Assembly (NCBI RefSeq): GCF_900187945.1
Contig: NZ_FYEH01000020.1
Coordinates: 1 to 60,521 of the forward strand
DNA length: 60,521 nt
Reading direction: 5' to 3'
From: Arboricoccus pini
GTDB lineage: Bacteria; Pseudomonadota; Alphaproteobacteria; Geminicoccales; Geminicoccaceae
Positions 1-60,521 of this stretch are shown in pieces. The translations under genes were made by a program, and so were the position numbers. The notes beneath the pieces were generated by a model. The model saw nothing but the letters and a program-made list of their open reading frames with translations. It was not told the origin of the DNA and searched no databases. Every line of letters starts with the position of its first letter. The stretch's first letter is position 1.

Positions 1-7
1 CCGGAGC

Positions 8-424
8 ATGGCCGAGCGCTTCGTCGCCCGGGCCGAGGCCGCCGCGCGCGAGACGCAGCCCAGGCCCGAGCGTCGCGAGGCCGCACCGCCGGCCGGGCCG
101 CGCCAGCCGCCGGGCGACTGGAGCCATTGCGCGGCGATACCCGAGCGCCAGGAGGAGGCGGAAGCGCTGGCCCTGGCCGATCTGCGCCGGGTGGCGCGGG
201 ACAACCGGGCTGAGCTGAACCGGCTGGCGGACAAGCTGGCGTCGGAAGCGGAGCGGATGGGTACGGGCCTTGGGCCCAGCGCGCTGCCCTCGCTTCGCCT
301 GGAGGCGGTGGCGCGTGGTGTGGCGCGGTACTGGCACGAACGGCCGGCCGAGAGCATGCAGGCGGCGATACGCTTGCAGGGTGCGAGGAAGATCGGCCGC
401 TATGGGACCGGCCCGCCCTCGTGA
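8..424 (+). CDS. Hypothetical protein of a repeated family, possibly 5'-partial
   Basis: I do not recognise a family. The product is 138 aa, with a Pro/Arg-rich N-terminus (about residues 1-40) and a helical, charged C-terminal part that includes ALADLRRVARDN and RYWHERPAESMQ. The ATG lies one base after GGAG, too close for a good ribosome binding site, so the true start may be outside the window. A second copy at the other end of the window (minus strand, 60189-60521) matches at all but three of about 110 shared residues, while several other codons differ only silently. That pattern suggests a protein kept under selection rather than a decayed fragment. It is followed by a strong hairpin at 483-503. 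Function unknown. Confidence 0.6.
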   Translation: MAERFVARAEAAARETQPRPERREAAPPAGPRQPPGDWSHCAAIPERQEEAEALALADLRRVARDNRAELNRLADKLASEAERMGTGLGPSALPSLRLEAVARGVARYWHERPAESMQAAIRLQGARKIGRYGTGPPS

Positions 425-514
425 TGGTGGCCGGGTAAGACTCGATCCTCACCCGCACCAACAACCCCGCCCCAACCCGGGTCCAGGGGGCGGTGCCCCC
501 TGGCCGCCGGAGGC
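92..514 (+). repeat. Left copy of a long inverted repeat
   Basis: Positions 92-514 match 60521-60098 read on the opposite strand. Similarity covers the end of the coding region, its stop codon, about 60 bases of spacer and a hairpin, and stops right after the shared GCCGCCGGAGGC. There are scattered substitutions and one single-base indel. The right copy is cut by the window edge, so the full repeat may be longer. The two copies lie about 60 kb apart in inverted orientation. Confidence 0.85.
483..503 (+). terminator. Hairpin downstream of the repeat protein
   Basis: Nine-base-pair GC-rich stem (483-491 with 495-503) and GGT loop, about 60 bases past the stop codon. The other copy of the repeat has the same stem with two compensatory base-pair changes, so the fold itself seems conserved. 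There is no T-tract, so the role could be a Rho-independent-like terminator or a REP-like palindrome. Confidence 0.5.
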
Positions 515-537
515 ATCCCTGCTTTCTCGCAGCGAGA

Positions 538-557
538 CGGCGATCATCAGATCGCCG
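538..557 (-). terminator. Possible dctA terminator hairpin
   Basis: Perfect 8-bp stem CGGCGATC/GATCGCCG with a 4-base loop, 20 bases beyond the dctA stop. A second short hairpin (TCTCG CAG CGAGA) lies next to it. No T-run follows, so termination is only inferred from position. Confidence 0.35.
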
Positions 558-577
558 AGGGCCGCCGGAGGCTGCTT

Positions 578-1903
578 TCACACTGCCGCTTCGTTTTCCT
601 GTTCGGGGAGGCGCTGTGCGAGGGCCTGGCTGAGGCGTTCGGTATCGAGTTCGTTTTCCCAGCGGGCGACGACGATGGTGGCGACAGCGTTGCCGACGAA
701 GTTGGTCAGTGAGCGGCATTCCGACATGAAGCGGTCGACACCGAGTATGAGGGCCATACCGGCGACGGGGACGGCGGGGACGACGGAGAGGGTGGCGGCG
801 AGCGTGATGAAGCCGGCGCCGGTGACGCCGGCGGCGCCTTTGGAACTGAGCATGGCGACGAGGAGGAGGAGGATTTGCTGGCCGATGGAGAGATCAATGT
901 TCATTGCCTGGGCGATGAAGAGGGCGGCCAGCGTCATGTAGATATTGGTGCCGTCGAGATTGAAGGAATAGCCGGTTGGCACGACAAGGCCGACGACGGA
1001 TTTGGAGCAGCCGGCGCGCTCGAGCTTTTCCATGAGCGTCGGGAGGGCGGATTCCGACGAGCTGGTGCCGAGTACGAGGAGGAGTTCCTCCTTGATGAAG
1101 CGGATGAGGGCTAAGATCGAGAAGCCATTATAGCGGGCGACGAGGCCAAGGACGACGAGGACGAAGATGAGCGAGGTGGCGTAGAAGGTGAGGACGAGCA
1201 TGGCGAGATTGACGACCGCGCCGATGCCGTATTTGCCGATGGTGAAGGCCATGGCGCCGAAAGCGCCTATGGGGGCTGCCTTCATGAGGATGTGCACGAC
1301 CTTAAAGATGGCGGCCATGCTGGCATTGACGAGCTTGAGGACAGGTTCGCCTTTCTCGCCGATCATGCCCAGGGCGATACCAAAGAGGATGGCGAAGAAG
1401 AGGACCTGGAGGATATCGCCATTGACCAGGCCGCTGATGGCGGAGGCTGGGATGATGTTCATAAGGAAGCCCGTGAGGGTCTGCTCATGGGCTGCGGCGG
1501 CGTAGCTGGCAACGGCTTTGGCATCGATCGAGGCGGGGTCGACGTTGAGGCCGCTGCCTGGCTGAACGACATTGGCGACGACCATGCCGATGATCAGGGC
1601 CAGGGTCGAGAAGAAGAGGAAATAGAGCATCGCCTTGCCGGCGACGCGGCCGACCTTCTTAAGGTCGCTCATGGAGGCAATGCCGGCGATGACCGTCAGG
1701 AAGATCACGGGAGCGATGACCATCTTGACGAGCTTGATGAACGCGTCGCCCAGAGGTTTCATCGACTCGCCAATGCCGGGATAGAAATGGCCGAGCGCGA
1801 TGCCGAGGACGATGGCGATCACGACCTGGACATAGAGATGGCCGAGGAGCGATGTTTTGCGGGCCTGCGGTCTAGGGCTCGGTGTCGTGGCGCTCAGGGC
1901 CAT
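578..1903 (-). CDS. dctA: C4-dicarboxylate:cation symporter DctA
   Basis: Inner-membrane carrier of the DAACS family, importing succinate, fumarate or malate with protons or sodium. The 441-aa protein has the usual length and hydrophobic pattern. Visible family signatures are [18 protein letters not shown] near the N-terminus, the serine-rich re-entrant loop [11 protein letters not shown] and the following [13 protein letters not shown]. The start is an ATG with GGGAG nine bases upstream. It stands alone on the minus strand. No DctB/DctD sensor pair is visible nearby, so regulation cannot be read from context. A glutamate/aspartate carrier of the same family is the main alternative; the sequence looks closer to DctA. 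Confidence 0.93.
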
Positions 1904-2044
1904 GAGATCGTTGCTCCCTCGCTGCGGCCGACGCCTCGTTTCCGCGGGGACCGAGGCTCGGACGATTGGGTTTGTGGGCCATCTTGGCGCGGGTGTGCGC
2001 CATCAGATGGGCACTAGCCAAGTGCTACCCGAAGCACAAGGATG

Positions 2045-3031
2045 TTACGGCAGGCTGCCGCCCAGCTCGTCCTCGATATGCACCTTAATGATCTCATCGA
2101 AGGAGGAATCGGCTTTGAAGCCCAGGGCCAGAGCGCGTGTGGGGGTAAAATCACGAGCCCAGCCGCCGACCATTTTCTGAATGGCGGGGTCGTGTTCGCG
2201 GCGAATTAGGGCCACGGCCTTGTCGCCGGCGATGCGGCGGAGTGCCTCGATCTGCTCGGCGACGGTGGCGGAGAGGCCGGGGAGCGAAAGGTTGCGGCGG
2301 CCTTCGAGTCGGCTTGTATCGAGGGTGGCCGCATGGAGGAGGAAGCCGACGCAGGAGCGGGGGCTGGCGTGCCAGTGGCGCATCGAATCGTCGACCGGCA
2401 GGACAGCTTCCTGGCCGATGAGCGGCTCGCGCAGGATGTTGGAGAAGAAGCCGGAGGCTGCTTTGTTGGGCTTGCCTGGACGGATGCAGATGGTGGGCAG
2501 GCGAATGCCGATGCCGTCCATGAAGCCGCGGCGACTATAATCGTTGAGGAGAAGCTCGCCGATCGCCTTTTGCGTTCCGTAGCAGGTGAGCGGGGCTGAG
2601 AGGAACTCGTCGCCGATGGTATCGCCGAACGGAGCGCCGAAGACGGCGATGGAGGAGGTGAAGACGAGGCGGGGGAGGTAGGGCTCGTTCATACCCTCTT
2701 GGCGGATGGCCTCGAAGAGGAAGCGGGTGCCATCGAGATTGATGCGATAGCCTTTGTCGAAATCCGCCTCGGCTTCGCCCGAGACGATCGCGGCCAAATG
2801 GAAGATGATGTCGGGGCGCGTGGCGACGATGGCGGGTGCGGTGGCGGGATCGGCGAGATCGGCCGCCCGGGCGACGCTCTCGCCCTTGAAGGCCGGGGGT
2901 ACGCTTGGTTCGATGACGTCGAGGAGGGTTAGCTTGGTGATCGGCTTGGCGCCGACGGCGCCGTCCTTCGCCAGTCGCTCGGTCAGCTTGCGGCCGACCA
3001 TGCCGGCGGCACCGATAATGAGAACGTGCAT
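2045..3031 (-). CDS. denD: NAD-dependent sugar-acid dehydrogenase, DenD-like (D-erythronate dehydrogenase)
   Basis: Extended short-chain dehydrogenase/epimerase, 328 aa, with the N-terminal dinucleotide-binding motif GAAGMVGRKL, the HLAAIVSGEA segment and an active-site YGTQK (Tyr/Lys pair). The MHVLIIGAAGMVGRKL start and overall pattern match the D-erythronate dehydrogenase group, which oxidises D-erythronate to 2-oxo-tetronate. A good Shine-Dalgarno (GGGAGGGG) precedes the ATG. The partners expected in a tetronate operon (OtnK/OtnC/DenH-like) are not next to it, so the exact substrate is uncertain; a general uronate or nucleoside-sugar epimerase/dehydrogenase remains possible. Confidence 0.75.
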   Translation of the reverse strand: MHVLIIGAAGMVGRKLTERLAKDGAVGAKPITKLTLLDVIEPSVPPAFKGESVARAADLADPATAPAIVATRPDIIFHLAAIVSGEAEADFDKGYRINLDGTRFLFEAIRQEGMNEPYLPRLVFTSSIAVFGAPFGDTIGDEFLSAPLTCYGTQKAIGELLLNDYSRRGFMDGIGIRLPTICIRPGKPNKAASGFFSNILREPLIGQEAVLPVDDSMRHWHASPRSCVGFLLHAATLDTSRLEGRRNLSLPGLSATVAEQIEALRRIAGDKAVALIRREHDPAIQKMVGGWARDFTPTRALALGFKADSSFDEIIKVHIEDELGGSLP

Positions 3032-3129
3032 GACGCCCCTCCCTTTTTACTTCTGGCCGATCGCTCGCGGCCTATCGGTCGGCTAAAGGGCGAATTGGGC
3101 GGCCTGTCAACTGCGAGACTTGGCGGAGG

Positions 3130-4404
3130 TCAACTGGCGGCACGGAGAAGTTGGCGGGGGTGGGTGCGAAGGCGGAACTGAGTGGTGCGGATCATTTCGC
3201 GGATGCGCGGCTGAATCTCGGTGCGCCAGCGCGTACCGTTGAAGACGCCATAATGGCCAACACCCGGCTGGACATAATGATAGCGGAGCTCCGTTGGCAG
3301 ATTGGTGCAAAGGTCGTGGGCCGCTTCGGTCTGGCCAAGGCCGCAGATGTCGTCGCGCTCGCCCTCGACGGTCATCAAGGTGACGTCATCGATGGCGGTG
3401 CAGTCGACTGGCCGGCCCTGATAAGTGAGTCGCCCATCGGCGAGCTGCTGTTCGATGAATACCTTGGCCACCGTCTGGAGGTAGAATTCGGCAGGCAGGT
3501 CCATGACCGCCAGGTATTCGGCGTAGAAGCGTCGATGCTGTTGGGTGCTGTCGCAGTCGCCCTTCACGAGGTTCTTGAAGTACTCGTGGTGCGCCGAGAT
3601 GTGGCGATTGAGGTTCATGCTGACGAAGCCCGAGAGCTGCACGAAGCCCGGATAGACTCGGCGCATCCAGCCGGGATTGGGCCAGGACACGTAGCTGATG
3701 ACGTTGCGCTCGAACCAGTCGATGCCGTGCGCCTGGGCGAAGCGATTGACCTCGGTAGGATTGCGTCGCGTGTCGATCGGACCGCCCATGAGCGTCAAGG
3801 AGGCCGGGCGACAGCGTTCGTTCGCGGCCGCCATGAGGGCGGTGGCCGCCAAGGCCGGGACGGCCGGTTGGCAAACGGCGATCACATGGACGTCATTGCC
3901 GAGGAAGCGGATGAACTCGATGACGTGGCTGATGAAGGAGTCGAGGTCGAACGGGCCTTCCCAGGCGGGTACGTCGCGGGCGTCGCGCCAATCGGTGATA
4001 TAGAGGTTATGTTCGGGCAGCATGGCCTGCACCGTACCGCGCAGCAAGGTGGCGTGATGGCCGGACATTGGTGCCAGGAGCAGCACCTTGGGGTCGTATC
4101 GCTTGCCGCAAACCGTTTCGTCACGGTCGAAATGGAGCAGGTCGCAAAAGGGCGTGCGGGTGACGATTTCTTCGTGAATAGGGACGGTCAGGCCGCCGAT
4201 TCGCGTCTCGCTGATGCCCCAACAGGGCTTCGGATAGCGCTTGGTCACGTCCTCGAAGAGTTCGCAGCCGGCTGCCAGCATTCGAGTGAGGTCGCTGGCG
4301 GCGAAAGGGTTGAGCGGCGACTCGGCCATCTGGCGCACGAGACGCGATTGCGCGCGCCAGGGCGCCATCATCGACTGCAAAATCTCATAGGTCTGATAGA
4401 GCAC
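3130..4404 (-). CDS. phaZ: Intracellular polyhydroxyalkanoate depolymerase
   Basis: Alpha/beta-hydrolase that mobilises cytoplasmic polyhydroxybutyrate granules. The 424-aa length is typical of the Ralstonia-type i-PHA depolymerases. The nucleophile motif reads AVCQP, with Cys178 replacing the usual lipase-box Ser, characteristic of this class. The family N-terminus (LYQTYEILQSMMAPWR) and the C-terminal GVGHYGVFNGTRWR, which carries the likely catalytic His, are also present. Start is GTG preceded by GAAGG. The promoter should lie in the 554-base gap upstream. A putative phasin-like gene at 12551-13099 is the only other candidate granule gene in the window. Confidence 0.93.
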   Translation of the reverse strand: MLYQTYEILQSMMAPWRAQSRLVRQMAESPLNPFAASDLTRMLAAGCELFEDVTKRYPKPCWGISETRIGGLTVPIHEEIVTRTPFCDLLHFDRDETVCGKRYDPKVLLLAPMSGHHATLLRGTVQAMLPEHNLYITDWRDARDVPAWEGPFDLDSFISHVIEFIRFLGNDVHVIAVCQPAVPALAATALMAAANERCRPASLTLMGGPIDTRRNPTEVNRFAQAHGIDWFERNVISYVSWPNPGWMRRVYPGFVQLSGFVSMNLNRHISAHHEYFKNLVKGDCDSTQQHRRFYAEYLAVMDLPAEFYLQTVAKVFIEQQLADGRLTYQGRPVDCTAIDDVTLMTVEGERDDICGLGQTEAAHDLCTNLPTELRYHYVQPGVGHYGVFNGTRWRTEIQPRIREMIRTTQFRLRTHPRQLLRAAS

Positions 4405-4958
4405 GACGCACGCCTTCGGGCAAAAATCCTGCTGCAGCGCAAGCTAATCTAAGCCGAAGCCGGTCGCGGGGCAAAGGCCAATGATCGAACGGGCAATTCC
4501 CTCTTACGCTCGAAGCCGGCCGACGACAGCTATTGCCCCGGCGCGGCCCTTCTCCCGTCGTCTGGCCCCGCGCTAGGGCGGCACCGATGCGGGAGACGAC
4601 TACTGGTCAAACCGAGGGAGGGCAGCCTCTTTGCGCCAAGGACAGCTCTCGAAGTCGCAGCCGCCCATCATCGATCCGGGGTTCCCAGCGGCGGCGATCA
4701 TGACAGCGGGGCCATAAAGTGCCGCCGATGGGCACCCTTGAGTCTTTTTATGGATATCGCCATGCCGTTCATCGTCGCCACGGGCTCATCAACGTCTCTT
4801 GCGCGTGGCCAGTGCCGCGCGACAGCGTGGCGAAAGCGATCACGCTCTATTCACAACGATGCTCAGAAAAGCCCCTTGGCGACAATCTCAATGGGGGCTC
4901 CGCGCGTTCGCCTCCGGCCCGGCGCGCATCACGACCGGGCGTCAAGCGGACCCGGATG
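4405..4958. other. 554-base gap between phaZ and dnaJ
   Basis: No open frame here looks like a real gene on either strand: short ones exist but are Arg/Ser-rich shadows without recognisable motifs. It should hold the phaZ promoter (minus strand) and the dnaJ 3' end. I found no tRNA, convincing terminator or repeat. Confidence 0.5.
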
Positions 4959-6089
4959 CTAATCGCGCAACTCGTCCCAGAATTCCTTGACACGTGCGAA
5001 GAAACCCTCGGACTCTGGATTCTGTCCCTTGGGCGCTCCGGCTTCCTCTTTCTCGAACTCGCGCAGCAGCTCTTCCTGCCGTTTGGTCAGCTTTTGTGGG
5101 GTTTCGACGACGATTTCGACGAAGAGATCGCCGCGCGTCGTGCCCTGGAGTTCGGTCAGCCCATTGCCACGCAGGCGAATCTGCTTGCCGGTCTGGGTGC
5201 CTTCCGGCACCGCCATCCTCAGACGCTTGCCGTCGATCGTCGGCACGTCGACCTGGCCTCCCAAGGCCGCCACGGTCATCGGAATGGGTGCCCGGCAGAA
5301 TAAATGCGTGCCTTCGCGCTTGAACATGCGATGCGGCGCAATGGAGACGAAGATATAGAGATCGCCCGGCTGGCCCCCACGCAGACCGGCCTCCCCTTCG
5401 CCGGTCAAACGGATCCGTGTGCCGTCCTCGACGCCCTGCGGCACGGTGACAACCAGCGTCTTTTCCTTGTGCACGCGTCCGGCCCCCTGGCAGGCCCGGC
5501 ACGGATCGGCGATGACGCGCCCGGCCCCCTGGCAGGCGGCACAGGTGCGCTCAATCATGAAGAAACCCTGCTGGGCACGTACCCGCCCGGTACCCCGGCA
5601 GGTAGTGCAGGTCGTCGGATCGGCCCCCTGCGCTGATCCGCTGCCATTGCAGACCTCACAGTGAACCGAGGTCGGCACGCGGATCTGGGCCTTCTTGCCG
5701 ACAAACGCCTCTTCGAGCGTGATCGTCAGATTGTAGCGGAGATCGGCGCCCCTCGCGCCACCCCCCCGTCGACGGCCACCGCCAACGAAATCGCTGAACA
5801 GGTCGTCAAAGACATCGGCAAACGAACCGAAATCGAAGCCGCCCCTTGCACCGGAAGCGCCGCCTTCGAAAGCCTGATGGCCGAACTGGTCATAAGCGGC
5901 CCGTTTTTGCGGATCCTTGAGGACTTCGTAGGCCTCGCTGATTTCCTTGAACTTCGTTTCGGCCGTGGCATCGCCGGGATTGCGGTCGGGATGCCATTTC
6001 ATCGCCAACTGGCGATAGACCTTCTTGAGCTCACCCTCGCCGCATTGCCGCGAGACGCCGAGAACCTCGTAGTAATCAGCCTTCGCCAT
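4959..6089 (-). CDS. dnaJ: Chaperone protein DnaJ
   Basis: Hsp40 co-chaperone that delivers unfolded clients to DnaK and stimulates its ATPase. The 376-aa protein shows all class A parts in order: J domain with HPD ([10 protein letters not shown], about residues 30-40), a Gly/Phe-rich linker ([21 protein letters not shown] region), four CxxCxGxG-type zinc motifs ([48 protein letters not shown]) and the substrate-binding C-terminal domain. It lies 140 bp downstream of dnaK on the same strand, the classical order, with a hairpin between them that may reduce dnaJ expression relative to dnaK. Confidence 0.97.
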
Positions 6090-6163
6090 CTTCCGACATA
6101 TCCACTCGTGGCAATATCAACTTGCAGCGGACCGGCTTCAGCACATGTCCGGCACAATGCAAG

Positions 6164-6192
6164 AAGGATCGAATGCCGGGCATTCGATCCTT
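6164..6192 (-). terminator. Hairpin between dnaK and dnaJ
   Basis: A 13-bp perfect stem (6164-6176 with 6180-6192) and a three-base loop, 38 bases past the dnaK stop. On the minus strand it is followed by a modestly T-rich stretch (CTTCTTGC). It may be a partial terminator or an mRNA-stabilising 3' structure that sets the dnaK:dnaJ ratio. Confidence 0.5.
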
Positions 6193-6229
6193 TGTCTTGC
6201 TCCTAGGCCCCCAAGGACCGTCCCAAGGA

Positions 6230-8149
6230 TCAGGCCGAACGACGCTTGTCGTCGTCCACTTCCTCGAAATCGGCATCGACGACACCATCGTCAGCGGCCT
6301 TACTCGCGCTTTCCGTCTCATCGCCTCCGGCAGCGCCGCCCTCGGACTGGCTCTTATACATGGCCTCGCCGAGCTTCATGGAGGCCTGCGCCAACACCTC
6401 GGTCTTGCTCTTGATCGCCTCAGCATCCTCGCCGTCGATGACCGACTTCAAATCGGCGAGTGCTGCCTCGATCGCAGAACGATCGCCGGCGGCGACCTTG
6501 TCGCCATATTCCTTAAGGTTCTTGTCGGTCGAGTAGATCAGGCTGTCCGCATGATTCTTGGCCTCGATGACCTCACGCCGCTTCTTGTCTTCTTCGGCAT
6601 GCGATTCCGCTTCCTTGACCATCTTCTCAATCTCGGCCTCGCTCAGGCCGCCCGATGCCTGGATGCGGATCTGCTGCTCCTTGCCCGTAGCCTTGTCCTT
6701 GGCCGAGACATTGACGATGCCGTTCGCGTCGATATCGAACGTCACCTCGATCTGCGGCATGCCACGCGGTGCGGGCGGGATACCCATCAGATCGAACTGG
6801 CCAAGGGGTTTGTTCTGGGCGGCGAGCTCGCGCTCACCCTGGAAGACCCGGATCGTCACCGCGGATTGATTATCCTCAGCCGTCGAGAAGACCTGACTCT
6901 TCTTGGTCGGGATGGTCGTATTTCGGTCGATGATACGCGTGAAGACGCCACCCAGCGTCTCGATACCGAGCGAGAGAGGGGTGACGTCCAGGAGCAGCAC
7001 GTCCTTGACTTCACCCGACAGCACCGCTGCCTGGATCGCCGCACCGATGGCCACGACCTCATCGGGGTTGACACCCTTATGCGGTTCCTTGCCGAAGAAA
7101 TTCTTCACGGTCTCGACGACCTTGGGCATGCGCGTCATGCCGCCGACCAGCACGACCTCGTTGATGTCGGCCGCTTTCAATCCGGCATCCTGGAGCGCCT
7201 TGCGGCATGGCTCAATCGTCCGGGTAACGAGATCGTCGACGAGGCTCTCGAGCTTCGCCCGGCTGATCTTCATCGTGAGATGCTTGGGGCCCGTCGCATC
7301 GGCCGTGATGAACGGCAGATTGACCTCGGTCTGCGTTGTGGAGGAGAGCTCTATCTTGGCCTTCTCTGCGGCCTCCTTCAGGCGCTGAAGCGCCAGCCGG
7401 TCGCCGCGCAGGTCGATGCCATGCTCTTTCTTGAACTCATCGGCCATGTAGTCGATGATGCGCTTGTCGAAGTCTTCGCCGCCGAGGAACGTGTCGCCAT
7501 TGGTCGACTTGACCTCGAAAACACCGTCGCCGATCTCGAGGATCGAGACGTCAAACGTGCCGCCGCCCAGGTCATAGACCGCGATCGTCTGGTTGGCACC
7601 CTTGTCCATGCCGTAGGCGAGGGCGGCCGCCGTCGGCTCGTTGATGATGCGCAGGACCTCAAGCCCGGCGATCTTGCCGGCATCCTTGGTGGCCTGGCGC
7701 TGGCTGTCGTTGAAGTAGGCCGGTACCGTGATGACCGCCTTGTCGACCGGCTGGCCGAGATAGCGCTCGGCCGTCTGCTTCATCTTCTTGAGGACTTCAG
7801 CGGAGATCTGCGAAGGCGCCTTCTTCTCGCCCCGGGCCTCGACCCAAACGTCGCCATTGTCGGCGCGCGCGATCTTGTAGGGCACCATGTCGATGTCCTT
7901 GCGCACGACCGGATCATCGAACCGGCGGCCGATCAGGCGCTTGACGGCAAAGATCGTGTTCTCCGGATTCGTCACCGCCTGCCGTTTTGCAGGCATGCCG
8001 ACCAAGATCTCACCATCCTCGGTATAGCCTACCATGGAAGGCGTCGTGCGCACGCCTTCTTCATTCTCGATGACCCGGGCGTTCTTGCCCTCCATCACCG
8101 CGACACAACTATTCGTCGTACCGAGATCGATGCCGATGATCTTGCTCAT
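6230..8149 (-). CDS. dnaK: Chaperone protein DnaK (Hsp70)
   Basis: ATP-dependent Hsp70 chaperone, 639 aa, full length. The N-terminal ATPase domain has [14 protein letters not shown] (phosphate loop), [14 protein letters not shown] and [10 protein letters not shown]. The interdomain linker is [19 protein letters not shown], followed by the substrate-binding domain and a C-terminal lid ending in an acidic DFEEVDDDK tail. The ATG has GAGAGG seven bases upstream. The preceding gap carries a candidate heat-shock promoter at 8285-8313. dnaJ follows on the same strand; grpE is not in the window. Confidence 0.98.
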
Positions 8150-8284
8150 TAATCAACCTCTCGCATTACCCGTTGAACCAAGCACACTTCCGCGCAAGCG
8201 AGCCTGGATGCAACAGCAGGCGAACCTCGTCGCGGATCGAATGGGATGCCGGTCTGCATAGCAACCACATCCCGGCGCGAGGCT

Positions 8285-8313
8285 GATATGGGAAGGGGCC
8301 GGGGATCGTGCAA
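8285..8313 (-). promoter_or_regulatory. Candidate sigma-32 (RpoH) promoter of dnaK
   Basis: On the minus strand TTGCAC (8313-8308) and CCCATATC (8292-8285) are separated by 15 bases, resembling the alphaproteobacterial RpoH consensus (CTTG-type -35, CCCATNT-type -10). It lies about 135 bases before the dnaK ATG, in the only gap where a dnaK promoter could be. Based on visual matching only. Confidence 0.4.
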
Positions 8314-8379
8314 CCAGTGCCCCTCGCCTCGTCGACAAGAGAGGCCGTAAAGGCCAAAGCCCGCCCGATCTTGCCTCCT

Positions 8380-8850
8380 TCAGGCGCTGAGCGAGGTCGG
8401 CAGCCTGGCCGGTGTCTGGGCGACCGGCGCCATGGGCGAGCCTGCGACGGCCATGCTGGCGCGGGCAAGCTGTGCCCAGGCCCCCCGAATGTCCGCGAAC
8501 TTGTCGATCAGCAGGTCGCATATCCCCGGGTCGTTCTTGATGTCGATGCGGGTAATCTGGACGAAGGCGGTGGTATAGAAATTGTGTAGATCCTGCGCCG
8601 CCTGGCCGCCTTTGTCGTGATCGAGGCAGTTCTGAAGTCCATCCACGATCGCCGCTGCCTTGGCGACATTGGCATGCCGTTCCTCGATGAGATTCTGGCC
8701 CATGGCGGCCTTGGCTTTTCTGAGAAAGCCGATGATCCCGTCATAGAGCATGACCACCTGATAGACGGGCGGCAATGTCGCATGCGCGGCCTTATAGGCC
8801 CCGTGCTTTTCAGCGGCGTCGAGGGTCTGGGCGTTCGGAAAGGCGTTCAA
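8380..8850 (-). CDS. fliS: Flagellar export chaperone FliS
   Basis: Cytoplasmic chaperone that binds flagellin and keeps it unpolymerised until secretion. The 156-aa helical protein has the family features YQVVMLYDGIIGFLRKAKAAM and the later LHNFYTTAFVQIT. The start overlaps the fliD stop (ATGA), so the two are translationally coupled. The Ala/Pro-rich tail after about residue 130 is longer than in enterobacterial FliS. It is the last gene of the flagellar cluster; dnaK follows after a 230-base gap with its own candidate promoter. Confidence 0.9.
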   Translation of the reverse strand: MNAFPNAQTLDAAEKHGAYKAAHATLPPVYQVVMLYDGIIGFLRKAKAAMGQNLIEERHANVAKAAAIVDGLQNCLDHDKGGQAAQDLHNFYTTAFVQITRIDIKNDPGICDLLIDKFADIRGAWAQLARASMAVAGSPMAPVAQTPARLPTSLSA

Positions 8851-10577
8851 TTGTCATTCCAAGCACTGGTTTGCGCTTTGATCGAGGAAAGCAAGGTATT
8901 GAGCTGCGTCAGCGTCGCTTCCATCGCGGCGTATTTGTTGATCAGGGTCTCCTTATAGGAGGAAGCCCGATCGGTAATGTCAGTGATGCGCTGATTATAC
9001 TTGAGATTCTGTGAAGCTATGTCGGTGATATTGGTCGCGATCGTGCCGGTGATCGCGTTCAGCACGGGGCTCAGATCGTTGTAGATCTTATCGGCGACAC
9101 CTTGCGACGCGGTGACCTGCACGGTCGTGGAGCCAGCGCCCAGCCACGCCATCTCCAGCCCTTCGAAGGGCGTTCCCTTAGCGCCGCGTAGATATCCCGA
9201 GCTGTCGATGGTGCCGGCATAGGAGGTCCCGGTTGCATCGTCGATGAAGCTCACGGATTGCGCGTTACCGTCGCTCCCCGCCGTGATCTGGACCTTGAAG
9301 CTGCTGGACGCCAGCGCGTTGCCGCGGTCGGTCACCGCAAGGTTGGCATCGGAGCTCGTCGAATCGAAGGCAAAGACTTTCTCGACGGCGTCGGGATCGG
9401 TCGTAAGCTTTGTCGTCAGCGTCACATCGTCGATCACAAGATGATTGCTGCTGTCGATCGTGATACCGAGAGCGGCTAGAGTCCGGACTTGGTCGCTGCC
9501 GAGGCCGCTGGCGCCGGCCGAGGCGTCGCCACTGATTGCGTTGGTAACGGAGCGCAGGGTCGGGTCGGCATGCAGCACAGCTGCGTCGGTATAGGTGCCA
9601 TCCGAGTTCGTTGCCTGCTGGGTGGAGATGTAGTCCCGCACGGCGTTGTAGGCGTCGACGAAGCTGCTGATCTGCGTCTTGATGTCGGCCAAGGACTGTT
9701 CCACCGAGAGCGTGATCGTCTTGCTCGAATCGGCTGCAAAGAGCGAGAAAGTCAGGCCCGAGACCGCGTCGGCGATCGTGTTCGACGAGCGCTCGAATTC
9801 GATGCCATCCAGGGAGAACTTTGCGGTCTGGGCCGACTGGATGTCGGTCAGCCCCATCAGTGATGCCACATCGTCGCCGCCAGCATCGCTCGTCGCCACG
9901 ATCGCCTTGCCGGTCTCGTTCCCGGTCAGGACGAGACGTTGCTCTGTCGACGAGATGGAAATGATCTGGGCAGAGATACCGGTCGTCGAGGACTTGGCGT
10001 CGATGGCGGCCTTGAGATCGGCCATCGACATCGTACCATCGACTGTAATGGACGTACTCGTCCCGCCAGCCAACCCGATGTTCAAGGTGCCGCTGAAGGA
10101 CGAGCCGCCATTCCAGGCGCTCGAGAGGCTCGTGCTGGCGGTGTCCGCAGCTGCGCTCTTTTGCTTGTTCGCCGTTGCGAGTTGCTCGACAACGAGAGCA
10201 TAGTTGCCGGTCTTGGCGCTGGTCGAGGCATCCACGCTTGCGTAGCTGGTAGGCTCGTTCGTATCGGCGGAAGACAGATAGGTCGCCTTAGTGGCAAACA
10301 CATTGGTCGAGAGGCCGACGCTGCCCGGCGGGTTGCGGAGTGCGTTCGCCGCAGCCTGCAGTGTCGTCAGATCGGTCTTGAGAGTCTGATAGGCGGTGAT
10401 CTTGCTCGTGTTGAGCGTGATCTTGTCCTGCAAAAGGGTAGCCGGCGCCATCTTCGCGAGATAGGCAGCATTGACAAGGGCGTCCGTGTCGAGGCCCGAA
10501 CTCACGTCCGTGAGGCGGGTCGAGCTGCCACTCGTGGCGACCGTTCCCGTGCTTATCGAACTGCTGCTGGTGGCCAC
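8847..10577 (-). CDS. fliD: Flagellar filament cap protein FliD (HAP2)
   Basis: Forms the distal filament cap that guides flagellin polymerisation. The 576-aa protein has the FliD N-terminal pattern (TRLTDVSSGLDTDALVNAA), a Ser/Thr-rich low-Cys composition and a C-terminal coiled region (YNQRITDITDRASSYKETLINKYAAMEATLTQLNTLLSS) typical of the family. The start is GTG with AGGAAGAG five bases upstream. Two tandem imperfect hairpins lie just before that site. It overlaps fliS by four bases. Confidence 0.93.
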   Translation of the reverse strand: MATSSSSISTGTVATSGSSTRLTDVSSGLDTDALVNAAYLAKMAPATLLQDKITLNTSKITAYQTLKTDLTTLQAAANALRNPPGSVGLSTNVFATKATYLSSADTNEPTSYASVDASTSAKTGNYALVVEQLATANKQKSAAADTASTSLSSAWNGGSSFSGTLNIGLAGGTSTSITVDGTMSMADLKAAIDAKSSTTGISAQIISISSTEQRLVLTGNETGKAIVATSDAGGDDVASLMGLTDIQSAQTAKFSLDGIEFERSSNTIADAVSGLTFSLFAADSSKTITLSVEQSLADIKTQISSFVDAYNAVRDYISTQQATNSDGTYTDAAVLHADPTLRSVTNAISGDASAGASGLGSDQVRTLAALGITIDSSNHLVIDDVTLTTKLTTDPDAVEKVFAFDSTSSDANLAVTDRGNALASSSFKVQITAGSDGNAQSVSFIDDATGTSYAGTIDSSGYLRGAKGTPFEGLEMAWLGAGSTTVQVTASQGVADKIYNDLSPVLNAITGTIATNITDIASQNLKYNQRITDITDRASSYKETLINKYAAMEATLTQLNTLLSSIKAQTSAWNDN

Positions 10578-10590
10578 GTGTCTCTTCCTT

Positions 10591-10639
10591 CATCGTGACG
10601 TTCGCCTTGTCACGCATCGTGACGTTAGCAATTGTCACG
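10591..10639 (-). repeat. Two tandem hairpin-forming repeats at the flaG-fliD junction
   Basis: Two adjacent units (10615-10639 and 10591-10614), each starting CGTGACA and ending ACGTCACGATG on the minus strand. Each can form a hairpin from CGTGAC pairing with GTCACG. The first unit contains the flaG stop codon. The second ends directly before the fliD ribosome binding site. Confidence 0.7.
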
Positions 10640-10967
10640 CGGTGGGCTTCTTGCCTTCGATCTCGGCATGGAAGGCGACGTAGAATTTGAGCAGGCTGGC
10701 GCTTGGGACCGATTCGACCACGTCGCCCGATTGTCGATCTATCACGCGATAAACAGTATGGTGGGCTGCAGCATCGTAGACCGTCTGCGCACTTCGCGTG
10801 TCCGCATCTTGGGTAGCGACCGTCGCCTGATCCTTCGGGTCCGTCGACGACGAGTTGGAGACAATCTGGCCGGCTGTGGGCGGGGCCAGGGCTGCCGGAT
10901 TGTCCTGGGCGCGAGGCAAAGCTCGAACGACAGGGTCGGCAACCGCCAGAGCGTTGATCGACGTCAT
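10635..10967 (-). CDS. flaG: FlaG family flagellar protein
   Basis: Small (110 aa) FlaG-like protein. The conserved C-terminal core YRVIDRQSGDVVESVPSASLLKFYV matches the family pattern (V-I-D-x-x-T/S-G-x-V-I/V-x-x-I/V-P), while the first 60 residues are low-complexity Ala/Ser/Asp. FlaG proteins are linked to filament length or capping in other bacteria; the exact role is not settled. The ATG has GGGGAG seven bases upstream. Position between fliC and fliD supports the call. Confidence 0.8.
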   Translation of the reverse strand: MTSINALAVADPVVRALPRAQDNPAALAPPTAGQIVSNSSSTDPKDQATVATQDADTRSAQTVYDAAAHHTVYRVIDRQSGDVVESVPSASLLKFYVAFHAEIEGKKPTA

Positions 10968-11069
10968 TCAGTTTCTCCCCTTTCGCCCAACTCCTCGAAC
11001 ATTCTGCTGGATCGAGCCTAGAGACTGACGATCCGGATCGGCCGCGACCGGAAGATACCGGGATCCGGC

Positions 11070-11108
11070 GCCCTGGCCCCGCCGACTTTCAGCTAGCAAG
11101 GCCAGGGC
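11070..11108 (-). terminator. Possible flagellin terminator
   Basis: Stem of nine pairs, GCCCTGGCC (11070-11078) with GGCCAGGGC (11100-11108), and a 21-base loop, starting nine bases after the flagellin stop on the minus strand. There is no T-tract. A leaky terminator here would fit high flagellin and low flaG/fliD/fliS expression. Confidence 0.4.
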
Positions 11109-11116
11109 TATCAGGA

Positions 11117-11917
11117 TCAGCCCAGCAGCTTGAGCAGTTGCTGCGGGACCTGGTTGGCCTGGGCCAGCATCGACGTTGCCGCCTGTGCGAGCACATTCTT
11201 GGAGGTGTAGTTCGCCATCTCCGAAGAAACGTCGACGTCCATCAGCGATGAGCGGGCCGATTCGAGGTTTTCAGCCGACACATCGGCCGTCGACTTGGCG
11301 AACTCGAGCTGTGACATCTGACCGCCGAGATCGGCTCGGTTCGCGAGGAGCGAGGTCAGCTGCGTGTCGATCGCGCTCGCAGCCGAGGCGGCGAGCGAGG
11401 TCGAGGTGACCGAACCCGACACTGACGTAACCGAGCCGATAGCGATCGAGATCGTGTCGCTGGAGCCGGAACTGACCTGGAAGGTCTTTGAGGTGAATGA
11501 ACCGCCCAGGAGGGCTACGCCGTTGAACTTGGTCTGTGAGGCAATGTTGCCCAACTGCGTGTTAAGCTTCTGGAACTCCTTGTCGAGATAGCCTTGCTCG
11601 GTGGTGCTCAGCGAATCATTGTTGGCCTGCGTCGCGATCGCCTTCATCCGGATCAGGATGTCGCTGGCGGTCGCCATGCCGCCGTCGGCCACCTGGAGAA
11701 GGCTGGATGCATTGGCGGCGTTGACCGAAGCCTGTTTGAGAGCGCTGACGTCAGCTTTCAGCTTGGAGCCGACGGCGAGCGAGGCGGCGTCGTCGGAAGC
11801 CTTGACGATGCGCGAGCCGCTCGAGATCTTGGCCAGCGAATTCGCTGCCTGAGACGAATTGATGTTGAGGTAACGAATTGCCGTATTGGCGGAAGTATTC
11901 GTTGTAACCGTAACCAT
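11117..11917 (-). CDS. fliC: Flagellin
   Basis: Filament subunit, 266 aa, at the short end for flagellins. The conserved N-terminal D0/D1 (NTSANTAIRYLNINSSQAANSLAKISSGSRIVKASDDAASLAVGSKL region) and C-terminal D1/D0 (AENLESARSSLMDVDVSSEMANYTSKNVLAQAATSMLAQANQVPQQLLKLL region) are intact. Only about 90 residues, rich in Ser/Thr, lie between them, so the surface-exposed domain is minimal. The ATG has AAGGATG upstream. It heads the minus-strand cluster fliC-flaG-fliD-fliS. The 205-base region before it should contain its promoter, but I could not find a clear sigma-28 or sigma-54 match. Confidence 0.95.
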   Translation of the reverse strand: MVTVTTNTSANTAIRYLNINSSQAANSLAKISSGSRIVKASDDAASLAVGSKLKADVSALKQASVNAANASSLLQVADGGMATASDILIRMKAIATQANNDSLSTTEQGYLDKEFQKLNTQLGNIASQTKFNGVALLGGSFTSKTFQVSSGSSDTISIAIGSVTSVSGSVTSTSLAASAASAIDTQLTSLLANRADLGGQMSQLEFAKSTADVSAENLESARSSLMDVDVSSEMANYTSKNVLAQAATSMLAQANQVPQQLLKLLG

Positions 11918-12122
11918 GGAAAATCATCCTTCTACGTGAAGCTTGCCGGGGGGACGACCATCGTCTTCCGGCCGAACGGTCCAACTACGTGTCGAACCTT
12001 TGGGATTACGACCCAGAGAAGTCGAAATCGGCTCTTCCCTGGTAACAAGGCCGATAATCGCACCAAATAATGAACGATCCCTTAACGTCGGAATCCGCGA
12101 CGAAAGAATTTCGCGCCTTTTG

Positions 12123-12461
12123 CTAGTGCATCCGCTGGCCGTTCGGGACCGGCCGTTCAGGCTGGAGGAGCACGATTTGATCCCTGGCGTCGGAAAAGCC
12201 CAGAACCAGGACTTCCGAGCGGGTCGAGGCGATCTGGCGAGGGGGGAAATTGACGACCGCCGCCACCTGCATGCCCACGAGTTGCTCTGGCGAGTAGATA
12301 TGGGTGATCTGCGCCGAGCTCGTCTTCATGCCGATCGTTGGGCCGAAATCGATCGTCAGACGATAGGCGGGCTTGCGAGCGCCGGGGGTGGGAATGACTG
12401 CCTTGATCGTGCCGACCCGGATGTCGACCTTAAGGAAATCCTCGATCTCGATCATGCTCAT
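12123..12461 (-). CDS. csaA: tRNA-binding domain protein, CsaA-like
   Basis: Small OB-fold protein of the CsaA/EMAP-II-like group, 112 aa from the chosen ATG. It has the family N-terminus EDFLKVDIRVGTI and SSAQITHIYSPEQLVGMQV plus the C-terminal SEVLVLGFSD. CsaA of other bacteria binds tRNA and has been described as an export-related chaperone. The frame stays open 17 codons further upstream, but the ATG at 12461 is preferred: AGAGAGA lies about seven bases before it and homologues begin here. It appears to be a single-gene unit. Confidence 0.87.
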   Translation of the reverse strand: MSMIEIEDFLKVDIRVGTIKAVIPTPGARKPAYRLTIDFGPTIGMKTSSAQITHIYSPEQLVGMQVAAVVNFPPRQIASTRSEVLVLGFSDARDQIVLLQPERPVPNGQRMH

Positions 12462-12550
12462 GCGATTCTCTCTGACCAGCTGCGGACGCCTTTGGATGCG
12501 CGTCCCTGGCACGGCGGGTCAAGAGAGGCTCGGGTGCGCTCTGACGGCGA

Positions 12551-13099
12551 TCAGTGCTTGAGTGCGGAGCCAGGACTGAGCCGGTGCGCCGCAAGGTTGC
12601 TCACACTCTTCGTCGCCGGTGACGGCGGGGCATTGGCAAGGCAGGCCTGAAGATCGTCGAGGCTTGCAGCACCCTGCGCAAAGCCGCTGCTCAGCAGCAT
12701 CCTGATAAGTTCCAGCTGCACGCGCGCCGCGTCGAGCGGGTCTTCCGCACGCATGAGGGCCGCTGTCAGGCCCTGCAACTCGCGCAGTTCGTCCCCGCCG
12801 CATTCAAAGCGCTGCTCGAGCAGCTTCTGGTTCCGACACAGCAAGGCCAGCTGCAGGTCCCCAAAAGCGATGGCCGCGCCGAAGGCCGCGATCGTGTAGG
12901 GTTCGAGGATCGACCACCAGGACGTGCTCAGGCTCTCCTCCGCCGCGCCCATGGCGGGCTCCGGTTCGGCCATCACCGTCGGCGCAACCTTGACGCTCTC
13001 GGAGGATCCGGGCGCCCCGGCGGCCGACCGGCTCCGTGCGCCGCCGCGGCGCATCGAAATGACCTTCTGTCCGATCTTCGGGTCTTTCGGAAACGTCAT
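12551..13099 (-). CDS. Hypothetical protein, possibly phasin-like
   Basis: 182 aa, not firmly recognised. Residues 1-55 are basic and disordered. The middle (about 58-130) is amphipathic helix: WWSILEPYTIAAFGAAIAFGD, then NQKLLEQRF and EDPLDAARVQLELIRMLLSSG. The 'NQ-LLE' and 'EDPL...Q-E' pattern resembles phasin family proteins, which coat PHA granules. A PHA depolymerase is present about 8 kb away, which is compatible but weak support. Codon use looks like its neighbours. The ATG has GAGACGA six bases upstream. It could equally be an unrelated helical protein. Confidence 0.5.
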   Translation of the reverse strand: MTFPKDPKIGQKVISMRRGGARSRSAAGAPGSSESVKVAPTVMAEPEPAMGAAEESLSTSWWSILEPYTIAAFGAAIAFGDLQLALLCRNQKLLEQRFECGGDELRELQGLTAALMRAEDPLDAARVQLELIRMLLSSGFAQGAASLDDLQACLANAPPSPATKSVSNLAAHRLSPGSALKH

Positions 13100-13172
13100 G
13101 CTCGTCTCACATCGCCGACTGCCTAAAGGCTCTAGCCATTCTCATGCCGCATCGCACAAAAGGCGCCGGCTG

Positions 13173-13847
13173 TCAGCCTGGATTTATTTCTTCCTTTCCA
13201 GGCATGTGGTGCCCGGCCCAATGCTTCTCGTCGCGCGCGGGCGAGTTGGTCGAGCGACACCTAGGCCGCCAGCGCTGCGCAAATCGGGCAGCCCTGTCCG
13301 CCTGCCCGAGCCGGCGATCGAGCTCGGCCAGCGTCCTGGCCTGGTCGTCGCTCTCATCGTCTAACCATACGTTGAGGACGCGCAGATATAGGGCCGCCAA
13401 CGCATGCGCCGCCAGCCGTGTGCCAGGGCGTCCGAGACCGCTCTCGGCCACGTCCAGCATGAGCCCGGCCGAGCGCCTGATCGTGCTGCCGCTCAGCACG
13501 ATCAAAGCAGGCTCACGAGCCGCGTCGCGCGCGAGGCGTCGCACGCCAGGCTTGAAGGGAGTCGTCGCATCGAGCCGGCGCATCACGAGCTCAAAGAGCC
13601 GGTCGCGTACGCTCAGAGCGGCAAGCTCCTCCACCGTCACCTTGAAGGTTGCTCGATCCAGATGCGCGTTCAGCCGGCGCAACAAGTGCCAGCGCGTCGG
13701 GATGACGGCCTGCACGTCGGCCACGCTCCCGCCGGTGCGCCGTGCCACGCCGACGAGCGAGAAACGCCGCCAGCCCGCCTCGGCCAGCTCTGCCATTGCC
13801 GCCTGCAGCACATCTTCGCGCCAGGAATGCGATTCATTCTGATCCAT
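13173..13847 (-). CDS. TetR/COQ9-type helix-turn-helix protein
   Basis: 224 aa. The N-terminus matches a TetR DNA-binding domain: DVLQAAMAELAEAGWRRFSL, then VARRTGGSVADVQAVIPTRWHLL (helix-turn-helix, about residues 28-55). The rest is an all-helical ligand/dimerisation domain. The same architecture occurs in the alphaproteobacterial COQ9-like family linked to ubiquinone biosynthesis, so it could be a regulator or an accessory protein. ubiK, another ubiquinone accessory gene, lies 1.7 kb upstream on the same strand. No ligand or target can be inferred. The start ATG has only a weak AGG before it. Confidence 0.65.
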   Translation of the reverse strand: MDQNESHSWREDVLQAAMAELAEAGWRRFSLVGVARRTGGSVADVQAVIPTRWHLLRRLNAHLDRATFKVTVEELAALSVRDRLFELVMRRLDATTPFKPGVRRLARDAAREPALIVLSGSTIRRSAGLMLDVAESGLGRPGTRLAAHALAALYLRVLNVWLDDESDDQARTLAELDRRLGQADRAARFAQRWRPRCRSTNSPARDEKHWAGHHMPGKEEINPG

Positions 13848-13896
13848 GCCTGACGATATAGTGGAGCGCGAGTCAAAGTCATGCCACAGAGGCGTT

Positions 13897-14745
13897 CTAG
13901 CCCATTGCGAGCTCCTGCGAGCGCCGGGCAGCCGCCGCCATCGCCGTCTCGAGCAGATCCAAGACCCCGCCTTTGGCCATCAGTATCTCCAGGGCCGCCT
14001 GCGTCGTGCCGTTGGGAGATGTGACGTTTCGTCGCAGTGCGTCGGGCGGGTCATCCCCCCGCCTTGCTAGTTCGCCGGCACCCGCCACCGTCTGCACCGC
14101 CAGGGCATCGGCCAGGGTTTCGGGCAGACCAAGTCGACGGCCGGCAGCCGCCATGGCCTCGATCAGGAGAAAGACATAGGCAGGGCCGCTGCCCGAGAGA
14201 GCGGTGACGGCATGCATGAGGGTCTCGTCCTCGATCCAATGGCAGGCCGATGATGCGCGCATCAGTGCCGTTGCCAGCCGCCGTGCTGTCGCACCGACGC
14301 CCTCTCCAGCGCAGAGTACGGCCGCCCCCTGGCCGATGGCGGCCGGGGTATTGGGCATGACCCTGACGATTGCGGCCTCGGGTCCCAACAACGCCGTGAG
14401 TCGGGCGATGCCCGTGCCGGCTGCAACCGAGACGACCAGCGTTCCAGGCGCGAGCAACTGGCGGCATAGGGGCGCGACCTCGGTGATCACCTGCGGTTTG
14501 ACGGCCAGGACAACGGCATCGATCGCGGTCTTGTCGGCGAGCTCATCGATCGTAGCCAGGATCCGGCCCCGTAGCCCGCCAGTCACCAGGGTTGCCCGTC
14601 GTCTGGCATCTGGCTCGATCACGACCAACCGCTCGGAGCCCAGACCGCCGGCCAGCCAGCCCTCCGCCAGAGCGGAGCCCATCTTGCCACCACCCACCAG
14701 GACGAGTTTTCCGGGCAGGAGCTTCACTAGATCCTCATTCGCCAT
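13897..14745 (-). CDS. proC: Pyrroline-5-carboxylate reductase
   Basis: Last step of proline synthesis: reduces 1-pyrroline-5-carboxylate to L-proline with NAD(P)H. The 282-aa protein has the Rossmann motif LVLVGGGKMGSALAEGW at the N-terminus, the VLAVKPQ segment and the C-terminal signature ALSGSGPAYVFLLIEAMAAAG, followed by NVTSPNGTT. It lies downstream of a YbjN-domain gene but is separated from it by a strong hairpin terminator (14766-14800), so it probably has its own promoter in that 80-base gap. Length and motifs are normal. Confidence 0.96.
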   Translation of the reverse strand: MANEDLVKLLPGKLVLVGGGKMGSALAEGWLAGGLGSERLVVIEPDARRRATLVTGGLRGRILATIDELADKTAIDAVVLAVKPQVITEVAPLCRQLLAPGTLVVSVAAGTGIARLTALLGPEAAIVRVMPNTPAAIGQGAAVLCAGEGVGATARRLATALMRASSACHWIEDETLMHAVTALSGSGPAYVFLLIEAMAAAGRRLGLPETLADALAVQTVAGAGELARRGDDPPDALRRNVTSPNGTTQAALEILMAKGGVLDLLETAMAAAARRSQELAMG

Positions 14746-14765
14746 GGCTCATCCTCAACATATGA

Positions 14766-14800
14766 AAACACCCGCCGCGAAAGCGTCGCGGCGGGTGTTT
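14766..14800 (-). terminator. Intrinsic terminator after the YbjN-domain gene
   Basis: A 15-bp stem (14766-14780 with 14786-14800) with a five-base loop. The minus-strand side ends in a T-rich tail (GTGTTTTCAT). It sits 27 bases past the stop of the YbjN-domain gene and before proC. This is the best intrinsic terminator in the window. Confidence 0.8.
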
Positions 14801-14826
14801 CACAGATCGATCGGCGACGAAAGCGA

Positions 14827-15330
14827 TCAGGCCTCGCCCTCGGTCTCCAGCATCGCGGCGACAATCGCTTCGTGCGGCTCCTTGCCCCCCCAAAAGACAA
14901 ACTGGAAGGCCGGATAGAAGCGCTCACACTCGGTAACGGCGATGTCGATCAGGTCTTCCATGAGCTCGATCGACGCATTGTTGCCATCCCGAAACAGCAG
15001 CGCATGCCTGAAGACCGGCACAGCTTCCTCGCTCCAGATATCGAAATGGCCAACCCAAAGCTTCTCGTTCGCCAGTGCCAGCAGCGTGTAGCTCTTCTCG
15101 CGCTTCTTGGCCGGGACCTTGATGTCCAAAGCACAGGAGAGCTGCATCACGCCCAGCTCGGGGTGCCATGAAAACCAGAGCTTGTAGTTACACCACTGGC
15201 CCGCGATCTCAGCCGCCAGCTCGTCGTCGCTCTGGCGATGGAACGCCCAGTCGTTGGCAAGCGCCAGTCGCTCGACCGTGTCGAGCGGGTTCGCTCCAGG
15301 CTCGGACATTTCAGAGGATAGAGACGTCAT
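14827..15330 (-). CDS. YbjN domain-containing protein
   Basis: 167-aa YbjN-family protein, a fold related to type III secretion chaperones. Visible parts are the N-terminal helix DTVERLALANDWAFHRQSDDELAAEI, the beta strands around YKLWFSWHPELGVMQLSCALD and the C-terminal ECERFYPAFQFVFWGGKEPHEAIVAAM. In alphaproteobacteria this gene is often near proC, as here; its biochemical role is unknown. The frame is open 27 codons further upstream, but the ATG at 15330 has GGAGAG eight bases before it and matches where homologues begin. It is followed by a strong terminator. Confidence 0.82.
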   Translation of the reverse strand: MTSLSSEMSEPGANPLDTVERLALANDWAFHRQSDDELAAEIAGQWCNYKLWFSWHPELGVMQLSCALDIKVPAKKREKSYTLLALANEKLWVGHFDIWSEEAVPVFRHALLFRDGNNASIELMEDLIDIAVTECERFYPAFQFVFWGGKEPHEAIVAAMLETEGEA

Positions 15331-15513
15331 GAGCGTACTCTCCGGGCAAGACCGCCTGACCTGAAAATTTGCCAGGCGGCAGGTACGCGGGATTTGGACC
15401 CGAGGACACATAGCATGTCATCGAAATCCTTCATTAGCATTAAAGGTGCCAAATTCCCGCGAAAGTGACAAGCGCGGCTTAGGCAGCCCAGCGCTGCCCA
15501 AAACCAGCCTCTA

Positions 15514-15861
15514 TCAGACGGCGGCGCCAGCTCCTGAGGGGGGGATGTCGCCTGAGGGCCGTCCCGCCCCAGCACTGGCAAGGACGGCGCTTGACGTCGT
15601 GGCCCCGCTCTCGAAAGCCGCAAGCCGCGTCTCAAGTGCTATCACCTTGGCTTCAAGCCGTTCCTGCTCGAGCCGCGCCTGAGCCGCCATGGCCTGTACT
15701 GCGTCGAACTCCTCGCGGGTGACGAGATCCATCTCGTTGGCCAGTCGCTCGACCCGCTCCTTGACGCGCGCCTCGATCTCGGCCCTTACGCCGCCCAGCG
15801 TGTTGATGGCACCGCTGGCCATCCGGGCCAGATCGTCGAGAAGGCGATTTTCGGTCTGCAT
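15514..15861 (-). CDS. ubiK: Ubiquinone biosynthesis accessory factor UbiK (YqiC/BMFP family)
   Basis: 115-aa helical protein of the UbiK/BMFP family, which assists aerobic ubiquinone synthesis and can associate with membranes. The N-terminal amphipathic helix (TENRLLDDLARMASGAINTLGGVRAEIEARVKERVERLANEMDLVTREEFDAVQAMA region) and the C-terminal coiled coil (LEQERLEAKVIALETRLAAFE) are typical. The ATG at 15861 is preferred over one two codons upstream because GGAG is then eight bases away. A short GC hairpin (15482-15498) just after the stop may terminate it. It is divergent from lgt. Confidence 0.85.
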   Translation of the reverse strand: MQTENRLLDDLARMASGAINTLGGVRAEIEARVKERVERLANEMDLVTREEFDAVQAMAAQARLEQERLEAKVIALETRLAAFESGATTSSAVLASAGAGRPSGDIPPSGAGAAV

Positions 15862-16078
15862 CAGCATAACTCCAGGCAGCTCTGGCCAGAGGACGTCGCC
15901 CGCGGCCGTTCGCTTCTCATATGCTAAACGAGACGGCGCTGGGCAAGTCCGGCGCGAGGGTCAATCGGCGTTCCCACTGCCGTGCCCCGTTGCGCGCGAG
16001 GGCCGCACCTTCTATCAGGCTGCCATCCTCTGCCGCGGGTAGAGCCGCCCGCCGCCGCCCTAGCACCGGAACCAGGCC

Positions 16079-16888
16079 TTGCTCACCGCCCTTCCGTTCC
16101 CGATGATCGATCCGATCGCCGTCCATATCTGGGGCCCGCTGGCACTGCGCTGGTATGCCTTGGCCTATATCGCCGGCCTCGTCCTGGGCTGGCTCTACGT
16201 CCGCCAGCTGACCAAGCGGCCCCGATGGCGCCTGCAGCCCGAGGCGATCGACGATCTCCTGTTTTACTGCACGCTGGGTGTCATCCTGGGCGGCCGCATC
16301 GGCTACATCCTCTTTTATAATCTCGAGCACTATATTTCCGAGCCGCTGGACATCCTCTTCGTCTGGCATGGCGGCATGTCCTTCCATGGCGGCCTGATCG
16401 GCGTCCTCCTGGGGGCCCTGATCTTCGCGCAGCGCCAGAGGCTCTATTTCCTCGAGGTCACCGACGCGCTGGCCGTGGCGACGCCGATCGGGCTTTTCTT
16501 CGGTCGCATCGCGAATTTCATCAACGGTGAGTTGTGGGGTCGGCCGGCGGACGTTCCCTGGGCCATGATCTTCCCGACAGGCGGCGACATTCCGCGTCAT
16601 CCGAGCCAGATCTACGAAGCCCTGCTTGAAGGACTCGTGCTCTTCATCGTCATGATGATCGCTTCCCGCCGGACCTATCTGCTTGAGGAGCGCGGCCGGC
16701 TGGGCGGCATTTTCCTGACCGGCTATGGTCTGGCCCGTATCGTCTGCGAGTTCTTCCGTGAGCCCGACGCGCAGCTGGGATTTCTTTGGGGGGGCGCCAC
16801 CATGGGGCAGCTTCTCTCGATCCCCATGGTCCTGGCTGGCATATGTCTCATCCTCAGGGCGCATCGCCGCCCGCCTCAGCCAGCGTGA
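16079..16888 (+). CDS. lgt: Prolipoprotein diacylglyceryl transferase
   Basis: Inner-membrane enzyme that transfers diacylglycerol from phosphatidylglycerol to the lipobox Cys of prolipoproteins, the first lipoprotein maturation step. The 269-aa protein has the expected multi-helix topology, IGPLA-like N-terminal strand (WGPLALRWYALAYIAG), the HGGMSFHGGLIG motif with the essential His, and GRIANFINGELWGRP, the Lgt signature. The TTG start is chosen because alphaproteobacterial homologues begin 'LALPFP'; an internal ATG at 16103 would cut that off. It overlaps the next gene by four bases. Confidence 0.96.
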   Translation: MLTALPFPMIDPIAVHIWGPLALRWYALAYIAGLVLGWLYVRQLTKRPRWRLQPEAIDDLLFYCTLGVILGGRIGYILFYNLEHYISEPLDILFVWHGGMSFHGGLIGVLLGALIFAQRQRLYFLEVTDALAVATPIGLFFGRIANFINGELWGRPADVPWAMIFPTGGDIPRHPSQIYEALLEGLVLFIVMMIASRRTYLLEERGRLGGIFLTGYGLARIVCEFFREPDAQLGFLWGGATMGQLLSIPMVLAGICLILRAHRRPPQPA

Positions 16889-17991
16889 CTTCTGCGTCGG
16901 AGACAAGGCTCCACCAGCGCCTGGCACGGCTGATCGAGGCGCATGGGCCTTTATCCATGGCCCAGTTCATGGCCCTCGTCCTGGGCGAGCCGCGCCAGGG
17001 TATCTATGCCAACGCTGCCATCGGCAAGGCCGGCCACTTCACCACTGCTCCCGAGATCAGCCAGATCTTCGGCGAACTCGTCGGTCTCTGTCTTGTCCAG
17101 GCGTGGCTGGACCAGGGGCAGCCAGCTCCCTTCGTCCTGGCTGAGGCGGGGCCGGGCAGGGGCACGCTGATGGCTGACCTTCTACGGGCGGCCCGGACTG
17201 TCCCTGACTTCCTGGCCGCCGCCGAATTGCATCTGATCGAGACCAGCGCTCCCTTGCGCACGCTACAGGCGGAATGTCTGGCGCGGGTCTCGCCTGGACT
17301 CCAGCCGCATTTCCACGCCGGCCTCGACACGCTGCCGGTTGATCGTCCCCTCTTTTTGGTGGCGAACGAATTCCTCGATGCCCTGCCCATCCACCAATTT
17401 GTCCGTACGGAGTCGGGCTGGCGTGAACGGGTGGTGGCCCTGGACGAGACCGGCAGCTTCGTCTTCGCGACTGGTCAGGTGGTACCGGCACCGAGCGACG
17501 ATCCAGAGCTGGACTTCCTCGAAGCCTCGCCCGCGCGCGAGGCCTGGATGCAGGCCCTGGCCGCGCGGCTGGCGAACCGGCCGGGCCTCGGCCTTCTCAT
17601 CGATTATGGCGATCTGGCGCTCAAGGGCGAAACCTTGCAGGCGCTCCGCCATCACCAACGGGCCCATCCCTTGGATGACCCGGGCTCGGCCGATCTCTCG
17701 AGCCATGTGGCCTTCGCTCCCCTCGCCATTGCGGCACGGCGGGCTGGCTGCACCGTCCACGGGCCGGTGACCCAAGCGGCCTTCCTCGCAGCTCTGGGCG
17801 GCGCAGCGCGCCTGGCACGGCTGCAGCGGGCCCTGCCTTCGGCCGCAGCGTCGCTCGCGGCCGGCTATGAGCGCTTGACGCATGCCGCAGAGATGGGCGT
17901 TCTTTTCAAGGCGATGGCGGTCACCGGCAGGCAGGCCTTGCCGCCGCCGGGCTTTGCATCAAGCGAGCCGCCGGTGGAGAAGGAGGGATGA
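16885..17991 (+). CDS. SAM-dependent methyltransferase, MidA/NDUFAF7 family
   Basis: Class I methyltransferase of the DUF185 family, whose mitochondrial member NDUFAF7/MidA methylates an arginine of a complex I subunit. Motifs are GPLSMAQFMALVLGEPRQGIYANA (family N-terminus), the SAM site LAEAGPGRGTLMADLLRAA and VANEFLDALPIHQFV. I use GTG 16885 because it gives a GTGA overlap with lgt and a start matching homologues (368 aa). An in-frame ATG at 16843 would add 14 residues of low-complexity sequence. It is coupled with pgeF by a four-base overlap. In bacteria the substrate is not established. Confidence 0.88.
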   Translation: MTSASETRLHQRLARLIEAHGPLSMAQFMALVLGEPRQGIYANAAIGKAGHFTTAPEISQIFGELVGLCLVQAWLDQGQPAPFVLAEAGPGRGTLMADLLRAARTVPDFLAAAELHLIETSAPLRTLQAECLARVSPGLQPHFHAGLDTLPVDRPLFLVANEFLDALPIHQFVRTESGWRERVVALDETGSFVFATGQVVPAPSDDPELDFLEASPAREAWMQALAARLANRPGLGLLIDYGDLALKGETLQALRHHQRAHPLDDPGSADLSSHVAFAPLAIAARRAGCTVHGPVTQAAFLAALGGAARLARLQRALPSAAASLAAGYERLTHAAEMGVLFKAMAVTGRQALPPPGFASSEPPVEKEG

Positions 17992-18818
17992 CGATCGCGG
18001 GCCCGAAGTATGGTGAAATCGGCAGCGGCGAAGGTGGTGCCGGCGCGACGTGGCTGACGGCGCGAAGCCTCGCCGGTCTCAAGAACATTCGCCACGGCTT
18101 CTTCGGCCGTCAGGGCGGGTATAGCCAGGGCGTTTTTGCCGGCCTCAACGTAGGCACCCGCAACGATGACCTGCCGTCGGCGGTGGAAGCCAACCGCGCC
18201 CTGGTGGCCGGCCACATGGGCTTTCCGCCCGCCAGCCTCACCACCGCGCGCCAAGTTCACGGCGTTCGTTGCATCCGCGTCGAGACTCCCTGGCCCGCCT
18301 CGGCGGCACCGGATGCCGACGCTCTCGTCACCGACCGACCGGGCGTTCTGCTTGGGACTCTCACCGCCGATTGCGCCCCCGTCCTGCTGGTCGATCCGGC
18401 GGCTGGCATTGTCGGTGCGGCGCATGCGGGCTGGCGCGGAGCGCTCTCTGGCATCCTTGAGGCGGTCATGCTGGGCATGGTCGAGGCCGGTGCGCTGGCG
18501 GCTCGCATCGTGGCGGCCATCGGTCCCTGCGTCGGTCAGGTGAGCTATGAGGTGGCACCCGAGTTCGAGGCCGAGTTCCTGGCGCATGACGGCGCCTCCG
18601 CCCGCTTCTTCGCTACGGCGTTTGCGGGGGCTAGGCCGCATTTCGACCTTGCCGGGTACTGCGCCTGGCGCCTGGAGCGGGCCGGTGCCGCCTGGGTCGA
18701 GGTGATAGGGCGCGATACCTGTGCTGAGCCCGCGATGTTCTTCAGCCATCGCCGGGCCAGCAAGACCGAGGATCCCAGGCACGGGCTCCAGATCTCGGTG
18801 ATCGGCCGCCTGGAATGA
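17988..18818 (+). CDS. pgeF: Peptidoglycan editing factor PgeF / laccase-domain purine nucleoside phosphorylase
   Basis: 276-aa protein of the YfiH/Cu-oxidase_4 family. Family members act as multi-substrate purine nucleoside phosphorylases or, in E. coli (PgeF), remove misincorporated residues from peptidoglycan precursors. Metal-binding residues are visible in RQVHGVRC, TADCAPVLLVDP and AAHAGWRG, with the C-terminal DTCAEP. The ATG overlaps the preceding stop (ATGA). The lgt-methyltransferase-pgeF order is common in alphaproteobacteria. Confidence 0.92.
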   Translation: MTIAGPKYGEIGSGEGGAGATWLTARSLAGLKNIRHGFFGRQGGYSQGVFAGLNVGTRNDDLPSAVEANRALVAGHMGFPPASLTTARQVHGVRCIRVETPWPASAAPDADALVTDRPGVLLGTLTADCAPVLLVDPAAGIVGAAHAGWRGALSGILEAVMLGMVEAGALAARIVAAIGPCVGQVSYEVAPEFEAEFLAHDGASARFFATAFAGARPHFDLAGYCAWRLERAGAAWVEVIGRDTCAEPAMFFSHRRASKTEDPRHGLQISVIGRLE

Positions 18819-18858
18819 GGCGGACCCAGATAGCGTCTGTCGTGAGAGGAGAAAATCT

Positions 18859-19065
18859 TTGCGCAGCATTCATGCCCTGGGCGCCGTGCCCTTCCTCGCC
18901 ATTCTTGTTGCTCCGGCCTTTTTGAACCGGGTGACACCCTTCGTCTTCGGCGTGCCCTTCCTGCTCGCGTGGCTGATCTTCTGCGTGTTTCTCACCTCCG
19001 GGGTCATGGGGCTCGTCTATCTCCTGGACGACACCAATCGTGACGACGCGGGCGGTCGTCCATGA
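18859..19065 (+). CDS. DUF3311 small membrane protein
   Basis: 68-aa protein with two hydrophobic segments (about residues 6-22 and 30-58), typical of DUF3311. These small proteins are regularly encoded directly before sodium:solute symporters, as here, and may be accessory subunits, though that is not proven. The start is TTG with GAGAGGAG about eight bases upstream. Its stop overlaps the symporter ATG (ATGA), indicating translational coupling. Confidence 0.85.
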   Translation: MRSIHALGAVPFLAILVAPAFLNRVTPFVFGVPFLLAWLIFCVFLTSGVMGLVYLLDDTNRDDAGGRP

Positions 19066-20531
19066 ACGCGGCCCTTCCGATCATCGGTGCGGCAGCCCTG
19101 GGCGCCCTCATTCTCGGCCTGCGGGCGCGTCGCGGCACGGAAATGACGCTCGAGCAATGGAGCGTGGGTGGCCGGAGCTTTGGCGCTGTTCTCGTCTTCG
19201 TCCTGATGGCGGGCGAGATTTACACGACCTTCACCTTCCTGGGCGCCAGCGGCTATGCCTACGGCAAGGGCGCGCCAGCATACTATATTTTCTGCTATGC
19301 CACGCTTTCCTTCGTGATCTCTTATTGGCTGCTGCCGCCGATCTGGCGTCATGCCAAGCGCGTGCGTCTCCATTCACAGCCCGAACTTTTCGACGCCCTT
19401 TATCAAAGCCGCTCCCTGGGCCTGCTCGTGGCCTGCGTCGGGCTCGTGGCGCTCATTCCCTATCTCGTTCTCCAGTTCAAAGGCCTGGGCATTATCGTCG
19501 AGGCAGCATCCTATGGCATCATCAACCCGACGCTGGCGGTTTGGCTCGGGGCGACCCTCCTGACCGCCTATGTCGTGGTTTCCGGCGTGCACGGCTCGGT
19601 CTGGACCGCGATCGTCAAGGATACGCTGATCCTGCTCGTGATTGCGTTCATGGGCTTCTACCTGCCCTATCACTATTATGGCGGCGTCGGCGCCATGTTC
19701 GCCGCGATCGAGCAGGCAAGGCCGGGATTCCTGGCGTTCCCGGCCACGGGCCAGAGCTTCTTCTGGTTCTCCTCGACCACGCTTCTGACAGCGCTGGGCT
19801 TTTACATGTGGCCGCACAGTTTCGCCGCGATCTTTACGGCCGCCGACACCCGGACCTTCCGGCGCAATGCCATCGTCATGCCGCTCTATGCGCTCATCAT
19901 GCTCTTTGCGATCCTGGTGGGATTGGCCGCCATCTTGCAGGTGCCGGGCCTGAACGGTGGCGAAATCGACCTTGCTCTTCTTCGTCTGTCGCTGGCGACC
20001 TTCGATCCCTGGTTCGTCGGCGTCATCGGCGCGGCCGGCGTTCTGACGGCCCTGGTACCGGGCTCGATGATCCTGATCAGCGCCGCCACAGCCTTTGCCA
20101 GCAGCATCTACCGGACATTCGACCGGGGAGCGGACGCCAAGCGCGTTTCGCTCGTCGCGAAGAGCGCGGTGCCGGTGGTAGCCCTGATCGGCGTCTATTT
20201 CACGCTCCAGGGCGGCGACACGATCGTGGCCTTGCTCTTGATGGGCTATAGTTTCGTCACCCAGCTTTTCCCGTCTCTGGTGGCCGGGCTGTCGGGGCGT
20301 CGTCCCCTGACAGCACTGGGCGCCGGCGCCGGCATTCTGGCGGGCGTGGGCGCTGTTGCCTGGACGGTGCTCACGCACCAGACGTTCGCCACCCTGTTCC
20401 CCGGCCTGCCGCAATGGGCCAAGGATTTGAATATCGGTATCGTCGCCCTTGGCCTCAATTTCGTCGTGGCGATCGTCGTGACCTTGCTTCAGCGATTGGC
20501 CGGGAACTATCGGAGGGTGGTCGCAGGCTAG
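19062..20531 (+). CDS. Sodium:solute symporter (SSS family)
   Basis: 489-aa inner-membrane symporter with about 13 predicted helices. The family region is visible in ALIPYLVLQFKGLGIIVEAAS (core of TM5) and VVVSGVHGSVWTAIVKDTLIL. Members of this clade paired with DUF3311 carry monocarboxylates, amino acids or similar organic acids; the substrate cannot be read from sequence. It is co-translated with the small DUF3311 gene. It ends 105 bases before a strong convergent hairpin shared with the gene on the other strand. Confidence 0.92.
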   Translation: MNAALPIIGAAALGALILGLRARRGTEMTLEQWSVGGRSFGAVLVFVLMAGEIYTTFTFLGASGYAYGKGAPAYYIFCYATLSFVISYWLLPPIWRHAKRVRLHSQPELFDALYQSRSLGLLVACVGLVALIPYLVLQFKGLGIIVEAASYGIINPTLAVWLGATLLTAYVVVSGVHGSVWTAIVKDTLILLVIAFMGFYLPYHYYGGVGAMFAAIEQARPGFLAFPATGQSFFWFSSTTLLTALGFYMWPHSFAAIFTAADTRTFRRNAIVMPLYALIMLFAILVGLAAILQVPGLNGGEIDLALLRLSLATFDPWFVGVIGAAGVLTALVPGSMILISAATAFASSIYRTFDRGADAKRVSLVAKSAVPVVALIGVYFTLQGGDTIVALLLMGYSFVTQLFPSLVAGLSGRRPLTALGAGAGILAGVGAVAWTVLTHQTFATLFPGLPQWAKDLNIGIVALGLNFVVAIVVTLLQRLAGNYRRVVAG

Positions 20532-20636
20532 GGGCTTAGCACACGGCTTGCCTATCTGAGCTCTATTAGCCGGAGCGGCGGCCCGGCCCGGCAACGGTGC
20601 GACCGTTGTTTGAGGACAGGCGCGACATGTTGAGCG

Positions 20637-20673
20637 GCTCTGGGATGACCCGCGCTCGCGGTCATCCCAGAGC
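20637..20673. terminator. Bidirectional hairpin between convergent genes
   Basis: A 14-bp stem (20637-20650 with 20660-20673) and nine-base loop, lying in the 169-base gap between the symporter (plus) and the CBS-domain gene (minus). No T-tract on either side, but the position suits a shared terminator. Confidence 0.6.
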
Positions 20674-20700
20674 GTATCTGCGAGAGCTATAGAACAGCGC

Positions 20701-22041
20701 TCAGTCCTTAGCCGGGTCGGCCTTGGGTGCGATCCGCAATTGCTTGAGGTGGTGCTTTTCGCGGCGGACGACCTCGATCTCGAAGCGGCCGATCAGCAGC
20801 TTCTCGCCCTCCTGCGGGATTCGCCTGGCCTCGTGCATCAAGAGGCCAGCCATCGTGGCGGCGTCCTCCTCGGGCAGGTCCCAGTCGAAGCGCCGGTTGA
20901 TGTCGCGCACGGCAACCCCGCCATCGACGAGGACGGCACCGTCGCTCAACAGCTCCAGGCCGGGCACCACGACGTCCTTCTCGTCGGCGATGTCGCCCAC
21001 GATCTCCTCGACGATGTCCTCCAGGGTCACGAGTCCCATCAGCGTACCATACTCGTCGACGACCATGGCCAGATGCGTGCGCCGCTGGCGGAAGGCCAAA
21101 AGCTGCTGCTGCAGCGAGGTCGTGTCGGGAATGAACCAGGCCGGATGCAGGAGGCGAGGATCGAGCTTGGTCGGCGGCTGGTCCCAGCCGCTGCCCTCGC
21201 CGGAGCGATCCGGCTCGGCCGGCAGATCGGCCGCCATCGAGAGCAGATCCTTGGAATGCAGGATGCCGACGATCTGATCGGGATTATCCCGCCAGACCGG
21301 AAAGCGCGTGAAGGGGCTCTCCTTGACGAGCTTGATCATCTCGACCAGTGGCAGGTCGATGTCGATCGTCGTCATGCGGCTGCGATGCGTCATGATCGAG
21401 CCCACCTCGACCTCGCGCAATTCGAGCACGCCGCCCAGCATGTCGCGCTCGGACTTCAGCATCGTCCCCGTGCGGCGTGAGAGCTCGATCAGCCCGCGCA
21501 ATTCGCGCGGGCTGATGCTCTCCTCCTCGTCCATGCTCTTGACGCCGCAGAGCCGGAGGATGCCGGAGGCGGCCTCGTTCAGGAGCCAGGTGAAGGGAAA
21601 GCAGAGCAGGTAGAAGCAGCGCAGCGGCCAGGCGACGAAGAAAGCCATCGTTTGGCTCTCGCGGATGGCGAAGGTCTTGGGCACCTGCTCGCCGATCACG
21701 ATGTGCAGCGAGGAGAAGACGAGGAAACCCACGAAGACGCTGATCGTGTGGATGAGCGTCTCCGAAATATTCGCTCGCTTGAAGACCGGCTCGAGTAGCA
21801 TGGCGACGAAGGGCTCGCCCACCCAGCCCAGGCCCAGGGAGGCCATGGTGATGCCGAGCTGGCAGGCGGCCAGGTAGGCCTCGATCTTGCGATGGATCTC
21901 GAGCATCAGGGCAGCCGTCTGGTGCCCGTTGCGAGCCAGTTCGTCGAGCCGCGAGACCCGTACCTTGACGATGGCGAACTCGGCCGCGACGAAGAACGCG
22001 TTGGCCGCCAGCAGGATGATGATCAGGACGCCGCTCAGCAT
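20701..22041 (-). CDS. CBS-domain membrane transporter/hemolysin-like protein (CNNM/CorC family)
   Basis: 446 aa. An N-terminal DUF21 membrane domain (about 1-190: FFVAAEFAIVKVRVSRLDELARNG region, several helices) is followed by two CBS repeats (about 210-345; MTHRSRMTTIDIDLPLVEMI and AMVVDEYGTLMGLVTLEDIVEEIVGDIADE) and a C-terminal CorC/HlyC domain. Family members are linked to Mg2+/Co2+ transport or efflux; older names call them hemolysins. It lies downstream of aroK-aroB on the same strand, a common alphaproteobacterial arrangement. The true ion specificity is unknown. Confidence 0.9.
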   Translation of the reverse strand: MLSGVLIIILLAANAFFVAAEFAIVKVRVSRLDELARNGHQTAALMLEIHRKIEAYLAACQLGITMASLGLGWVGEPFVAMLLEPVFKRANISETLIHTISVFVGFLVFSSLHIVIGEQVPKTFAIRESQTMAFFVAWPLRCFYLLCFPFTWLLNEAASGILRLCGVKSMDEEESISPRELRGLIELSRRTGTMLKSERDMLGGVLELREVEVGSIMTHRSRMTTIDIDLPLVEMIKLVKESPFTRFPVWRDNPDQIVGILHSKDLLSMAADLPAEPDRSGEGSGWDQPPTKLDPRLLHPAWFIPDTTSLQQQLLAFRQRRTHLAMVVDEYGTLMGLVTLEDIVEEIVGDIADEKDVVVPGLELLSDGAVLVDGGVAVRDINRRFDWDLPEEDAATMAGLLMHEARRIPQEGEKLLIGRFEIEVVRREKHHLKQLRIAPKADPAKD

Positions 22042-22090
22042 CGCGGGTGTTGACCTGACGTGCAGCTGCGAGTGTGTGGGATCGTCTTGT

Positions 22091-23209
22091 TCAAGGTTCG
22101 CCCAGGATTGCCTGCAGTGCCTCGGCCGGCACGCTGCGATCGACGATCGCCTGCCCGATACCTCTTGAAAGGATGAATGTCAGCCTGTTGCCTTCCGTCT
22201 TCTTGTCCCGACCCATGGCCTCCCGCACGGCCTCGGGCGCGAAGGTGAGCCCCAGATCCGCTGCCTGCACGGGCAGGCCGGCCGCGCGCAGATGCGCCAC
22301 GCACCGGCCGGCATCCTGCCCCCGGCAAAGGCCAAGTCGGACGGAGAGGGCGAAGGCCTTGGCCATGCCCAGCGCCACGGCCTCGCCATGCAAAAGCCGG
22401 TCGCCATAGCCGGTCAGGAACTCGTAGGCGTGGGCGAAGGTATGGCCGAAATTGAGGAGAGCCCGCTCGTCGCCCGTCTCCTTCTCGTCGCGGCCGACGA
22501 TCTCGACCTTGACCTTGACGCTGCGGGCGATCGCCTCCGCGCGCACATCGAGATCGCCCGCCATGAAGTCACCAAGGTGGCTCTCCAGCCAGGCAAAGAG
22601 CGCCTCGTCGCGGATGAAGGCGTGCTTGACGAGCTCGGCATAGCCGGCCTTGAGCTCGCGGGGCGGCAGCCCCTCCAGCACTGTGGGATCGACCAGCACG
22701 AAGAGCGGCTGGTGGAAGGCGCCGATCAGATTCTTGCCCTGCCGGCTGTTGATGCCTGTCTTGCCACCTGCGCCGCTATCGACTTGGGCCAGGAGGCTGG
22801 TCGGCACCTGGAAGAAGTCGAGACCGCGCAACAAGATGGCGGCGGCAAAGCCCGCAAGGTCGCCCACGACCCCACCGCCGAATGCCAGAATCGCGGTCTT
22901 GCGGTCGATGCCGCCTGAAAGAATTTCCTCGAGCAGACCCTCGAGAACGCCCATGGCCTTGCTGGCCTCGCCCGCCGGCACCACGACCGGGCGGGCATCG
23001 ATCCCCGCTGCTTGCAGGGAGGCCAGCAGCCTTGCCATATGCGGCGTCACCTCGACGTGGCTGTCGGTGACGACGACCAGGCGACGCGAACGCATCAAGG
23101 GCAGGATCAAGGCTCCCGCCTCGTCGAGCCCGTAGGGCTGGATCAGGAGATCATAGCTTCGCTGGCCCAGAGGCACGCGAAGTCGTCGTTGCGCCGTCAT
23201 CTCGTTCAT
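22091..23209 (-). CDS. aroB: 3-dehydroquinate synthase
   Basis: Second step of the shikimate pathway: NAD- and metal-dependent cyclisation of DAHP to 3-dehydroquinate. The 372-aa protein has the core GGGVVGDLAGFAAAILLRGLDFFQVPTSLLAQVDSGAGGKTGIN region, NLIGAFHQP, GYAELVKHAFI and the metal site in LNFGHTFAHAYE. Its ATG overlaps the aroK stop (ATGA), so both enzymes are made from one coupled message. The length is normal. Confidence 0.97.
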   Translation of the reverse strand: MNEMTAQRRLRVPLGQRSYDLLIQPYGLDEAGALILPLMRSRRLVVVTDSHVEVTPHMARLLASLQAAGIDARPVVVPAGEASKAMGVLEGLLEEILSGGIDRKTAILAFGGGVVGDLAGFAAAILLRGLDFFQVPTSLLAQVDSGAGGKTGINSRQGKNLIGAFHQPLFVLVDPTVLEGLPPRELKAGYAELVKHAFIRDEALFAWLESHLGDFMAGDLDVRAEAIARSVKVKVEIVGRDEKETGDERALLNFGHTFAHAYEFLTGYGDRLLHGEAVALGMAKAFALSVRLGLCRGQDAGRCVAHLRAAGLPVQAADLGLTFAPEAVREAMGRDKKTEGNRLTFILSRGIGQAIVDRSVPAEALQAILGEP

Positions 23210-23829
23210 TCCCCGCTGCCCGCCGCAGCCGCGGCCGCATCACTGGCGCCGGCCAGGACGCCCTTTTCCCGCAGCAAGGCAACGATCTCGGTCGCCATCG
23301 CATCCGCCGATTGGTTGCCGCTCTCGACCACGTGGTCTGCCAGGGCATAGACCGGATGGCGCTCCTCGATCAACGCGGCCAGTGTCTTTGCGGGATCACC
23401 CTTGGCCAGGAGCGGGCGCGTCTGGCGCTTGCGCAGGACGCGCGAGAGCAGGATGTCCAGCTCGGCCTTCAACCAGACCGAGTCGGCTTGACTGAGCACG
23501 AGCGTCCGCGTGGTGTCGTCCATGAAGGCGCCCCCGCCCAGCGACAGCACGATGGGCGGTCCTTCAAGGAGCCGGGCGACCACCCGGCGCTCCAAGTCAC
23601 GAAATTTCTCCTCGCCGAAGCTCTCGAAGATCTCGGGGATCGAGCAGCCGGCCGCAGCGACGATCTCGTCGTCGGCGTCAACGAAATCGGCGTTGGCGAG
23701 GCGCGCGACCCGCCGCCCGACGGACGTCTTGCCGGCTCCCATGAGGCCGACAAAGACGAGTGTCCGGGCCAGGGGCGGTGGCGGTTGGACCGTTCCCTCC
23801 ATCGCCTCTTTCTGCATCGCCTGCGACAT
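23206..23829 (-). CDS. aroK: Shikimate kinase
   Basis: Fifth step of the shikimate pathway: ATP-dependent phosphorylation of shikimate. The 207-aa protein has Walker A (GLMGAGKTSVGRR), the shikimate-binding FVDADDEI and a GGGAFMDD loop. The N-terminal 20 residues before the P-loop are variable and several in-frame ATGs are possible (23829, 23817, 23802); none has a clearly better ribosome binding site, so the start is uncertain by a few codons. It overlaps aroB by four bases. Confidence 0.94.
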   Translation of the reverse strand: MSQAMQKEAMEGTVQPPPPLARTLVFVGLMGAGKTSVGRRVARLANADFVDADDEIVAAAGCSIPEIFESFGEEKFRDLERRVVARLLEGPPIVLSLGGGAFMDDTTRTLVLSQADSVWLKAELDILLSRVLRKRQTRPLLAKGDPAKTLAALIEERHPVYALADHVVESGNQSADAMATEIVALLREKGVLAGASDAAAAAAGSGE

Positions 23830-23982
23830 CAACCTATGCGTTCCCGTTGCCGATGGCGGCCTCCGCCCTCGCGTTTACCATATCCAAGACTGAGCAAAGA
23901 TTGAACGCCATCCAGGCAACCGATATAGAACCGGTCGTGGAGGCCCGATTCAACCGCCTTCGCCAAAGGGAGTGGTCCGGTC

Positions 23983-24114
23983 ATTCGCGGCATTCTTCTC
24001 ATCATCCTGGCGCTGCTGGTTGTGGCCAGCCTCGCTGTCCTGACGATGGTCGACCTGCCAGCGCCTACGCGGCAGGTCGAGGTTCCTATCCCGAGCGAGC
24101 ACTTCGCCAAGTGA
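23983..24114 (+). CDS. 43-aa single-pass membrane protein with probable ATT start
   Basis: Frame coding for 43 residues: an N-terminal membrane helix (RGILLIILALLVVASLAVL), then DLPAPTRQVEVPIPSEHFAK. In this frame there is no ATG, GTG or TTG between the upstream in-frame TAG and the helix. However, an ATT at 23983 has a strong AAGGGAG ten bases before it, so initiation at the rare ATT codon is inferred. The stop overlaps the next gene (GTGA), and that gene overlaps xerD, making a tightly coupled trio. Short proteins with a TM helix and a 'PxxxVEKxIPxxxFP'-like tail occur in other alphaproteobacteria. Function unknown. Confidence 0.6.
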   Translation: MRGILLIILALLVVASLAVLTMVDLPAPTRQVEVPIPSEHFAK

Positions 24115-25808
24115 GTGCCGGGCGGGCTGCCGGTCGTCGTCTCGGTCACCTCGCCATCGCCCTGGCCGCCGCCGGCTTCTGGGCAAGCTCGCTCGGCGCG
24201 CAGCCCCAGCCCCTCTTTCCCGCTCGGCCGTCGACAATGCAAGCGCCGCCCGCCCCGAGGTCGGCGCCGTTGCCGCCAGCAAGCCCTGCTCGGCCGCCGC
24301 CGAGCAGGATCGCGGCCAAGCCCCTGGCTCCCCTTGGACAAGGCCGGGTCGATGCGCTCGACCGGAGTGATCCACTGGCAACCGACCCTTGGGCAGGCGT
24401 CGCGCCAACTGAGGTGAACAGGCTTCTCAAGGCACTGCCGGAGCCGAACGGCTTCACTGCCGCGACCCGATTGCAGCGCCGCCTTCTCCTGGCCACGGCC
24501 CCTGTCGGCGAGGACGGCGACGACGCGTTGCGTCTGCGGATCGCGCGACTGCTGGCAATCGGCGATGTCGAGGCCGCGCGGCTCCTGATCATGCTGGCCA
24601 CAGCCTTGCCGGCCGACGATCCGTTGCGGCAGGATGTGGCCCTGGCATCGGGCGATGGTCGTGCCAGTTGTGATGGCGTCAACGCAATGCGCTACCGGCC
24701 GCCCACCAATGCGCCCCTTACGTTGGAACCGCCGGCCGAGCGAGCGTTGCGTTTGAACAGCCGCCTGGTCTGCATCTGGTTGGCCGATGGCGGCGAGCAC
24801 GCCGCCATCACGGCCAAGATCGCCATGGAGCGGCAAGATCCCAACGCCGCTGGCTATCGTCAGGTCCTCAGTCTGCTGCAGAACGGCGACGTCGCCGGGA
24901 TGCTGCGGCTGGATCCGCCGCTGCGCGATCTGGCCCTGCTATCGCTCAGCGGTAACAAAGCCAGGCTCGCCAAAGGTGCCGTTCCGGCATTGCCGCATCT
25001 CTTGCAGGCGCGCCTGGCCGACAATGACGGGCTCTCGCCCGACGCGCGGCTGGCCGCTGCATTGGCGGCGGCATCGGTCGGCGCCCTGCCGCCCGCGACC
25101 TTGCGAACGACGCTTGCGGCCGACCCCGGGCTCGGGCCGAAGCTGGCGGCGATCGACGATGCCAAGCTCGCCACGGTCAAGGCGGAACGGCTGCGCGATG
25201 CCTGGAAGACCGGCCCCGGAGGCCCGGCCCAGCTCATCTGGGCGCAGGCGCTTAGCCTTGACGTGCAGACGACCGATCCGTCGCTCGAGACCGTGGCCGC
25301 AGCTGAGGCGGCCGTGCCGATCTCGGTTTTGGCGGGCGACCAGGGCCGGCTCACGGCCTGGCGCGCGCTTTTGGCCTTTCTCAGCCGCGATCGCGCCGAT
25401 GTCAGGGCGGCTGCCACAGCACTCGACCCCTATCTCCGGCTTGCCGATGCAGGCCAGGCGGAGGGCGCCGACGCGGCCGATCTTTCGCCGGCCGCCGAGG
25501 CCTATCTGGCGGCGCTGGGCAGGGCCACCGCGTCGGCTGGCTGGCTCAGCGCTCCGTTCGATCAGAGCGAGGGATTGACCCCGGCTCAGGCCGCGGCACG
25601 TGCAGCGCTGGACCAGGCCGTGCTCGCGGGCGGCAAGGCCAGCGTCGCGGCGACGGCGCTGGCGCTGCTGGGCGACAGGCCGGAGAGCCTGCCTCTTGCG
25701 ACCCGCGTCGATGTCCTCTCGGCGCTCAGGCACGCGGGCTTTGCCGCCGATGCCGTCCAACTGGCGGCAGCCTTTCTGATCGCCGAACCGGCGGACCTGT
25801 CCCCATGA
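24111..25808 (+). CDS. Exported hypothetical protein upstream of xerD
   Basis: 565 aa from a GTG that overlaps the preceding stop (GTGA). The N-terminus looks like a signal peptide (basic residues, then HLAIALAAAGFWASSLGAQ), followed by a Pro/Ala-rich linker (about 25-75) and a long Ala/Leu-rich helical domain. Repeated helix pairs such as LRLRIARLLAIGDVEAARLLIML and DARLAAALAAASVGALP suggest a TPR/alpha-solenoid-like fold. Similar xerD-adjacent proteins in Rhodospirillales carry names such as 'antifreeze glycopeptide polyprotein', which say nothing about function. The frame is open upstream of the GTG, but that part overlaps the small protein and the aroK 5' region. Its stop overlaps the xerD start. 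Confidence 0.75.
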   Translation: MSAGRAAGRRLGHLAIALAAAGFWASSLGAQPQPLFPARPSTMQAPPAPRSAPLPPASPARPPPSRIAAKPLAPLGQGRVDALDRSDPLATDPWAGVAPTEVNRLLKALPEPNGFTAATRLQRRLLLATAPVGEDGDDALRLRIARLLAIGDVEAARLLIMLATALPADDPLRQDVALASGDGRASCDGVNAMRYRPPTNAPLTLEPPAERALRLNSRLVCIWLADGGEHAAITAKIAMERQDPNAAGYRQVLSLLQNGDVAGMLRLDPPLRDLALLSLSGNKARLAKGAVPALPHLLQARLADNDGLSPDARLAAALAAASVGALPPATLRTTLAADPGLGPKLAAIDDAKLATVKAERLRDAWKTGPGGPAQLIWAQALSLDVQTTDPSLETVAAAEAAVPISVLAGDQGRLTAWRALLAFLSRDRADVRAAATALDPYLRLADAGQAEGADAADLSPAAEAYLAALGRATASAGWLSAPFDQSEGLTPAQAAARAALDQAVLAGGKASVAATALALLGDRPESLPLATRVDVLSALRHAGFAADAVQLAAAFLIAEPADLSP

Positions 25809-26761
25809 TCGCGACGTTTCTTGAAATGCTGGTCGTCGAGCGTGGCGCCTCGCGCCATACGCTGGACGCCTATCGCCGCGATCTCCTGTTCTTCGAGGCT
25901 TATCTGAAAGGTCAGGGTCGGACCCTTGCAACGGCTGACGAGGCGGACGTACGCGGCTTCCTCCATCACCTCTCGGCCCAGGGCTTCACGGCGTCCACCC
26001 AGGCGCGGCGTCTTGCGGCCGTTCGCCATTATTATCGTTTCCTCTTCCTGGACGGCACCCGGGCCGATGATCCGACTACCCGCATCGAGACGCCCAAGCG
26101 CAGCCGTCCTTTGCCCCGCACGGTAAGCGAGGCCGAGGTCATGCGGCTGCTCGAGGCCGTCGAAAAGCGCCCTAAGGCCGATCGGCTGCGGCTGATGACG
26201 CTCATGGAGCTGCTTTATGGCACGGGCTTGCGGGTCTCGGAGCTGGCGGGCCTGCCGCTATCGGCCATAGCCCCCGACCGCCGGAGCCTGACGGTCAGGG
26301 GCAAGGGCGATAAGGAGCGGGTCATCCCCTTGGGCAGCCACGCCCGCGCCTGTCTCGAGGCCTGGCTGGCGCTGCGCAAGGAAGGCAAGGCCAAGGCCGC
26401 GGATCGCGTGTTCGCCGCCTCTCGCTTCGTCTTTCCCTCACGCGGCAAGAGCGGCCATCTCACGCGCCAGCGCATTCTCCAGCTGGTCAAGGAAGTCGGC
26501 CTCGAGGCCGATATCGATCCCGCCCGCCTCTCGCCGCATGTGCTCCGCCATGCCTTTGCGACGCATCTCCTGGCGCATGGAGCCGATCTGCGCAGCCTGC
26601 AGGCGATGCTGGGCCATAGCGACATCGCGACCACCCAGATCTATACGCACGTGCAGACCGAGCATTTGGCGGCGGTCGTCGCCGCCCATCATCCGCTGGC
26701 GGCCAAGTCGCCCTTGGAGGGCGAGGAGGTGGCCCCCACCGGGGGCGATCCGGTCGCCTGA
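25805..26761 (+). CDS. xerD: Site-specific tyrosine recombinase XerD
   Basis: Chromosome-dimer resolution recombinase acting with XerC at dif. The 318-aa protein has an N-terminal SAM-like domain (about 1-95) and the catalytic domain with all expected residues: Arg143 (GTGLRVSEL), Lys169 in the beta-hairpin, His245 and Arg248 (LSPHVLRHAFATHLL), His271 (LGHSDIATTQ) and Tyr280 (IYTHV). It overlaps the upstream gene by four bases. Its location opposite aroK-aroB is the usual chromosomal context, so it is housekeeping rather than an integrase. The last 18 residues after the catalytic domain are an extension. Confidence 0.95.
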   Translation: MIATFLEMLVVERGASRHTLDAYRRDLLFFEAYLKGQGRTLATADEADVRGFLHHLSAQGFTASTQARRLAAVRHYYRFLFLDGTRADDPTTRIETPKRSRPLPRTVSEAEVMRLLEAVEKRPKADRLRLMTLMELLYGTGLRVSELAGLPLSAIAPDRRSLTVRGKGDKERVIPLGSHARACLEAWLALRKEGKAKAADRVFAASRFVFPSRGKSGHLTRQRILQLVKEVGLEADIDPARLSPHVLRHAFATHLLAHGADLRSLQAMLGHSDIATTQIYTHVQTEHLAAVVAAHHPLAAKSPLEGEEVAPTGGDPVA

Positions 26762-26830
26762 GGCCGTATTCGACCCCCGCCAGCGGCCGCAACTCCCCCT
26801 CATTGTTCCAGCTGGCCGCGTTGGGACGTT

Positions 26831-27661
26831 CTAGAAGCTGGCCTTGTCGGGATCGGGTCCGATCCGGCCTGCGGGATCGTCCAGCTTGGCGATGGCGGCA
26901 AGATCGTCCTCGCCAAGCTTGATGTCGAACACGGCGAAATTCTCGACGATCCGCTCGGGCGTGACCGATTTGGGAATCACGATATTACCTACAGCCAGAT
27001 GCCAGGCGAGGATGAGCTGGGCGGGTTTGCATCCATGCTTGCGGGCGAGCTCGACCAGGACTGGATCTTCCAGGATCTTGCCCTGGCCCAACGGACTCCA
27101 GGCCTCGGTGGCGATGCCGAGCTCGGCATGAACCGCGCGCAGCTTCTTTTGCTGGAAGCGCGGATGCAGCTCGATCTGGTTCAAGACGGGCTTGGTGCCG
27201 GTGGCATCGAGGATGCGGTTCAGGTGATCCGGCTGAAAGTTAGAAACGCCGATCGCCTTGGCCCGGCCTTCCTTCTTGAGCTCGACCAGTGCCTTCCAGG
27301 TCTCGACATAGAGCCCGCGATGCGGCGAAGGCCAATGGATCAGATAGAGATCCACATGATCGAGCTTCAGGCGCGAGAGGCTCTCGTCAAAAGCGCGTCG
27401 CGTCTTGTCGTAGCCCTGTGCCTCGTTCCAGACCTTGGTCGTCAGATAGAACGCGTCGCGGGCCAAGCCGGCATTGGCAAGGGCTTCGCCGACGCCGCGT
27501 TCATTGCCGTAGATGGCGGCCGTGTCGACATGGCGGTAGCCGACCGCCAGCGCCTTGCCGACCGCCGCCGCGGCGCCGTCGTCCGGTACCTGCCAGACGC
27601 CAAAGCCCAGCGATGGGATGGTCGAGCCGTCATTGAGCTTGTGATGAGGTTGGGTGGCCAT
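26831..27661 (-). CDS. Aldo/keto reductase (2,5-diketo-D-gluconate reductase-like)
   Basis: 276-aa NADPH-dependent (beta/alpha)8-barrel oxidoreductase. The catalytic tetrad is visible: Asp in VDTAAIYGNE, Tyr in the same motif, Lys in LTTKVWNE and His in LIHWPSP. The NADP-binding segment is IPKSVTPERIVENF. The N-terminal LNDGSTIPSLGFGVWQ is the AKR signature. Homologues reduce diketogluconate, methylglyoxal or other aldehydes; the substrate is not predictable. It appears to be a single-gene unit downstream of the glycine cleavage operon. Confidence 0.9.
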   Translation of the reverse strand: MATQPHHKLNDGSTIPSLGFGVWQVPDDGAAAAVGKALAVGYRHVDTAAIYGNERGVGEALANAGLARDAFYLTTKVWNEAQGYDKTRRAFDESLSRLKLDHVDLYLIHWPSPHRGLYVETWKALVELKKEGRAKAIGVSNFQPDHLNRILDATGTKPVLNQIELHPRFQQKKLRAVHAELGIATEAWSPLGQGKILEDPVLVELARKHGCKPAQLILAWHLAVGNIVIPKSVTPERIVENFAVFDIKLGEDDLAAIAKLDDPAGRIGPDPDKASF

Positions 27662-27753
27662 GATGCATGTCCTTCGTCGATCGGGTCAAAGGCAGTCTCG
27701 GGGCTGGCCCTGGGACAACTACCCGGTAGCGCTGCATGATAGCAGGAAGTTGA

Positions 27754-30639
27754 TCAATCGGCCGCGTCGGCATAATCCGCAACGGGCGGGCAGGAACAGG
27801 CGAGATTGCGGTCGCCGTAGGCATTGTCGACACGGGCGACCGGCGGCCAGTATTTGTCGATGCCGACGAAGGGTAGGGGGAAAAAGGCCTCTTCTTTGGA
27901 GTAGGGACGTTCCCAGCTCCCGAGAAGAAGGTCCGCCCGGTGTGGTGCGTGCTTTAGAAGATTGTTGGCGCGATCGACCCTGCCCTCCTCGATGGCGCGA
28001 ATTTCCGCCCGGATCTGGATCATGGCGGCTATGAAGCGTTCAAGCTCTGACCGGTCCTCCGATTCGGTGGGCTCCACCATCATCGTGTCCGGCACCGGCC
28101 AGGACATGGTGGGGGCGTGGAAGCCATAATCAACCAGCCGCTTGGCTACGTCCTCGGCCGTGATCCCGGCGCTCTGCTTCAGCTGCCTGAGATCGATGAT
28201 GCATTCATGCGCGACCAATCCACCCTGGCCCTTGTAGACAATGGGATAGTGGGGCGCCAGGCGGGCCGCCACGTAGTTGGCGTTCAAGATCGCCACCCTG
28301 GTGGCCTCGGTCAGACCCTCAGCGCCCATCATGGCGATGTAGGCCCAGGTGATGGGCAGGATGGAGGCGCTGCCGAAGGGCGCGGCCGAGACGGTGCCAA
28401 CCTCGCTTTTGGCCGCCGGATTGACGCCTGCCACGACCGGGTGTGTCGGCAGGAAGGGCGCCAGATGGGCGGCCACGCCGATCGGCCCCATGCCCGGGCC
28501 GCCGCCGCCATGCGGAATGCAGAAGGTCTTGTGCAGGTTCATGTGCGAGACGTCGGCGCCGATCTCGCCCGGGCGGGCCAGGCCCACCAGGGCGTTGAGG
28601 TTGGCGCCGTCCATGTAGACTTGGCCGCCCGCGGCGTGGACCAGCTCGCAGATTTCCTTGATCCGCGCCTCGAAGACGCCATGCGTCGAGGGATAGGTGA
28701 TCATGAGGGCCGCCAGCGCCGGCCCATGCCGGGCCAGCTTGGCCTCCAGGTCCACGAGGTCGACATTGCCGGCCGCATCGCAGTCGACGACGACGACCTC
28801 CATGCCCGCCATGACCGCCGAGGCTGGGTTCGTGCCGTGCGCCGAGGCGGGGATGAGGCAGATCCGGCGATGCGCCTCGCCCCGGCTCTCATGCCAGGCG
28901 CGGATGACGAGCAGGCCCGCATATTCGCCCTGGCTGCCGGCGTTGGGCTGCAGGGAGACAGCGGCAAAGCCCGTGATCTCGGCCAGCCAGGCTTCGAGAT
29001 CGTCGTACAGCCGACGATAGCCCTTCTGCTGCTCCTTGGGCGCGAAGGGGTGGATGGCGGCAAAGCCCGGATCGGAGACCGGCATCATTTCGGCCGCAGC
29101 GTTCAGCTTCATGGTGCAGGAGCCCAGCGGAATCATCGAGCGGTCAAGAGCTATGTCCTTGCCCTGGAGGCGGCGGAGATAGCGCATGAGCTCGGTCTCG
29201 CTCCGGCAGCCGTGGAAGACCGGATGTTCGAGATAGGTGCTTGTGCGCTGGAGGGCCGGGGGGATTCCCTCGGGTGCCTTCGCGTCCAGGATGCGGGTGT
29301 CGGCGTCCGCCAAGCCCAGCGCCGACAGGAGTCCCTGGAGCTGGGCCGGTGTCGTCGTCTCATCCAGGCTGATGCCGAAGCGGTCGGCATCGACCGGGCG
29401 AAGATTGAAGCCCTTGGCCTCGGCATCGGCGACGAGCCCCGCGGCCCGGCCCGGTGCCAGGACGGTCAGCGTGTCGAAGAAGGTGTCGTTCTCAAGCTTG
29501 AGGCCCGACTGGACGAGGCCGGCCGCCAGGGCGCCGGTCAGGCGGTTCACGCGGCTGGCGATCCGCTTTAGGCCTTCGGGCCCGTGCCAGACGGCGTACA
29601 TGCCGGCAATGACCGCCAGCAGCACCTGCGCCGTACAGATATTGGAGGTGGCCTTCTCGCGGCGGATATGCTGCTCGCGGGTCTGCAGCGCCATGCGCAA
29701 GGCGGGCTTGCCCTGGGCATCGACCGAGACACCGATCAGTCGGCCGGGCATGGCGCGCTTATAGGCATCGCGGACGGCGAAGAAGGCGGCGTGCGGGCCG
29801 CCGGCCCCCATGGGCACGCCAAAGCGCTGGGCCGAGCCCAGGACGATGTCGGCCCCGAGCTCGCCCGGTGGCGTCAGGAGCGTCAGTGCCAGAAGGTCGC
29901 TGGCCACTGCGACCAGGGCACCTTCCTTGTGCAGCGCCTCGATGGCCGGCGTCGGGTCGACAAGGGCGCCGCTCGAGCCCGGATAGGAAAGAAGCGCGCC
30001 AAAGCAGCGCATCCGGCCGATGTCGCTGGCCGCTGCCGTAACGATCTCGATGCCCAGGGGACGTGCCCGGGTGCGAAGGACGGCCAGGGTCTGGGGATGC
30101 GTGTCGGCATCGACCACGAAGACATCGCTCTTGGCCTTGGCCTGGCGGCGGATCATTGTCATGGCCTCGGCCGCCGCCGTGCCTTCATCCAGCAGCGAGG
30201 CGTTGGCCAACGCCATGCCGGTCAGGTCGGCCACCATCTGCTGCCAGTTGAGCAGCGCTTCCAGCCGCCCCTGGCTGACCTCGGCCTGATAGGGCGTATA
30301 GGCCGTGTACCAGCCCGGATTCTCAAAGAGGTTGCGTAGGATGACGGGCGGCGTGAACGTGTCGTAATAGCCCATGCCGATCATCGAGACGCGGCGCTCG
30401 TTCTGCGCGGCGATGTCGCGAAGTGCCGCCAGGGCCTCCTGCTCGGAAAGCGCGGGCGGCAAGGCCAGCGGCCGCGTGGTGCGAATGGCAGCCGGCACCG
30501 CGTTGTCGATCAGAGCGGCCAGCGAGGGCTGGCCCAGTTCCTTGAGCATCGCCGCCTTGTCGGCCGGACGCGGCCCGATATGACGGCCCTGGAATTCGCC
30601 GGCCGGCAGGAGGGATGAAAGGGTCTGGCGCGTGGGCAT
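27754..30639 (-). CDS. gcvP: Glycine dehydrogenase (decarboxylating), P-protein
   Basis: PLP-dependent subunit of the glycine cleavage complex: decarboxylates glycine and passes the aminomethyl group to the lipoyl arm of GcvH. At 961 aa it is the full-length, single-chain form, not the split gcvPA/gcvPB type. The N-terminal half begins with [20 protein letters not shown]. The PLP lysine lies in [20 protein letters not shown]. It is the last gene of gcvT-gcvH-gcvP, 42 bases after gcvH, and is presumably controlled by the glycine riboswitch ahead of gcvT. Confidence 0.97.
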
Positions 30640-30681
30640 GGAGGCGGTCTCGACCTGGACGGCTTGGGGATGAGGAGCGGA

Positions 30682-31053
30682 TCAGAGCGAGGCCACGAAA
30701 GCGTCGTAGGCTTCCTTGTCCATGAGCTCGCCGAGCTCGCTCTGGTCGGTAAGGGTGAGTTTGAAGAACCAGGCCTCCCCCTCGGCATCCTCGTTGACGA
30801 GCGATGGTGTGGCTTCGAGGGCGGAATTGGCCTGGATGACCGTGCCGGAGACCGCGGCATAGACATCGGAGGCCGCCTTCACGCTCTCGACCACGGCTGC
30901 CTCCTTGCCCTTGGTCAGCACCTTGCCGGCCTCGGGCAGCTCGACGAAGACGACATCGCCCAGTTGGCCTTGTGCATGGTCGGTGATGCCGACGGTGGCC
31001 ACGTCGCCATCGACCTCGACCCATTCGTGATCCTTGGAATAGTAGCGTGTCAT
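30682..31053 (-). CDS. gcvH: Glycine cleavage system H protein
   Basis: 123-aa lipoyl carrier that shuttles the aminomethyl intermediate between GcvP, GcvT and the lipoamide dehydrogenase. The lipoylation motif [15 protein letters not shown] places the modified Lys at 59. The N-terminus ([25 protein letters not shown]) is diagnostic. The same frame is open well upstream into gcvT, but the ATG at 31053 lies eight bases after the gcvT stop and gives the normal length. Confidence 0.97.
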
Positions 31054-31061
31054 GAGCGACC

Positions 31062-32174
31062 TCAGCGGTGGTAGCGATGGGGGACGAAGGGAAGGGCGAC
31101 GATCTCGGCCGGCAGTGAGCGACCCCGGACGTCGAGCTGGATCTCGGTGCCGATCTCGGCGGCGTTCGTCACCACATAGCCAAGGGCCACGGGCGCGCCG
31201 ACGCTGGGGCCATAGCCGCCGCTGGTCACCTTGCCGATCGGGGCCCCGGTGACACTCTGGATCTCGGTACCGGCCCTGGCCGGCGCGCGGCCGGTCGGGC
31301 GGACACCGACGAGCTTGCGCTCCGTGCCCTCCCTGAGCTGGCGCAGAATGACCTCGTGGCCGGCAAAGCCGCCTTCCTCGCGGCGCCGCTTGCCGATCGT
31401 CCAGGCGAGATCCGCCTCGATCGGCGTGCGGGTGGCATCGATATCGTTGCCATAGAGGCAAAGTCCGGCTTCCAGCCTCAGCGAATCGCGCGCCCCCAGG
31501 CCCGCTGCCTCCACCTCCGGTGCTGCAAGGAGCAAGCGGGCAAGGTCCGTGGCCTGCTCGGCCGCCAAGGAGATCTCGAAGCCGTCCTCGCCGGTATAAC
31601 CCAGGCGAGAGACCCGGGCCTCGATCATGCCCAGCTTGAGATCGCAGCCCTCCATGAAGCGTAGCTGCATGACGCGCGGATTGAGGCGGGCCAGAACCTG
31701 TGCCGCCAGTGGCCCCTGCAGGGCCAGGAGAGCGCGGTCGGCGAGCGCCTCGACCTCGCAGGTCGTGCCAAGCTCGGCCTTGATGTGGGCAAGGTCGGCA
31801 GCTCCGGTCGCGGCATTGGCGACGATATAGAGATGATCCTCGGCATTGGTGACGATCAGATCGTCGAGAATGCCGCCCGCGTCATTGGTCAAGAGCGTGT
31901 AGCGGGCGCGATTGGGGGCCAGGTCCTTGATGTTGCCGGGCACCAGGCGCTCGAGGCCGAGCGCGGCATCGGGGCCGGCGACCTTGATCTGCACCATGTG
32001 CGAGACGTCGAAGAGGGCGGCCCCGGAGCGGCACTGCAGGTGCTCGGCCATGATGCCTGCCTGGTACTGGATCGGCATCTCGTAGCCGGCGAAGGTGACG
32101 AATTTCGCCCCCAGCTCCCGATGCAGCTCAAAGAGCGGTGTCCGCCGGGCCGTTGCCGATTCCTGCTCGCTCAC
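31062..32174 (-). CDS. gcvT: Aminomethyltransferase (glycine cleavage T protein)
   Basis: T-protein: moves the methylene group from GcvH to tetrahydrofolate, releasing ammonia. It is 370 aa from the chosen GTG. Motifs include [29 protein letters not shown] and the C-terminal [20 protein letters not shown] prefer GTG 32174 because GCGAGGAG is then six bases upstream; the ATG two codons earlier sits directly on that site, and a further upstream ATG would add an Arg-rich leader. It heads the gcvT-gcvH-gcvP operon behind a tandem glycine riboswitch. Confidence 0.95.
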
Positions 32175-32250
32175 GATCATCTCCTCGCCGCGCGCCAGGC
32201 GGCGCGCGTCCATGCATGCTCGAGGTGGCTGCTCTCGCCGCGCACCTTCG

Positions 32251-32281
32251 CGCTGCCGTCCATCGACGATGGACGGCAGCG
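32251..32281 (-). promoter_or_regulatory. Perfect 15-bp palindrome in the gcvT leader
   Basis: CGCTGCCGTCCATCG at 32251-32265 and its exact complement at 32267-32281, with one central base. It lies between the glycine riboswitch and gcvT, about 77 bases before the gcvT start, and would form a very stable hairpin in the leader mRNA. No T-run follows, so it is not a plain intrinsic terminator. It could be part of the expression platform, an RNase or Rho-related element, or a protein-binding site. Confidence 0.55.
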
Positions 32282-32335
32282 ATAGGGATTCATCGACCCG
32301 GGCGTCCGGCCTTGCCGGAACCGCTCACGCCGTTG

Positions 32336-32536
32336 CCCCCTCTGTCATGGACCTGAGAGATTCGAAGACGTCGCGATCCGTCTTCTCCCCGTCGGTGGGG
32401 CGGCCGATCAAACCGGCCAGCCCGCTCTCCAGAGCGTTCGATGCCCATGCGCGGTCCTTTTGCCTGAGAGTTTCCGGGGCGGTTGCTCCTTCGGCGCCAC
32501 GACCCCCCTCCCGGGGTCGCGGTCTCTCCCACGCGG
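32336..32536 (-). ncRNA. Tandem glycine riboswitch (gcvT leader)
   Basis: The minus strand shows two consecutive glycine aptamers before gcvT. The first contains GGGAGAGACC, GCGCCGAAGGAGCAA, AAACTCTCAGGCAAAAGGAC and CTGGAGAG. After a short linker the second contains GCCCCACCGACGGGGAGAAG, AATCTCTCAGGTCCATGACA and GAGGGGGCAACG. These are the conserved internal loops of the glycine class, known to switch on glycine cleavage genes when glycine is plentiful. Boundaries are approximate, to about ten bases. Confidence 0.93.
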
Positions 32537-32668
32537 GCTTACAAACTGCGACATTGTGTATCGCCATTGCAAGGACGCCGCAAGTCCAAGCGCGGCTCGC
32601 GATGAGTTGATGGAGCGCAAGCCCAGGCCGCGGCGTTTCAGGCCCGATAAGCCAGCCGGAGCGCCTCC

Positions 32669-33883
32669 TTGAGCAACAACGACCGAGCATCAGGTCCCAG
32701 GACGATGCGACTTTGCCGACCATCCACCCTCGTCGTCGCCATCCCGGTGCGCGACGAGGTGGAGCGTATAGGCAGCTGCCTCGCGGCATTGGCGGCCCAA
32801 CAGGATGCGCCGCCATTCACCGTCGTTCTTCTTCTCAATAACTGCCGCGACGGCACGGCCGAATTGGTCAAGGCGATGCGTCCGGCTTTGCCGTTCGTAC
32901 TCGATCTGATCGAAGTCGATCTTCCAGCGGCGATCTCTCATGTAGGAACGGCTCGGGCGCTGGCCATGGAACGCGCGGCCGAGCTTGCCGGGGCAAACGG
33001 GATCCTCTTTGCTACCGACGCGGATGGCGAAGTGGCGCCGGACTGGATCCGGCGCAACCTCCTTGCCTTCGAGAGGGGCGTGGAGGCAGTGGCCGGACGG
33101 TCGGTGGTGACGTCCATCGAGCACCCGGATTTCCCGCCCGAGCTTGTGGCCGACAATGAGGTGGAAGAACGCTACGCCGACCTCCTGGATGCGATAGGCG
33201 ACTTCCTCGATCACGAACCCTACGATCCCTTGCCTCGCCACACACAGCATTCCGGTGCAAGCATCGCCGTCACCGTCGCCGCCTATCGTCGCGCGGGTGG
33301 CGTACCTCGCATTCCCTCCGGCGAAGACCGCGCCTTCTTCGATGCACTTCGCCGCGTCGACGCCAAGCTCCGACATGATGAGTCCGTCTATGTCACCGTT
33401 TCCGGCCGCGTTGTCGGTCGTGCGCCAGGCGGCATGGCGGATACGATCCGGCGCCGCTTGGTGCGCCAGGATGAGATGCTGGATCGGAAGTTCGAACGGG
33501 TGGATGCGCGCGTGGCGCGCTATGCGGCGCGCGCCCGGCTTCGCAAGTGCTGGCAGAGGGAGGGGGCGGAATTCTACAAATTGTGTCGGCGACTGGGTAT
33601 TTCTGCGGAGAATGCCCGCCTGATCCGTGCTGCCCCCTATATGGGCACCGCCTGGGCGTGGCTCGAGACGCATAGTCCGAGGCTTGCCTGGAAGGCGATG
33701 CGACGGGACGAGCTGCCATTCCAGATTCAGCGAGCGGAGCGGGCCCTGGCCATTTTGCACGCCGAGAGGGCCCGCGCTACGGCGGGCGGTGGCCGCACGA
33801 TCTTGCGCCTTGCGCCCATGTCAGGCGGTTTGGCGGCGAGCCGTGATCCTGGCTGGAGCGTCACCGAGCCGGGACTCGTCTGA
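32669..33883 (+). CDS. Family 2 glycosyltransferase-like protein
   Basis: 404 aa. The N-terminal GT-A domain has LVVAIPVRDEVERIGSCLAAL, VVLLLNNCRDGTAELV and a DxD-like metal site in FATDADGEVAPDWI, followed by SGASIAVTVAAYRRAGGVPRIPSGEDRAFF. The C-terminal ~130 residues are Arg-rich and helical. The TTG start has GGAG about seven bases upstream; an ATG at 32705 preceded by AGGA is possible. The next gene, convergent, is a methyltransferase. Glycan substrate unknown. Confidence 0.8.
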   Translation: MSNNDRASGPRTMRLCRPSTLVVAIPVRDEVERIGSCLAALAAQQDAPPFTVVLLLNNCRDGTAELVKAMRPALPFVLDLIEVDLPAAISHVGTARALAMERAAELAGANGILFATDADGEVAPDWIRRNLLAFERGVEAVAGRSVVTSIEHPDFPPELVADNEVEERYADLLDAIGDFLDHEPYDPLPRHTQHSGASIAVTVAAYRRAGGVPRIPSGEDRAFFDALRRVDAKLRHDESVYVTVSGRVVGRAPGGMADTIRRRLVRQDEMLDRKFERVDARVARYAARARLRKCWQREGAEFYKLCRRLGISAENARLIRAAPYMGTAWAWLETHSPRLAWKAMRRDELPFQIQRAERALAILHAERARATAGGGRTILRLAPMSGGLAASRDPGWSVTEPGLV

Positions 33884-33891
33884 TCGCGAGG

Positions 33892-34695
33892 TCAGCCGCG
33901 ATGGTGCTTGCTTCGGCTCTCGTCGCGATCGCGCGCCGCCAGGGCGATCTCCGGGATGGCGGTATAGCGGCGACGGCGTGCCTTGTTGGCGGAAAGCGGC
34001 ACGATGGCCGTGGGCGCCATCACGCTCTTGCGTGCCTCCACGATGACGATGCCTGAGAGCTCGGGCGCCACCTGCTGGACGATGCGCTCGATGCGCATCG
34101 CCATGCTGGGCCAAATGCGCGCCACGCTTGGCGGCGCGAACAAGGCGCGGGCCTCGCCGCAGGGCTCGAAGAGGTGCTGCGCGAAGGTGCGCTTGAGTTG
34201 CTGCATCGTGTAGGGTCGCCCCTGGCCGAACGGCGTCCGCTCGCTCCAACACCAAAAGCCGCGACGATTAGGCACCACGGCCAGGACGCTGCCGCCATCG
34301 GCGGTGATTCGCCAGGCCTCCCGTAGGAGTCGCTTCAAATGGAGCGAGTTCTCCAGAGCGTGGATGAGGACCACCCGGTCGGCTACGCCATCGGCGATGG
34401 GCAGATCGTCGTCGGGGATCAAGGCCAGTCTCTGGCGAACCGCATCCTCATAGACCCGGCCCAATTGCCGCCCGGCCAGGAAGCCCGGTGCCGCAAGGCC
34501 GGAAGGGAGCAGAGAGATAGCGCGCTCCGCCTCGGGAAACCCGTTAACGAAGCCGCCCAGATAGCCGATCCCGACCAGCGTCCTGCCGGACATGTCGCCG
34601 AGCAGCCGGCGCAGTTGCGCGGCGATCAGGCGTCGCGCTAGCTGACCGCCGCGCGTGTCGTAGAAGGCATGAAGATGCTCGATCTCAGCTTTCAT
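33892..34695 (-). CDS. Class I SAM-dependent methyltransferase
   Basis: 267-aa protein from ATG 34695, which has AAGGGCGG four bases upstream. A Rossmann methyltransferase core is seen: GRTLVGIGYLGGFVNGFPEAE (SAM motif I, with GIGYLGG in place of the more common GxGxG), VADRVVLIHALENSLHLKRLLREAWRITADGGSVLAVVPNRRG region (motifs IV-VI). This type is often annotated 'methyltransferase type 11' and in alphaproteobacteria often lies near hydroxyacylglutathione hydrolase, which is absent here. Substrate unknown. Confidence 0.82.
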   Translation of the reverse strand: MKAEIEHLHAFYDTRGGQLARRLIAAQLRRLLGDMSGRTLVGIGYLGGFVNGFPEAERAISLLPSGLAAPGFLAGRQLGRVYEDAVRQRLALIPDDDLPIADGVADRVVLIHALENSLHLKRLLREAWRITADGGSVLAVVPNRRGFWCWSERTPFGQGRPYTMQQLKRTFAQHLFEPCGEARALFAPPSVARIWPSMAMRIERIVQQVAPELSGIVIVEARKSVMAPTAIVPLSANKARRRRYTAIPEIALAARDRDESRSKHHRG

Positions 34696-34953
34696 GACAC
34701 CGCCCTTCACCCGTTTCGCCGCACTTTGGCGGCCGTCCAGCGCTAGAACGTCGATCCTGTTCGAGATGGATCAATCGAGGCGCGGGCGCAAGCCGTCTCG
34801 CAGGTGCGCCTGGGCAGTCTATACCAGCGACAATTGTAAAAAACCTGTTTGCGGTCGCAACGCTCGGCCGCGCGGCTCGTTAATGGCCGGTCGAAGCGCG
34901 GGCCGGCAACGAGACATGCCGCGCCATAACCTTATCCGGTTTTGGATCCTACC

Positions 34954-35127
34954 ATGCTCAAATGGGCGATTATTTTCTTCATCATCTCGCTGATCGCGGG
35001 CTTTTTCGGTTTCACCGGCATAGCCGGGGCCTCCCGCGGCATCGCGAAAGTGTTGTTCTTCATCTTTGTCGTCATCTTCCTGGTCTTCCTCGTGATGACC
35101 TTGATGGCGGGCTCGATTATCCTCTAA
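34954..35127 (+). CDS. DUF1328 (YtjA family) small membrane protein
   Basis: 57-aa protein, almost all membrane: two helices (about 3-21 and 30-55) with the family motif [22 protein letters not shown]1328 genes are widespread in proteobacteria and often stress-induced; function unknown. The frame begins four codons earlier, but the ATG at 34954 starts with the usual MLKWAIIFF. It is divergent from the methyltransferase gene across a 258-base gap that should hold both promoters. Confidence 0.88.
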
Positions 35128-35172
35128 GGACGCCCCTCGGTTCCGGAGGCACGCTCGTGCTTCCGGTCCCTC

Positions 35173-35973
35173 TCAGGCCTGGGCGGCGACCAGATCCTCG
35201 ATCTGCTTGGCCAGGGCTTCGGAGATTTTCGGCGGCGAAAGATCGATGCCGCGCCCCAGCCTGTCGGCGATCTCGTTCAGGGCCGTGACCCGGCCGAACC
35301 ATTTGTAGTTCGCGTTGACGATGGTCCAAGGCGCACGCTTGGTGGATGTCTGCTCGAACATCTTCGCAATATAAGGCAGATAGCGGTCCCACTTCTCGTG
35401 GTTGCGCAGGTCGTCCGCAGTGAGCTTCCATCGCTTGTAGGGATCGTCGAGACGCTCCTTGAAGCGCTTGAGCTGCTCGTCGGGCGTGATGTGGATGAAG
35501 AGCTTGACGAGCCTGATGCCGTCGGCCAGCAGCATCTTCTCGAAATCGTTGATCTCGCCATAGGCCCGCGCCACGACCTTGGGCGCAGTGAGGCCCTCGA
35601 CGGGCTCGACGAGCACCCGGCCATACCATGAGCGATCGAAGATCGAGATCGTGCCTGCTTCCGGGATGCGCCGCCAGAACCGTTGCAGATAATGCTCGCC
35701 CTTCTCGGCGGCGCTGGGGGCGGAAATGGGCCAGACCCGAAAGGCGCGGGGATCAAGCTTGGTGGTCAGGCGGCGGATGATGCCGCCCTTGCCCGCGCAG
35801 TCCCACCCCTCGAGCAGAACGAGGCCGCGCAGGCCCTTGTCGAGATAGCTCTGCTGTACCGCCAATAGTCTGGTCTGGGCACGCGCCAGCTCTTTCTCGA
35901 AGGTTGCCTTGTCCTTGAGCTTGGGGTGATGATCAGGATTGTTTAAAAGCTTTTGCTTGTTTGTCTTGGCCAA
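35173..35973 (-). CDS. ppk2: Polyphosphate kinase 2 family protein
   Basis: 266-aa P-loop kinase of the PPK2 family, which transfers phosphate between polyphosphate and nucleotides. Motifs are Walker A (LEGWDCAGKGGIIRRL), Walker B-like FDRSWYGRVLVEPVEG and the lid region with Arg/Lys (KRFKERLDDPYKRWKL). It is single-domain. The PPK2 class (GDP/ADP- or AMP-phosphorylating) cannot be assigned by eye. It sits alone on the minus strand. With the PHA depolymerase it suggests storage-polymer metabolism. Confidence 0.92.
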   Translation of the reverse strand: MAKTNKQKLLNNPDHHPKLKDKATFEKELARAQTRLLAVQQSYLDKGLRGLVLLEGWDCAGKGGIIRRLTTKLDPRAFRVWPISAPSAAEKGEHYLQRFWRRIPEAGTISIFDRSWYGRVLVEPVEGLTAPKVVARAYGEINDFEKMLLADGIRLVKLFIHITPDEQLKRFKERLDDPYKRWKLTADDLRNHEKWDRYLPYIAKMFEQTSTKRAPWTIVNANYKWFGRVTALNEIADRLGRGIDLSPPKISEALAKQIEDLVAAQA

Positions 35974-36101
35974 TCTTCCGTCCTTCTGACCTGGATGTGA
36001 ACAGCTTCTATCGATCGTTAAGAGGTTGGAAAGGAAGCGGCGCTAGTATCGATCTCCGGCCTTGCCCCCGGAACCGACGAGCCAACGATAGGAACGCAAC
36101 G

Positions 36102-36332
36102 GTGGCCCCTCTTCGCAAAGATCACCTTTGGCCAGCGACGCCCCAACGGGACGTTCTGGCGCCGCACGATGTACGGACGCCGCTCCACGCGATTAAAGGT
36201 AATCTCGAGATCGTTCTGTCCGATACCGGTTTGGCGCTTCCGGCCCAGGCCAGGCATTCGCTGGCACAGATCCTCGAGGCCACCGCCGAACTGGAGCGGG
36301 CCCTGGCTCGGGCCGGCCTCCTTGGGGCTTAG
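36102..36332 (+). CDS. Stand-alone histidine kinase A (HisKA) domain protein
   Basis: 76 aa from a GTG with AGGA eight bases upstream. Residues 18-70 form a HisKA dimerisation and phosphoacceptor hairpin: H-box PHDVRTPLHAIKGNLEIVL with His22, then AQARHSLAQILEATAELERAL as the second helix. No HATPase domain follows; the next few hundred bases encode nothing similar. So this is either a tiny phosphotransfer/adaptor protein or the remnant of a truncated kinase. The good ribosome binding site and clean stop favour a real small gene. The same frame is open upstream to 35961 but that stretch looks non-coding. Confidence 0.6.
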   Translation: MAPLRKDHLWPATPQRDVLAPHDVRTPLHAIKGNLEIVLSDTGLALPAQARHSLAQILEATAELERALARAGLLGA

Positions 36333-37056
36333 CAAGCGGGTCCCGGGATCCTTGAGCGGCGCTTTGCGTGCCCTGACGCACACAATGCGGCCGCAAATGG
36401 CAGGCAAAGTCCGTGGCGTGGCGAAAAATAGAGGGTGGCGGCTTGCTATTTTCTTCGGTCTGAGTAGTGGTGGATAGAAATTGGGCCGCACGCTGGTGCA
36501 GAGCGTTCAAGGCAAGCGAAGGCGGGGCGACGGCGATCGGAGCTGCCCTTGTCTTTATCATCGGTTGGGATGAGCGCGCTTGCATAATGCGTGACACTCT
36601 ATCGTGGTCACGCCTATTGCCCCTGGAGGATAGTGACCTGGAGCTGGAAGGCGTGATCGGGGAACGGGCGCCGCCACCAGGAGCATGATTGCGGCGACCC
36701 GAAGAGCGTGCGGGCGATGATGGGATCGCGACAGACCACTTGATCGACCGCGGGTATTCCCGGAAGGTTCGGTGCCAACTCGGACATCGGCCGCCATCCG
36801 GGCGCCCCCGATGGGTTGTCCGCTGCCAGTTTGTCGCCGGCGTGCAGGAAAGCGACGTCGTCTTCATCCCGCGAAATCGCGAGGAAGACGACGTTTTCAG
36901 CACGATGTCCGGAAGCGTCCGGATCCGCCGCCTCGGTGGGCCCTTGTCGTGCTGGATTGGCGGCTGTGACGGTCGGCCACTGCCTCAAGCGTGGCCGTTC
37001 CATGTGATCCCTCTCTGCTTTTGGAGGGATCGTTCTTTGGTCTCGACGAGAGGTCT
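36333..37056. other. Gene-poor stretch between the HisKA gene and the Gly-rich gene
   Basis: 724 bases without a confident gene. It contains a weak 73-codon frame with a pilin-like motif (36467-36688) and overlapping Arg/Pro-rich frames on the minus strand (36614-37003, 36193-36903) lacking motifs. I see no terminator, tRNA or repeat. It may be a decayed gene. Confidence 0.4.
36467..36688 (+). CDS. Weak short frame with Flp/TadE-like segment
   Basis: 73 codons from GTG. The N-terminal part FKASEGGATAIGAALVFIIG resembles the hydrophobic start of Flp pilins or TadE-like pseudopilins ('RDexGAtAiE' followed by a membrane helix), but the critical Glu after GATAI is Gly here and the rest does not look like pilin. 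There are no tad/cpa genes nearby. It may be a remnant or a chance frame. Confidence 0.2.
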   Translation: MVDRNWAARWCRAFKASEGGATAIGAALVFIIGWDERACIMRDTLSWSRLLPLEDSDLELEGVIGERAPPPGA

Positions 37057-37695
37057 ATGAAAGACAGATCGATGTTTCCGTTTCGCCGCGGCAACAGCAA
37101 GAAGCGCGGCAAAGGCGGCGGTGGCAACGGCGGTGGCGGTGGCAACAACGCCAACATGCCGCGTCGTCATCAGGGCAATCCCCGGCGCGTGCCAGGGTCC
37201 GCCGGCGAATTGCTGCCGCTCCTGCAGCCGACCACCAAGGCGCTGGCCCAGGTTCTGGCTGGCAACACGCGGGCGTCCGGTCAGGTCGTTCATGCCCGCA
37301 ATATCCTCTCGCAGGCGCAAAGGCTGATTGACGAGCGCCAGGTCGACCGCATGGCACCCGTACATCGCGAGGAGTTTCTCGAGCAGGTCGCTAGGCTGCG
37401 GCTGACGTTGGCCGACGCCGAGGAGGACGATTATCAGGACGAGGCCGACAGCGACCCTGTGCCCAAGCCCGCGCATCGGCCACTGACGCCGGAGCGGCTG
37501 CGCGAGCTGGCCTTGAGTCTGGCCGGCCCGGCCGAGCCGCCGGTCGCCGCGGCCGAGCCCGAGAGCGAGCCGGAAACGCTGGTCGAGGTCGAGGCGCCTG
37601 CCGCACCCGTCATGATCGAGGATGCCGTCGAGCGCAGTGACATCAAGGCCGGCTCGCCTCGCTCCGCGCGGCTGCGTCTGCGGACGGAAGGCTGA
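37057..37695 (+). CDS. Gly-rich, basic-N-terminus hypothetical protein
   Basis: 212 aa, family not recognised. Residues 1-50 are Lys/Arg/Gly/Asn-rich (KKRGKGGGGNGGGGGNNAN), resembling RNA-binding tails and the start of DUF4167 proteins. Residues 50-115 are a helical region (LLQPTTKALAQVLAGN, RNILSQAQRLIDERQVDR). The remainder is acidic and Pro/Glu-rich, so the protein is strongly bipolar in charge. The ATG at 37057 has GAGAGG close upstream; an ATG at 37072 is an alternative. It lies 252 bases ahead of clpS on the same strand. Confidence 0.6.
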   Translation: MKDRSMFPFRRGNSKKRGKGGGGNGGGGGNNANMPRRHQGNPRRVPGSAGELLPLLQPTTKALAQVLAGNTRASGQVVHARNILSQAQRLIDERQVDRMAPVHREEFLEQVARLRLTLADAEEDDYQDEADSDPVPKPAHRPLTPERLRELALSLAGPAEPPVAAAEPESEPETLVEVEAPAAPVMIEDAVERSDIKAGSPRSARLRLRTEG

Positions 37696-37947
37696 TCACA
37701 GGATCGCGCAAGGCGCGCCATCCTCTAGATGATGCGTGCATGGTTCTTGGATGCCTTGCCCAACCCGTTCGCCATACCCATGTCCTCGTAAGGAAGGCAT
37801 GCGGACCAGTCGTTCGTCCTTCCTGGTCGCGCCCGGAGCGGGACCAGGGCCGGGTGCGCCGGGCGTGGGAAAAGGATTTGTCTCAGGCATGGCATGCTCT
37901 AAGATTTGGGCATCGCTCGATATGCGTCACGGTTTCAAGGCTTGTTC

Positions 37948-38274
37948 ATGAGCGACGATCGGACGGACGGTAAAGACGGGGACAAGGGCGAGATCGCCAC
38001 CAAGACGCGCACGCGCGTCCAGCGTCCCTCGTTGTACAAGGTGTTGCTCCTGAACGACGACTACACGCCAATGGAGTTCGTCGTTCTGGTGCTTGAAAAG
38101 TTTTTTTCCAAGAGCCGCGAAGACGCCACGCGGATCATGCTGCACGTTCATCAAAAGGGCGTGGGTGTCTGCGGGGTCTACACCTTCGAGGTCGCGGAGA
38201 CGAAGGTGGCTCAGGTCATCGAGTTTGCCCGTCAGCACCAGCATCCCCTACAATGCACCATGGAAAAGGAATGA
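37948..38274 (+). CDS. clpS: ATP-dependent Clp protease adaptor ClpS
   Basis: 108-aa N-recognin adaptor that binds N-end-rule substrates and delivers them to ClpAP. The core [24 protein letters not shown] and the [21 protein letters not shown] strand are diagnostic, with the Asp-Asp and His residues of the N-degron pocket visible. The N-terminal ~25 residues are the flexible extension that contacts ClpA. It is directly upstream of clpA (53-base gap), the normal arrangement. Confidence 0.95.
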
Positions 38275-38327
38275 GTTCGACGCGGAGCGGCGGCTCCGAC
38301 CCGGACTCCTAGACGGGACGAACATTG

Positions 38328-40658
38328 ATGCCGATGCTGTCGCGTACCCTTGAGAAGACCCTTCGCCGGGCCCTTGCCCTGGCAAACGCCCGACAGCACG
38401 AATACGCCACGCTCGAACATTTGCTTCTTGCCCTGGCCGAGGATCAGGATGCGCTGGCGGTGCTCAAGGCCTGTGCCGTCGAAGTCGACGACCTGAAGCG
38501 CAGCCTGACCGAATTCGTTGACCAGGAACTGACCGGGCTGGTCGTCGAGGGTGTCGTCGACGCCAAGCCCACAGCCGCCTTCCAGCGCGTGATCCAGCGC
38601 GCCGCAATTCATGTCCAGTCCTCGGGCCGCGGCGAGGTGACGGGTGCCAATGTGCTGGTCGCCATGTTCTCCGAGCGCGAGAGCCACGCGATCTTCTATC
38701 TTCAAGAGCAGAACATGTCGCGGCTCGATGCCGTGAACTACATCAGCCACGGCATCGCCAAGAAGCCGGGCATGGGTGAGCAGCGAGCCGTGAAAGGTGC
38801 CGACGAGAAGGAAGAGGAGAAGCGCGACGGGACGGGCGAGGCGCTCAAGACCTATTGCGTGAACCTCAACGTCAAGGCGCGCGACGGGCGCATCGACCTG
38901 CTTGTCGGCCGCGACCAGGAGATCGAGCGCACGATCCAGATCCTGTGCCGCCGCTCGAAGAATAACCCGCTTTTCGTGGGCGATCCGGGCGTCGGTAAGA
39001 CGGCCATAGCCGAGGGCCTCGCACTACGGATTATCAAGGGCGAGGTCCCGGACGTCCTCAAGGAATCCGTGATCTTCGCGCTCGACATGGGAGCGCTTCT
39101 GGCGGGTACCCGCTATCGGGGCGATTTCGAGGAACGTCTGAAGGCCGTCATCACCGAGCTTGAGGCGGACCGCCGTGCGGTCCTCTTCATCGATGAGATC
39201 CACACGGTCGTCGGCGCCGGGGCGACGAGCGGCGGTTCGCTCGATGCCTCCAACATTCTCAAGCCAGCGCTGGCCAATGGCAGCCTGCGCTGCATCGGCT
39301 CGACGACCTACAAGGAATTCCGCAACTATTTCGAGAAGGATCGGGCACTCGTCCGTCGCTTCCAGAAGATCGATGTGCCCGAACCCTCGGAAGACGAGGC
39401 CGTGCAGATCCTCGCGGGCCTGCGGCCAAGCTTCGAGACTCATCACGGCATTAAATATACCGATGGCGCGCTCAAGGCAGCGGTCAAGCTCGCGACCCGC
39501 TATATCCATGACCGCAAGCTGCCCGATAAGGCGATCGACGTCATCGACGAGGTCGGTGCGGCCCAGATGCTCAAGCCTGAGACGCAGCGGCGCAAGGTCG
39601 TGGGGACCAAGGAGATCGAGGAGATCGTAGCCAAGATCGCGCGCGTGCCGATCAAGGCTGTCAATGCGCGCGACAAGGAAGCGCTGAAGTCGCTGGACAA
39701 GGATCTGAAGGCCGTGGTCTACGGCCAGGATGAGGCGATCGAGGCGCTAGCATCGGCGATCAAGCTCAGCCGGGCCGGCCTGCGCGATCCGCAAAAGCCG
39801 ATCGGCTCCTATCTGTTCTCGGGCCCGACCGGCGTCGGCAAGACCGAGGTCGCAAGGCAGCTGGCCAAGATCATGTCGATCGAGCTCACGCGCTTCGACA
39901 TGTCGGAATACATGGAGCGGCATGCTGTCTCGCGCCTGATCGGCGCGCCGCCCGGCTATGTCGGGTTCGATCAGGGCGGTCTCCTGACCGATGCTGTCGA
40001 CCAACACCCGCACACGGTCCTTCTCCTGGACGAGATCGAGAAGGCGCATCCCGACGTCTTCAACATCCTTTTGCAGGTGATGGATTACGGCAAGCTCACC
40101 GATAATAACGGCAAGACGGTCGATTTCAGGAACGTCATCTTGATCATGACGACCAATGCCGGTGCCTCGGACATGAGCAAGCCGGCCATGGGCTTTGGCG
40201 CCAGTGCCCGGACGGGCGAGGATACCGAGGCGATCAAGCGGATCTTCACGCCCGAGTTCCGCAATCGGCTGGACTCGATCATCCCCTTCAGAGGCCTGAC
40301 CTTCGAGATCATCGCCTCGGTCGTCGATAAGTTCGTCAAGGACCTGGCAGCTCAACTGGCCGACCGGCGTGTCACCATCGATCTCGACGAGGATGCACGT
40401 ACTTGGCTGGCCGAGAAGGGCTACGATCCGCTCTACGGCGCAAGGCCACTCGGCCGCGTCATCCAGGAGCATATCAAGCGCCCGCTGGCCGACGAACTGC
40501 TCTTCGGCAAGCTCGCCAAGGGTGGGAAGGTGAAGGTCGGCATTGAGGACGACAAGCCCGTCTTCACCATCGAGAGTGCCACGCCGCGAAGCCGGTCCAC
40601 CAAAGTCGACGAGGACGAGTCGATCGCCGAGCTGCCGGAACCCGAGCCGGCCGACTGA
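38328..40658 (+). CDS. clpA: ATP-dependent Clp protease ATP-binding subunit ClpA
   Basis: 776-aa AAA+ unfoldase that feeds substrates to ClpP. An N-domain (about 1-140; QHEYATLEHLLLALAEDQDA) precedes two AAA+ modules. The first has Walker A GDPGVGKTA and Walker B VLFIDEIH; the second has GPTGVGKTE and VLLLDEIEKAHPDVFN. There is no ClpB-type middle coiled coil. Of three closely spaced in-frame starts (TTG 38325, ATG 38328, ATG 38334) I use 38328, nine bases after GGGA. It follows clpS; clpP is not in the window. Confidence 0.96.
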   Translation: MPMLSRTLEKTLRRALALANARQHEYATLEHLLLALAEDQDALAVLKACAVEVDDLKRSLTEFVDQELTGLVVEGVVDAKPTAAFQRVIQRAAIHVQSSGRGEVTGANVLVAMFSERESHAIFYLQEQNMSRLDAVNYISHGIAKKPGMGEQRAVKGADEKEEEKRDGTGEALKTYCVNLNVKARDGRIDLLVGRDQEIERTIQILCRRSKNNPLFVGDPGVGKTAIAEGLALRIIKGEVPDVLKESVIFALDMGALLAGTRYRGDFEERLKAVITELEADRRAVLFIDEIHTVVGAGATSGGSLDASNILKPALANGSLRCIGSTTYKEFRNYFEKDRALVRRFQKIDVPEPSEDEAVQILAGLRPSFETHHGIKYTDGALKAAVKLATRYIHDRKLPDKAIDVIDEVGAAQMLKPETQRRKVVGTKEIEEIVAKIARVPIKAVNARDKEALKSLDKDLKAVVYGQDEAIEALASAIKLSRAGLRDPQKPIGSYLFSGPTGVGKTEVARQLAKIMSIELTRFDMSEYMERHAVSRLIGAPPGYVGFDQGGLLTDAVDQHPHTVLLLDEIEKAHPDVFNILLQVMDYGKLTDNNGKTVDFRNVILIMTTNAGASDMSKPAMGFGASARTGEDTEAIKRIFTPEFRNRLDSIIPFRGLTFEIIASVVDKFVKDLAAQLADRRVTIDLDEDARTWLAEKGYDPLYGARPLGRVIQEHIKRPLADELLFGKLAKGGKVKVGIEDDKPVFTIESATPRSRSTKVDEDESIAELPEPEPAD

Positions 40659-41679
40659 CGTCTCGGGGGAGTCGGACGCCGTCCTTGGCCGTGGCCCCGG
40701 CAGGCCAACTGGCATCCATCGTGAGGACGAGCCGTCGACATGCGGTCAGGGTCTTGCGCAAAGATGGCATTGTCGAGCCGACACCGATCGGCCGGTCGAC
40801 GATGCCATCCATGGCCTGGAAGTGACGCTAGGCCTTGAGAGGAAGGCGATCGGCCCGACCGAGTCAGTGTCCCCGTCGGACGGCACGAGATGACCGCCGG
40901 CCGGCAGGCGGTACGTCGAACCACGCGCTACCGGTCCGGCAGGTGAGTAGCCCGAAAAGCGCCCAGTTCGCGACCATCGGCCTTTGTGGTCACTGGCGTG
41001 GCGCGTCGGGCTGGCACTCCAGCGATGGATGCTTGGCGGAAGGAAAAGCGGCCCGGTCGGCAGGCATCCCCCGTCCGTCCGCATCCGTCCGAGCCTGATG
41101 CCGGAGGAGCGGAGCCTGCCGACGCATCCCCAACGCCTGATATGCCGGCGGGCAGTCGGTCGCAAGAGATCTGCGAGGCGACAAGTGGCCGGCCATCTAA
41201 TTGGATAGGCGGCGAACGGAGGCACTCCAAGATCCTGTCTGGCAGCAATATCCTGCCCATCGATCCCCTATTTTGATGCTCAACCATGCCAATGCCTGCC
41301 GTGCTGTCGCTCGCGGGCGCCGGGATGGGGCCTGCCATGGTGTTCGCTAATCTTGCGAGCCTTGAAGCCTGAGGCTTGCCGGCCCGGGGCGCGGTAGGGC
41401 GCAAGGCGGCCCAAGGTGATCGGCATGATGATCGTCCGCGGGTGCCGGCTTTGTCGCGGCGGACGAAGCGCTGCCCATCACGATTGCCCGCATATGTCTC
41501 GCCCATGGCGGTCCGGGCCATTTGGGCTTTTGGTCGGCGCGGGGAGGGTGACGGGAGGCCATGCCGTCCCACCCGCCAAGACGGTGGCGGGCGAGGGCGT
41601 TTTCCTGCGGCTCGGTCGGTCGCCGCTTGGTGTGCGCTCGGCGAGCGTCCGAGGTCGTGGCCAGGCCCGCTGCCGCCGG
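40659..41679. other. About 1 kb without a recognisable gene between clpA and the GT41 pair
   Basis: Lies between the convergent ends of clpA (plus) and the second GT41 gene (minus). Several frames are open on both strands, the longest at 40928-41683 minus, but they are Arg/Pro/Ser-rich, have no domain or family motif and no credible ribosome binding site. A weak hairpin (CCGACT...AGTCGG, 40651-40675) follows the clpA stop. It may be a degraded gene or a non-coding spacer. Confidence 0.45.
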
Positions 41680-44052
41680 TCAAGCCGGCACGTCGAAGCT
41701 CTTTGGCGGCAGGCCCTGTTCATGGCGTTGCCACATGGTCTGGTAGGCAGCCTCGAGATGGCGGGTGAACATCGACGTGTTGAACAAAGGCGCAGTTTGG
41801 CGATTGCCCCGCAGTCGCGCCTTAAGGGCGTTCAAGCGCCGAGGCTGCGTTGCCAGCTGGTTCGCCAAGGCCAGATAGGCTTCGAGCGAATCGGTAACGA
41901 GTTCGGGAAGGTCCAGGGCATGCAGGACTCCCGTGGCGACGCGGCCGGCGAAGTTAGTGCCCGTGCAAGTAAGTAGAGGCACGCCCGCCCAGAGCGCATC
42001 GCTTGCGGTCGTGTGGGCATTGAAGGGCAGCGAATCGAGAAAAAGATCCGCCAGCCCCAGACGGGCCAGATTTTGCGCCTGCGCCAGGAAAGGTGCGAAG
42101 ACGAGCCGCTCGGGCGCCACGCTTCGCGCGCTGGCCTCGCGCCGCAGATTGAGCGCCACCGTCTCGTTGCTCCGCAGCAGCCAGAGGACGCTGTTCGGCG
42201 TGTCGCGTAGCAGGTCCATCCAGGCTTCGAACATGGCAGGGTTGAGCTTGGCGGCGTTGTTGAACGAGCAGAAGACGAAGGCGTCCTCCGGCAGGCCGCA
42301 TTGGGCGCGCGTCGGCCTCTCGGCGGCGATGACGCGCTTGTCGTCATTGGGCTGGTAGGAGAAGGGCAGGCGGGCGACCTGCTCGCTGTAGCAGGCCTCG
42401 TCCGCCGGCGGCACGATGTGCCGGTCGGCGATGAGATAGTCGAGATAGGGTGCGCCGAGCGTGCCGGGATAGCTCAGATAATTGACCTGCAAGGGGGCCG
42501 GCCGATGGGCGAAGATGTCCAGGCGGGCATCGGCGGTATGGCCGTTGAGATCGACCGCGATGTCGATCTCCATCTCATGCATCAGCCGCGCGATGGCCGA
42601 CACGCCCATCGCGCGGACATCGACGAAGCGCTCGAAGGCGCTGCGCACGCGGTCCTGCAGGGGATCTTGGCTGTCGGGGCCAAAAGAGATGGCAAGTGTC
42701 TCGAACCGGTCGCGGTCATGCTGCTCGAAGACGCCAGCCATGAGCTGCGCGGTGACATGGTCGTTAAAGACAGTGCCCACATAGGCCAGCCTTATCCGCT
42801 CATGGCGGTAGCGCTGACCCCGCCAGAGCGGGGGCCGGGCCGGATGGCGTCGCCTGACGGTGGCCTCTGCGACGCGGAGATCGTCTTGAGGCCCACGCGA
42901 CCATAGGAGCGCGACGAAAGGTAGGGCGACCGGGCGGCCAGCATCGATGCCGGCCAGGGTTCGCTCAAGCAGCTCGTCATAACCCTGCCAGTCGCAGGAA
43001 CGCAGGCGGGCGGCCAGCAGGCTGCCTTGCGCATAGTCATGGTCAGGCGCGAGTTCAACCAGACGCGCGAAGATCAAAGCCGCATCGTCGTGACGCTTTA
43101 GCCGCACCAGGAGATTGCCCAGGCTGGAAAGCGTGCCGGTCGAGGCGGGCCGCAGTTCCAGCGAGCGCACGTAGCAGGCAAGCGCATCGCCGACGCGACC
43201 CAGGGATTCCAGCGCGGTGCCGAGATTGGTCCAGGCGGTGGGGTCTTCCGGTGCCACGGCCAGTGCCCGCTCGTAGCAGGTCTTGGCCTCGGCGAAACGC
43301 TCGAGGTCGTGCAGCACGTTGCCGAGATTGGTGAGCAGGGCCGGGTGCGAGGGCAACGCCGCCAGGGCTTGTTCATAACATTCGCGGGCTTGCTCGAGAC
43401 GGCCAAGGGCCACCAGCACGATGCCGCGATTACTCAAGAGTGCTCCGTCACCAGGCGCTGTCGCCACCGCCTCGTCATGCGCCAGGAGCGCTTCCTCGTG
43501 CCGGCCCAGCGCGTGCAGGACATTGCCTCGGCTGGATAGCACCGAGCCCAGCCGCAGGCCGGCCGCCAGAACTTGGTCGTAGCCTTCCAGGGCCTCGGCA
43601 AATCGCTGTAACTGCTGCAGGACATTGGCGCGGTTGACCCTGGCCTCCAGCCCGTCGGCATCCAGGGCCAGCGCCGTGTCATAGGCCAGGACGGCCTGCT
43701 CGGCCTGGCCGCTTTCGGCCAGGAGATTGCCGAGCAGGAAATGCGGCCGGGCGTCGTCGGGCCAGAAGGCCAGCAGCCGGCGAACGGACGAGATGCCCTC
43801 CTCGACCCGCCCGACCGCCGCCAGGCAAAGGCCCAGGAGATGCAGGGCGTCGGGCTGCCTCGGCTCGCGGTCCAGCACCGCGCGGTAGAACCGCTCCGCC
43901 TCGGTCAGGTTGCCCGCCTGGTGATGGGCCAGGGCATCGTGCAGCAGTTCCTCGACGAACGAGGTCGGCGGTCCGGGTGGCAAAACGGCCGCGAAAGCCG
44001 GGCGAGGGCCAGTCTGCGGCATCGGGCTCGAGGCGAGCTCAGGCGGGGACAT
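41680..44052 (-). CDS. TPR-GT41 glycosyltransferase (O-GlcNAc-transferase-like), second of tandem pair
   Basis: 790 aa from ATG 44052, which overlaps the upstream gene by 14 bases. About ten TPR repeats (roughly residues 33-340, e.g. ALLTNLGNVLHDLERFAEAK) are followed by a GT41 catalytic domain. Residues matching eukaryotic OGT are intact: FNDHVTA (His432), the SYPGTLGAP loop (527-535), FNNAAKLNP (Lys602) and NAHTTASDALWAG (678-690). It likely moves a sugar from a UDP-sugar to protein Ser/Thr. The C-terminus KSFDVPA closely matches the ESFDVPA of its neighbour. Acceptor unknown; flagellin is one candidate. Confidence 0.85.
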   Translation of the reverse strand: MSPPELASSPMPQTGPRPAFAAVLPPGPPTSFVEELLHDALAHHQAGNLTEAERFYRAVLDREPRQPDALHLLGLCLAAVGRVEEGISSVRRLLAFWPDDARPHFLLGNLLAESGQAEQAVLAYDTALALDADGLEARVNRANVLQQLQRFAEALEGYDQVLAAGLRLGSVLSSRGNVLHALGRHEEALLAHDEAVATAPGDGALLSNRGIVLVALGRLEQARECYEQALAALPSHPALLTNLGNVLHDLERFAEAKTCYERALAVAPEDPTAWTNLGTALESLGRVGDALACYVRSLELRPASTGTLSSLGNLLVRLKRHDDAALIFARLVELAPDHDYAQGSLLAARLRSCDWQGYDELLERTLAGIDAGRPVALPFVALLWSRGPQDDLRVAEATVRRRHPARPPLWRGQRYRHERIRLAYVGTVFNDHVTAQLMAGVFEQHDRDRFETLAISFGPDSQDPLQDRVRSAFERFVDVRAMGVSAIARLMHEMEIDIAVDLNGHTADARLDIFAHRPAPLQVNYLSYPGTLGAPYLDYLIADRHIVPPADEACYSEQVARLPFSYQPNDDKRVIAAERPTRAQCGLPEDAFVFCSFNNAAKLNPAMFEAWMDLLRDTPNSVLWLLRSNETVALNLRREASARSVAPERLVFAPFLAQAQNLARLGLADLFLDSLPFNAHTTASDALWAGVPLLTCTGTNFAGRVATGVLHALDLPELVTDSLEAYLALANQLATQPRRLNALKARLRGNRQTAPLFNTSMFTRHLEAAYQTMWQRHEQGLPPKSFDVPA

Positions 44053-46315
44053 CGAAGCTCTCAGGCGGCATGCCGGCTTCGGCGCGCTCCCACATCGTGG
44101 TATAGGCACGCTCGAGATAGCGGGTGTGGCGCACCGTGTCGAAGAGAGGAGCTTTGCCGCGGTTCAGCCAGAGAGCGAGTCTTAAGGTTCTGAGACGATC
44201 GGCATCCAAGGCCAGCTCGCGCGCCAGGGTCTCGTAGGCCGCAAGGTCGGGGGTCGCCAGCTCGGGCAGGCCGATGGCATGGAGGACGCTGGTGGCGACG
44301 CGGCCGGCGAAATTGCCTCCCGTGCAGGTGATCAAGGGCAGGCCGACCCAAAGCGCGTCGCTGGCGGTGGTGTGCGCGTTGAAGGGGACGGCATCGAGGA
44401 ACAGATCGGCGATCGAGAGACGAGCCAGATACTGCTCGGGTATGACCGGGTCGGCAAAGACCAACCTCGCCGGATCGATGCCACGGGCAAAGGCCTCGCG
44501 TCGCAGATTGTCGGTGGCCCGCGAGGCCGTCTTGAGCAACCACAGAACGCTGCCAGGCACGCTTGCCAAAAGGCGCATCCAGCAGTCGAAAAGTGCTGGA
44601 TTGATCTTCATCACCGCATGCATGGCGCAAAAGACGATACCGTTGGCTGGCAGGCCGCATGAGGCCCGAGTCGGTGGCTGGGCAATGGGCCGCTGATCGT
44701 CGTTCGGCTGGTAGCTGAAGGGCAGCCTTGCCGCATTCTCGGTGAAGAAGGGCTCGTCCTCGACCGGCAGGACATGTCGGTCCGCCAGGATATAATCCAT
44801 ATAGGGGAGCGCCATCGTCATCGGATTGGCCAGATAGCTCACCTGAACCGGCGCTGAGCGGTGGGCGAAGATATTGATGCGGTTGCCCTTGGTGTGGCCG
44901 TTCAGATCGACCGCTATGTCGACCTCGTGGTCGATCATTGTTTGCGTGATCGTCGCCGTATCGGCCGAGGCCAGCGGCAGGAAGGTGCCAAAGAGCCCTT
45001 TGAGCGCCGCCCGCTTGCTGTCCTCCGGGCCGGCCCAGAGGTCGATCGCCAGAGTCTCGAATCGGTCGCGATCGTGGCTGGCGATGACGCCTTGCATCAG
45101 CTGCGCGGTCACATGGTTGCGAAAATCCGAACTCACATAGGCAAGGCGGATCCGGCTGTGGCGATAGGGCCTGCCCCGCCAGACCGCGGGCAGCGGCGGC
45201 AGCGTCCTGGCCACCGCGCCGGCGACCAGACGATCGTCCTGGGCCCCCCTGGACCAGTAAAGCGAGTTGAACGGCAGGCTGACCGCGCCGCCGGCATCGG
45301 TCGCCGCCTGGACGCGACCGAGCAAGCTGGCATGGTCGTGCCAGTCGGCATGGCGCAAGCGGAGTGCCAGCAGGTTGCCGAGGACGTAATTCCGCCCTGG
45401 CGCGATCGCCGTCGCCCGCTCGAATGCGGCCTCCGCCTCGTCGTACCGTTCGAGTTCCAAGAGCGTGTTGCCGAGATTGGTCTGGATGGCGGGGTCGCCG
45501 GGCGCCAGTTCGCGGGCGCGCTCATGAAAGCCGAGCGCCTTGGCAGCACCGTCTGCGACCAATCCACGACTGCTCCAATGCTCGGAGCAGTCGGGCTCGA
45601 GGGCGATGGCGGCATCGAAGGCCGCCGCTGCCTCGTCCACACGCTCCAGCGCGTGCAGCGCGTTACCCCGCTTGGCCAGGAGGGCGGCCGCCTGGTCGCC
45701 CAGTTCCATGGCGCGATCGTAGCAAACGAGCGCTTCGTCGGGCCGCGCCAGCGCGCGGAGCACAGTGCCGCGATTGCTCCAGAACTTGGCGATGCCGGGC
45801 GCCATTGCGACGGCGCGATCCTGCGAGACAAGTGATTCGTCCAACCGGCCCATGCCCATGAGGGCGTTGCCGTGGTCCGACCAGACGCTGGCGATCTTGT
45901 CGTTCAGCGCCAGCACCCGCTCGTAATCGGCAAGTGCCTCATCGTAGCGGCGGAGAGCAAAAAGCGTATTGCCTCGATTGGCCAGTGCCTCGACGAAATC
46001 CGGCCGGACCTGCAGCGCCCGGTCATAGGCAAAGAGCGCCTCAAGCAGGCGGTCGTGGCAGCGCAACATGTCGCCAAGCGTGCGCAGCGCAAGTGCGAAC
46101 CGCGGCTGGAGGTGGATCGCGCGCTGGACGTAGACCAGGCCGTCCTCGGTCAGGCCGCGTTCGTGCAGGCTCAACCCGAGGAGGTGCAGCGCGTCCAGAT
46201 GGCGCGGCTGGCGGCGTAAGATCGCCCGATAGATCTTTTCAGCCGCTGAGAGACGGCCGGCCCGGTGGTGGTCGAGACCCTCGTGAATGGGATCGATCTT
46301 GGCTCTCTGCGCCAT
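44039..46315 (-). CDS. TPR-GT41 glycosyltransferase paralogue, first of tandem pair
   Basis: 758 aa with the same architecture: about nine TPR repeats (residues 8-310) and a GT41 domain. Conserved residues include SSDFRNHVTA (His401), AVMKINPALF (Lys570) and NAHTTASDALWVG (646-658). The loop that should read 'YPGT.GxP' is instead NPMTMALP (497-504), so the sugar- or acceptor-binding loop differs from its neighbour and from OGT. Its stop overlaps the start of the second gene, indicating co-translation. Possibly altered donor specificity or an accessory role. Confidence 0.85.
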   Translation of the reverse strand: MAQRAKIDPIHEGLDHHRAGRLSAAEKIYRAILRRQPRHLDALHLLGLSLHERGLTEDGLVYVQRAIHLQPRFALALRTLGDMLRCHDRLLEALFAYDRALQVRPDFVEALANRGNTLFALRRYDEALADYERVLALNDKIASVWSDHGNALMGMGRLDESLVSQDRAVAMAPGIAKFWSNRGTVLRALARPDEALVCYDRAMELGDQAAALLAKRGNALHALERVDEAAAAFDAAIALEPDCSEHWSSRGLVADGAAKALGFHERARELAPGDPAIQTNLGNTLLELERYDEAEAAFERATAIAPGRNYVLGNLLALRLRHADWHDHASLLGRVQAATDAGGAVSLPFNSLYWSRGAQDDRLVAGAVARTLPPLPAVWRGRPYRHSRIRLAYVSSDFRNHVTAQLMQGVIASHDRDRFETLAIDLWAGPEDSKRAALKGLFGTFLPLASADTATITQTMIDHEVDIAVDLNGHTKGNRINIFAHRSAPVQVSYLANPMTMALPYMDYILADRHVLPVEDEPFFTENAARLPFSYQPNDDQRPIAQPPTRASCGLPANGIVFCAMHAVMKINPALFDCWMRLLASVPGSVLWLLKTASRATDNLRREAFARGIDPARLVFADPVIPEQYLARLSIADLFLDAVPFNAHTTASDALWVGLPLITCTGGNFAGRVATSVLHAIGLPELATPDLAAYETLARELALDADRLRTLRLALWLNRGKAPLFDTVRHTRYLERAYTTMWERAEAGMPPESFDVPA

Positions 46316-46418
46316 AAGCCTTCCTTGCCGCAGGCCGGATCACATCGGCCCATTGCCCGAAAGGATAAGGTCAGGCGCTTAACGCCCGGTTAACGCCCGA
46401 TGTCCCGGCCGGGTCGCA

Positions 46419-47549
46419 TCAGGCCTCGTTCGGCCGGCGAAAAGGCAGGAGCTCGCGGGAGGCCTCGATCTGTTCGTCCATCGCCGTTCGCTCTTCCTTC
46501 AAGAAGCGCTCGACGGCGCTCCGAAAAGCGGGCTCGCGGAGATAATGCGCGCTGAAGGTCGGCACGGGCTCGTAGCCGCGCATGAGCTTGTGCTGGCCTT
46601 GCGCGCCAGCCTCCACCCTGGCGATCTTGTGCGCGATCGCGAACTCGATGGCGGCATAATAGCAGCACTCGAAATGCAGGAAGCGATAATCCTCGAGGCA
46701 GCCCCAAAGCCGGCCATAGAGGGTATCGCCGCCCCAGAGATTGAGGGCGGCGCCGACGATCTGGCCTTCTTTGCGCGCGACGACGTAGACGACGCGCTGG
46801 CGGAGCCCGTCGGCCAGGCCGCGAAAGAAGCGGCGGGTGAGATAGGCCTGGCCCCAGCGTTTGTCGATCGTCGAGAGATAGAAGGGGTGAAACCCGGCCA
46901 GCGTCGCCGCGTCCAGTTGGTCGCCATGCAGGACCTCGACCTCGATGCCGGCCTTTTGGACCGCCTCGCGCTCCTTCCTGATCATCTTGCGCTTTTGGCT
47001 GCGGCAGGCGTCGAGAAAATCCTGGAAGTCTCGATAGCCGCGATTATGCCAGTGGTACTGGATGCCGCGCCGCTCGAGGAAGCCTGCTTCGGCCAGCACT
47101 CGGCTTTCCTCCTGGCCGCAGAAGGTGACGTGCAGCGAGGAGAGGGCGTAGGCCTCGGGCAGCCCCGCCAGCACCCCCGCCAGATCGCGCCTCGCCGCCT
47201 CGCTGGTGGCCAGGAGGCGGGGGCCGGGAACGGGGGTGAACGGCACCGCGCATTGCAGTTTCGGGTAATAGCTGCCGCCCGCGCGCTGCAAGGCGTCCGC
47301 CCAGCCATGGTCGAAGACGTATTCGCCCCATGAATGGCTCTTGGCAAAAAGCGGTGCGGCCGCGACGGGCTCACCTTCGTTCTCGACCAGCACGTGGATC
47401 GGCTGCCAGCCGGTCTTCGTCGCCGCCGACCCGCTCTGCTCGAGCAGTGCCAGGTAATCGTGGCGGATGAAGGGATCGTCGCCCGGGATCAGGCTGTCCC
47501 AGGCGGACGCCTCGATCTCCTTGATTCCGGCCAGCAGGCGCGCTTGCAA
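46419..47549 (-). CDS. FemAB/GNAT-fold protein (COG3146, DUF482 family)
   Basis: 376-aa protein of the DUF482 family: an acyl-CoA N-acyltransferase fold related to peptidoglycan FemAB enzymes. Motifs are FIRHDYLALLEQSGS, the central FLDACRSQKRKMIRKEREAV and the C-terminal FECCYYAAIEFAIAHKIARVEAGAQGQHKLMRGYEPV, which is highly conserved in the family. Reaction unknown. The start is a TTG at 47549 with GAGG close upstream. It lies upstream of the GT41 pair on the same strand (103-base gap) and just downstream of the RidA gene (23-base gap), probably one unit with the latter. Confidence 0.85.
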   Translation of the reverse strand: MQARLLAGIKEIEASAWDSLIPGDDPFIRHDYLALLEQSGSAATKTGWQPIHVLVENEGEPVAAAPLFAKSHSWGEYVFDHGWADALQRAGGSYYPKLQCAVPFTPVPGPRLLATSEAARRDLAGVLAGLPEAYALSSLHVTFCGQEESRVLAEAGFLERRGIQYHWHNRGYRDFQDFLDACRSQKRKMIRKEREAVQKAGIEVEVLHGDQLDAATLAGFHPFYLSTIDKRWGQAYLTRRFFRGLADGLRQRVVYVVARKEGQIVGAALNLWGGDTLYGRLWGCLEDYRFLHFECCYYAAIEFAIAHKIARVEAGAQGQHKLMRGYEPVPTFSAHYLREPAFRSAVERFLKEERTAMDEQIEASRELLPFRRPNEA

Positions 47550-47572
47550 AGGGCCTCGTTCCTTGAAAAGGC

Positions 47573-48040
47573 TCAGGCGATCTCGAAGGTCCCGTCGACC
47601 TCGACCGCGGCGCCAAAGGGAAGTCCAGCCACCCCGACAGCGAAACGTGCATGGCGGCCGCCATCGCCCATCGCCGCGACGATGAGGTCGGAAGCCCCGT
47701 TGATCACCTTGGGATGCTCGCTGAAATTGGGGGTGGCGTTGACGAAACCACCAAGCCTGAGGCAGCGCCGGGCCCGGCCGAGATCGCCGCCGCAGGCCGC
47801 CTTGAGCTGGGCCAGGATGTTGAGCGCGCAGATCTTGGCGGCTTCCTGGCCGGCATCGACCTCGACGCTCTCGCCGAGCTTGCCGAGCACGGCCACCTTG
47901 CCGTCCTGCATCGGCAATTGCCCAGAGATGTGGACGATATTGCCGCTGACTGTCCAGGGCACGTAATTGGCAGCCGGTGCCGCCGCGGCCGGAAGGCTGA
48001 GGCCTAATTCGGCGAGCTTCGTTTCGATTGAACTGCTCAT
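47573..48040 (-). CDS. RidA family protein (YjgF/YER057c/UK114)
   Basis: 155-aa protein of the RidA superfamily, whose founding member hydrolyses reactive enamine/imine intermediates. Seen are YVPWTVSGNIVHISGQLPMQDGK, the helix NILAQLKAACGGDL and a C-terminal RFAVGVAGLPFGAAVEVD. The catalytic Arg of classical RidA ('RxxV/xxLP') corresponds here to the RFAVGVAGLP segment, so a subfamily function is likely. The ATG has GGGAGGAA eight bases upstream; a longer in-frame extension has no support. It is divergent from the agmatine deiminase gene. Confidence 0.88.
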   Translation of the reverse strand: MSSSIETKLAELGLSLPAAAAPAANYVPWTVSGNIVHISGQLPMQDGKVAVLGKLGESVEVDAGQEAAKICALNILAQLKAACGGDLGRARRCLRLGGFVNATPNFSEHPKVINGASDLIVAAMGDGGRHARFAVGVAGLPFGAAVEVDGTFEIA

Positions 48041-48267
48041 CAGCTGAGTTCCTCCCATCCTGGCTGCAAGATCCCTTGTGGTTCGAGACTTAGGCCGTGC
48101 CCGCTGGCCTGACCAGCCATCGTCGCGCCATGAGGGCATGCCCTGAACGCTGTGGCGAGGCACCTTGCACGTTGCGCCGGCGGCCGCCTCGCGGCAGAGT
48201 CCGTGCCCGAGTGATCGCCGCGTGCGCATGCGAAGCATGGGTGGCCCGCCTTGAGAGGAGATTGCCC

Positions 48268-49299
48268 TTGAGTTCCCAAACGCCACGCGACCTCGGCTTT
48301 CACATGCCAGCCGAATGGGAGCCGCATCAGCGCTGCTGGCTCGCCTGGCCGGTCCGCGAGGCGATCTGGGGCGGTCATATCGAGGAGGCGCGACGGGTGA
48401 CGGCCGAGATCGCCCAGGCCATCGCCGCGTTCGAGCCCGTCTCGATCATCACCGAGCCCGAGAATGCGGCCGACGTCTCGCTGCTCGCCAAGGGTGCCAA
48501 TATCAGCGTCGTCTCGATGACGCACGACGATAGCTGGACTCGCGATTCAGGCCCGACCTTCATTACAAGAGCCGATGGGATCCTGGGCGGTGTCGACTGG
48601 CGTTTCAATGCCTGGGGGCAGGTCTATGAGAACTATGCCCAAGATGCCCTCATGGCGCGACGGATCCTCGAGCATGTGGGGGCAGAGCGTTTCGAGGCGC
48701 CGATCGTGATGGAGGGCGGTGCCTTGCATGTCGACGGTGCCGGCACCTGCCTGCTTTGCGAGACCTCGGTACTCGACCAAAGGCGCAATCCCGGCCTCGA
48801 ACGGACGGATATCGAGCGGGTGCTGCGCGATTATCTGGCGATCGAGAAGTTCATCTGGCTGCCCTTCGGGCTCGTTGACGACGAGACCAGCGGTCATATC
48901 GACAATCTCGCCTGCTTCGTTCGGCCGGGCACCATCCTGGCGCTTTCGAGCGACGATCCGAGCGATGCCAATTATGCCGGCCTGGAGACCAATCTCGAGA
49001 TCCTGCGCGGGGCGACGACGGCTGGCGGCCAGGCGATCGAGGTCGTCACCGTGCCGCAGCCCAGGGCGCAATTGGACGAGCAGGGCCGGAGGCTGACCTA
49101 CTCCTACATCAATTTTTATATCGCCAATGGCGGCATCGTCATGCCGGGCTTCGCCGATCCCGCCGATACCACGGCCCACAAAACGCTATCTGGTCTCTTC
49201 CCCGATCGCCGCGTGGTCCAGATCGAGGTGCGAGATCTGTTGCGTGGTGGCGGCGGCATTCACTGCATCACCCAGCAGCAGCCAGCCCTGGCGACCTGA
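48268..49299 (+). CDS. aguA: Agmatine deiminase
   Basis: Hydrolyses agmatine to N-carbamoylputrescine and ammonia (guanidino-modifying superfamily). It is 343 aa from a TTG that has GGAG seven bases upstream. Family residues are visible: MPAEWEPHQRCWLAWP, DDSWTRDSGPTF, MEGGALHVDGAGTCLLCETSVL, GLVDDETSGHIDN and the nucleophile Cys333 in GGGIHCITQQQP. The next enzyme, N-carbamoylputrescine amidase (AguB), is not in the window. The start is uncertain; ATG 48304 would remove the first 12 residues. A hairpin at 49304-49336 follows. Confidence 0.94.
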   Translation: MSSQTPRDLGFHMPAEWEPHQRCWLAWPVREAIWGGHIEEARRVTAEIAQAIAAFEPVSIITEPENAADVSLLAKGANISVVSMTHDDSWTRDSGPTFITRADGILGGVDWRFNAWGQVYENYAQDALMARRILEHVGAERFEAPIVMEGGALHVDGAGTCLLCETSVLDQRRNPGLERTDIERVLRDYLAIEKFIWLPFGLVDDETSGHIDNLACFVRPGTILALSSDDPSDANYAGLETNLEILRGATTAGGQAIEVVTVPQPRAQLDEQGRRLTYSYINFYIANGGIVMPGFADPADTTAHKTLSGLFPDRRVVQIEVRDLLRGGGGIHCITQQQPALAT

Positions 49300-49303
49300 C
49301 CCT

Positions 49304-49336
49304 GGCGGCACCAGCCCCATCGGGCAGGGTGCCGCC
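49304..49336 (+). terminator. Hairpin after aguA
   Basis: Nine-bp outer stem (49304-49312 with 49328-49336) continuing, after a small mismatch, into a 4-bp inner stem with a CATC loop. It starts four bases past the aguA stop. No T-run follows. It probably separates aguA from the cbb operon. Confidence 0.5.
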
Positions 49337-49533
49337 CACCCTTAAGATATTGCGGACCACCCGAACGCCTGTTTCTGGGCGGCCTTTGTCTTGGCACGTT
49401 CCTGCCCACGAGCAAGAAGATGGTGGGAGGCCGACATGCCGGCTGCACGGCGCGAAGGGGCGAAGGGAGGCACAGAAAGGCTGCCTCGTCGCTGGTCGTC
49501 GCACATCATCCGGCCGGGCCAGGTGGCCTGACG

Positions 49534-50463
49534 ATGCCGCGCACCACGACGCTCGGCCGGCCGGTTATCCTGGGTATCGTCGGCGATAGCGCTGCCGGCA
49601 AGACGACGCTCACGAGCGGCATCGCCCAGATCCTGGGGCCGGCCAGAGTGGCCACGATCTGCACCGACGATTACCACGCCTTCGATCGTAGGGAGCGGGC
49701 CGAGAACGGCCTCTCCGCCCTGGATCCGCGCTGCAACCATATGGATATCCTGGAACAGCATTTAAGGCTGCTGCGCCAGGGCCAGCCGATCTTGAAGCCC
49801 GTCTACAACCATGAGCGCGGCACGCTCGACCGACCGGACTACATTGCGCCCAAGCCTTACATCATTGTCGAGGGGCTGCTCGGCTACGCCACGCGGGCGA
49901 TGCGCGATTGCTATGACGTCAAGGTCTTCCTCGATCCCGATCCCAAGCTCCGCATCCGCTGGAAGGTGAAGCGGGACACGGAGCGGCGCGGCTATACCCG
50001 CGACGAGGTGATGTGGGCGCTCGACAAGAGGCGCTTCGACAGCCCCACGCATATCGAGCCGCAGCGCACCTTCGCCGACATCATCATCAATTTCTTTCCG
50101 CCGCTGGAGCAGATGGAGGAATCAGGCGCGCATTTGAACGTGCGCCACATCCTGCGTCCGACGCTGCCGCACCCCGATCTCACGCCCATTCTCGGGATGA
50201 GTGCGCAGTCCGGGCTGCATCTGGAACTCTCGCGCGACACTGACGGCAAGCCCGTCGATGTCCTGGAGATAGCGGGCACGATTCCCGAACGCCGGGCCTT
50301 GAAGGTGGAAGATTTGCTCTGGGCGCTCATCCCCGAGGCCAGCCAGATGCGGGCCCGGCTGGGTGCCTATGACGGGCCGGCGATGAGCCATCCCTTGGCC
50401 CTGACGCAGTTGTTCATCGCCTATCACATGCTCATGGCCGCAGAGGGCATCCACGCGGTCTGA
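49534..50463 (+). CDS. prk: Phosphoribulokinase of a non-class-I type
   Basis: Makes ribulose-1,5-bisphosphate from ribulose-5-phosphate and ATP for RuBisCO. 309 aa, with P-loop IVGDSAAGKTTL (residues 15-26), CTDDYHAFDRRERAENGLSA and KPVYNHERGTLD, then PYIIVEGLLGY. This pattern resembles cyanobacterial/actinobacterial PRK. It differs from the usual proteobacterial class I enzyme, which has a GSSGAGT P-loop and IEGDAFHRF. The frame is open 38 codons upstream, but those are Arg/His-rich and the core begins at MPRTTTLGRPVILG. It is the first gene of the cbb operon. Confidence 0.9.
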   Translation: MPRTTTLGRPVILGIVGDSAAGKTTLTSGIAQILGPARVATICTDDYHAFDRRERAENGLSALDPRCNHMDILEQHLRLLRQGQPILKPVYNHERGTLDRPDYIAPKPYIIVEGLLGYATRAMRDCYDVKVFLDPDPKLRIRWKVKRDTERRGYTRDEVMWALDKRRFDSPTHIEPQRTFADIIINFFPPLEQMEESGAHLNVRHILRPTLPHPDLTPILGMSAQSGLHLELSRDTDGKPVDVLEIAGTIPERRALKVEDLLWALIPEASQMRARLGAYDGPAMSHPLALTQLFIAYHMLMAAEGIHAV

Positions 50464-50577
50464 GCAAGCATCGTGCCTCGTCACGACCGTCCCTGCGAAA
50501 AGGGCCGGCCGCCGTACCGGCCAAGGGGTCGACCGGCCGTCGAGACAGCCACCAAGAGCTAAAAGGGAGCAGCTTAC

Positions 50578-51660
50578 ATGGCCCTGATCAGCCTTCGTCA
50601 ATTGCTGGATCACGCCGCTGAGGAAACCTACGGCGTGCCGGCCTTCAACATCAACAACATGGAGCAGCTGGTCGCCATCATGCGGGCGGCACAGCGGACC
50701 AACGCCCCCGTCATCCTCCAGGCCAGTCGGGGGGCTCGGTCCTATGCGGGTGACGTCATGCTCAAGCGCATGGTGCAGGCCGCCGTCGAGACCTGGAGCG
50801 AGATCCCGATCTGCCTGCATCAGGATCATGGCAACGAGCCGGGGACCTGCCTTTCGGCCATCCAGTTCGGCTTTACCTCGGTGATGATGGACGGCTCGCT
50901 CGAGGCGGACATGAAGACCCCCGCCACCTACGACTATAATGTCAACGTCACGAGCGAGGTCACCCGCCTGGCGCATGCGGTGGGCGTCTCGGTCGAGGGC
51001 GAGCTCGGCTGCCTGGGCTCGCTCGAGACCGGCATGGGCGAGGCCGAGGACGGCGTCGGCGCCGAGGGCAGGCTCGAGCGCGACCAGTTGCTCACCGACC
51101 CGGACCAGGCCCTCGATTTCGTCACGCGCACCAAGGTCGACGCGCTGGCCGTTGCCATCGGCACCAGCCACGGCGCCTACAAGTTCACGCAAAAGCCGAC
51201 CGGCGACACGCTTGCCATGGACGTCGTCAAGGCGATCCACGAGCGACTCCCCTCGACACATCTCGTCATGCACGGCTCCTCGAGCGTGCCGCAGGAGCTC
51301 CAGGCGCTCTTCAACGAGTTTGGTGGCGAGATGCCCCAGACCTGGGGCGTGCCGGTCGAGGAAATCCAGGTCGGCATCAAGCACGGTGTCCGCAAGATCA
51401 ACATCGACACCGACTGCCGCCTCGCCATGGCCGCGCATTTCCGCAAGGTCGCCTTCGAGAAGAAGGCCGAGTTCGATCCGAGGAACTTCCTCAAGCCCGC
51501 CATGGCCGAGCTCGACAGGCTTTGCGCCCGGCGCTTCGAGGAGTTCGGCGCGGCCGGCAACGCCGCGAAGATCAAGCCTGTCCCGCTCGCGGAGATGGCG
51601 ATCCGCTATCGAAGCGGCTCTCTCGATCCGGCGACCAGCGCGTCGGCGCTCGCGGCCTGA
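50578..51660 (+). CDS. cbbA: Fructose-bisphosphate aldolase class II, Calvin-cycle subtype
   Basis: Zinc aldolase that condenses GAP with DHAP (and erythrose-4-P with DHAP) in the regenerative part of the Calvin cycle. The 360-aa protein starts [24 protein letters not shown], typical of the cbbA/fba subtype. The zinc site is visible in [10 protein letters not shown], with [17 protein letters not shown] and MHGSSSVPQ. The ATG has AAAGGGAG about eight bases upstream. It lies between prk (114-base gap) and cbbL (48-base gap) on the same strand. Confidence 0.96.
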
Positions 51661-51705
51661 CCCGCCAACATTCTCCCAATGACGCCCTCATCTGAAGGAA
51701 GCTGA

Positions 51706-53169
<1,464 letters not shown>

Positions 53170-53243
53170 CCCTGCCAGAAACAGCCGGGCCGCATGCGCT
53201 CCGCTGTCACCAGACCGGCGGGGCCGCAAGCGCCCCTTTATTT

Positions 53244-53265
53244 CCAGAAAGGACGGCCTTTCTGG
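53244..53265 (+). promoter_or_regulatory. Hairpin in the cbbL-cbbS intergenic region
   Basis: A perfect 9-bp stem, CCAGAAAGG with CCTTTCTGG, and ACGG loop, in the 128-base gap between cbbL and cbbS. It lies 32 bases before the cbbS ATG. It may be an mRNA processing or stability element that balances large and small subunit production. No T-tract, so not a plain terminator. Confidence 0.55.
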
Positions 53266-53297
53266 ACCGCGCACTGCCAAGATGAGGACTTGATCCG

Positions 53298-53714
53298 ATG
53301 CCCATGACGCAGGGGACGTTCAGCTTTCTACCCGATCTGACCGACGAGCAGATCCGCGCGCAGGTGAAATACTGCTTCGACAATGGCTGGGCCGTGAACA
53401 TCGAGTACACCGACGATCCGCATCCCAGGAACACCTATTGGGAGATGTGGGATCTGCCGATGTTCGATTTGGCCGATCCGGCCGGTGTCATCACCGAGCT
53501 CGAGGCCTGCAAGAAGGTGTTTCCCAATCATTATATCCGCATCTCCGCCTTCGATTCGACGGCCGGTTGGGAATCTTTGCGCATCTCCTTCATCGTCAAT
53601 CGCCCGAAGGAGGAGCCTGGCTACCACCTCGAGCGCAATGAGACGCACGGGCGGACAGTACAGTACACCCTGCGCCCGTACGCGACTCAGAAGCCGGCGG
53701 GCCAGCGCTACTGA
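53298..53714 (+). CDS. cbbS: RuBisCO small subunit (red type)
   Basis: 138-aa small subunit that caps the L8 core to form L8S8. It begins TQGTFSFLPDLTDEQIRAQV and contains NTYWEMWDLPMFD, ACKKVFPNHYIRISAFD and a C-terminal extension (YHLERNETHGRTVQYTLRPYATQKPAGQRY region), the beta-hairpin typical of red-type small subunits. It follows cbbL by 128 bases and precedes cbbX. Confidence 0.98.
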   Translation: MPMTQGTFSFLPDLTDEQIRAQVKYCFDNGWAVNIEYTDDPHPRNTYWEMWDLPMFDLADPAGVITELEACKKVFPNHYIRISAFDSTAGWESLRISFIVNRPKEEPGYHLERNETHGRTVQYTLRPYATQKPAGQRY

Positions 53715-53801
53715 GCCTTGGGGCGACACGCGAGGGGGAGGGCGGCCGGGGGGCGCCCTCCGCCGTCGTTTTGGGCTGGAAACGACAAGGGAGGACAGGT
53801 C

Positions 53802-54818
53802 ATGGCCTTCTCGATGCATGCACCGGTACAGGCGCGTCCCGAGGAGCGGCGGCAGGCGCTGGACGATATCGACCTGCCCGAGGGCGAGCTGCCCGGGAGC
53901 CTGGCCGAGATTTATGAAAAGAGCGGCATCCCCGAGGTCTTTGCCAGGCTCGATCGCGACCTTATCGGCCTGGCACCCGTCAAGGGCCGGGTGCGCGAGA
54001 TCGCCTCCTTGCTCATCGTCGACAAGGTCCGCCGCCAACTGGGCCTGACGGCGGAGCCGCCGACGCTCCATATGTCCTTCACGGGCAATCCGGGGACGGG
54101 CAAGACGACGGTTGCCATGCGCATGGCGCAGATCCTCCACCAGCTGGGCTATATCCGTACGGACCGGCTGGTTGCCGTCACCAGGGACGACATGGTGGGC
54201 CAGTATATCGGCCACACGGCGCCCAAGACGAAGGAGATCTTGAAACGGGCCATGGGTGGCGTGCTCTTCATCGACGAGGCCTATTATCTGTTCCGGCCGG
54301 AGAACGAGCGCGACTATGGGGCCGAGGCCATCGAGATCCTTTTGCAGATCATGGAGAATCAAAGGGACGACCTGGTCGTGGTCGTGGCCGGTTATGCCGA
54401 CAAGATGGCGAAGTTCTTCACAGCCAATCCCGGCTTTCGCTCGCGCGTCGCCCACCATATCGATTTCCCCGACTATGGCGCCGCGGAGCTGCTCGAGATC
54501 GGCGAATTGATGCTGGCCCGGCAGAATTATCGCTTCGACGCCAAAGCGAGGGCGGCCTTCGCCGATTATGTGAAGATCCGCATGAATCAGCCGCACTTCG
54601 CCAATGCCCGCTCGATTCGCAACGCGCTGGACAGAGCGCGCATGCGTCAGGCGATTCGGCTCTTCCAGGAGAAGGACAAACCCTTGACCAAGGAGAGCTT
54701 GACCACGATCCAGGAAGGCGAGATCAGACAGAGTCGCGTTTTTAGGGGCGGTATCGAGGGATGGCCGGAAGGCGTGCCCGACGCTCAGGGGGCGGGCCAG
54801 CCCGGCATGGAGAAATAG
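53802..54818 (+). CDS. cbbX: Red-type RuBisCO activase CbbX
   Basis: AAA+ remodelling ATPase that pulls on the large-subunit C-terminus of red-type RuBisCO to release tight-binding sugar phosphates. 338 aa from the ATG with GGGAGGACAGG just upstream. Walker A is GNPGTGKTT (95-103), Walker [12 protein letters not shown] (154-164), and the sensor/arginine-finger region is [20 protein letters not shown]. An upstream GTG in frame (53718) is unlikely, as the extra 28 residues are low complexity. Confidence 0.97.
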
Positions 54819-54821
54819 AGC

Positions 54822-55496
54822 ATGAGCATCGACAAGAAGAAGGTTCTGATCGCGCCCTCCATCCTGGCGTCCGATTTCGCACAACTCGGCACCGAGGTGG
54901 CGAACGTGGCCGACGCGGGGGCGGATTGGATCCATCTGGACGTGATGGACGGTCATTTCGTGCCCAACATCACCTTTGGTCCGGATGCGGTGAAGGCCGT
55001 TCGCGGGTCGACGACCAAGCTTTTCGACTGCCACCTCATGATCAGCCCGGCCGATCCCTATCTCGAGGCCTTTGCCAAGGCAGGGGCGGATCTCATCACC
55101 GTCCATGCCGAGGCCGGGCCGCATCTGGATCGCTCGCTCCAGGCAATCCGGGCGCTGGGCAAGAAATGCGGCGTGGCACTCAATCCAAGCACGCCCGAGA
55201 GCGTGCTCGAATATGTCCTGGATAAGCTGGATCTCATCTTGGTGATGACCGTCAACCCCGGCTTCGGCGGGCAGAAATTCATTCACAGCCAGATCGAGAA
55301 GGTCCGCCGCGTCAAGGCGATGGTCGGCGGCCGGCCCATCCGTATCGAGGTCGATGGCGGCATCGATGCCGAGACAGCGCCGCTCGTCGTCCGCGCCGGC
55401 GCGGACGTGCTGGTCGCGGGCTCGGCGATCTTCAAGCGGCCGCCCTACGAGGATGCCATTCGCGCCATCCGCGAGAGTCTCCTCGTGCGCGCTTAA
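54822..55496 (+). CDS. rpe: Ribulose-phosphate 3-epimerase
   Basis: Interconverts D-ribulose-5-P and D-xylulose-5-P (also called CbbE in cbb operons), linking transketolase products to PRK. The 224-aa TIM-barrel protein has [13 protein letters not shown], the metal site [26 protein letters not shown]-type ([14 protein letters not shown]) and EVDGGID. It begins three bases after cbbX stops, so it is part of the operon and its last gene. Confidence 0.97.
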
Positions 55497-55613
55497 GGGG
55501 CGCCACGGCAAAAATGCTTGGCCGTCCCACGCTTGGCGCAGTCCGCCGTTAAGAGATCCTTAGCCCTGCGGCTCTAGAACCGATTCGCCTGCCCTGGCCT
55601 GACGGAGACGGCG

Positions 55614-56072
55614 ATGACGGCTGAGATGGATGCGGCCCCGCAAGGCTTGCGCACCATGATCGTGGCGGCCTCCAGCCTTTTTGCTTGGCGGCTGGCTGGC
55701 GCACTCGAGGCTTTCGGCGTCGGCCAGGTTGAAACGGCCGATCACGCCGAGGGCGCCTTGGCGCTGCTCTGCCGCGATCGCTTCGATCTGGTGCTCCTCA
55801 TGCATCAACCGCCCGATCTGGACGGCATCGACTTCGTCCGGCGGCTGCACAGCCTGCGAGACGCCAGCAGTCGCGATTGCCACGTCGTCATGATCACCCC
55901 GATGGCCGATGCCGAATGTCTGCGCGCGCTTCACCAGGTGGGCATCGACCAGGTAAGCGTCGGTGGTCCGTCGCCGCCCTGGCTACGCGACACCATCGAA
56001 GGTTTACGCCGGCGCCGCGAGCGCTGGTCGGTGCCGCAATGGGAACTGGTCGACGACGAGGCTCTCCTCTAG
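55614..56072 (+). CDS. Degenerate response-regulator receiver protein
   Basis: 152 aa, single domain with a CheY-like pattern: a beta-alpha core including DLVLLMHQPPDLDGIDFVRRL and VVMITPMAD. The phospho-acceptor Asp is replaced by Met63 (expected 'DLVLLDxxMPxxDG'), the acidic pair near the N-terminus is missing (MIVAASS at 15-21) and the conserved Lys of 'KP' is absent. It is therefore a pseudo-receiver that cannot be phosphorylated in the normal way. The ATG has GGAG six bases upstream. It is the first gene after the cbb operon, same strand, 117 bases away; a functional link is possible but unproved. Confidence 0.65.
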   Translation: MTAEMDAAPQGLRTMIVAASSLFAWRLAGALEAFGVGQVETADHAEGALALLCRDRFDLVLLMHQPPDLDGIDFVRRLHSLRDASSRDCHVVMITPMADAECLRALHQVGIDQVSVGGPSPPWLRDTIEGLRRRRERWSVPQWELVDDEALL

Positions 56073-56129
56073 CGGCGGTTCGCGCTCGGGACGCCCCCTG
56101 TGGCCGGCGTCGCGCGGCACTCTTGCCAC

Positions 56130-56873
56130 TCACGACCGCAGGTCGCAGCCGAGGAAACGTCGCTCCACGCGATGGCAGGCCTCCAGCACGCTGAAACTGC
56201 CGGCCGCCGGGTCCAGGACGACGTCGCCTTCGTTGGTGAGACAGGCGATCAGCCTCGCCTGCAATGCGATGGGCTTGGCATGGGTGAACCCCGGGGGGGC
56301 TGCTTCCTCGACGACGTCGGGGATGTCGTGCGCCCGCCAGACGCCCTTGGCGCGGAGCGGCGCCTTTTGCAGCACCAGGAGATATTCGCTGATCCGCCGC
56401 GTGCGATAGCCCATGCCGAGCTTCTTCTTCTTCCAGACGATCAGATCGACGCTCGATAAAGCCGTGCCGGCCAGCCAAGACTGCACGCCCATGCAAAGGT
56501 GGAACTTGTCGACCCAGAGCAACAGATGGCCCGAGGGCATCAGCACTCGGTCGATCTCGCCGAGGAAAGACTGGATCTCGGCCTCGTCCATCTGCCTGAG
56601 CATCGCCCGCTGCCGCTGCCGGCTGCCTTCATTGCCGTATTTCTGGCGGTCCATGACGCCACGATATTGCGGATCGAAGATGCAAAGGGGCATGCTGCCG
56701 TCCGCGAGGCTGGCCAGCAATTGGCGTCCATCGCCGACGGTCGCCTCGTCGAGCGGAAAGCGGGCGTCGGGCGCGAAGACCGGCTGGCGCAGCCGCCGGT
56801 CGCGCCCGTACACGGAGCCCCTGGAGGAGCTTGCCTCGCCATCACCCGCAAGGCGCGTCAATCGAGTGGCCAT
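56130..56873 (-). CDS. Solitary DNA methyltransferase (beta-type, DPQY motif)
   Basis: 247 aa from ATG 56873. Motif IV is FDPQYRGV (DPQY at 67-70; canonical DPPY) and motif I is [27 protein letters not shown] near the C-terminus. This order (IV before I) is that of beta-class adenine-N6 or cytosine-N4 methyltransferases. No restriction endonuclease gene is nearby. The frame begins at a TTG (56948) overlapping the stop of the fae homologue (TTGA), so translation could instead be coupled to that gene. The recognition site cannot be predicted. Confidence 0.75.
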
Positions 56874-56944
56874 GAAAGACGGCTTCCCCCGCTGCTCTTT
56901 GCCATCACCGGCCGTCACGCCCGCCAGGGCGGGACCCCATGGGC

Positions 56945-57484
56945 TCAATACTCGACGACATCCTCAAGAGCATAATGCTTGACCGACTTGCGGTTGGCGA
57001 TCAACTCGTCGATCGAGGGTTCGCCCCGCATCGCGCGACCGATCGCCAGCTTGGTCGCATCGTAGTTCGAGCGATAAAGCTCCTTCTTGTCGACCTCGGT
57101 CGTCTCCTCGCCGCAGGAGGGATCGAGCCAGACCATGACGATCATGCAGAGCGTCTCGGTCTCGTCCTTGGGAATGACCCCCTCGATCACCGAATCCAAA
57201 ATTGCATCGCCGATCGCCGCCTGCACGACGCCGCCCAGAAACTCGACGTAACGGGCGGAGCGGATTGTGGCCTTCGTCGTCATCATTGCCGCCGGCTTGA
57301 CCAACTGATTGCAGTCGCGGACGACAAACATCCGCGTATGACCCTCGACCTGCCCCATCATCGAGGCGAAGGCCTGGCCGACCGGACCCTTGACCGAGCC
57401 GATCAGCACTTCGGGCATGGCGATCGTGGCCTCACTGTTGGAAAAATCCGTGGCCTCGCCAACCTTGAACCAGATATCGCTCAT
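56945..57484 (-). CDS. Formaldehyde-activating enzyme (Fae) homologue
   Basis: 179 aa. Similarity to Fae, which condenses formaldehyde with tetrahydromethanopterin, runs the full length: [51 protein letters not shown] and [18 protein letters not shown]. Where classical Fae has 'AHIDLIIG' with the catalytic His, this protein has AMPEVLIG: His is replaced by Met23 and the Asp by Glu25. It may be a Fae paralogue (Fae2/Fae3 type) with changed function. The ATG has GGAGGAG seven bases upstream. No other H4MPT-pathway gene is in the window. Confidence 0.82.
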
Positions 57485-57718
57485 CACCGTCTCCTCCCGC
57501 TTTACCAAATTCCGGGGCCACCGCCGGCAGCACTCCAAGGCCTCACCTAGCGCAAAGCGCCGCCGCCCGACAGCAAGCCCGCCTGCCCAGAGCAGCACCT
57601 GCAAAAACGTCGCAGCCGGCAAGGGACTGTGCGGCGCATCCCGCGACCATCAACCATGGGATGACTTCGGCGGCCCATTCGGCTAACCCCGCACTCAGCC
57701 ACCGTTGGGAGTCCTTGA

Positions 57719-58633
57719 GTGGACATCTACCTGCCGATCGCCGAGGTGTCCCTCAACCTCTTCCTTCTCCTCCTGATCGGCAGCGGCGTGGGCTTCCTTT
57801 CAGGCGTGTTCGGCGTCGGCGGCGGATTCCTGATGACCCCGCTCCTGATCTTCATAGGCGTCCCGCCAGCCGTGGCCGTCGGCACCGGTGCCGTGCAGGT
57901 CACGGCCTCTTCGGTCTCGGGCGCCCTTGCCCATCTGCGACGCGGCACGGTCGATCTCAGGATGGGCAGCATCCTCGTCGTCGGCGGCATCGTCGGCTCG
58001 GCCCTGGGCATCCTAGTCTTTCGCTGGCTTCGAAGCGTCGGCCAGATCGACACCGTCATCAGCCTCTCCTACGTCTTTCTCCTGGGCTCCGTCGGCCTCC
58101 TGATGTTCGTCGAAGCGTTGAATGCCATGCTGCGCACTCGCCGCCGGTCCGGCACCGGCGCCAGGCGACTCCACCAGCATTACTGGCTCCATCGCCTGCC
58201 ACTCAAGATGCGCTTCCCCCATTCGCGCCTCTACATCTCGATGATCACCCCCTTTGTGATCGGTGCCGCCATCGGCATCCTCAACGCCGTCATGGGCATC
58301 GGCGGCGGTTTCATCCTCATCCCCGCCATGATCTACCTGATCGGCATGCCGACGAGCGTCGTTGTCGGCACCTCGCTCTTCCAACTCTGCTTCGTCTCGG
58401 CGATCACCGGCCTCCTCCAGGCAGCCACCAACGCCACGGTGGACATCGTCCTCGCCATGCTTCTGATCGCCGGCGGCGTGCTCGGCGCCCAGTTGGGCAG
58501 CCGGGCCGGCGCCTATCTGCGCGGCGACCACCTGCGCATCCTCCTGGCGCTGATCGTCCTCCTCGTCGGCGGCCGCCTCGCCTGGGATCTCGTCGCGACC
58601 CCGTCCGATCCCTTCTATTTGACCCACGCCTGA
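57719..58633 (+). CDS. TauE/SafE family sulfite exporter / permease
   Basis: 304-aa inner-membrane protein with about eight helices in two DUF81 repeats: GSGVGFLSGVFGVGGGFLMTPLLIFIGVPPAVAVGTG and IGAAIGILNAVMGIGGGFILIPAMIYLIGMPTSVVVGTS. These 'GxFGxGGGF' loops are the family signature. The family exports sulfite, sulfoacetate or related organosulfur anions; the substrate here is unknown. The GTG start has GGGAG seven bases upstream. It is divergent from the fae homologue across a 234-base gap. Confidence 0.92.
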   Translation: MDIYLPIAEVSLNLFLLLLIGSGVGFLSGVFGVGGGFLMTPLLIFIGVPPAVAVGTGAVQVTASSVSGALAHLRRGTVDLRMGSILVVGGIVGSALGILVFRWLRSVGQIDTVISLSYVFLLGSVGLLMFVEALNAMLRTRRRSGTGARRLHQHYWLHRLPLKMRFPHSRLYISMITPFVIGAAIGILNAVMGIGGGFILIPAMIYLIGMPTSVVVGTSLFQLCFVSAITGLLQAATNATVDIVLAMLLIAGGVLGAQLGSRAGAYLRGDHLRILLALIVLLVGGRLAWDLVATPSDPFYLTHA

Positions 58634-58738
58634 GCCCGGTTGTTGCCACCGGACGCTGTTGGGGATCAGGCCCGCAACGACTATGTAGGCCCAGGGCGAC
58701 CCCGATCGCCCGATCGGTTCACGGATGGATGGACGGCG

Positions 58739-59050
58739 ATGGCGCTCGGCAAGCTCTTCGGCAGGCTCTTTGGCAGCAGCTCCAGCGGAACGGACAAGGC
58801 ACCGAGCCCGCCCGATCGCAGCCAGGCCGTCGAATATAAGGGCTTCACGATCATCCCCGCCCCAAGACCGCACGGCAGCCAGTACCTCACCGCTGCGCTC
58901 ATCGAGAAGGAACTGGCGGGCGAAACACGCACGCACGATCTCATCCGCGCCGATACCCACGCCTCCGCCGATGACGCCAAGGCCTTCGCCATCCAAAAGG
59001 CCCGGCAGGTCATCGACGAACAAGGCGACCGCCTCTTCAGCGCCGGCTGA
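58739..59050 (+). CDS. HlyU family protein
   Basis: 103-aa protein with the HlyU family core VEYKGFTIIPAPRPHGSQYLTAALIEKE, the segment THDLIRADTHASADDAKAFAIQKARQVIDEQGDRLF and a short Gly/Ser-rich N-terminus. The name comes from Vibrio HlyU, but this family (PF10115) has no demonstrated DNA-binding role here, so 'transcriptional regulator' should be treated with caution. The ATG at 58739 gives the normal start. It lies 105 bases after the TauE gene on the same strand. Confidence 0.85.
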   Translation: MALGKLFGRLFGSSSSGTDKAPSPPDRSQAVEYKGFTIIPAPRPHGSQYLTAALIEKELAGETRTHDLIRADTHASADDAKAFAIQKARQVIDEQGDRLFSAG

Positions 59051-59059
59051 TCCGAAGGC

Positions 59060-60025
59060 TCATGCCCTCCTGGCCGCAACGGCGCCAGAGAGGACGCAGA
59101 GCAGCTCGAACATGATGTTGACGCCCACCCAGGCCGTCCCGCCCGAGGGATCGAAAGGCGGGCTCACTTCGACCAGATCCGCCCCTACCAGGTTCAGCCC
59201 GTCCAGCTGCCTAACCATCCGTTGCGCCATGTGCGTCAAGAGCCCACCAATCTCGGGCGTGCCGGTGCCAGGCGCTTGCGACGGGTCGATCCCGTCAATG
59301 TCGAAGCTCACATAAGTAGGCTGGTCACCCACGATGGCGCGTGCTTCCGCCATCACCGCATCGGCGCCCTTGTCCATGACCTCCTCGATCATGAAGATGC
59401 GCACGCCAATGCTTCGGGCGAACTCCACGTCCTCGCCATCATAGGCCGTGCCGCGAATGCCGATCTGCACGATCCGCTTGGGATCGAGCAGACCCTCCTC
59501 CACCGCCCGCCTGAACGGCGTGCCGTGCGTATAGGCGAAGCCGCCGAAATAACTGTCGTAGAAGTCCGTATGCGCATCGTAATGGATGAGCCCCAAAGGT
59601 GCTCCCTCGCTTGCCAGTCCGCGCAGTATCGGCAAGGTGACCAGATGGTCGCCCCCTGCCGACATCGGCACGATGCCCCTGGCCTTCACATCGTCGTAGA
59701 ACGCCTTTATCCGCGCCAGGGAGTCCATGAGATCAGCCGGATTGACGGGCACATCGCCCAGATCGGCGCAATTGGCCGTATGAAACGGCCTCACCCCTGT
59801 TGCCTGATTCAAGACGCGAATCATCGTCGAAGCATCACGCAATTGACGCGGACCATGCCTAGCGCCCGGGCGGTTGGTCGTTCCGCCATCCCACGGCACG
59901 CCGATAATGCCGATCTCCACCCCCGCCCAATCCTCAAGACCGAGAAACGGCAGACGCATGAAACTCGGCAAACCCGCAAATCGCGGCACATCCATGCCCG
60001 ATAACGGGAGAAAGGAACGCATCAT
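59060..60025 (-). CDS. speB: Agmatinase/ureohydrolase family protein
   Basis: 321-aa Mn-dependent ureohydrolase of the arginase/agmatinase family. Metal ligands appear in SAGGDHLV, HYDAHTDFYD and SFDIDGIDPSQAPGTGTPE. Agmatinases release urea from agmatine to give putrescine; guanidinobutyrase or formiminoglutamase activities are possible in this family. The ATG at 60025 has GAGGTG five bases upstream; ATG 60022 is an alternative. An agmatine deiminase gene at 48268-49299 would act on the same substrate if this is indeed an agmatinase. Confidence 0.88.
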   Translation of the reverse strand: MMRSFLPLSGMDVPRFAGLPSFMRLPFLGLEDWAGVEIGIIGVPWDGGTTNRPGARHGPRQLRDASTMIRVLNQATGVRPFHTANCADLGDVPVNPADLMDSLARIKAFYDDVKARGIVPMSAGGDHLVTLPILRGLASEGAPLGLIHYDAHTDFYDSYFGGFAYTHGTPFRRAVEEGLLDPKRIVQIGIRGTAYDGEDVEFARSIGVRIFMIEEVMDKGADAVMAEARAIVGDQPTYVSFDIDGIDPSQAPGTGTPEIGGLLTHMAQRMVRQLDGLNLVGADLVEVSPPFDPSGGTAWVGVNIMFELLCVLSGAVAARRA

Positions 60026-60108
60026 CACTTCACCTCGACCGTAAACATCAGCCCGCGATTAAACCCAGCCCCGCGATAACCGCAACGGATCGGAGAGGCC
60101 TCCGGCGG

Positions 60109-60129
60109 CCAGGGGCTACCAGCCCCTGG
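60109..60129 (-). terminator. Hairpin downstream of the right repeat-family gene
   Basis: Nine-bp stem with GGT loop. Compared with the left copy (483-503), stem positions 8 and 9 have changed in both partners (G-C to C-G, C-G to T-A), so pairing is preserved. Confidence 0.55.
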
Positions 60130-60188
60130 ACCTGGGTTGGAGTGGGGTTGTCGGTCGCGGGTGAGGATCGAGTCTTACCCGGCCACCA

Positions 60189-60521
60189 TCACGAGGGCGG
60201 GCCGGTCCCATAGCGGCCGATCTTCCTCGCACCCTGCAAGCGTATCGCCGCCTGCATGCTCTCGGCCGGCCGTTCGTGCCAGTACCGCGCCACACCTCGC
60301 GCCACCGCCTCAAGGCGCAACGCCGGCAGCGCGCTGGGCCCAAGGCCCGTACCCATCCGCTCGGCCTCGGACGCCAGCTTGTCCGCCAGCCGGTTCAGCT
60401 CAGCCCGGTTGTCCCGCGCCACCCGGCGCAGATCGGCCAGGGCCAGCGCTTCCGCCTCCTCCTGGTGCTCGGGTATCGCCGCGCAATGGCTCCAGTCGCC
60501 CGGCGGCTGGCGCGGTTCGGC
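60189..60521 (-). CDS. Repeat-family hypothetical protein, second copy (5' end beyond window)
   Basis: C-terminal 110 codons of a protein nearly identical to the one at 8-424; the frame runs open off the window edge. Only three residues differ from the first copy (Gly/Glu, Arg/His, Ser/Ala), while at least seven codons differ silently. Same stop position and downstream hairpin. It lies next to the speB-like gene on the same strand. Function unknown. Confidence 0.6.
   Translation of the reverse strand, partial: AEPRQPPGDWSHCAAIPEHQEEAEALALADLRRVARDNRAELNRLADKLASEAERMGTGLGPSALPALRLEAVARGVARYWHERPAESMQAAIRLQGARKIGRYGTGPPS

Follow-up and report, generated by a model that had tools for sequence, protein, structure and literature searches.

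A Fae2-type homologue of formaldehyde-activating enzyme in Arboricoccus pini has methionine at the position of the catalytic histidine

Main finding

A homologue of formaldehyde-activating enzyme (Fae) encoded by Arboricoccus pini has methionine where canonical Fae has its catalytic histidine, and is almost certainly a Fae2-type paralogue. It is best explained, with a probability of about one half, as a pterin-binding accessory of the tetrahydromethanopterin (H4MPT) formaldehyde-oxidation pathway that does not carry out normal Fae catalysis. The gene lies in the window, the whole stretch of 60,521 nt that was analysed, which makes up the whole of contig C28. The genome has 4.07 Mb, is 99% complete and holds three Fae genes. 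Fae paralogues of this kind are already known; the informative part is that the loss of the histidine is common to a whole branch.

The gene and its product

The reading frame is intact from its ATG (57484) to its stop codon (56945), and the sequence directly 5′ of the ATG, GGGAGGAGACGGTG, is a good ribosome-binding sequence. The product matches the Pfam family Fae (PF08714) at 4.4e-54 and 183.2 bits (cut-off 27), covering positions 1–157 of the 159 in the profile. The end-to-end alignment with Fae given in a preliminary description of this DNA holds. It also scores 125.8 bits with the NCBIfam model TIGR03126, above the cut-off of 118.05. The model of the Fae-Hps fusion (NF009833) gives 106.6 bits against a cut-off of 274 and is matched only at positions 2–159 of 392; the protein has no C-terminal hexulose-phosphate synthase domain and does not belong to that family.

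Two distinct solved chains match the window protein by sequence. One is M. extorquens Fae (1y5y, 1y60); the other, named Avd, has a second part that aligns like Fae and was taken as a fusion with M. extorquens Fae. The AlphaFold model of the window protein is poor (mean pLDDT 66.1, and under 50 at residues 46–72), and a fold search with it gave 1y60 and 1y5y as the sole matches at E up to 0.001. Viral contigs, scanned once, yielded 52 pattern matches and no relative.

Table 1. Features of the window discussed in the text.
Feature	Coordinates	Strand	Basis or remark
179-aa Fae-family protein of the Fae2-type (AMPE), with Met23 where canonical Fae has the catalytic His	56945..57484	-	profile match, alignment, tree
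TauE/SafE family membrane protein, divergently transcribed	57719..58633	+	PF01925, 4.4e-49
N6/N4 DNA methylase-like ORF, just downstream of fae	56130..56948	-	start codon uncertain
Calvin-cycle cluster: phosphoribulokinase, class II FBP aldolase, RuBisCO large chain, CbbX-like AAA protein, ribulose-phosphate 3-epimerase	49420..55496	+	
Glycine cleavage genes gcvP, gcvH, gcvT	27754..32213	-	gcvP (27754–30639) and folate-dependent gcvT (31062–32213) by Pfam; gcvH frame between them recognised by eye
Inverted repeat at the contig ends, 421 bp	98–517 and 60095–60515		95% identity

The missing histidine is a property of the subfamily

In canonical Fae the histidine of the AHIDLIIG segment is said, after work by Acharya et al. 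in 2005, to be the acid/base catalyst. When the window protein is aligned with 1y5y and 1y60 by phmmer, this histidine (in VAHIDLIIG) falls opposite Met23 of IAMPEVLIG. The preliminary description had read the same exchange from the AHIDLIIG and AMPEVLIG segments, and both the alignment and the subfamily rows agree with it.

The residues A22-M23-P24-E25 are found in 81 of 81 rows, made up of the window protein and the best 80 of 105 relatives, which are 67–74% identical to it and belong for the most part to Methylobacterium, Xanthobacter, Ancylobacter and Aurantimonadaceae. A larger subfamily set, in which identical proteins were collapsed and further loci added to the earlier relatives, has Met23 in all of its 87 distinct Fae2-type rows. 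Across these rows 51 of 179 positions are invariant; Glu25, His49, Lys71, Thr73, Gln88 and His170 also do not vary. The combination of A-M-P-E at 22–25, H49 and W-[LI]-D at 119–121 is complete in the window protein and in the 87 subfamily rows. Eleven loci from a phylum-wide sample, two or more of which belong to genomes counted above, all have Met23 and agree too at Lys71, Thr73, Gln88, His49 and His170; one of the 11 has R119. Met23 is fixed across the Fae2-type subfamily and is therefore no sequencing error. Asp24, Leu53, Lys71, Thr73 and Gln88 (M. extorquens numbers) are the residues that we take to touch the pterin in Fae.

The position of the catalytic histidine is occupied by Glu in the Fae3-type proteins, both in the 10 of 10 rows that reach it (an 11th is truncated) and in 6 of 6 loci of the phylum sample, and His49 is present in 11 of 11 rows. 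Among the rows then scored as canonical, the catalytic histidine was present in 44 of 44 and Phe, Val or Ile stood at position 49 in 43, the sole other row being L108, which is of the AHIN type. His49 is not put forward as a displaced catalytic histidine: in 6 of 7 AHIN-type rows both it and the original histidine are present, and its placement in the model is unreliable, as it lies in the stretch with pLDDT under 50 (residues 46–72).

The window copy has eight substitutions at positions that are invariant in the best 80 of 105 relatives, any one of which has 0–2. Four of the eight are at 13–21, just before the AMPE motif, and five are at positions that also vary among seven more distant Fae2-type rows. 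The count of eight overstates the oddness of this copy, which is the lone row of its order; a function shifted relative to that of other Fae2-types is possible.

Phylogeny

Alignment A1 took in 43 of 81 rows, and trees were reconstructed from 67 and from 57 of the rows then at hand, with the truncated L096 in neither. In the 57-row tree the Fae2-type (AMPE) and Fae3-type (AEPE) groups are each supported at 99/98, the canonical (AHID) group at 98/96 and the AHIN group at 81/86, and the Fae2- and Fae3-types are joined at 100/99. The earlier 67-row tree shows the same three main groups (Fae2-type, 94/96; Fae3-type, 97/95; canonical with L108, 100/98). The window protein is placed in the Fae2-type clade, apart from canonical Fae; its branch, next to those of other alphaproteobacterial Fae2-types, is rather long (0.31 and 0.29). 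That it is a Fae2/Fae3-type paralogue, one of the options in the preliminary description, is thus backed by the tree as well as by the residues and by the canonical fae and mch genes of the same genome.

Because canonical Fae and the AHIN group both retain the histidine, the simplest reading is a single loss before the Fae2- and Fae3-types parted; the root of the tree was not inferred, and a gain is formally allowed.

The host genome and the surroundings of the gene

Contig C7 of the A. pini genome carries a canonical fae (C7:67184–67657) near mch (C7:69555–70490), along with matches to fhc genes from annotated plasmids and a gene for a PQQ alcohol dehydrogenase that scores above the curated cut-off; a second such dehydrogenase is on C9. 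The third Fae copy, on contig C15, is of the Fae3-type. The canonical and Fae2-type proteins of this genome are 32% identical. Among 31 genomes of the order, Fae2- and Fae3-type genes occur only in this one; seven others have one Fae match each, at 33–37% identity, and the two of these that were read are canonical.

As described previously, the Fae2-type gene is divergent from a TauE/SafE gene, and 234 bp separate the two starts. The end of the Calvin-cycle cluster is 2.0 kb from the start of the Fae2-type gene. Together with the methanol-dehydrogenase-like and H4MPT genes elsewhere in the genome, this cluster suggests an autotrophic methylotroph; its proximity to the Fae2-type gene is context only. 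When 11 neighbour proteins were searched by tblastn at 1e-10 against 91 Fae2 loci (mostly ~4 kb on each side), there were 0 matches. On the evidence of these flanks, a functional link between Fae2 and its neighbours in the window (Calvin cycle, TauE/SafE, methylase, response regulator and others) was rejected. The Fae homologue had been called the only C1-carrier gene in the window, which is wrong given the glycine cleavage genes listed in Table 1. Since the inverted repeat is common to both ends, it is probably a repeated gene in which the contig terminates.

Companionship with canonical Fae and mch

A class sample of 385 genomes gave a Fae match of any kind in 23 and a Fae2-type match (60% or more) in 4; for a phylum sample of 398 genomes the corresponding numbers were 22 and 13 (54% or more). 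Every Fae2-positive genome of the phylum sample (13 of 13) carries mch, together with a match that falls in the canonical band (32–35% identity, a band set by identity, with residues read only at fetched loci). Within this sample, mch was found in 18 of the 42 genomes tested for it, namely these 13 and five of five with a canonical-band match and no Fae2; it was found in none of 20 genomes drawn from the 376 that lack a Fae match, and in none of the 4 that have an AHIN-type match alone. A further test covered the genomes of 50 of the best 80 relatives, chosen for diversity, and 11 class genomes, and overlaps with the phylum sample. All 50 genomes of relatives have mch; 48 of them contain a complete canonical-scoring Fae, and in the other 2 it is broken up at contig ends. 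The sole Fae2-positive genome that departs from this is G366 (83% complete), where Fae2 and canonical Fae are present and mch was not found. The co-occurrence speaks for a common way of life no less than for a common pathway.

Fae3-type genes are present in G038 and G171, in which canonical Fae and mch were not found. Among 16 genomes of the G038 family that are at least 80% complete, a canonical-scoring Fae and mch are both present in 13 and both absent in 3. A Fae3-type protein working without the H4MPT pathway was not adopted for G038 and G171; the assemblies are incomplete, and the absences were tentatively put down to missing contigs.

Gene neighbourhoods of Fae2- and Fae3-type loci

The 91 Fae2 loci were compared by tblastn, with fetched flanks of mostly ~4 kb on each side. 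At three of them fhc genes are present and Fae2 is the gene directly after them. Two are on plasmids, pAZKH of Azoarcus sp. KH32C and pTB101 of Aquabacterium olei, where Fae2 follows four formylmethanofuran-dehydrogenase/fhc genes. The third is in an alphaproteobacterial genome (G101), where the linkage was found by tblastn; here fhcB is matched only weakly (33% over 208 aa), and the putative fhcC frame gave no hit to a Pfam family. These three linkages may represent two events, as the Fae2 proteins of the two betaproteobacterial cases are closely related in the 57-row tree and those cases may be one.

On a plasmid of Azospirillum oryzae, Fae2 is near chemoreceptor, glycine-betaine transport and ring-hydroxylating oxygenase genes; the chemoreceptor gene is immediately upstream, and a canonical fae-mch cluster lies ~21 kb away. 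The annotated records of two Phyllobacterium zundukense plasmids, Thiodictyon and Caballeronia show no C1 gene beside Fae2. At 28 of the 91 loci metH is within the fetched stretch (26 Methylobacterium contigs, an M. aquaticum plasmid and the A. pini genome itself). In the Methylobacterium loci (e.g., L172:2288-7668) metH and a conserved 176-aa protein without a Pfam family are upstream of the Fae2-type gene. This protein was found at 40 of the 91 loci, and the loci with it and with metH are nearly all from Methylobacterium. Within the limited flanks, the 91 loci have no regulator as a constant neighbour.

On a plasmid of Methylobacterium sp. DM1, a Fae3-type gene follows glutamate-synthase-like and glnT genes, which resemble the methylglutamate operon.

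Published mutants and phylogeny

M. aquaticum 22A is reported to have fae1 and fae2, the latter being Maq22A_1p31155 (PMC7356819, PMC10613068). On pMaq22A_1p there is a single Fae place at E up to 1e-5, which is of the AMPEVLIG type, and the plasmid record lists no gene there. Since this is the sole Fae place on the plasmid, we infer that fae2 of strain 22A belongs to the Fae2-type (AMPE) subfamily. According to PMC7356819, the fae2 deletion lowers the growth rate on methanol and the yield on methanol plus succinate, the fae1 deletion abolishes growth on methanol, and in a mxaF deletion background with La3+ the fae2 deletion mutant grew like its parent.

Other published mutants concern genes that may or may not belong to the AMPE or AEPE subfamilies. 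In M. universalis FAM5, deletions of fae2 and of fae3 are reported to cause no growth defect, and fae3 to be up 11.74-fold on methylamine (PMC5023235); this fae3 may be of the same type as the DM1 copy. For M. alcaliphilum 20ZR, PMC11748545 likewise describes no growth defect on deletion of fae1-2 or of fae3, and no relief of the methanol sensitivity of an AM1 fae1 deletion by M. alcaliphilum fae3.

A 2024 phylogeny recognises Fae-like groups 2–4, with functions given in its section 20 as ‘not known’ (PMC11748545); these groups probably include the Fae2-type (AMPE) subfamily. The words ‘histidine’, ‘active site’ and ‘residue’ are absent from its main text. Among the matches listed in a literature search, the titles and beginnings of abstracts include no paper stating that Fae2 or Fae3 lacks the histidine, which does not establish its absence from print.

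Interpretation

Family membership and the retained Lys71, Thr73 and Gln88 suggest that the Fae2-type protein most likely still binds H4MPT or one of its C1 derivatives in the former Fae cleft; as the histidine has been lost, it would not catalyse the normal condensation. It would work alongside canonical Fae and the Fhc complex as an accessory of H4MPT-dependent formaldehyde oxidation, perhaps by holding or handing on C1-H4MPT, by slowly loading or unloading it, or by modulating Fae1. A role in this pathway is most likely in view of the companionship with canonical Fae and mch, the few fhc linkages and the mild mutant phenotype of the presumed orthologue in M. aquaticum.

Four other explanations are taken up in descending order of probability. 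The first, which we consider unlikely, is a regulatory subunit or pseudoenzyme that assembles with canonical Fae and tunes or stabilises it, binding no substrate of its own. Canonical Fae is a homo-oligomer, the fold has been retained while the catalytic histidine has gone, and no genome of the phylum sample has Fae2 without a canonical-like Fae (13 of 13). However, the invariance of E25, K71, T73 and Q88 in the presumed cleft goes beyond what a mere partner would need, and mixed rings are not expected by default because Fae1 and Fae2 of A. pini are so dissimilar (32% identity).

An enzyme for another carrier is still less likely. The carrier would above all be tetrahydrofolate (H4F), and the protein would either condense formaldehyde with it or transfer C1 units between H4F and H4MPT. 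The metH genes at 28 of the 91 loci and the glycine cleavage genes in the window would suit such a role, but linkage to metH seems to be restricted to a single genus, and ~25 kb separate the gcv genes from the Fae2-type gene. Fae2 also tracks mch, a gene of the H4MPT pathway, although folate is, to our knowledge, nearly universal. Another carrier had been suggested in the preliminary description too, and is not supported by the occurrence of mch in 13 of 13 and 50 of 50 Fae2 genomes or by the fhc genes before Fae2 at 3 of 91 loci. Tetrahydrofolate has been proposed in print for Fae homologues (PMC11748545), as has a sensor of formaldehyde or C1-H4MPT acting on gene expression or taxis (PMC3728764; PMC11748545, section 20). 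For the sensor, which the preliminary description also raised, there is little positive evidence and we regard it as quite improbable: the chemoreceptor gene immediately upstream of Fae2 in Azospirillum oryzae fits, but no regulator is a constant neighbour within the limited flanks compared.

An ordinary Fae isoenzyme in which the histidine is dispensable and His49 or Glu25 stands in for it is very improbable. In its favour, Fae2- and Fae3-types always have His49 at a position held by Phe, Val or Ile in canonical Fae, and Glu25 replaces a conserved Asp. Against it, AHIN-type rows (6 of 7) have His49 with the original histidine, so that it is not simply a substitute, and M. alcaliphilum fae3, which may be of another subfamily, is reported to have left the AM1 fae1 deletion methanol-sensitive (PMC11748545).

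The pterin-binding accessory may be part of a wider picture, which is speculative and which we would not bet on. The Fae2- and Fae3-types together would form one histidine-less clade of C1-pterin-binding carriers or hand-over proteins for C1-H4MPT, and would not be formaldehyde-activating enzymes; Fae2 would act towards Fhc in the pathway, and Fae3 on the methylamine side. That the histidine is missing from two subfamilies which nevertheless stay with the H4MPT pathway, in some genomes after fhc genes, sharpens the question to whether Fae2 binds C1-H4MPT and acts at Fhc.

Database names and the AHIN group

Four of six Fae2-type proteins, including the window copy, pass the cut-off of TIGR03126 and two fail; 0 of 2 Fae3-type proteins and 2 of 2 AHIN-type proteins pass. 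This equivalog model cuts across the histidine-less clade and does not separate the subfamilies, and database names for the clade may be inconsistent. By naming part of the clade ‘formaldehyde-activating enzyme’, the curated model implies an activity that is only presumed.

The AHIN group (L190, L192, L193, L195, L203; L108, L202) consists of outlying Fae-like genes that keep the catalytic histidine; Glu, Gln or Val replaces Thr73 and Asn replaces His170. In five of five tested genomes that have an AHIN-type gene as their sole Fae, mch is absent, and the group is apparently a Fae fold without the H4MPT pathway. On a Streptomyces clavuligerus plasmid (L202:3968-4540) the AHIN-type gene and the end of a gene for a glycine betaine transporter overlap, as if the Fae-like product handled formaldehyde from betaine demethylation.

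Comparison with known Fae proteins

The canonical Fae of M. extorquens (PDB 1y5y/1y60) belongs to the same family as the window protein, aligns with it from end to end and is its best fold match. The changes from canonical Fae to the Fae2-type are His to Met and Asp to Glu in the active-site segment, Phe or Val to His at position 49, and FIH to WLD at 119–121, whereas Lys71, Thr73 and Gln88 are kept in both. The Fae3-type proteins (the C15 copy of A. pini and that of the Methylobacterium sp. DM1 plasmid) have also lost the histidine, with Glu in its place (AEPE instead of AMPE); they are 37–42% identical to the window protein, and Pro24, Glu25 and His49 are common to both types. Fae2 of M. aquaticum 22A, whose locus tag is presumed to be that of the single Fae place on its plasmid, shares 68% identity and the AMPEVLIG motif with the window protein.
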